From the IMG/VR virus record IMGVR_UViG_3300020478_000068, positions 1 through 23,839 of that record: a stretch of DNA of 23,839 nucleotides; one strand, written 5' to 3'. Source of the stretch: a virus. Below the pieces are notes generated by a model. The model was not told the origin of the DNA and did no database searches. It was given only the letters and a program-made list of their open reading frames with translations. The position numbers and the translations under genes were made by a program. This document shows positions 1 to 23,839 of this stretch, in pieces; position 1 is the stretch's first letter, and each line of letters begins with the position of its first letter.

Positions 1-12
1 GAAGGCTTCGTT

Positions 13-252
13 ATGATGAGGCACGTATCACCGTGGTTCGCAAGACGTAGGCAAGGATTCATTGATAGATTTGGTGCAAATATATGGTATAGGTTCCACG
101 GTACATTAGATTATGTCTGGATGGGACTTGTGACCCTAGGGTTGATAGTAAACTCTAGTAGGATACTACACATAATGGTACTACTAACCTTCTGGACACT
201 CTCTTGGTTAATATTTTATCTACCAAGGTGGATTAAGAATGGATCTAGATAG
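13..252 (+). CDS. Small predicted membrane protein
   Basis: This 79-residue protein is not recognised. Its N-terminal third is basic and aromatic (an RRR cluster near residues 11-13), followed by one or two hydrophobic stretches at roughly residues 33-48 and 52-68, and it ends with a basic tail, so it is probably an inner-membrane protein. The start at 13 is supported by GAAGG at 1-5, seven bases upstream. However, the frame is open to the left edge of the window, so a longer protein starting outside cannot be excluded. Its last 14 bases overlap the next gene, which suggests translational coupling. Small membrane proteins of unknown role are common accessory genes in T4-like phages; no function is assigned. 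Confidence 0.6.
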   Translation: MMRHVSPWFARRRQGFIDRFGANIWYRFHGTLDYVWMGLVTLGLIVNSSRILHIMVLLTFWTLSWLIFYLPRWIKNGSR

Positions 253-469
253 ACAGATACAACTAGAACACTTACTATTTCAGGATAGGGTGTGTAGGGT
301 ATGTGGTATTGAGAAGAATTTATTAACAGATTACTATCTTACTAGGAAGGATAGAGGAGATAAACCATCTGCATACTCATATGAATGTAAGTCTTGCACT
401 ATAAAAAGAATTATTGAAACTAGAAAGAATGGCACGTCAATACCTGAGTGGGAATACCCAGACTGGTAA
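239..469 (+). CDS. Small zinc-ribbon-like protein, four cysteines
   Basis: This 76-residue protein carries two CxxC pairs, Cys19/Cys22 and Cys50/Cys53, separated by 27 residues. That spacing fits a single structural zinc site (zinc ribbon or treble-clef type). Between the pairs lies a Tyr- and charge-rich segment, and the protein ends in Trp-Glu-Tyr-Pro-Asp-Trp. Small CxxC proteins with a similar layout are common in marine T4-like phages and are sometimes related to HNH-type folds, but no HNH catalytic residues are obvious here. The start overlaps the end of the preceding membrane protein gene. The function is unknown; nucleic-acid or protein binding is a guess from the zinc motif only. Confidence 0.65.
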   Translation: MDLDRQIQLEHLLFQDRVCRVCGIEKNLLTDYYLTRKDRGDKPSAYSYECKSCTIKRIIETRKNGTSIPEWEYPDW

Positions 470-508
470 TGTTCATGCATTGTTTCCCCGTTGGAAATAC
501 TGCAAATA

Positions 509-515
509 ATAAATA
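509..515 (+). promoter_or_regulatory. Late-promoter-like box (ATAAATA) upstream of gp18
   Basis: The sequence AATAAATA (508-515) lies 39 bases before the sheath start codon. It resembles the T4 late promoter -10 element TATAAATA, which is read by gp55-RNA polymerase. Similar boxes precede several other virion genes in this window. This is inferred from motif and position only. Confidence 0.4.
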
Positions 516-554
516 ATTCCAGCATCAGATATTTACATCTCAGGAGAATAAAAG

Positions 555-3326
555 ATGGCATCGACGCAGCTTTCCCCAGGGGTTGTCGTACTAGAGAGGG
601 ATCTCACAACGGTAGTAAATGCAACGGTTGATAACGTTGCTGCGATTGTTGGATCTTATGAAAAGGGACCGATTGAAGAAGTGATTTCCATTACTTCTGA
701 GGCAGAACTTCTCTCAGTATTTGGTAGACCCAACGATTATAACTATGAGTATTGGTTCTGTGCAGCACAATATCTGCTGTATGGTGGTACTCTTAAAGTC
801 ATTCGTGCAGATAATGCTTCACTAGCAAACGCGATTGACACAGCACAGTTCACTGTAACGACCTTCAGTGCATCTGATACTACTCTAACTGTTGCTGATT
901 CTACAGACTTTGACGTCTCTGATCTTCTCCTAATTGATGCTGAGGTTTTATCGATTGGATCTGTTTCTGGTAACGACGTAGTTGTTACTCGCGGACAATT
1001 GGCAACATCTGCTGCTTCTCACGCTGCTGGTGCAGACATCACATTGATTGAAGCTGGTGCTACTTCAACGACAATTGATGAGAATGGTACTTATTCAGAC
1101 AGTGATACAACTCTAACGGTTACATCTGCTGCTTCTCTTGGTGCATCTACTAACGATTACATCAGAATTGACGATGAAATCCTGAGGATTACTGGTGTTG
1201 CTGGTAACGACTTAACTGTTACTCGCGCACAGCTTGCAACAACTGCTGCTGCACACACCAACGGATCAACAGTAACCATTCAGACTGTTACTGCTAACAA
1301 GACTACGATTAATGAGCAAACTTCTACTGGTGTAACTGCTCCTCTAATCAAAAACCTTTCTACTTACGAAAGCACTGTTGAAACTGCTTCTAACAACTGG
1401 AAGTGGGGTGCACGTAACCCTGGAATCTATGGTAACTCACTTCGCGTCACCGTAACTGATGCTGGTGCAGACCAAATTGTTTATCTAGCACAACCTACTT
1501 CTACAGAGTGGGCATTCACTTCTGGTGCTGAGGTTGCTTATTCTGCTTCTAATACCTACGGTAAGGTTTTCCATTACAATATCATTGTAACTGTGAAATC
1601 TGGTTCTACTTTAGTGGGTGACTGGGCAGCAGATAACTTCTTCACTGCTAACTCTGGTAACGTAACTGGACGTGTTGTTGCTTGGGATCGTAAGCTCCGC
1701 AAGTTAGAAATCACAATTGACGGAACTTCTTCTGATGTTCTGGAAGTCAATGATTCACTAACTGAACTAGCAAACAACTCTGAATCTCCTGGTAGTGCAA
1801 CTGGTGACTCTGCTCAGATTGAATCTATTGAGCGTCGCCTATACACCGTTCAAAATTCTGGTAGTCCTCGCTTCCTGTCTAACCAGACAATTAGTGATGC
1901 TAACAGTGCTACTATCGTTATCGCTAACACTGCTGATGCATTCGCAGAGCGCGAATATGCTCCTGGTCGTTTGTGGGTAAACACCGCTTCACGTCCTGGA
2001 ACTTCTGCTTGGGTAACTGAGCGTGGTGGACGTCATGACCTCTTCCATGTTCTTGTTACTGACGGTGACGGTAAACTAACAGGTACACCTGGTAGCGTAG
2101 TTGAGAAATTCCTGAATGTATCTAAGGCAGCTGATGCTAAAGGTCCGCAAGGTGAAGCACTATACTACAAGGATGTAATTAAGAATAATTCATCATACAT
2201 CTATTGGGGTTCTCACGAGTCCACCGATATGTATGATAAGGATAGTAATGCAAATGGTACGCTAGGACGTACTGGAGTTAATACAGACTTCGATTTATTC
2301 AAGTCTACTACTGCGCTCTGGGATGCAGACAATCCTACAGGTGGTAACACTGGTGCTAAGAGATCAGTTAACACCAAGAATCAATCCACACTTAAGTATT
2401 CACTACAAGGTGGAGTTGATGGATACACTCTAACTCGCGATAAAGTTCTTACTGCTTACGATCTAGTAAGTGATGCTGAGACAGAAGAAGTTGATTACCT
2501 ACTTCTTGGTCCTGCAATGAGTAACGAACTTGATACTCTCGCTAAGGCACAGAAGATTATTGACATTGCAGCAACACGTAAGGACTGCATGGCATTCATC
2601 TCACCTCCTCGCGCAGATGTTATTGGTGTTCCTACAACTAGACAGATTGTTGATCGCACAGTTGACTTCTTTGATCAACTGACATCCAGCTCTTACGCTG
2701 TATTCGATAACAACTACAAGTATATCTACGACAAGTATAGCGACAAGTATCGTTATATTGCTTGCAACGCTGACGTTGCAGGACTTGTTCTAAGTACAAC
2801 TTTGAATCAAGAACCATGGTTCTCTCCTGCTGGTTTCAACAGAGGACAGTTGAGAAATGCAATTAAACTTGCATACTCACCTCTGAAGGATCATAGAGAC
2901 ATGCTTTACAATGCACGTGTCAATCCAATTGTTGCATTCCCTGGTCAAGGCATTGTCCTATTCGGCGACAAGACTGCACTTTCATACCAGTCTGCGTTCG
3001 ACAGAATTAATGTTAGACGTTTGTTCCTAGTTATGGAGCAAGCAATTGCTGAGGCAGCGAAGACACAATTATTCGAATTGAACGATGAGTTTACTCGTCA
3101 GTCCTTCAAGAATATTGTTGAACCGTTCCTTCGTCGTATTCAATCTCGTCGTGGCGTAGTTGACTTCCTCGTAGTTTGCGACGGAACCAACAACCCATCT
3201 GATGCAATTGACCGTGGTGAGTTCTTCGCGGAGATATTCGTGAAACCAACACGCTCTATCAACTACATCACATTGACATTTACGGCTACCAGAACTGGTG
3301 CTTCCTTCAGTGAAATCGTTGGTTAA
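555..3326 (+). CDS. 18: Tail sheath protein gp18
   Basis: This is the contractile sheath subunit that surrounds the tail tube and drives DNA injection. At 923 residues it is much longer than T4 gp18 (659). The C-terminal ~120 residues are classic sheath: an FLVMEQAI helix, the ELNDEFTRQSF and EPFLRRIQSRRG segments, the VVCDGTNN motif, and a closing FVKPTRSINYI strand ending in FSEIVG. The N-terminus (SPGVVVLERDLTTV) is the usual sheath start. Residues about 105-165 and 181-243 are a tandem duplication of a ~60-residue Ser/Thr/Ala-rich module absent from T4 gp18, probably a surface-exposed insertion. The start at 555 has a strong AGGAGA at 542-547 and a late-type box near 509-515. It heads the virion module and is followed 51 bases later by the tube gene. 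Confidence 0.95.
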   Translation: MASTQLSPGVVVLERDLTTVVNATVDNVAAIVGSYEKGPIEEVISITSEAELLSVFGRPNDYNYEYWFCAAQYLLYGGTLKVIRADNASLANAIDTAQFTVTTFSASDTTLTVADSTDFDVSDLLLIDAEVLSIGSVSGNDVVVTRGQLATSAASHAAGADITLIEAGATSTTIDENGTYSDSDTTLTVTSAASLGASTNDYIRIDDEILRITGVAGNDLTVTRAQLATTAAAHTNGSTVTIQTVTANKTTINEQTSTGVTAPLIKNLSTYESTVETASNNWKWGARNPGIYGNSLRVTVTDAGADQIVYLAQPTSTEWAFTSGAEVAYSASNTYGKVFHYNIIVTVKSGSTLVGDWAADNFFTANSGNVTGRVVAWDRKLRKLEITIDGTSSDVLEVNDSLTELANNSESPGSATGDSAQIESIERRLYTVQNSGSPRFLSNQTISDANSATIVIANTADAFAEREYAPGRLWVNTASRPGTSAWVTERGGRHDLFHVLVTDGDGKLTGTPGSVVEKFLNVSKAADAKGPQGEALYYKDVIKNNSSYIYWGSHESTDMYDKDSNANGTLGRTGVNTDFDLFKSTTALWDADNPTGGNTGAKRSVNTKNQSTLKYSLQGGVDGYTLTRDKVLTAYDLVSDAETEEVDYLLLGPAMSNELDTLAKAQKIIDIAATRKDCMAFISPPRADVIGVPTTRQIVDRTVDFFDQLTSSSYAVFDNNYKYIYDKYSDKYRYIACNADVAGLVLSTTLNQEPWFSPAGFNRGQLRNAIKLAYSPLKDHRDMLYNARVNPIVAFPGQGIVLFGDKTALSYQSAFDRINVRRLFLVMEQAIAEAAKTQLFELNDEFTRQSFKNIVEPFLRRIQSRRGVVDFLVVCDGTNNPSDAIDRGEFFAEIFVKPTRSINYITLTFTATRTGASFSEIVG
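867..1283 (+). repeat. Tandem duplicated module inside gp18
   Basis: Two copies of a ~60-residue module lie at bases 867-1049 and 1095-1283 (protein residues ~105-165 and 181-243). Each starts with a DTTLTV strand, has a central ID-x-E segment (IDAEVLSI versus IDDEILRI), then a GND-VTR turn, and ends with a QLAT-AA-H-G block. The copies are clearly diverged at both protein and DNA level, so the duplication is old. Confidence 0.8.
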
Positions 3327-3377
3327 TCAACGCTTCGTAATTCAATTTCTAGATTAAACCATTAAGGAGAATAACAA

Positions 3378-4067
3378 ATGACTAGCAAGTCAGAAAGAAG
3401 ATCTGCAGGTCAAGTCGAAGGCGGTTTTATAGATTCCCCAATCTTTAATTTCCGCGATCAGATCGAAGATCTAGCAAGACCCAATCTGTTTCAAGTTGAA
3501 CTTTATTTCCCTGATATTGTAAGCGAAGGTCGCCCAGGTATCGGTGGAAGAACAGGTTCATCTGAAACACGTAGACAAGAAGAATCAGGTGGAAATGGAG
3601 TTAGTGTTCCAGGCAGTAACGCTATTTCTACAATGTTGGTCAAGGCAGCAAACCTGCCTGCTTCAACAATCGGTGTAATTGAAGTACCCTATCGTGGTCG
3701 TACTTTGAAGATTGCTGGAGATCGTACCTTCGAACCATGGACAGTTACAGTCCTCAACGATCAAGAATTCCGACTCCGTGCTAAAATGGAGGAGTGGGCA
3801 ACTAGGATCCAAAATCTACAGCAGAATATACAGGACGCTAAAGAGATTGGTGACTATCAGTCCAATGCTATCGTTCGTCAGTTCTCAAGACAAGGCGATC
3901 AGAAGAGAGCATATTCCTTCCAAGGCATTTGGCCAAGCACAGTATCCGCAATTGATCTGGCATGGGATAGCAACGATACTCCTGAGGAGTACACCGTTGA
4001 GTTCCAAGTTCAGTTCTGGTCTTATGCTGATGATGTCAACGGTGGCAACATGGAGAAAAAGTCTTAA
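3378..4067 (+). CDS. 19: Tail tube protein gp19
   Basis: This is the subunit of the inner tail tube, which assembles on the baseplate and is enclosed by gp18. At 229 residues it is longer than T4 gp19 (163). Landmarks shared with T4 gp19 are ARPNLFQVE near residue 30, a LPA segment near 95, the AGDRTFEPWTVTVLND block near 113-128, SNAIVRQ near 162, and the QGIWPS...LAWDSN...EYTVEFQVQFW C-terminal strands. A Gly/Ser/Arg-rich insertion occupies about residues 50-80, where T4 has a short loop. The start follows AAGGAGA at 3364-3370 with 7-base spacing. No late-type box is seen in the 51-base gap after gp18, so cotranscription with gp18 is likely. Confidence 0.94.
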   Translation: MTSKSERRSAGQVEGGFIDSPIFNFRDQIEDLARPNLFQVELYFPDIVSEGRPGIGGRTGSSETRRQEESGGNGVSVPGSNAISTMLVKAANLPASTIGVIEVPYRGRTLKIAGDRTFEPWTVTVLNDQEFRLRAKMEEWATRIQNLQQNIQDAKEIGDYQSNAIVRQFSRQGDQKRAYSFQGIWPSTVSAIDLAWDSNDTPEEYTVEFQVQFWSYADDVNGGNMEKKS

Positions 4068-4078
4068 CCCTTAAACTC

Positions 4079-4085
4079 CTAAATA
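4079..4085 (+). promoter_or_regulatory. Late-promoter-like box (CTAAATA) upstream of gp20
   Basis: CTAAATA ends 24 bases before the portal start codon, in the short gap after gp19. It matches the cyanophage variant of the T4 late promoter element. This is a motif-plus-position inference. Confidence 0.45.
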
Positions 4086-4109
4086 CAGTATAAGTCAAGG
4101 CGAATATTA

Positions 4110-5717
4110 ATGGCAAACCTTTTTGGTTATTCTCTAGCTCGTAAGAAGGGTCAAGATAAGACTGGCCCTTCTTTTGTGCGTAAAGACAGTGATGATGCTG
4201 CTGCACCAATTTCCGCTGGTGGTTATTTTGGACAGTATGTTGACTTAGGTGATGCTGCGAACAAAGCTAGTGAAGTAGACCTCCTCGGTAGATACCGAGA
4301 AATGTCAATCCACCCAGAGTGTGATTCGGCAGTTAACGATATTGTTAATGAAGCAATTGCTGGTGATCTAGATAATCATCCAGTAGATATAGAGTTATCA
4401 AATCTTCCAGTCTCGGACAATCTTAAGAGAGTTATTAGAGATGAGTTTGGAAATATACTTTCATTATTAGATTTTGATAGAAAGGCATACGATTTATTCC
4501 GTCGTTGGTATATTGACGGTCGTTTGTTTTTCCATAAAATGATCGACACCCAGGATCCAAAGAAGGGTATAACGGAACTGAGGTATATCGATCCACGTAA
4601 GATTAAAAAAGTAATTGAATACGACAAACCTAAGTCGAGGATTCAAAATGTAGATCCGAGCGAGGTTGCTCTTGCACCTAAGTCGATTGAGTATTACATA
4701 TACTCACCGAAAGGGATGAGAGGATATGAGAAGCAAGGTATTCGCATTGCACCTGATGCAATTTCCTACACCCATTCTGGTGTGTTGGATATGCAACGCA
4801 ACCATGTCTTATCACACCTCCATAAAGCAATAAAAGCACTCAATCAACTTCGGATGATTGAGGATAGTCTTGTAATATACAGATTATCTCGCGCACCAGA
4901 GCGTAGAATATTCTACATAGATGTAGGTAACTTACCTAAACAAAAAGCAGAACAATACCTCCGTGAGGTAATGTCTCGCTATAGGAATAAGTTAGTATAT
5001 AACGCTGATACTGGAGAGATCCGTGATGACAAGAAGTTCATGTCCATGTTGGAGGACTTCTGGTTACCACGTAGAGAAGGTGGAAGAGGTACAGAAATTA
5101 CTACACTCCCAGGTGGACAAAACCTTGGTGAGTTAGAAGATGTTAAGTACTTCCAACGCAAACTCTATCGTGCACTTAACGTTCCTGAGTCAAGACTTGA
5201 ATCTGAGTCTACTTTCAATATCGGAAGGAGTGCAGAGATCACACGTGACGAATTAAAATTCCAAAAATTTATAACTCGTTTGCGTAAAAGGTTTAGTGAC
5301 CTATTCAATGACTTATTAAAAACTCAATTAGTTCTAAAAGGTATCATCTCTCTTGAAGAGTGGGATGAATACAAGGAGCATATCCAATATGATTACATAG
5401 CGGATAATTATTTCTCTGAACTAAAAGAGAAAGAAATAATGAATGAAAGGTTGACTGCTCTTGAGCGTATGGATCCCTTTGCTGGACGTTATTTCTCTCT
5501 TGATTATCTTCGTCGTCAAATTCTCAAGCAGACAGATGAAGAGATTACAGAGATAGATAAGGATATGGCACAGGAAATTAAGGAAGGTAAGTTGATTGAT
5601 CCTCTTGCTATGCCTGCCATGGAACATCAACAGATGGAGATGTCTTTACAGCCAGAACCAGAAGAAGAGGTGTACCAAGGAGTTGATCCAAAAGATTACA
5701 AGCGCGGAGAAATATAA
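4110..5717 (+). CDS. 20: Portal vertex protein gp20
   Basis: This forms the dodecameric portal at one head vertex, through which DNA is packaged and to which the neck attaches. It also initiates prohead assembly on the membrane. The length of 535 residues is close to T4 gp20 (524). Recognisable portal blocks include DLLGRYREMSIHPECDSAVNDIVNEA near residues 58-83, the FRRWYIDGRLFFHK segment near 130-143, RYIDPRKIKK near 160, a RAPERRIFYIDVGNLPK block near 265, and the conserved TLPGGQNLGELEDVKYFQRKLYRALNVP region near 333-361. The C-terminus is acidic and Gln/Glu-rich. It has a CTAAATA box 24 bases upstream and AAGG at 4097-4100 as a weak ribosome site. It lies between the tube gene and the prohead core gene, as usual in T4-like cyanophages. 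Confidence 0.95.
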   Translation: MANLFGYSLARKKGQDKTGPSFVRKDSDDAAAPISAGGYFGQYVDLGDAANKASEVDLLGRYREMSIHPECDSAVNDIVNEAIAGDLDNHPVDIELSNLPVSDNLKRVIRDEFGNILSLLDFDRKAYDLFRRWYIDGRLFFHKMIDTQDPKKGITELRYIDPRKIKKVIEYDKPKSRIQNVDPSEVALAPKSIEYYIYSPKGMRGYEKQGIRIAPDAISYTHSGVLDMQRNHVLSHLHKAIKALNQLRMIEDSLVIYRLSRAPERRIFYIDVGNLPKQKAEQYLREVMSRYRNKLVYNADTGEIRDDKKFMSMLEDFWLPRREGGRGTEITTLPGGQNLGELEDVKYFQRKLYRALNVPESRLESESTFNIGRSAEITRDELKFQKFITRLRKRFSDLFNDLLKTQLVLKGIISLEEWDEYKEHIQYDYIADNYFSELKEKEIMNERLTALERMDPFAGRYFSLDYLRRQILKQTDEEITEIDKDMAQEIKEGKLIDPLAMPAMEHQQMEMSLQPEPEEEVYQGVDPKDYKRGEI

Positions 5718-5723
5718 AACTTT

Positions 5724-5730
5724 CTAAATA
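5724..5730 (+). promoter_or_regulatory. Late-promoter-like box (CTAAATA) upstream of gp67
   Basis: CTAAATA sits in the 36-base gap between gp20 and gp67 and ends 23 bases before the start codon, nearly the same spacing as the gp20 box. It would drive the gp67-gp21 pair. Confidence 0.45.
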
Positions 5731-5753
5731 AATATATGTAGTGCGGAATTATT

Positions 5754-6044
5754 ATGGCAACACAAGCAGCGAATGACGTTGTAAATGCATTATTTGCGGG
5801 TCAGAAAGATCTTTCAGATTTTGTAAACGATGCAATGCAAGCGAAAGCACTTGATGCAATATCGGCAAAGAAAGCTGATGTTGGTAAGACAATCTTCACT
5901 GCGCTAGATGCAGCAGAAGAGGAACCTACGGAAGATGAAACTGTAACTCCACCCGATCCATTAGCGACGGAAGTAGATACAGCAGTCACAGCGTCCACCC
6001 AAGAGCCAGAATCAAATGAAACTGATAACGGAACAGATAACTGA
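5754..6044 (+). CDS. 67: Prohead core protein gp67
   Basis: This is a small internal prohead core protein (96 residues) that helps set head shape and is normally destroyed by the prohead protease. The N-terminal half has the same kind of pattern as T4 gp67: a short helix, a DFVNDAMQAKALDAI segment (compare the AEAMAARTIDLI type segment in T4), then KKADVGKTIF. The C-terminal half (from about residue 54) is acidic and Thr/Glu/Pro-rich, like the acidic tail of T4 gp67. The last 29 bases overlap the start of gp21, so the two are probably translationally coupled. The identification rests on size, position between portal and protease, and this pattern rather than strong sequence identity. Confidence 0.75.
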   Translation: MATQAANDVVNALFAGQKDLSDFVNDAMQAKALDAISAKKADVGKTIFTALDAAEEEPTEDETVTPPDPLATEVDTAVTASTQEPESNETDNGTDN

Positions 6045-6654
6045 AGCCAAGGTAGTTATCAAAGAATCCAAAGGTAAGAAACACCACTTCATAGAAGGTG
6101 TGTTCCTTCAGGGTGGGATTAAAAATCGTAATGGAAGAATGTATCCTGTTGGGTTACTTGAAAGAGAGGTAGCTAAATACAACAACGATTATGTAAAATC
6201 TGGACGTGCACTCGGAGAACTTGGCCACCCCGAAGGTCCAACTATTAATCTAGATCGTGTTTCCCATTTAACGACTTCACTCGTAAGAGAAGGAGATAAT
6301 TTTATAGGTAAAGCGCGAATTCTCGATACTCCTATGGGTAAAATTGCAAAATCTTTACTCGATGAGGGTGTCAAACTAGGCGTTTCTTCTAGAGGTCTTG
6401 GATCTTTAAAAGAAGAAGAAGGTTGTAAAGTTGTTTGCGACGACTTTATGCTAGCAACCGCTGCCGACATTGTTGCTGACCCTTCTGCACCTGATGCTTT
6501 CGTAGATGGCATCATGGAAGGAAAGGAATGGGTTTGGGATAATGGAGCTGTCCAAGAACTTGAGGACATTAAGCACCGTATTTCTACTGCAGCGCAGAAC
6601 CAATTGCAGGAGAGGAAAATCTCCGCGTTTAACAAGTTCTTGCAAAGTTTGTAA
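6016..6654 (+). CDS. 21: Prohead core scaffold and protease gp21
   Basis: This is the maturation protease, assembled inside the prohead, which cleaves capsid, scaffold and core proteins after (L/I)xE sites and then itself. The length of 212 residues equals T4 gp21. Shared blocks are FIEGVFLQGGIKNRNGRMYP near residues 25-44, ALGELGHPEG near 65-74 with candidate catalytic His71, and GVSSRGLGSL at 122-131 with candidate nucleophile Ser124/Ser125 (assemblin-type Ser/His protease). A PSAPDAFVDGIMEGKEW block near 157-173 also matches. The start at 6016 overlaps gp67 by 29 bases. No strong ribosome site precedes it, which fits translational coupling. Internal initiation to make a shorter scaffold form, known in T4, cannot be judged here. 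Confidence 0.93.
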   Translation: MKLITEQITEAKVVIKESKGKKHHFIEGVFLQGGIKNRNGRMYPVGLLEREVAKYNNDYVKSGRALGELGHPEGPTINLDRVSHLTTSLVREGDNFIGKARILDTPMGKIAKSLLDEGVKLGVSSRGLGSLKEEEGCKVVCDDFMLATAADIVADPSAPDAFVDGIMEGKEWVWDNGAVQELEDIKHRISTAAQNQLQERKISAFNKFLQSL

Positions 6655-6656
6655 AA

Positions 6657-6664
6657 TATAAATA
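6657..6664 (+). promoter_or_regulatory. Late promoter box TATAAATA upstream of gp22
   Basis: This is an exact match to the T4 late consensus TATAAATA, immediately after the gp21 stop and 41 bases before the gp22 start. It is the best late-type promoter in the window. Confidence 0.55.
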
Positions 6665-6705
6665 ACTATAGCAAATCAGACCATTTGTACCTAGAGGAGA
6701 CACCA

Positions 6706-7776
6706 ATGTCTAAGGAGATTGAAAATCTGGATGAAAACCAAGTGACCGCTAACGCGAACCCAGGTGATAAAGCACAGAAGAAGTTGGAAAACGACGGATC
6801 TGGACTATCTCCTATTGATCTTGGAGGTCCAACCCCACAGAACAGCAAACCAACTGATGATTCTAACAAGTTTAGAATTGTAGCAGGTGGTAATGCTCAA
6901 CCCCCACAAACAAAACCTTCCGCTGCATCTGGACAGACTGCAACGTTTAACGATAAGGGTGATGTTAAGGCAGGATTCGAGCCCGAAGGCGAGACAATTG
7001 CCGAGGAACCAGTTAATGAGGAAGAGGTACAAACTGAAGAAGACTCCATGATTCTGGAGATCGACCTCAGCGATGATGTTGCTGCTCTTACAGAAGGCGA
7101 AGATCTTTCTGCAGAGTTTAAAGAGAAGGCAAAGACAATCTTCGAAGCCGCAGTTGTCTCTCGCCTAAACGAAGAACTAGAGCGTATGCATGGTGATTAT
7201 GCAAAAGTTCTAGAAGAAGAAATTGGTACTGTTAAGTCTGAACTTGCCGAGCAGGTAGATGAATACCTATCTTACAGTGTAAATCAGTGGATGGAGAAGA
7301 ACGAACTCGCCATTGAGCACGGTATTAAGGTAGAGATGGCAGAGTCAGTCCTTGCAGGACTAAAACAGGTTTTCTCAGAGAATTATATTGAAATCTCTGA
7401 TGAGAAAGTTGATTTGGTTGACGAAATGACCGAACAACTCGATACTATGGAGAAAAAACTCAACGATCAAATCGAGGAGAACGTTGCTCTTGTTAAAGAG
7501 ATTGGCGGACACACCAAGAATGGGATTGTGAATGAAGTTTCAGAAGGTTTAAGTTTGACCCAGAAGGAAAAACTATCTGGACTAGCTGAAGCGGTTGAGT
7601 TTGAAGATGAAACTAGTTACCGCGAGAAAGTTACCACTCTTCGTGAGTCGTATTTCTCCACTAAGCCCGAGGTTACTCCTAGTGAGTTATCAGAGGATGT
7701 AAAAGTAGAGAACCAGGAAGTAGGTCCAGGAATGGAAGCCTATGTCCAAGCACTCTCTCGTTGGTCTAAAAAATGA
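6706..7776 (+). CDS. 22: Prohead scaffold protein gp22
   Basis: This is the major scaffold of the prohead core, degraded to peptides by gp21 at head maturation. The protein is 356 residues, longer than T4 gp22 (269). It has an acidic, disordered N-terminal ~120 residues rich in Asn/Glu/Pro, then a long charged helical region (about 140-270) with coiled-coil character. It ends in a more conserved block near EKLSGLAEAVEFEDE and FSTKPEVTPSE. Several (L/I)xE sequences (for example IFE-A and LNE-E near residues 140-155) could be gp21 cleavage sites. The start at 6706 was chosen over an in-frame ATG at 6685 because GAGGAG at 6694-6699 is correctly spaced for 6706. A perfect TATAAATA box lies upstream, and the capsid gene follows. 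Confidence 0.9.
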   Translation: MSKEIENLDENQVTANANPGDKAQKKLENDGSGLSPIDLGGPTPQNSKPTDDSNKFRIVAGGNAQPPQTKPSAASGQTATFNDKGDVKAGFEPEGETIAEEPVNEEEVQTEEDSMILEIDLSDDVAALTEGEDLSAEFKEKAKTIFEAAVVSRLNEELERMHGDYAKVLEEEIGTVKSELAEQVDEYLSYSVNQWMEKNELAIEHGIKVEMAESVLAGLKQVFSENYIEISDEKVDLVDEMTEQLDTMEKKLNDQIEENVALVKEIGGHTKNGIVNEVSEGLSLTQKEKLSGLAEAVEFEDETSYREKVTTLRESYFSTKPEVTPSELSEDVKVENQEVGPGMEAYVQALSRWSKK

Positions 7777-7827
7777 TTTTAGACACAATTTTTCCCCACA
7801 AAATCTTTTAAAGAGGTAAAAAAGCAA

Positions 7828-9168
7828 ATGTTCAAAGCAGAACAATTGCAGGAAAAGTGGGCACCTATTCTAGAGCATAGTGAGATCGATGGTATCTCCG
7901 ATAAGTATAGAAAGGCTGTCACTTCCGTCCTGTTAGAAAACCAAGAAAAGTTCTTGAAGGAGGAGGCAGGTATTCTTAATGAAGCCGCTCCTACTATGAG
8001 TGCTGGAACTGGTGGTTTCGGTGGTTCAGCTACCGCAACTGGTCCTGTTGCTGGTTTCGACCCAGTTTTGATCTCGTTGATTCGTCGCTCAATGCCTAAG
8101 CTTATTGCTTATGACATTGCAGGTGTACAACCAATGACTGGTCCTACTGGATTGATCTTCGCAATGAGATCACGCTACACCAACCAGTCTGGTACAGAAG
8201 CATTCTTCAACGAAGCAGACTCCGAGTTCTCTGGAGAGAACGCTGCAAGCGATCTCGGACGTACTGCACAAGCAGGTAGCAACCCTGGTCTTCTTAACGA
8301 CTCTGGCTCATACACATACTCAGAAGGTATGCCAACAGCCGAGGCAGAAGCATTAGGTGATGCTGCTGGCAACCAGTTCGCTGAAATGGCATTCAGCATT
8401 GAGAAGGTAACAGTGACCGCTAAGTCACGTGCCCTCAAAGCTGAGTACAGTTTAGAACTGGCACAAGACCTTAAGGCAGTTCACGGTTTGGATGCCGAGT
8501 CTGAGCTTGCAAACATTCTATCAACTGAAGTCCTTGCTGAAATCAACAGGGAAGTTGTTAGATCTGTTTACAAGGTCGCTAGACCAGGTGCCCAGAACAA
8601 CACCGCAACTGCTGGAATTTTCGACCTAGACGTTGACTCCAACGGTAGATGGTCGGTTGAGAAATTCAAAGGTCTCCTATTCCAGATCGAAAGAGACATG
8701 AACGCAATCGGGCATGAAACTCGTCGCGGAAAGGGTAACATTCTCATCTGCTCTGCTGATGTAGCATCCGCCCTGTCCATGGCTGGAGTTCTCGATTACA
8801 CTCCTGCTCTTGCTCAAAATAGCAACCTGCTTCCTGATGACAATAGCAGCACTCTTGCTGGTACTCTGAATGGTCGCATCAAGGTCTATGTTGACCCATA
8901 CTCTGCAAACGTAAGTGATCGTCACTTCTACGTTGCTGGTTATAAGGGTTCTTCACCTTATGATGCTGGATTGTTCTACTGTCCTTACGTTCCTCTACAA
9001 ATGGTCAGAGCCGTAGGTCAGGACACCTTCCAACCAAAAATTGGATTCAAGACTCGTTATGGCATGATTGCTAACCCATTCGCCGAGGGAACAACTCAAG
9101 GCGGTGGCGATCTTGATCCTAACAAGAACCGCTACTATCGTCGTGTACTCGTTGACAACCTAATGTAA
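7828..9168 (+). CDS. 23: Major capsid protein gp23
   Basis: This is the HK97-fold hexamer subunit of the head. The 446-residue precursor is shorter than T4 gp23 (521) and typical of cyanophages. The N-terminal ~52 residues are a helical delta-like region. ILNE at 49-52 followed by AAPT fits a gp21 cleavage site, giving a mature N-terminus at Ala53. Typical capsid blocks follow: SLIRRSMPKLIAYDIAGVQPMTGPTGLIFAMRSRY near residues 88-122, a FAEMAFSIEKVTVTAKSRALKAEYSLELAQDLKAVHG region near 184-220, and a C-terminal MVRAVGQDTFQPKIGFKTRYG segment near 392-412. Ribosome site AAGAGGT is at 7811-7817. A strong terminator follows 25 bases after the stop, consistent with this being the most highly expressed gene of the module. 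Confidence 0.97.
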   Translation: MFKAEQLQEKWAPILEHSEIDGISDKYRKAVTSVLLENQEKFLKEEAGILNEAAPTMSAGTGGFGGSATATGPVAGFDPVLISLIRRSMPKLIAYDIAGVQPMTGPTGLIFAMRSRYTNQSGTEAFFNEADSEFSGENAASDLGRTAQAGSNPGLLNDSGSYTYSEGMPTAEAEALGDAAGNQFAEMAFSIEKVTVTAKSRALKAEYSLELAQDLKAVHGLDAESELANILSTEVLAEINREVVRSVYKVARPGAQNNTATAGIFDLDVDSNGRWSVEKFKGLLFQIERDMNAIGHETRRGKGNILICSADVASALSMAGVLDYTPALAQNSNLLPDDNSSTLAGTLNGRIKVYVDPYSANVSDRHFYVAGYKGSSPYDAGLFYCPYVPLQMVRAVGQDTFQPKIGFKTRYGMIANPFAEGTTQGGGDLDPNKNRYYRRVLVDNLM

Positions 9169-9192
9169 GCGAAACGACATATAGTTCTGTTA

Positions 9193-9219
9193 AGAGAGAC
9201 CCCACGGGGTCTCTTTTTT
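9193..9219 (+). terminator. Intrinsic terminator after gp23
   Basis: The hairpin has a perfect GAGACCC/GGGTCTC stem (9196-9202 with 9207-9213) around a CACG loop, extended by further A-T pairs, and is followed by six T bases at 9214-9219. It is a textbook Rho-independent terminator on the + strand. It closes the virion module before the small-gene/recombination region. Confidence 0.92.
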
Positions 9220-9230
9220 CATGCTATAAC

Positions 9231-9237
9231 ATAAATA
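9231..9237 (+). promoter_or_regulatory. Late-promoter-like box (ATAAATA) after the gp23 terminator
   Basis: CATAAATA is placed 12 bases beyond the terminator and ends 24 bases before the 54-residue gene start. The spacing matches the gp20 and gp67 boxes. It would restart late transcription after the terminator. Confidence 0.42.
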
Positions 9238-9261
9238 TTACATAGGATATGGTACCCTACC

Positions 9262-9426
9262 ATGAACGGAAGACTAGACAAAGTAAAGATGACTGCCAAG
9301 TTGATGCGCCTCAAAAACGAGGTCGCAGACAAGTGTGACAGAGGAGAGATGGGAGAGTGGGAGTGCGTAGGGGCCAATAGATACCTAAATAGGTCACTTG
9401 AAATACTAGACGAATATTGGCAGTAG
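9262..9426 (+). CDS. Conserved-type small protein between gp23 and gp3, unknown function
   Basis: This 54-residue ORF starts at the first ATG after the terminator and a late-type box. The protein begins MNGRLDKVKMTAKLMRLKNE, is mostly helical and charged, has two cysteines (residues 25 and 35), a GEWECVGANRYLNRSLEIL segment and ends in YWQ. It is not random in composition: a heptad-like arrangement of Leu/Met/Val in the first 22 residues suggests an amphipathic helix. No clear ribosome site is visible. T4-like cyanophages usually carry a short unnamed gene here, but I cannot assign a role. Its expression is probably late, given the promoter-like box. Confidence 0.6.
   Translation: MNGRLDKVKMTAKLMRLKNEVADKCDRGEMGEWECVGANRYLNRSLEILDEYWQ
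9385..9391 (+). promoter_or_regulatory. Late-promoter-like box (CTAAATA) inside the 54-residue gene
   Basis: CTAAATA is embedded in the 3' part of the small gene and ends 51 bases before the next start codon at 9443. It is farther from its gene than the other boxes, so it is a weaker candidate. Confidence 0.3.
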
Positions 9427-9442
9427 TGATATACTATGAGAC

Positions 9443-9769
9443 ATGACAGAAGAACAAATTCGCAAGGTGTCCTACACCAAAGTTGAGGTAGACGAGCTTA
9501 TTGCCGCTGCTGTAGCAGAGGCACATGAAGCGGATCGAATCATCATGGCAAAGCATAATAGGGACGCGACAATAATATCGATGATACTAGGGTTTATATG
9601 TTTAGCACTGTTTGTAGATGGGTTACTCAGAATTTTAGGTATCATTCCACCGTTTATGGATCTTGACGTCAACGTTATAGACGATATAATAGAGAAGGTA
9701 GAGGGTGATATGCTACCTCTACTACAGGAACAAGCAAAACGAATTCCAGGAGCAAACAGACTACTATGA
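9443..9769 (+). CDS. Single-pass membrane protein, unknown function
   Basis: This 108-residue protein has an N-terminal acidic/Ala-rich helix (about residues 1-35, including VDELIAAAVAEAHEAD), one clear membrane segment at about residues 44-68 (IISMILGFICLALFVDGLLRILGII), and an acidic C-terminal part ending in a basic amphipathic helix. It is not recognised as a named family. The stop overlaps the next start (ATGA). A late-type CTAAATA box lies 51 bases upstream. Given its position between capsid and tail-completion genes, it could be a minor virion or host-membrane protein, but this is inference from location only. Confidence 0.65.
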   Translation: MTEEQIRKVSYTKVEVDELIAAAVAEAHEADRIIMAKHNRDATIISMILGFICLALFVDGLLRILGIIPPFMDLDVNVIDDIIEKVEGDMLPLLQEQAKRIPGANRLL

Positions 9770-9990
9770 CACACACCTATTCAGGAACAGAATTAAAGGT
9801 TGGTGAAGATCTCACAGATGAGACAATGAAATTACGTCAAGATGCACTTGCAATTCTCCTTAAAAAATTTGGTAATGGAGACTATGGCACACAGTCCATC
9901 TACAAGTGTGCTGATGAGTGGTGCAGGAAACAGCACACTACTTCAGGTATAGTTGATTACTACAAGGCTTACTTCGCATCCGCTAAATAA
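9766..9990 (+). CDS. Small helical protein, unknown function
   Basis: This 74-residue protein contains DETMKLRQDALAILLKKFGNGDYGTQSIYKCADEWC near its middle and ends in YYKAYFASAK. It looks soluble and helical, with two cysteines (about residues 48 and 53). It begins in an ATGA overlap with the membrane protein gene upstream, so the two are probably cotranslated. Its last codons and stop contain the CTAAATA box that serves the following tail gene. No family is recognised. Confidence 0.62.
   Translation: MTHTYSGTELKVGEDLTDETMKLRQDALAILLKKFGNGDYGTQSIYKCADEWCRKQHTTSGIVDYYKAYFASAK
9983..9989 (+). promoter_or_regulatory. Late-promoter-like box (CTAAATA) upstream of the gp3-position gene
   Basis: CTAAATA overlaps the end of the upstream gene, including most of its stop codon, and ends 22 bases before the start at 10012. 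This spacing agrees with the gp20 and gp67 boxes. Confidence 0.43.
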
Positions 9991-10011
9991 TACGGAGACC
10001 TGCGTGAGCTA

Positions 10012-10581
10012 ATGGGTACTGCTTGGAAACAACAAATAGCAAATAAGAACTTTCTATCCCCGATAGGGTTCCGATTTGTGCTGGCAAAATATCCTAAGGT
10101 TGCTTACCTTTCGCAGTCTGCAAATATACCTGCCATGAATCTAGGTGTAATGCAACAACCAACATACTATGGTCGTTCAATTCCTAGTGATGGAAATATA
10201 ACCTATGATCCATTTAATCTACAATTTATTGTAGATGAAGATATTGAGAACTATTTGATTTTACATAACTGGCTCAGAGGTTTAGGTGTTCCTGATAACT
10301 TCAAGGAACGTAGAGAATTTATGGCAGCGCAAAGGAATCTAACTGCAGGTACAGATGGATCTGAGAGTAGATTTGCTGATGCAACCTTAACAGTATTGAA
10401 TTCTAATTTTAAATCTAACTTCCAAGTAGTATTTTATGATATACTACCTGTATCTCTCAGTGCATTGGACTTTAATGCAACTGTAGATGGCACAGAATAT
10501 GCAGCAGCATCAGTGACATTTAATTACAGATCATATGAGATCCAAAAACTAGAGGGAGCACGTGATAAACAACTGAAATAA
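10012..10581 (+). CDS. 3: Tail-tube-fold tail completion protein (gp3 position)
   Basis: This 189-residue protein has the layout of a phage tail-tube/terminator fold: RFVLAKYPKVAYLSQSANIPAMNLG (compare the LPA segment of gp19), then a RSIPSDGNITYDPFNLQFIVDED block corresponding to the gp19 AGDRTF-WTVTV-ND block, a helix (NYLILHNWLRGLG), and a C-terminal FYDILPVSLSALDFN...ASVTFNYRSYEI set of strands. In T4-like cyanophages the gene between gp23 and uvsY is usually called gp3, the hexameric cap that ends the tail tube. The name rests on position plus fold. A gp19 paralogue or gp54-like protein is the alternative. A late-type box lies 22 bases upstream. The stop overlaps the uvsY start (TAATG). 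Confidence 0.7.
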   Translation: MGTAWKQQIANKNFLSPIGFRFVLAKYPKVAYLSQSANIPAMNLGVMQQPTYYGRSIPSDGNITYDPFNLQFIVDEDIENYLILHNWLRGLGVPDNFKERREFMAAQRNLTAGTDGSESRFADATLTVLNSNFKSNFQVVFYDILPVSLSALDFNATVDGTEYAAASVTFNYRSYEIQKLEGARDKQLK

Positions 10582-11015
10582 TGGCTATATTAAATCTTGA
10601 ACGCATCCAAGAGCAGTGGGCTGAGGATGCTCCTTTGGATGAACATGATTTGGTTAATCAAGCAATGGCTGTCCCTGGTTTACACCAGAGATGGATGACG
10701 TATTACAGTACGTTTAAGTTAATGCATAGTGATGCTACTGCTAGGATGAGTCGTGTCACTAAAGATAAGTTCGAGTATTATGCTGGTAAAGCACCAGCAG
10801 CAGTTTATAAGGAAAAACCATTTGACCACAAACTTTTAAAGAGTGATCTGGATAAGTATGTCTATGCTGACGATGAGTGGATTAAAGCAAGACAGAAGAT
10901 AGATTACTTGGAGACTTGCCTCTACTACATAGAAGGTGTTCTCAGACAGATATCCAATCGTGGGTATACTATCAAGAATGTCATTGATTTGAGGAAGTTT
11001 GAAGCAGGTTTCTAA
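10581..11015 (+). CDS. uvsY: UvsY recombination mediator
   Basis: UvsY loads the UvsX recombinase onto single-stranded DNA coated with gp32, promoting recombination-dependent replication and repair. The length of 144 residues is close to T4 UvsY (137). Matching features are the YSTFKLMHSDATARMSRVTKDKFEYYAGKAP segment near residues 42-72 (the KARLDYYSG region of T4 UvsY) and the C-terminal block LYYIEGVLRQISNRGYTIKNVIDLRKFEAGF, which mirrors the IKSRGFAIKHIQDMRAFEAG end of the T4 protein. It overlaps the tail gene before it and uvsW after it by single bases (TAATG), so it is probably translated by coupling. No separate promoter is evident; it may be read from the late box near 9983 or from farther upstream. 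Confidence 0.9.
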   Translation: MAILNLERIQEQWAEDAPLDEHDLVNQAMAVPGLHQRWMTYYSTFKLMHSDATARMSRVTKDKFEYYAGKAPAAVYKEKPFDHKLLKSDLDKYVYADDEWIKARQKIDYLETCLYYIEGVLRQISNRGYTIKNVIDLRKFEAGF

Positions 11016-12472
11016 TGACCGTTATTCGTAAGAAGAATGAAGTTTATATTAAAGTCAATGCTGAACCCCATGTCCACCAGGAATTAGCAGATCACTTCTG
11101 CTTTGACGTGCCTGGTGCTAAGTACATGCCTCATTATAAGTCGCATGTATGGGATGGTAAGATCCGTTTGTATTCTCCTGCTACTGGAGAGATATATGCG
11201 GGTCTTTTTGATTATGTAACTGACTTCCTAAAGGAGAAAGGTTACATCTATAATATAGAATGTGATGAAAATTACGGTATACCGAACGCAAAGGAGGATT
11301 ATGTCACCCCTGAAGGAATTGCGGGCTTTGTTAGAGATCTGGATCTCCCTTTCAAAATCAGAGATTACCAACTCAGAGCAGTATTCTCAGCGATTAAAAA
11401 CAATCGCCAGCTTTTATTATCCCCCACGGGATCTGGAAAGTCCTTAATCATCTACTGTCTGGTAAGATGGCATAGGAATGTTGGTAGAGAAGTACTAATT
11501 ATCGTACCTACCACCAGTCTTGTAGAACAAATGACCAAAGACTTTCAGAAATATGGATGGAACGCTAATGAAGTTCACAAAATCATGGCTGGTGCAGACA
11601 AGTTTGACCCTGCTCCAGTCGTTATTAGTACTTGGCAGAGCATTTATAAGCAATCCCGTAAGTACTTTCGACGTTTTGATGTCATTATCGGGGATGAAGC
11701 ACATCTGTATAAGGCTAAATCGCTCACGGGCATCTTAAATAAGTGTCATGATGCAAGATATCGCATAGGTCTCACTGGTACTCTCGATGGTATGAAGACA
11801 CATCAGTTAGTACTAGAGGGATTGTTTGGTAGGTGTAAACAGGTGACAAAAACTGCGGATTTAATGGCAGCAGGTACCCTAGCACCCCTAAAAGTGCGCT
11901 GTTTATTGCTTAAACATGGGTATGTACCCTTCGATAACTACCAACAAGAGATGGATTGGATAGTTTCGAACCCTAGAAGGAATAAATTCATAGTAAAACT
12001 TGCGGATGACCTCACTGGAAACACGCTAATCCTCTTTAATTACGTGGAAAAACACGGTCAACCGCTTTTTGATGTGCTAAATAACTATGTTAAAGAAAAT
12101 CGAAAGATTTTCTATATTCATGGCGGTGTTGAAGCATCCGAACGTGAGCAAGTACGTGAACTCTGTGAATCAGAAAACAATGCTATAATACTTGCATCCT
12201 ATGGAACATTTTCTACAGGCATAAACATACGGAATCTTCACAACGTAATCTTTGCGTCCCCTTCAAAGTCTCGTATTAGAAACCTCCAATCAATCGGAAG
12301 AGTTTTGCGTAAAGGTGATAACAAATCACAGGCAGTGTTGTATGATATTGCAGATGATTGTTCTAGAGGATCCACTCAAAACTATACTCTCCGACACTTG
12401 GTTGAAAGGATCAAGATATATACGGAAGAAAAGTTTAATTATGAGGTCACTAAGATTAAATTTAAAACATGA
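11015..12472 (+). CDS. uvsW: UvsW RNA-DNA / Holliday junction helicase
   Basis: UvsW is a superfamily 2 helicase that unwinds R-loops and branched DNA and switches replication from origin-dependent to recombination-dependent mode. The 485-residue length is close to T4 UvsW (~500). Visible motifs are the Q-like region IRDYQLRA near 116-122, Walker A SPTGSGKS at 136-143, motif Ia IIVPTTSLVEQ near 162-172, DEAH at 227-230, motif III GLTGT near 252-256, and motif VI QSIGRVLRKGDNKSQ near 425-440. The N-terminal ~110 residues form the small UvsW-specific DNA-binding domain (VWDGKIRLYSPATGEI near 45-60). It starts in a TAATG overlap with uvsY and ends in an ATGA overlap with the next gene. Confidence 0.95.
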   Translation: MTVIRKKNEVYIKVNAEPHVHQELADHFCFDVPGAKYMPHYKSHVWDGKIRLYSPATGEIYAGLFDYVTDFLKEKGYIYNIECDENYGIPNAKEDYVTPEGIAGFVRDLDLPFKIRDYQLRAVFSAIKNNRQLLLSPTGSGKSLIIYCLVRWHRNVGREVLIIVPTTSLVEQMTKDFQKYGWNANEVHKIMAGADKFDPAPVVISTWQSIYKQSRKYFRRFDVIIGDEAHLYKAKSLTGILNKCHDARYRIGLTGTLDGMKTHQLVLEGLFGRCKQVTKTADLMAAGTLAPLKVRCLLLKHGYVPFDNYQQEMDWIVSNPRRNKFIVKLADDLTGNTLILFNYVEKHGQPLFDVLNNYVKENRKIFYIHGGVEASEREQVRELCESENNAIILASYGTFSTGINIRNLHNVIFASPSKSRIRNLQSIGRVLRKGDNKSQAVLYDIADDCSRGSTQNYTLRHLVERIKIYTEEKFNYEVTKIKFKT

Positions 12473-12918
12473 TCAGTTACATACAACACGATAAAGAATT
12501 TTATGGAGTCCTAAAACTCTCAAGTGGGGATGATGTGATTGGAACAATGATTTGTACAGAAGATTTGGATGAATCCAACAGAGGTACAACCATCATATTC
12601 ATTAGTAATCCCGCTAAGATGAAGCAGGTAGAGATTAATCAACCAGACAAGCAAGGTGTGGGTGTTGGACTTATCAAGTGGCAGTTCTTTTCAGAAGAAG
12701 AGTTCTATGTGGTATCTGAAAAGGATGTGATATCTATTGCTCCCCTGAGTCGGCAAGGAATACAAGCTTATCGACAATGGTTAAAGCAAGATTTTGGTAT
12801 AGAAGAAATAGAAGGGGGTCGTCCGATCAAACCTGACATGGGTTCTCGCGGAAAGGTGAGTACTGCTAGGGTTTTATTGGAGAAATTGTTTAATGCACCA
12901 CCTCATATTAAGAAATAA
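12469..12918 (+). CDS. Unknown protein with possible Lsm/SH3-like N-terminus
   Basis: This 149-residue protein begins with a strand-rich segment, FYGVLKLSSGDDVIGTMICTEDLDES...TTIIFISNPAKM, which has the look of an Sm/Lsm-like small beta barrel. It then has an aromatic segment KWQFFSEEEFYVVSEKDVISIAPLS near 64-88, a helical QAYRQWLKQDFGIEE part and a basic tail. The Lsm resemblance is by eye and unproven. It is joined to uvsW by an ATGA overlap, and a 41-base gap with a strong sigma-70 promoter separates it from gp55. Its place between uvsW and gp55 is common in T4-like cyanophages; the role is unknown. Confidence 0.7.
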   Translation: MISYIQHDKEFYGVLKLSSGDDVIGTMICTEDLDESNRGTTIIFISNPAKMKQVEINQPDKQGVGVGLIKWQFFSEEEFYVVSEKDVISIAPLSRQGIQAYRQWLKQDFGIEEIEGGRPIKPDMGSRGKVSTARVLLEKLFNAPPHIKK

Positions 12919-12921
12919 TAC

Positions 12922-12950
12922 TTGACAATTCGTCTTTAGGAAGGTATTAT
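12922..12950 (+). promoter_or_regulatory. Near-consensus sigma-70 promoter for gp55
   Basis: TTGACA at 12922-12927, a 17-base spacer, then TATTAT at 12945-12950 (one mismatch to TATAAT) form an almost ideal host sigma-70 promoter. Transcription would start near 12957-12960, just before the candidate gp55 start codons. This fits early/middle expression of the late sigma factor by host RNA polymerase. Confidence 0.7.
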
Positions 12951-12952
12951 TA

Positions 12953-12994
12953 ATGGTAGGTGCAAGTTATACCTATGGCATTAATGGCTCCTAA
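12953..12994 (+). other. Candidate 13-codon upstream ORF overlapping the gp55 start
   Basis: ATG at 12953 has an ideal ribosome site (AGGAAGG, 12938-12944, 8-base spacing) and encodes a 13-residue peptide, MVGASYTYGINGS. Its stop at 12992-12994 lies just inside gp55, past the ATG at 12984. On transcripts reading through from uvsW it could couple translation into gp55. On transcripts from the sigma-70 promoter at 12922 it would be missing. It may also be chance. Confidence 0.3.
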
Positions 12995-13451
12995 GAAGAA
13001 ACAACATTACGTTGACAATAAAAAGTTTTTAGAAGAGCTTGTGAAGTATCGCAAGCGAGTTCATACAGCTCGAGAAAGGGGTCTTAAGAAGCCACGTATT
13101 ACTGAGTATATTGGAGAGTGCTTTCTAAAAATTGCAACCCATCTATCATACCGTCCTAACTTTATAAATTATATGTACAAAGAGGACATGATAGGTGATG
13201 GGATAGAGAACTGTGTCCAATATATCGATAATTTTGATCCTGCTAAGTCCAGCAACCCATTTGCATATTTCACCCAGATAGTGTACTATGCATATCTCCG
13301 TAGAATTTCCAAGGAGAAGAGGCAAATGGACATCAAGGACAAATTGATTGAGAAGAAGGGTTTTGATGAGGTGTTTCACTCTGATGGGGATCATAGTCAT
13401 GCTGACATGAATTCCATCAAGTACCGTATCGAAACCAATATGCGCGGCTGA
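12975..13451 (+). CDS. 55: Late-transcription sigma factor gp55
   Basis: This small divergent sigma-70 family protein redirects host RNA polymerase to late promoters with a TATAAATA-type -10 element. The protein is 158 residues from this start; T4 gp55 is 185. Shared pattern: QHYVDNKKFLEELVKY at the N-terminus, then MIGDGIENCVQYIDNFDPAKSSNPFAYFTQIVYYAYLRRISKEKRQ near 70-115, which matches the T4 block IADGIEASIKGLHNFD...[23 protein letters not shown] (region 2 core). Start choice is uncertain: GTG 12960, ATG 12975 and ATG 12984 are in frame and none has a strong ribosome site. A near-consensus sigma-70 promoter lies just upstream. The C-terminus ends in basic residues without the hydrophobic clamp-binding tail of T4 gp55. 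It overlaps gp47 by one base. Confidence 0.9.
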   Translation: MALMAPKKKQHYVDNKKFLEELVKYRKRVHTARERGLKKPRITEYIGECFLKIATHLSYRPNFINYMYKEDMIGDGIENCVQYIDNFDPAKSSNPFAYFTQIVYYAYLRRISKEKRQMDIKDKLIEKKGFDEVFHSDGDHSHADMNSIKYRIETNMRG

Positions 13452-14470
13452 TGAAGATATTACTCATAACTGATCAGCACTTTGGTGTCCGTAACGATAA
13501 CCAAGTGTTTATCGATAAGTATCGGAAATTTTATAAGAAAATATTGATTCCGTTTATCGATAAGTATAAGATCACCAATGTGATATGTCTTGGTGACACT
13601 TTCGATAAGAGGAAAAGCATTAACTACAACTCCTTAGAAGCAGCAAAGGAGATGTGGTTCGATCCATTGCGTGAGCGTGACATCCACATGGACATGCTCG
13701 TTGGTAATCATGACATATATTATAAGAACACTCTCAGAATTAATTCACCCAGTCTACTTCTTAGCGAGTATGAGAATATTTCTGTTATCGACCACCCTTG
13801 TGAACTATCTTATGATGGTGTCCCTATTTGTCTTGTCCCTTGGATATGTGATGAGAACCGCGAAGAAACGAGACGAGTTATTGAGTCAAGCGTGGCTGAT
13901 ATATGTCTGGGCCATCTTGAGCTTAATGGTTTTGAGAGTGTTCCAGGCTATTTCATGGAGCACGGTGACGACCCAGGAATCTTCAACAAGTTTGATTTGG
14001 TCTGCACTGGGCATTACCACATGAAATCTAACAAAGGTAATGTACATTACCTAGGTAACCCGTACCAATTATACTGGGGTGATTACGGTCAGAAACGTGG
14101 GTTTCATGTAATAAATACTGATAGTAAAAAACTTTCATTCTTCCACAATCCATACGATACTTTCGTAAAGATATACTATAATGATACTAAACCTATACCT
14201 TTACCATCATTGGATGGATCATTCGTTAAGGTTATAGTAGAGAAGAAGTCAGACCAAGGAATATTTGATACTATAATTCAACAGTTACAGAATTTAGGTG
14301 CCGCTGACCTTAAAATTATTGAAGATTTGACAGTCGATTTGGATGATGTAGACGACGCAATAGAGACAGAGGATACACTGACTACTTTAGAAAGATGCGT
14401 TGCAGATTTAGACAACAAAGATGATATATTTGCTATACTTAAATCATTATATCTGGAGGCTCAACGATAA
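13451..14470 (+). CDS. 47: Recombination endonuclease subunit gp47 (Mre11/SbcD family)
   Basis: This is the nuclease subunit of the gp46/gp47 complex, which resects double-strand ends to create 3' tails for UvsX/UvsY recombination. The 339-residue length equals that of T4 gp47. Calcineurin-like metallophosphoesterase motifs are all present: Asp8-x-His10 (DQH), GDTFD with Asp49, GNHD at 85-88, a later GHLELNG segment, and GHYH with His188/His190. The C-terminal part is acidic with a LDDVDDAIE segment. It starts in a TGATG overlap with gp55 and overlaps the next gene by one base (TAATG), so gp55-47-orf-46 form one transcription unit probably driven by the promoter at 12922. Confidence 0.95.
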   Translation: MKILLITDQHFGVRNDNQVFIDKYRKFYKKILIPFIDKYKITNVICLGDTFDKRKSINYNSLEAAKEMWFDPLRERDIHMDMLVGNHDIYYKNTLRINSPSLLLSEYENISVIDHPCELSYDGVPICLVPWICDENREETRRVIESSVADICLGHLELNGFESVPGYFMEHGDDPGIFNKFDLVCTGHYHMKSNKGNVHYLGNPYQLYWGDYGQKRGFHVINTDSKKLSFFHNPYDTFVKIYYNDTKPIPLPSLDGSFVKVIVEKKSDQGIFDTIIQQLQNLGAADLKIIEDLTVDLDDVDDAIETEDTLTTLERCVADLDNKDDIFAILKSLYLEAQR

Positions 14471-14727
14471 TGTATGTACTGACTGACATAGAGACAGGTG
14501 GTGTCTATGCTGTTAATGATACATCAACTGGATCTCGTGTTGTTACGATGTTTATTGACAAAGATGATGCTACGAGGTATCATGGACTCCTTATGTCTAA
14601 TGGGTTTAAACGTGACCTAGAAGTTAACGAGATTGAACCTGAAACAGTAAGAGATAACTGTAGTCAATACGGTTATGAGTATACTGTTATTACTCCTGAT
14701 GATTTGGTTGTGCCTCCTACAGAATGA
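14470..14727 (+). CDS. Small DUF3110-like protein between gp47 and gp46
   Basis: This 85-residue protein has the pattern MYVLTD...GGVYAVND...VVTMFIDKDDATRYHGLLMSNGF...VNEIEPETVRDNCSQYGYEYTVI. It resembles the cyanobacterial/chloroplast DUF3110 domain: an N-terminal strand, a V-MF-D-DDA-RY core near residues 24-37, then a C-x-x-x-GYE motif near 60-67. The resemblance is from memory of the family pattern and was not searched. It is wedged between the two nuclease subunits with overlaps at both ends (TAATG and ATGA), so it will be made in step with them. A role as a modulator of gp46/47 or a captured host protein is possible; no biochemical function is known to me. Confidence 0.75.
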   Translation: MYVLTDIETGGVYAVNDTSTGSRVVTMFIDKDDATRYHGLLMSNGFKRDLEVNEIEPETVRDNCSQYGYEYTVITPDDLVVPPTE

Positions 14728-16391
14728 TTATATTCGAAAAGATTCGTTGGAAGAATTTCCTTTCTACTGGGAATAATTTCATCGAAATGGACCTTCGTGC
14801 GTCCACTGCTACACTTGTTATTGGTCAAAATGGTTCAGGGAAGTCCACAATGCTGGATGCCCTGTGCTTTGCTTTGTTCAATAAACCTTTCCGTAAGATC
14901 ACTAGAGGACAACTGGTCAATAGTGTGAACGAGAAGGGTACTATAGTGGAGATTGAGTTCACTATAGGTAGCTTAGAATATAAAGTAGTTAGAGGGATTA
15001 AACCGAATGTCTTTGAGATTTATAGAAACGGTTCTTTACTGGATCAAGATGCCGCTGCCAAGGATTATCAGAAATATCTTGAACAATCCATACTCAGACT
15101 CAACTTCAAGTCATTCACACAAGTCGTCATCTTGGGTTCATCCACATTTGTCCCATTCATGCAACTCTCCGCACCTCACAGGAGAGAAGTTATTGAAGAT
15201 TTACTCGACATCCAGGTCTTTTCCCAAATGAATTCACTCCTCAAAGACCGTGTGAAAGACACGAGAGAGGAGATGAAAAACTGTAAGCATGAACTTGCTA
15301 TGGTTCAACAGGAAGTTGACCTAAGAGAGGACAATATAAAGAATTTAGAGAGTCAATCAGGTGCATACACCAAGGCAAAGGAAGAACGTATGACATCTAT
15401 TGATACTGAGGTAAAAGAGTTGATGGATATAGTTCTGACACTCGAACCTAAGGTGGTTGATCTTGAGGAACACAAGAGTAAGTATGATAAATTGAAGGAA
15501 TATCGTACTAAAATCAAGCAAAACCTCACAAAATCACAGAAAGATATAGTTTTCTTTGAGAGCAATGATTCCTGTCCTACCTGTACTCAGACGATAGATC
15601 CAGCATGGAAGGAGGAGCATGTCAGTAAGATAAATGCTGGTATCGAGAAGTATAATGCTGGTGTAGATGACATCAGTGGTAAGATCAAGGCAACTATCAA
15701 GGAAATTAAAGCAACAGAAAAAATAAGCGAGGAGATCTCTGAGAAAAGATATACAATTAACTCTTTAATGAAGGAGCAATTTAGGATATGTCAGGAATTA
15801 AAGGAGGGTTCTCCTAACCTAGATAGTGAACGCGAATCACTAGAGGGATTAATCAGTGCTAGAGATGAGAAGCAGTCTATATGTTCCAATGTCAATCAAC
15901 GGAACGAGAACTATAAGGTTGTTGGAAATCTACTTAAAGATGGAGGTATTAAGACTAAAATTATTAGGAAGTTTATACCTACAATTAACCACAAAATCAA
16001 TAAATACCTTGCAGAGATGGACTTCTTCGTTAATTTCACACTTGACGAAGAGTTTAATGAGGTGATAAAATCACGGTACCGTGATGTCTTTACCTATTCA
16101 TCCTTCTCTGAGGGTGAAAAGCAGAAGATTGACCTAGCATTGCTGTTTACTTGGCGTTCGATTGCTAAACTAAAGAACAGTGCTAACACTAATCTCTTGA
16201 TACTTGATGAGGTTTTTGACTCTTCACTTGATACTTCCTCTACTGAGGAGTTATTGAAGATATTAAAGACCTTTAGGGAGTCAGCAAACATGTTTGTCAT
16301 ATCTCATAAGGGTGACGTGCTTCTTGACAAGTTCCCTAGGACTGTTAAGTTTAATAAAGAGAATGATTTTTCTCACATGAGTGAGGAGTAG
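14724..16391 (+). CDS. 46: Recombination endonuclease subunit gp46 (Rad50/SbcC family)
   Basis: This is the ABC-type ATPase subunit partnering gp47 in end resection. The 555-residue length is close to T4 gp46 (560). Walker A GQNGSGKS is at 34-41. Two long coiled-coil arms flank the zinc hook CPTC (Cys284 and Cys287). The ABC signature SEGEKQK begins at Ser462, Walker B LLILDEVFD contains Asp495/Glu496, and a final ISHKGD switch follows. All elements needed for an active Rad50-type ATPase are present. It starts with an ATGA overlap with the DUF3110-like gene. A 61-base gap after the stop holds no recognisable terminator. Confidence 0.95.
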   Translation: MIIFEKIRWKNFLSTGNNFIEMDLRASTATLVIGQNGSGKSTMLDALCFALFNKPFRKITRGQLVNSVNEKGTIVEIEFTIGSLEYKVVRGIKPNVFEIYRNGSLLDQDAAAKDYQKYLEQSILRLNFKSFTQVVILGSSTFVPFMQLSAPHRREVIEDLLDIQVFSQMNSLLKDRVKDTREEMKNCKHELAMVQQEVDLREDNIKNLESQSGAYTKAKEERMTSIDTEVKELMDIVLTLEPKVVDLEEHKSKYDKLKEYRTKIKQNLTKSQKDIVFFESNDSCPTCTQTIDPAWKEEHVSKINAGIEKYNAGVDDISGKIKATIKEIKATEKISEEISEKRYTINSLMKEQFRICQELKEGSPNLDSERESLEGLISARDEKQSICSNVNQRNENYKVVGNLLKDGGIKTKIIRKFIPTINHKINKYLAEMDFFVNFTLDEEFNEVIKSRYRDVFTYSSFSEGEKQKIDLALLFTWRSIAKLKNSANTNLLILDEVFDSSLDTSSTEELLKILKTFRESANMFVISHKGDVLLDKFPRTVKFNKENDFSHMSEE

Positions 16392-16452
16392 GATGGTAAA
16401 TGCCCTTCAGAGGTCTTATAGAGGCATCTAGGGGTCACACAATGGAGGTTTT

Positions 16453-16674
16453 ATGAAGCGTTCCTATACTAAAACAGATAAGAAAGGTCGAGAAGAAACC
16501 TGGGAGTGGGAGGAAACTCCTGAGGTTACAGCAGCACTAGAAAAACTACGTGCGACAGAGAGGTTACACGAGGACATTAAAAATGCAAGTACCAAACTGG
16601 CAACACCACAGCAAGAAGGAACCAAAACGCCACTTAAAGCCCCAAATGCTTCGCCAAGCAAGAGCAAGGGTTAG
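16453..16674 (+). CDS. Small charged protein, unknown function
   Basis: This 73-residue protein has a strong ribosome site (GGAGG at 16444-16448, four bases before ATG). The first ~45 residues (MKRSYTKTDKKGREETWEWEE and then a helical EVTAALEKLRATERLHEDIKNA) look like a genuine compact coding region. The rest (from about residue 46) is low-complexity Lys/Pro/Ser/Thr and lies over another good ORF in a different frame starting at 16583. No family is recognised. It follows gp46 in the same direction and is probably cotranscribed with it. Confidence 0.6.
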   Translation: MKRSYTKTDKKGREETWEWEETPEVTAALEKLRATERLHEDIKNASTKLATPQQEGTKTPLKAPNASPSKSKG

Positions 16675-16765
16675 ACAGTTTAAAAAGAGGCACATGAACC
16701 CGACCAAGCGTCGGGTTTCGTCGTATTATAGGGTCATGAACGAACGAAACTATGTCTGTTACTGA
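16583..16765 (+). CDS. Overlapping small basic protein (alternate frame)
   Basis: This 60-residue ORF lies in the +1 frame relative to the 73-residue gene and begins inside it. It has a well-placed ribosome site (GAGGA at 16570-16574, 8-base spacing). The protein is very basic; its N-terminal half (VPNWQHHSKKEPKRHLKP, then QMLRQARARVRQFKKRH) looks protein-like, with an amphipathic basic helix, and suggests nucleic-acid binding. The C-terminal ~22 residues read through a hairpin (16697-16717) and 14 bases into the VWA gene, so the true end could differ. It may be a real gene translated by coupling, or a chance ORF; I favour real because the other frame becomes low-complexity in the overlap. 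Confidence 0.45.
   Translation: MQVPNWQHHSKKEPKRHLKPQMLRQARARVRQFKKRHMNPTKRRVSSYYRVMNERNYVCY
16697..16717 (+). other. Hairpin upstream of the VWA/zincin gene
   Basis: An 8-bp perfect stem AACCCGAC/GTCGGGTT surrounds a CAAGC loop, 34 bases before the next start codon. It is followed by only three T bases, so it is a weak terminator at best. It could be an attenuator or an RNA stability/processing element controlling the large downstream gene. Confidence 0.5.
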
Positions 16766-18938
16766 AATTAAAGGACAACTAGCTCGACTCCTAGCAACGG
16801 AAAATTTGGTAGTTGAGCATCGTAAGTGTGAGACCGCATCATTTGATGTTGATAGAAGGATCCTTACACTACCCATCTGGCAAAATCTTGAGAACGTGGT
16901 CTATGACCTATTGGTAGGACATGAGGTAGGACATGCCTTATACACACCACCTACTGTTGATGCTGCTGTTTCTGAAGAATTACCCAAATCCTATGTAAAT
17001 GTCACTGAGGACGCTAGGATTGAGAAATTAATGAAGCGTAAGTTTCCTGGTCTTGCTAAGTCATTCTATAATGGATACAAAAGTCTACATGCACGTGACT
17101 TCTTTGGCGTATGGAATGAAGATATTGCACAAATGAAGTTGATTGACCGTATCAATCTACACTGTAAGATTGGTGCTGTTGCAATGATCCCATTTGATGA
17201 TGAAGAAGAGGAATATGTAGAGTTAGTTGAACTTGCAGAGACCTTTGAGGATGCTGTTGCTGCTGCTCAAGTTATCTGGGATCTAGAACAGTATAATAGA
17301 GAGCAAAATTCTGCTCCTTCACCTAAAACTGACATCCCAAACCCTAATCAAGCAGGTAGTACACCTGATGATGATCAAGAATTTGAGGTACCTCAGCAAC
17401 CAGAGAGAGGAGAGGATCCTCAGAAGTCTAAACCAGAGGAACAGGAGAAGGCAGACCTAGACACACCTAGTTACCAGACTGGAGGTGGTAAGCAGTCTGA
17501 TGAGGCAGTTACAGACACAGCATTCGAAGAGAATTTGAAGAAATCTGCATCACAAGATGAACATAGTGCACCAAGATACCTAGAAATTGCTGACCCAGAC
17601 CTAGAAAATTTAATCGTTGACCATAAGTACGTAGCCGAACAATTACGTATCTTCTGGTCAGAGTGTGACGGGGATCATTTCCTACAAATGAGGGAAGAAG
17701 AAGATAGAAAACCTGATTTTACTCATGTTGACTTAGATTATAAGAAGTTTGTTGATTCTAATACTCGTGAGGTTAATTACCTTGTAAAAGAATTTGAGAT
17801 GAAGAAGTCTGCTACTGCATATGCACGTCAGACTGTCTCAAAAACAGGCATTTTAGACATGAAAAAACTCCATGCTTATAACTGGAGTGAAGATCTATTT
17901 CTTAAGGTTACTAACACACCTGATGGTAAGAACCATGGTTTAATATTCATGCTTGATTGGTCTGGATCTATGGCACCATACATTCATGACACTGTAAAAC
18001 AACTGTTATCTCTAACAGCATTCTGTAAGAAAGTTGGTATTCCTTTTGAGGTCTATTCATTTGTATATGATCCTACATGGAATTCTTTACAGTATGAGTA
18101 TCCTGATCAGGCACCAGAACATACTGAACAAACCCCAGATACATACTATTTCCCTAAGGAGTATAGATTAATCAACTTACTTAGCAGCAGAACAAATGCT
18201 AAAGAGTACGATACTGAGTGTAAAAATCTATATCGTGTTAGTTATTGGTTCGGTAAGCGTGAATTATCTTACTGGGAGTTCCAAGCTTTCAAGACCTATC
18301 CTATGCCTGGTTTCTTTGGTCTAGGTGGTACACCTTTGAATGATGCAATTGCATCTTTACCTGCTCTAATACCACATTTCCGTGCTAAAACTGGTGTTGA
18401 GAAGACTAATGTTGTATTCTTAACTGATGGTGAATCTAATCAGGCAATGTATTGGGATCATAGTAGTGGAACTTACAATGATGGCAGGCATTGGGATAGA
18501 ACATTCCAAAGAGCTGTACGTAATAACCATTGTTTACGTAACCGTAGGAATGGTAGAGTGTATCCAGAACTTCAGGGTTGGTGGACTGCTACTCAAAGAC
18601 TTCTTGAGTACGTAAGAGATACATTTTCTGACGTTAATATCGTTGGTTTCCGTGTATGTCAACCTCGTGAAGCGAATAGATTGATTAGATATTATTCTGG
18701 GTGGGATGAAGCAGAACGTGTTACTGCTGATTTCAAGAGGAATAAGACTGCTATCGTTCGTGACTGTGGATATGACGAATTGTATCTAATTGCAGCGAGC
18801 AATCTTGATTCTGATGTAGAGTTTGAAGTGAAGGAGGATGCTACTAAGGCACAGATCCGTAGTGCTTTCAAGAAAACTCTTAAAGCAAAGGCATCCAACA
18901 AGAAAATCTTATCATCCTTTATAGGACAAATAGCATGA
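16752..18938 (+). CDS. Zincin-like / von Willebrand A domain protein, partner of the CobS-like ATPase
   Basis: The protein has 728 residues. The N-terminal ~190 residues contain HEVGH at 57-61, a zinc metallopeptidase signature, and a downstream TEDARIE (85-91) that could give the third ligand. Residues about 190-265 are a low-complexity Pro/Gln/Glu/Asp linker. The C-terminal half is a von Willebrand A domain: the MIDAS motif DWSGS (Asp402, Ser404, Ser406) and a VVFLTDGESN strand with Asp559. This architecture recalls CobT-type and other VWA partners of MoxR-family AAA+ ATPases, and a CobS-like ATPase is encoded 0.8 kb downstream. Its probable role is ATP-driven protein remodelling or proteolysis, not cobalt chelation, since no CobN-like gene is in view. 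The start at 16752 has no strong ribosome site. The gene overlaps the next one by ATGA. Confidence 0.85.
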   Translation: MSVTEIKGQLARLLATENLVVEHRKCETASFDVDRRILTLPIWQNLENVVYDLLVGHEVGHALYTPPTVDAAVSEELPKSYVNVTEDARIEKLMKRKFPGLAKSFYNGYKSLHARDFFGVWNEDIAQMKLIDRINLHCKIGAVAMIPFDDEEEEYVELVELAETFEDAVAAAQVIWDLEQYNREQNSAPSPKTDIPNPNQAGSTPDDDQEFEVPQQPERGEDPQKSKPEEQEKADLDTPSYQTGGGKQSDEAVTDTAFEENLKKSASQDEHSAPRYLEIADPDLENLIVDHKYVAEQLRIFWSECDGDHFLQMREEEDRKPDFTHVDLDYKKFVDSNTREVNYLVKEFEMKKSATAYARQTVSKTGILDMKKLHAYNWSEDLFLKVTNTPDGKNHGLIFMLDWSGSMAPYIHDTVKQLLSLTAFCKKVGIPFEVYSFVYDPTWNSLQYEYPDQAPEHTEQTPDTYYFPKEYRLINLLSSRTNAKEYDTECKNLYRVSYWFGKRELSYWEFQAFKTYPMPGFFGLGGTPLNDAIASLPALIPHFRAKTGVEKTNVVFLTDGESNQAMYWDHSSGTYNDGRHWDRTFQRAVRNNHCLRNRRNGRVYPELQGWWTATQRLLEYVRDTFSDVNIVGFRVCQPREANRLIRYYSGWDEAERVTADFKRNKTAIVRDCGYDELYLIAASNLDSDVEFEVKEDATKAQIRSAFKKTLKAKASNKKILSSFIGQIA

Positions 18939-19171
18939 CTACAATCAAAGCCAACTATCCAACCAGACATGCGTACCCATTGTACAAGTTCTACAATGAA
19001 CCTGAAGATTGGGAGAAGACTGGTAGAGTTAAGGTGGAATGTAAGGAGGGTAGGGTAGAGATTAAGGTCTTTGAGACTGATTCTATCCTAGTTCATACGT
19101 TAAATATATGGTCGGATGATGGACCTGTAGGTTGTCGTCTAACGGAGGAGTTAACACCAGTACAGGAATGA
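18935..19171 (+). CDS. Small protein between the VWA gene and the CobS-like gene, unknown function
   Basis: This 78-residue protein starts in an ATGA overlap with the VWA gene and ends in an ATGA overlap with the next gene. It has an N-terminal PTRHAYPLYKFYNEPEDWEKTG segment, a beta-type middle (RVKVECKEGRVEIKVFETDSILVHTLNIW) and an acidic tail. It looks soluble. No family is recognised. Its tight coupling suggests it is expressed with the VWA/ATPase pair. Confidence 0.65.
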   Translation: MTTIKANYPTRHAYPLYKFYNEPEDWEKTGRVKVECKEGRVEIKVFETDSILVHTLNIWSDDGPVGCRLTEELTPVQE

Positions 19172-19797
19172 ATATATTTGTAGTCCATGAGGATCCTTAT
19201 CTGGCAGCGTGTGCGTTGCCAGATAAACTTGTTGTAAAGATGCCAGTGGAGACTGCACAGATGTTAGCAGTCATTTATAGTCCACATATGCATGATATTG
19301 GTCCTTTATTCAAGGCAGATGGTACCCCATATAATACCAAGAAGGGAGCATGGAAGAACCATCCTTGTACTCAGTGGGCAGCAAAGAATAGACATAATAT
19401 TAACTGGTTATTACAGCATGGAATAGGGTTATGTGACGAATTTAGGTATAGATATGGTAAAGACCATGGATCAGAACCAGCGATACGACTTGCAGGTATG
19501 ATGTGGTCGGGTACCTGTTGGGAGAAACATTCTCCTTTCGTCAGATGTATGCCAGATGAGTTCAAAAACGATACCTCTATCAGTACAGTGGAGGCATATC
19601 GTAGGTATCTCTTATCAAAACCATGGGTAAAAGACAACTACCATAGGACAGATAGAAAACCGTCCTTTATTACGCACGAACCTGACGAATTCGATTATAC
19701 TATAGACATATTCAAACAAGATTCAAATGCCATTTCAACCAGCACCAGTGACAACCGAACAGATCTTGGATTACTTGACGGAATCCTTCGGAACTGA
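19168..19797 (+). CDS. Conserved marine-phage protein with DKLVVKM-E-AQML motif, unknown function
   Basis: This is a 209-residue protein starting at the ATG of an ATGA overlap; an in-frame ATG at 19132 would lie inside the previous gene. The N-terminus MNIFVVHEDPYLAACALPDKLVVKMPVETAQML and the later block GTPYNTKKGAWKNHPCTQWAAKNRHNINWLLQHGIGLCDEFRYRYGKDHG form a pattern I recognise from many phage proteins of unassigned function, with conserved His/Lys/Trp/Glu residues suggestive of an enzyme. The last ~24 residues are low-complexity and overlap the start of the CobS-like gene by 71 bases, an unusually long overlap here. Confidence 0.75.
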   Translation: MNIFVVHEDPYLAACALPDKLVVKMPVETAQMLAVIYSPHMHDIGPLFKADGTPYNTKKGAWKNHPCTQWAAKNRHNINWLLQHGIGLCDEFRYRYGKDHGSEPAIRLAGMMWSGTCWEKHSPFVRCMPDEFKNDTSISTVEAYRRYLLSKPWVKDNYHRTDRKPSFITHEPDEFDYTIDIFKQDSNAISTSTSDNRTDLGLLDGILRN

Positions 19798-20803
19798 AGT
19801 CGGTACTGCAGAACTATTAACAGCAGCAGATAAGTTTGGTGTTTCCTATGCTACTATTAAGAAAAGAATTAAGGATTATAAGATTGGTATCGGTAAGTGG
19901 AATTTAACCGTGCAAGAACTAGAAAAGGTATTCACTTCACCATCTGCACCAGAAAAGCAAAATCTTATACCTGCTAAGGATCCAAACTTCGTACCTTTTG
20001 GTAATTTTAATGACCTTAAGAGGGTACTTAAAGCAAAGATATTCTATCCTGTATTCATTACTGGTCTCTCAGGTAACGGTAAGACCTTTGGTGTAGAACA
20101 GGCATGTTCACAACTAAATAGAGAGTTAATTAGAGTCAATATTACCGTTGAAACCGACGAAGATGACCTTATTGGTGGGTTCCGTCTTGCTGATGGTAAC
20201 ACTGTGTGGCATAATGGTCCAGTCATCGAAGCTCTGGAGAGGGGAGCTGTCCTCCTTCTAGACGAAGTTGACCTTGCCAGCAACAAAATCCTATGCTTAC
20301 AGTCTATCCTAGAGGGTAAGGGTGTATTCCTTAAGAAGATTGGTAGGTACGTTCAACCTGCCAAGGGATTCACTGTGGTTGCTACTGCAAACACTAAAGG
20401 AAAAGGATCCGACGACGGACGTTTCGTTGGTACTAATGTACTCAATGAAGCATTCCTAGAGAGATTCCCCTTAACTTTCGAGCAAGAGTACCCAACACCA
20501 GTAAATGAGACTAAAATACTCAACAACTACTGTCATGAGTTGGATGCTTGTGACGATGAGTTCATCACACACCTAGTAAACTGGGCAGATATCATCCGTA
20601 AGACCTTTAAAGAGGGTGGAGTGGATGAAATCATTAGTACTCGTCGTCTAGTACACATCATCCGTGCCTTTGCGATCTTTAACAATCGTGTGAAGGCAGT
20701 AAACGTATGCCTGAACAGGTTTGATGATGAGACTAAGCAGTCATTTCTCGAATTATATGATAAGATTGATGCTGACGTTGACATAAACAACAATCTAGAG
20801 TAA
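19727..20803 (+). CDS. cobS: CobS-like (MoxR-type) AAA+ ATPase
   Basis: This 358-residue protein is of the type commonly annotated CobS in cyanophage genomes. Residues about 9-60 look like a small helix-turn-helix domain (AADKFGVSYATIKKRIKDYKIG). The AAA+ core follows: Walker A GLSGNGKT at 113-120, Walker B VLLLDE with Asp179/Glu180, sensor-1 ATANT near 220-223, and candidate arginine finger Arg246 in LNEAFLERF. The EDDLIGGFRLADGNTVWHNGPVIEAL insert before Walker B is typical of the CobS/MoxR group. True CobS drives cobalt insertion with CobT and CobN; here the likely partner is the zincin/VWA protein upstream. The start overlaps the previous gene by 71 bases; no in-frame ATG lies soon after it, so it was kept. 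Confidence 0.9.
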   Translation: MPFQPAPVTTEQILDYLTESFGTEVGTAELLTAADKFGVSYATIKKRIKDYKIGIGKWNLTVQELEKVFTSPSAPEKQNLIPAKDPNFVPFGNFNDLKRVLKAKIFYPVFITGLSGNGKTFGVEQACSQLNRELIRVNITVETDEDDLIGGFRLADGNTVWHNGPVIEALERGAVLLLDEVDLASNKILCLQSILEGKGVFLKKIGRYVQPAKGFTVVATANTKGKGSDDGRFVGTNVLNEAFLERFPLTFEQEYPTPVNETKILNNYCHELDACDDEFITHLVNWADIIRKTFKEGGVDEIISTRRLVHIIRAFAIFNNRVKAVNVCLNRFDDETKQSFLELYDKIDADVDINNNLE

Positions 20804-20806
20804 CAT
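20778..20806 (+). promoter_or_regulatory. Possible sigma-70 promoter before the clamp operon
   Basis: TTGACA at 20778-20783, a 17-base spacer, then TAACAT at 20801-20806 (four of six matches to TATAAT). The -35 and spacing are ideal but the -10 is weak. Transcription would start near 20813, at or past the first start codon of the next gene, so it would mainly serve gp45 and gp44. Confidence 0.3.
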
Positions 20807-20807
20807 C

Positions 20808-21125
20808 ATGACTATGAACAAGTATAGTGAATCAGAGATCTTGCGAGAGGTCTCTGATTACATTGGAAACACTTATCGTGGGCACTATTCTGTCGGTAAT
20901 GTTCAAACTTTGGATCTTATCGACTCAGTTGGTGACGCAGAAGCATTCTGTAGGAGTAACATCCTAAAGTATGCCTCACGGTATGATCGAAAGGGTACAG
21001 CACGTAAGGACATCATCAAGATTATCCATTATGCTATACTCTTACTCCATTTCAATGATAAGACCGCTAGAGCGCAGTCTATCAATGATGGAACTACAGC
21101 ATTCTCCGTTGATTACGACAAATGA
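20808..21125 (+). CDS. DUF3310-like protein
   Basis: This 105-residue protein contains the pattern GHYSVGNVQTLDLIDSVGDAEAFCRSNILKYASRYDRKG...DIIKIIHYAILLLHF (residues ~25-82). It matches the DUF3310 type (HY...G..t.dli...F...N.lKY..R..rKg...D..K..hY). Some DUF3310 proteins are related to the T7 gp1.7 nucleotide kinase, but activity here is not shown. An in-frame second ATG at 20814 is an alternative start; neither has a strong ribosome site. It lies four bases after the CobS-like gene and overlaps gp45 by ATGA, so it belongs to the clamp/clamp-loader transcription unit. A link to nucleotide supply would suit that position. Confidence 0.75.
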   Translation: MTMNKYSESEILREVSDYIGNTYRGHYSVGNVQTLDLIDSVGDAEAFCRSNILKYASRYDRKGTARKDIIKIIHYAILLLHFNDKTARAQSINDGTTAFSVDYDK

Positions 21126-21835
21126 GTATTAGTTTATCCCCATTTACACAAGATTTACTGAAGAATTTCAGTAATATCAACAAGTCAATAGTTATTGAAC
21201 CTGGTAACAAGATCAGTACAATCTCTATCAACAAAAATATTCTTGCACGTGCAACGGTTGAAGAGAGTTTCGAATATAAGATGGCATTCTATGATCTTTC
21301 TACTTTTCTTGGTGGAATATCATTGATTGATGAGCCACAGTTAAGCATTACAGATAAGAAGTGTAGTGTAAAATCTAAGAATGGTAAGTCTAGTACAACA
21401 TTCTACTATGCTGATCCAGATATAATCACATCTCCTCCTAAGAAGGAGATTGCTATGCCTGATCCAACATGTTCATTCGAACTTACAACAGATACGTTGA
21501 TGACTATTGAACGTGCTGCTAAGTTGTACATGGTACCAGATTTATGTGTGACTACACGTGGTCAGGATTTGATCTTAACCGTCACTGATAAGAAGAATGA
21601 TACCAGTAATGCATTTGAAATAGTAGTCGGTGAAGTATCCCCTGATGAGACCTTCTGTTATTGTATGAAGGTAGAAAACCTTAAGGTAATGTCTCAAGCA
21701 CAACGTGCTGGAAGATCCCTTAACTATCAGGTATCTCTATCAGATAAGAAGGTAGCATACTTTAAGGATCAGCAAGGAAATTTAGAATATTTTATAGCAT
21801 TAGAACCAGATAGTGAACTTCGTCATAAGGTTTAA
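21122..21835 (+). CDS. 45: Sliding clamp gp45
   Basis: This is the trimeric DNA polymerase processivity clamp, also the activator of late transcription in T4. The 237-residue length is close to T4 gp45 (228). Shared pattern: the N-terminal FTQDLLKNFSNINKSIVIEPG, then AFYDLSTFLGGISLIDEPQLSI near 55-76, a FYYADPDIITSPPKK block near 96-110, and the end segment NLEYFIALEPDS, which mirrors the NYVVALEADS end of the T4 protein. It begins in an ATGA overlap with the DUF3310-like gene and is followed two bases later by gp44. Confidence 0.93.
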   Translation: MSISLSPFTQDLLKNFSNINKSIVIEPGNKISTISINKNILARATVEESFEYKMAFYDLSTFLGGISLIDEPQLSITDKKCSVKSKNGKSSTTFYYADPDIITSPPKKEIAMPDPTCSFELTTDTLMTIERAAKLYMVPDLCVTTRGQDLILTVTDKKNDTSNAFEIVVGEVSPDETFCYCMKVENLKVMSQAQRAGRSLNYQVSLSDKKVAYFKDQQGNLEYFIALEPDSELRHKV

Positions 21836-21837
21836 TT

Positions 21838-22773
21838 ATGTTTTTATGGGTTGAACAATATCGTCCCCAGTCGATTGAGGAATGTATTATTCCTGATGAA
21901 ACTAAGGCGATGTTTAAAGGGTTCTTAGAGCAAGGAGAGATTCCTAATCTTCTTCTTGCAGGACCAGCAGGGGTGGGAAAGACTACCGTTGCTAAGGCAT
22001 TGTGTAATGAGATAGGAGCAGATTTTTATGTCATTAATGGGTCTGATGAGGGTAGATTCCTGGACACTGTACGCAATCAGGCAAAGACCTTTGCTGCTAC
22101 TGTTTCTCTTACATCTGAATCAAACCATAAAATTATCATTGTGGATGAGGCGGATAATACGACGCCTGACGTACAGTTATTACTTAGGGCGTCGATTGAA
22201 GAATTCCAGAAAAACTGTAGGTTCATATTCACGTGTAATTATAAAAATAAAATCATAGAACCACTGCACTCAAGGTGTGCTGTAGTGGATTTCACATTGA
22301 AAGGAGCACAAAAGCAGGCATTAGCAGCAGAATTCTTTCATCGTGCCAAAGATATACTAGACAAGGAGAACGTTAAGTATGACCCAAAGGTTATTGCCGC
22401 TTTGGTTAAGAAGTATTTCCCTGATTTTCGCCGTACTCTTAATGAGTTGCAGCGTTATTCCAATCGTGGTGAGGTAGATTCAGGTATACTTGCACAACAG
22501 ACCGATGTTAACATACAGGACTTGGTTAAGTTCTTACAAGGTCGCGAGTTTACTAACATGAAGAAGTGGGTGGTTCAGAACATGGATAATGAACCTGTCA
22601 AGATCATGCGTAAGGTATATGATTCCATGTATGATTACTTGAAACCTCAATCTATACCTGAGGCAGTCCTTATTATTGGTGAGTACCAGTATAAGTCTGC
22701 ATTTGTAGCAGATCAGGAGATTAATTTAGTTGCATTCCTTACAGAGATAATGATGAGGTGTGAGTTCAAATGA
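21838..22773 (+). CDS. 44: Clamp loader large subunit gp44
   Basis: This AAA+ ATPase, with gp62, opens gp45 and loads it on primed DNA. The 311-residue length is close to T4 gp44 (319). Motifs are an N-terminal WVEQYRP segment, Walker A GPAGVGKT at 42-49, Walker B IIIVDEAD with Asp103/Glu104, sensor-1 FTCNYKNKI near 131-139, and the SRC arginine-finger motif at 145-147. The C-terminal collar-type helical region follows. It overlaps the next small gene by ATGA. The partner gene 62, which directly follows 44 in T4, is not at this position. Confidence 0.95.
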   Translation: MFLWVEQYRPQSIEECIIPDETKAMFKGFLEQGEIPNLLLAGPAGVGKTTVAKALCNEIGADFYVINGSDEGRFLDTVRNQAKTFAATVSLTSESNHKIIIVDEADNTTPDVQLLLRASIEEFQKNCRFIFTCNYKNKIIEPLHSRCAVVDFTLKGAQKQALAAEFFHRAKDILDKENVKYDPKVIAALVKKYFPDFRRTLNELQRYSNRGEVDSGILAQQTDVNIQDLVKFLQGREFTNMKKWVVQNMDNEPVKIMRKVYDSMYDYLKPQSIPEAVLIIGEYQYKSAFVADQEINLVAFLTEIMMRCEFK

Positions 22774-22970
22774 TTTTACCTGGCACTACAGTTGTGATTG
22801 ATGATCCTACTTCCATTTACAATGGTTATAGAGGGTTCGTTCAAAGAATTAGTGGTGATAAGATTGCTGTTTTGTTTGATGACATGTCACCATGGGAAAA
22901 ACTGATAACGTTCCCATTGAAGGTTGTTAGAGAGGACAAAACTGGATTCCAATACTATAAAATGAAATGA
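22770..22970 (+). CDS. Small SH3/KOW-like protein, unknown function
   Basis: This 66-residue protein reads as a small beta barrel: PGTTVVIDDP...YNGYRGFVQRISGDKIAVLFDD resembles a KOW or SH3-like fold (turn G-x-V, then Y-G-x-x-G-x-V, then I-A-V-L-F). It ends with a basic YYKMK. Such folds often bind nucleic acid or polymerase components, but the assignment is by eye. It is coupled to gp44 by an ATGA overlap, in the place where T4 has gene 62. It is far too short to be gp62 (T4 gp62 is 187 residues). Confidence 0.65.
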   Translation: MILPGTTVVIDDPTSIYNGYRGFVQRISGDKIAVLFDDMSPWEKLITFPLKVVREDKTGFQYYKMK

Positions 22971-23028
22971 GATATAATCAAATCTGTCTGACCTTATTGG
23001 TTATTCTTTCGTTCTTAAATTATCTGAA

Positions 23029-23661
23029 ATGAAATTTGATCTCAAACCTATTAAGACTATCCATGATATATTTCCTACACAAATCATGGAGTTTGAGGAC
23101 ATAGAGATTCCTCAGTGTGTTTGGGATGCATTACATAACGAAGAGTTAGGACTCTACAATTTTCCTAACACGGTATATACTTCTAGGGGTGACCTACATA
23201 AGAGACCAGAGTTTGCTTTGATTACTAAGCAGGTTCAGGACTGTCTAGACACCTATATGGTACAGCATATGCTGTCTTGTAATAGGTTAGAGATCTCTCT
23301 CATGTGGTCAGTCTTTGCAAAGGCTAGAGAGGGTGGTCATCATCCTATACACAGGCATACAATGTCAGCAGTTTGTGGTATACTGTACCTTACAGACGGG
23401 GTGTCTACGGTCTTCCATGACCCAGTTACATCCAGATCATATGATTGCCTTGAAGTAGAAAGAAATGATGGTTGGCATCCTTACTGGTCTAATCCAGCAA
23501 AGAAGGGAACCATACTGCTATGGCCAGGTTGGTTACTGCATAGTTCACAAGCGAACAACACAGAGAATGACCGTTGGGGTATCTCCTTTAATAGTTTACC
23601 TACAGGAGATGTAAATAACACCGCTAATGACTATCCTCAAGCAAGGATTTCTATATCATGA
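23029..23661 (+). CDS. 2OG-Fe(II) oxygenase family protein
   Basis: This 210-residue protein is of the phage 2-oxoglutarate/iron oxygenase type (like Pfam 2OG-FeII_Oxy_5). The core is HHPIHRHTMSAVCGILYL near 104-121 with candidate iron ligands His108 and His110, a VFHDP strand at 128-132, then LLWPGWLLHSSQ with His171, and DRWGISFN with Arg182 for 2-oxoglutarate. These proteins are very common in T4-like cyanophages, but their substrates are mostly unknown; roles in modification of nucleic acid, protein or tail proteins have been suggested. A 58-base gap precedes it, with no strong promoter. It overlaps the dam gene by ATGA. Confidence 0.82.
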   Translation: MKFDLKPIKTIHDIFPTQIMEFEDIEIPQCVWDALHNEELGLYNFPNTVYTSRGDLHKRPEFALITKQVQDCLDTYMVQHMLSCNRLEISLMWSVFAKAREGGHHPIHRHTMSAVCGILYLTDGVSTVFHDPVTSRSYDCLEVERNDGWHPYWSNPAKKGTILLWPGWLLHSSQANNTENDRWGISFNSLPTGDVNNTANDYPQARISIS

Positions 23662-23839
23662 AACTAAAAACACCGTTGAGATATCCTGGAGGTAAGTCTA
23701 GGGTCGCTAAGAAATTAATTGAGATGTTTCCTGATGGCATACAGGCATTCAGGGAACCATTTTTGGGTGGTGGTTCAACAGCAATTGCTTTCACTCAGAA
23801 GTATCCAGACATACCTGTCTGGGTAAATGATAAGTATGA
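23658..23839 (+). CDS. dam: DNA adenine methylase, N-terminal part (cut by window end)
   Basis: Only the first 60 residues are present; the frame is open at the right edge. The start is in an ATGA overlap with the oxygenase gene. The sequence LKTPLRYPGGKSRVAKKLIEMFP followed by REPFLGGGSTAIAFTQKYP and VNDKY is the N-terminus of a Dam/D12-class N6-adenine methyltransferase: the PLRYPGGKS segment and the S-adenosylmethionine-binding EPFLGGGS (FxGxG type) motif. The catalytic DPPY motif would lie beyond the window. It probably methylates phage DNA to protect it or to mark it for replication; the recognition site cannot be read from this part. Confidence 0.85.
   Translation, partial: MKLKTPLRYPGGKSRVAKKLIEMFPDGIQAFREPFLGGGSTAIAFTQKYPDIPVWVNDKY

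Follow-up and report, generated by a model that had tools for sequence, protein, structure and literature searches.

A phage-encoded zincin-VWA protein and its 'cobS'-labelled AAA+ partner probably form a remodelling machine rather than a cobaltochelatase

Results

The window analysed here, a stretch of 23,839 nucleotides of a T4-like marine phage from the viral record IMGVR_UViG_3300020478_000068, encodes on its plus strand a 728-residue protein (positions 16752-18938) and, starting 788 bp beyond the end of that gene, a 358-residue AAA+ ATPase (19727-20803). The larger protein matches PHROG 459, labelled 'peptidase' in cyanophages, over its full length (phrog_459, E 2e-240); it carries an N-terminal gluzincin-type domain (residues 1-188; 16752-17315) with HEVGH at residues 57-61 and NVTED at 83-87, and a VWA domain (residues ~393-728; 17928-18935) with a MIDAS made up of D402-W-S404-G-S406, T527 and D559. 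The ATPase has a full-length match to PHROG 249 (phrog_249, 2e-136), a family labelled 'cobS' or 'porphyrin biosynthesis'. Two small genes on the same strand lie between the pair: a 78-residue linking gene (18935-19171), without a Pfam or PHROG match, which overlaps the zincin-VWA gene by 4 nt, and a gene for a 209-residue T4 endonuclease V (DenV)-like pyrimidine-dimer glycosylase (19168-19797; PF03013, 8.5e-10; phrog_624, 5e-63), which overlaps the 78-residue gene by 4 nt and is in turn overlapped by the ATPase gene by 71 nt. The motifs, the ORF coordinates and the two overlapping small genes described in the original prediction were thus confirmed on the sequence. The DenV-like gene was considered as a fixed third component and rejected, since only a minority of relatives have it in this position; it also adjoins a CobST pair in roseophage CRP-810.

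HExxH alone is weak evidence for a zincin, because 3.4% of shuffled versions of the 728-residue protein contain it. The domain assignment draws on conservation, an AF2 model, fold matches and HHalign. In an alignment of relatives, H57, E58, H61, N83, E86 and D87, together with the MIDAS residues, are invariant (81/81). The AF2 model of the N-domain (pLDDT 90) places HExxH on a helix spanning residues 48-64 and NxxED on the next helix, residues 79-97, the arrangement of a gluzincin with its downstream glutamate, and E86 is the predicted glutamate metal ligand. Almost all of the best fold matches of the domain are zincins, including the first 23, yet their Z scores do not exceed 5.5, so that the zincin call leans on the motif, its conservation and the kind of matches; the nearest solved folds are ArdC, selecase/jannalysin, ZMPSTE24, BlaR1, IrrE, SPRTN and Wss1. 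CobT structures were absent among the matches listed, which has no bearing on the fold, and a direct search with the 728-residue protein against the sequences of solved structures returned nothing useful. Three relatives, from an Acinetobacter plasmid, nickie and BUCTxx99, have lost HExxH while keeping the AAA+ and VWA parts, so proteolysis cannot be a universal requirement across the wider family.

The VWA domain matched the MIDAS domain of MDN1 (Z 15.7) and the VWA domain of NorD (Z 15.2) in structural comparison with VIA-align; the MDN1/Rea1 MIDAS domain and NorD are VWA partners of AAA_5 motors. The ATPase scored above the gathering cut-offs of PF07728 (9e-19) and PF08406 and has the catalytic residues of such a motor, sensor 1 and the arginine finger included, with Walker A, Walker B, N222, R246 and R306/R307 invariant among its relatives, whereas its score for MoxR proper (AAA_3, PF07726) was 24.3 bits against a cut-off of 27. 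The description of this protein as CobS/MoxR-type is refined by Pfam to the AAA_5/CbbQ-CobS-NorQ type. A weak HTH-like match was found at its N-terminus. The Pfam search of the 728-residue protein gave no match relevant to ViaA-specific domains, and PADLOC gave no match, so nothing marks the locus as a catalogued defence system.

The two genes are linked. Among the 57 relatives whose sequence extends at least 1.5 kb further, 56 have the AAA+ gene downstream, and the pair is on the same strand in 63 of 63 loci; the lack of co-occurrence across related phages that would have refuted the original prediction was thus not observed. The zincin-VWA gene was found in 463 phage records and the AAA+ gene (60-80% identity) in 455, with matching organism tallies, and pairwise distances in one protein track those in the other with r 0.82, compared with 0.62-0.68 against gp45 or gp46 at the same 32 loci. 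Upstream of the pair lies gp46, an SbcC-like recombination nuclease subunit (14724-16391, plus strand; phrog_77, 1.5e-179), which is present in 70 of 80 relatives' loci, and downstream, in an order shared by relatives, lie a DUF3310 gene, the gp45 sliding clamp and the gp44 clamp loader (20808-22773, plus strand; PF11753, PF09116, PF21328). Cellular relatives of the zincin-VWA family amounted to 10 loci in a set of 85,000 species; they resemble phage contigs that ended up in host genome bins, because T4-like gene order surrounds several of them, and the 10 loci gave no evidence of a chromosomal lineage.

Promoter context also separates the pair from virion genes. Because TATAAATA alone was no commoner in the window than expected (1 found against 1.24 expected), the wider late-promoter motif NATAAATA was used, and two annotated reference phages supplied the controls. 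It stands at 15 of 32 virion gene starts and at none of 22 replication-region starts, and upstream of the pair it is at background level. The main text of two cyanophage transcription papers names neither cobS nor the peptidase.

Both proteins are related to cobaltochelatase subunits, at a distance. The ATPase scored 72.6 bits against the CobS equivalog TIGR01650, whose cut-off is 558, and the 728-residue protein had no match to PF06213 or PF11775 at E up to 1, although PF06213 does match 9 of 58 members of its family (best E 0.002). A direct comparison of the family profile with true CobT was not significant; the link runs through CobT-like intermediates. HHalign joined the window N-domain to the N-domains of these intermediates (97.7%, E 2e-12), profile comparison joined the intermediates to true CobT over full length (100%, E 1e-42), and common descent of both the N-domain and the VWA domain with those of the CobT superfamily is supported by this route (E 2e-12, 8e-19 and 1e-42). 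By these profile comparisons, the phage zincin domain is homologous, via intermediates, to the N-terminal domain of CobT, a relationship of which no prior statement was found. True CobT lacks HExxH in 32 of 32 sequences, the motif persists in many relatives from phages, plasmids and genomes, and true CobT is nested among zincin-bearing relatives in the tree. CobT thus looks like a relative of the phage adaptor that has lost the zincin site and kept the VWA/AAA+ partnership.

Many marine virome studies list 'cobS' as an auxiliary metabolic gene for cobalamin, and the gene belongs to the core set of T4-like cyanophages. Searches of 15 whole records of phages or plasmids with such genes, and of 99 SAR11-family genomes, found no CobN, although the Pelagibacter (SAR11) phage HTVC008M carries the pair. 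A related pair is present in Escherichia phage PhiR41_1, whose recorded host, E. coli MG1655, is not known to encode CobN. Among 21 Prochlorococcus genomes, 19 encode CobN/ChlH-family proteins and none a CobT domain; the record of the window itself is partial. SAR11 and genome-streamlined roseobacters are described as B12 auxotrophs (PMC9296465, PMC12478193). Judged from sequence, the 'cobS' or B12 label of the pair looks misleading and poorly supported. The claim that the genes are misnamed as B12 biosynthesis genes probably holds for function and less so for ancestry, since the 728-residue protein belongs to the CobT superfamily and shares its N-domain.

Discussion

The pair is probably a remodelling machine of AAA_5/VWA type that includes a gluzincin peptidase and has a replication-linked client, and not a cobaltochelatase, with CobT as a zincin-less relative. 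This reading was built on computed homology, intact motifs, linkage, co-evolution, CobN absence and promoter context. A ring of the AAA_5-type (CbbQ/NorQ/CobS-like) ATPase would couple to the zincin-VWA adaptor, whose C-terminal VWA/MIDAS domain may dock on the ring or present the substrate and whose N-terminal gluzincin domain, with zinc bound, would be able to cut the remodelled protein. The pair would act during replication, on a protein of the host or the phage that takes part in DNA replication or stands in its way; such a client is the most likely one because the pair is encoded among replication and recombination genes and not among virion genes. The original proposal of a pair that unfolds or processes a protein is borne out as far as a linked, co-evolving pair with an intact zincin site is concerned, while peptidase activity and substrate are inferred.

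Liu et al. 2021 (PMC8651126) called the cyanophage 'peptidase' CobT, paired the genes as cobST and proposed that they hijack host CobN, and a boost of cobalamin by cobS is relayed in PMC2984593. Both proteins are truly homologous to CobS and CobT, and in cyanobacteria, where Prochlorococcus has CobN/ChlH-family proteins and no CobT domain, supply of a missing subunit is conceivable. However, phages whose hosts have no CobN carry related pairs, some of those hosts being described as auxotrophs, the CobS equivalog score is far under its cut-off and the zincin site absent from true CobT is intact in the window protein, so that a role in raising cobalamin output is very unlikely. It is also improbable, if less so, that the pair assembles or processes structural proteins as a chaperone-protease, as PMC7824862 suggests for group 2.2 jumbo phages; a pair of the same architecture is described there, and a peptidase-less MoxR-vWA pair is reported as a requirement for building the tail of an archaeal virus. 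That guess is weakened by the late motifs, which mark virion genes and not the pair, and by the replication and recombination neighbours in T4-like relatives; related pairs are so placed in dnaE-type phage-plasmids and bet/exo-type plasmids too, and the parts are present on an IncC plasmid, an element that forms no virion.

The remodelling machine could take the specific form of a remover of DNA-protein crosslinks or other replication obstacles, a functional analogue of SPRTN or Wss1 driven by a dedicated AAA+ motor. SPRTN, Wss1 and IrrE are among the fold matches, the HTH-like match is at hand, and the neighbours across unrelated elements comprise gp46/47, clamp, loader, DenV, dnaE, primase, ligase and bet/exo; however, the structural Z to SPRTN and Wss1 is below 5, the HTH call is weak and replication genes commonly adjoin any early phage gene, and we regard this form as unlikely. 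Rather doubtful, in our judgement, is a pseudo-peptidase whose zincin fold binds the client without cutting, remodelling being the sole activity. HExxH is indeed missing from the three relatives named above and from all true CobT, but HExxH, N83, E86 and D87 are kept in 81/81 members of the window's own family, which counts against a pure binding scaffold because a scaffold would hardly need such residues. A broader and tentative idea, which we regard as rather unlikely, is that an unrecognised class of ATP-driven metalloproteases of phages and plasmids, each an AAA_5 ring with a zincin-VWA adaptor, acts on proteins at replicating or damaged DNA, and that CobT evolved from it through loss of the protease site.

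Should the pair prove to be a remodelling protease, ecological claims about B12 and viruses would have to be revised. If true, the link to CobT would explain the origin of the AAA+/VWA half of cobaltochelatase; the phage protein should then still bind zinc and cut, and CobT should not.

Among known systems, CobS/CobT shares with the pair an AAA_5 ATPase with a CbbQ-type C-domain, a VWA partner and an N-domain homologous to PF06213 via intermediates; true CobT differs in lacking HExxH, in having N where the phage protein has T527, and in working with CobN. The CobT-like pairs of SSU5-type phage-plasmids, IncC plasmids and Rhizobium, Vibrio and Roseobacter phages have HExxH, MIDAS and, in most, NxxED, with the AAA+ gene in the same locus, whereas most of them are nearer to true CobT (PF11775 to 2e-82) and some relatives lack the zincin site. 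NorQ/NorD and midasin (MDN1/Rea1) provide the best VWA structural matches and are among the best AAA+ sequence matches in solved structures, but the matched VWA constructs have no zincin and the clients are an oxidoreductase and pre-ribosomes. The idea of such a pair was not original to the prediction examined here, since Iyer et al. 2021 (PMC7824862) had described a MoxR AAA+ and metallopeptidase-vWA pair in group 2.2 jumbo phages, and cyanophage cobST had been named in PMC8651126. The jumbo-phage pair, likewise phage-borne and combining an AAA+ protein with a vWA protein that bears an N-terminal metallopeptidase, probably belongs to this family or to a sister of it, as judged here from the published description; it differs in having been proposed for virion assembly and, in the passages of that work considered here, in not being tied to CobT or to cyanophage cobS.

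Sequence and predicted structure of the zincin-VWA protein

The window, a 23,839-base IMG/VR virus record, carries a T4-like myovirus segment, in which virion genes (sheath, tube, portal, prohead protease, scaffold and major head protein) are followed in order by UvsY, UvsW, gp55, gp47, gp46, the zincin-VWA (16752..18938, +; 728 aa) and AAA+ (19727..20803, +; 358 aa) pair, a DUF3310 gene, gp45 and gp44. The order gp46, zincin-VWA, AAA+, DUF3310, gp45, gp44 recurs in IMG/VR relatives. A strong hairpin followed by a few T residues lies just 5' of the zincin-VWA gene (16697-16717; z -2.5) and is perhaps a terminator setting that gene apart from the upstream gene. A stem-loop of 13 pairs (19197-19226) lies within the DenV-like glycosylase gene between the pair genes (19168..19797, +); Roseobacter phage CRP-810 likewise has a pyrimidine-dimer glycosylase gene near its CobS/CobT pair (L093:6037-6531).

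The open reading frames and motifs of the original prediction were re-examined in the window and all found in place. An HExxH motif arises in 3.4% of shuffles of the zincin-VWA protein, and by itself is therefore weak evidence; H57, E58, H61, N83, E86, D87 and the MIDAS residues were invariant across 81 family sequences, confirming the initial observation. The predicted fold of the full protein had a mean pLDDT of 78, and that of the N-terminal 188 residues folded alone, 90. In the predicted N-domain, HEVGH lies on helix 48-64 and NxxED on helix 79-97, after three short strands, an arrangement shared with gluzincins. All of the top 23 structural matches to this domain were metallopeptidases or zincin-fold relatives, namely ZMPSTE24, ArdC, jannalysin/selecase, BlaR1, IrrE/PprI, SPRTN, Wss1 and an aminopeptidase; because the best Z was only 5.5, these matches support, rather than prove, a zincin fold. 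Conservation and position suggest that E86 is the third metal ligand. For the VWA domain, the strongest matches were NorD and the MIDAS domains of MDN1 and Rea1 (Z 15.7 to 13.6), all VWA parts partnered with AAA_5 motors; integrin-type and other VWA domains ranked lower (Z about 11 to 12).

Pairing with the AAA+ protein

The AAA+ protein contains AAA_5 and CbbQ_C domains; it scored 72 bits against TIGR01650 CobS (cut-off 558), and its closest sequences among solved structures were midasin, CobS, NorQ and CbbQ. Among IMG/VR relatives, both genes were on one strand in 63/63 cases, and where the available sequence extended 1.5 kb or more past the zincin-VWA gene (57 loci), the AAA+ gene was present in 56. 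In annotated phages, the zincin-VWA gene occurred in 463 records, and an AAA+ gene at 60-80% identity in 455. Across 32 loci, pairwise distances correlated at 0.82 between the two proteins, at 0.62-0.68 between either and gp45 or gp46, and at 0.77 between gp45 and gp46. In Staphylococcus phage JD007 (L084:5707-7682), a CobS-like AAA+ gene is directly followed 3' by a DUF7192 gene lacking HExxH, whose product may be a VWA partner that has degenerated; the 'porphyrin biosynthesis' label is also attached to some AAA+ genes of the same type in kayviruses.

Relationship to CobT

Related proteins with HExxH...NxxED are encoded by SSU5-type phage-plasmids and an IncC plasmid, by one Rhizobium phage and one roseophage, and by some genomes. 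Several match Pfam CobT (PF06213 down to 5e-27, PF11775 down to 2e-82), and as a set they align over full length with true CobT, the cobaltochelatase subunit (100%, E 1e-42). Their N-domains match that of the window family (97.7%, E 2e-12), HEVGH pairing with HEAAH and NVTED with NxLED. Direct comparison of the window family with true CobT fell below significance, and the link is therefore transitive. In true CobT (n=32), the H57 position is S/A/Q, E58 mostly M/L/I/F/V and H61 mostly R/K; E86 is retained in 32/32. The window family and true CobT each form one clade (99 and 97), the latter inside a zincin-less group that itself lies among zincin-bearing phage and plasmid relatives, such that three changes suffice. 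Loss of the zincin site in CobT is the natural reading, not proved because the tree is unrooted and long-branched. Three phage and plasmid CobT-like proteins have lost the zincin histidines (L089, L091 and L092; QEVAK, SEISK, REVST) while retaining VWA and AAA+. Genomic CobT-like proteins without HExxH (L142-L146) form a sister group to true CobT.

CobN, replication and the proposed role

The original prediction held that the 'cobS' label misnames a probable protein-remodelling system, with no CobN-like gene in the window. CobN was found in 0/15 complete phage or plasmid records carrying such genes and in 0/99 genomes of the SAR11 family; the pair is present in Pelagibacter phage HTVC008M. SAR11 genomes were located with the SAR11-441R 16S probe, which had two matches, each at a locus that carries bacterial SSU rRNA genes, and the 99 genomes searched belong to that family. 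A related pair occurs in an Escherichia phage with E. coli MG1655 as recorded host, a strain not known to encode CobN. SAR11 has been described as B12-auxotrophic (PMC9296465), as have roseobacters with streamlined genomes (PMC12478193). In contrast to SAR11, 19 of 21 Prochlorococcus genomes encode CobN/ChlH-family proteins, and the pair could conceivably hijack host CobN in cyanobacteria; a CobT domain was found in 0/21 of these genomes.

In unrelated elements, the genes around such pairs serve replication and recombination: gp46/47 with clamp genes; UvsX and primase; or dnaE, ligase, primase and helicase. On IncC plasmid pSN254 (L088:804-8797), AAA+ and zincin-VWA (HEAAH) genes flank ssb, bet, an exonuclease gene and a DUF3150 gene. 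In three phages, the late-promoter motif NATAAATA lay 5' of 15/32 virion-region gene starts and 0/22 replication-region starts; it preceded 1/78 zincin-VWA and 1/63 AAA+ genes, the background rate. Group 2.2 jumbo phages are reported to encode a MoxR-vWA pair that includes an N-terminal metallopeptidase, with a proposed role in virion assembly (PMC7824862). The background occurrence of the motif, and the presence of both parts on an IncC plasmid that makes no virion, favour action during replication instead. Most likely, an AAA_5 ring would grip a client by means of the VWA adaptor, and the zincin domain, if it binds zinc, could cut the gripped client.

The two cyanophage genes have been paired as cobST, with hijack of host CobN proposed (PMC8651126). 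In an incomplete literature set, no paper was found tying the jumbo-phage pair to cyanophage CobST or describing the CobT N-domain as a decayed zincin. The window pair belongs to phage families already catalogued, and the original interpretation is largely upheld with one correction, namely that the zincin-VWA protein is a member of the CobT superfamily with its metal site kept. The interest lies in the evolutionary reading.
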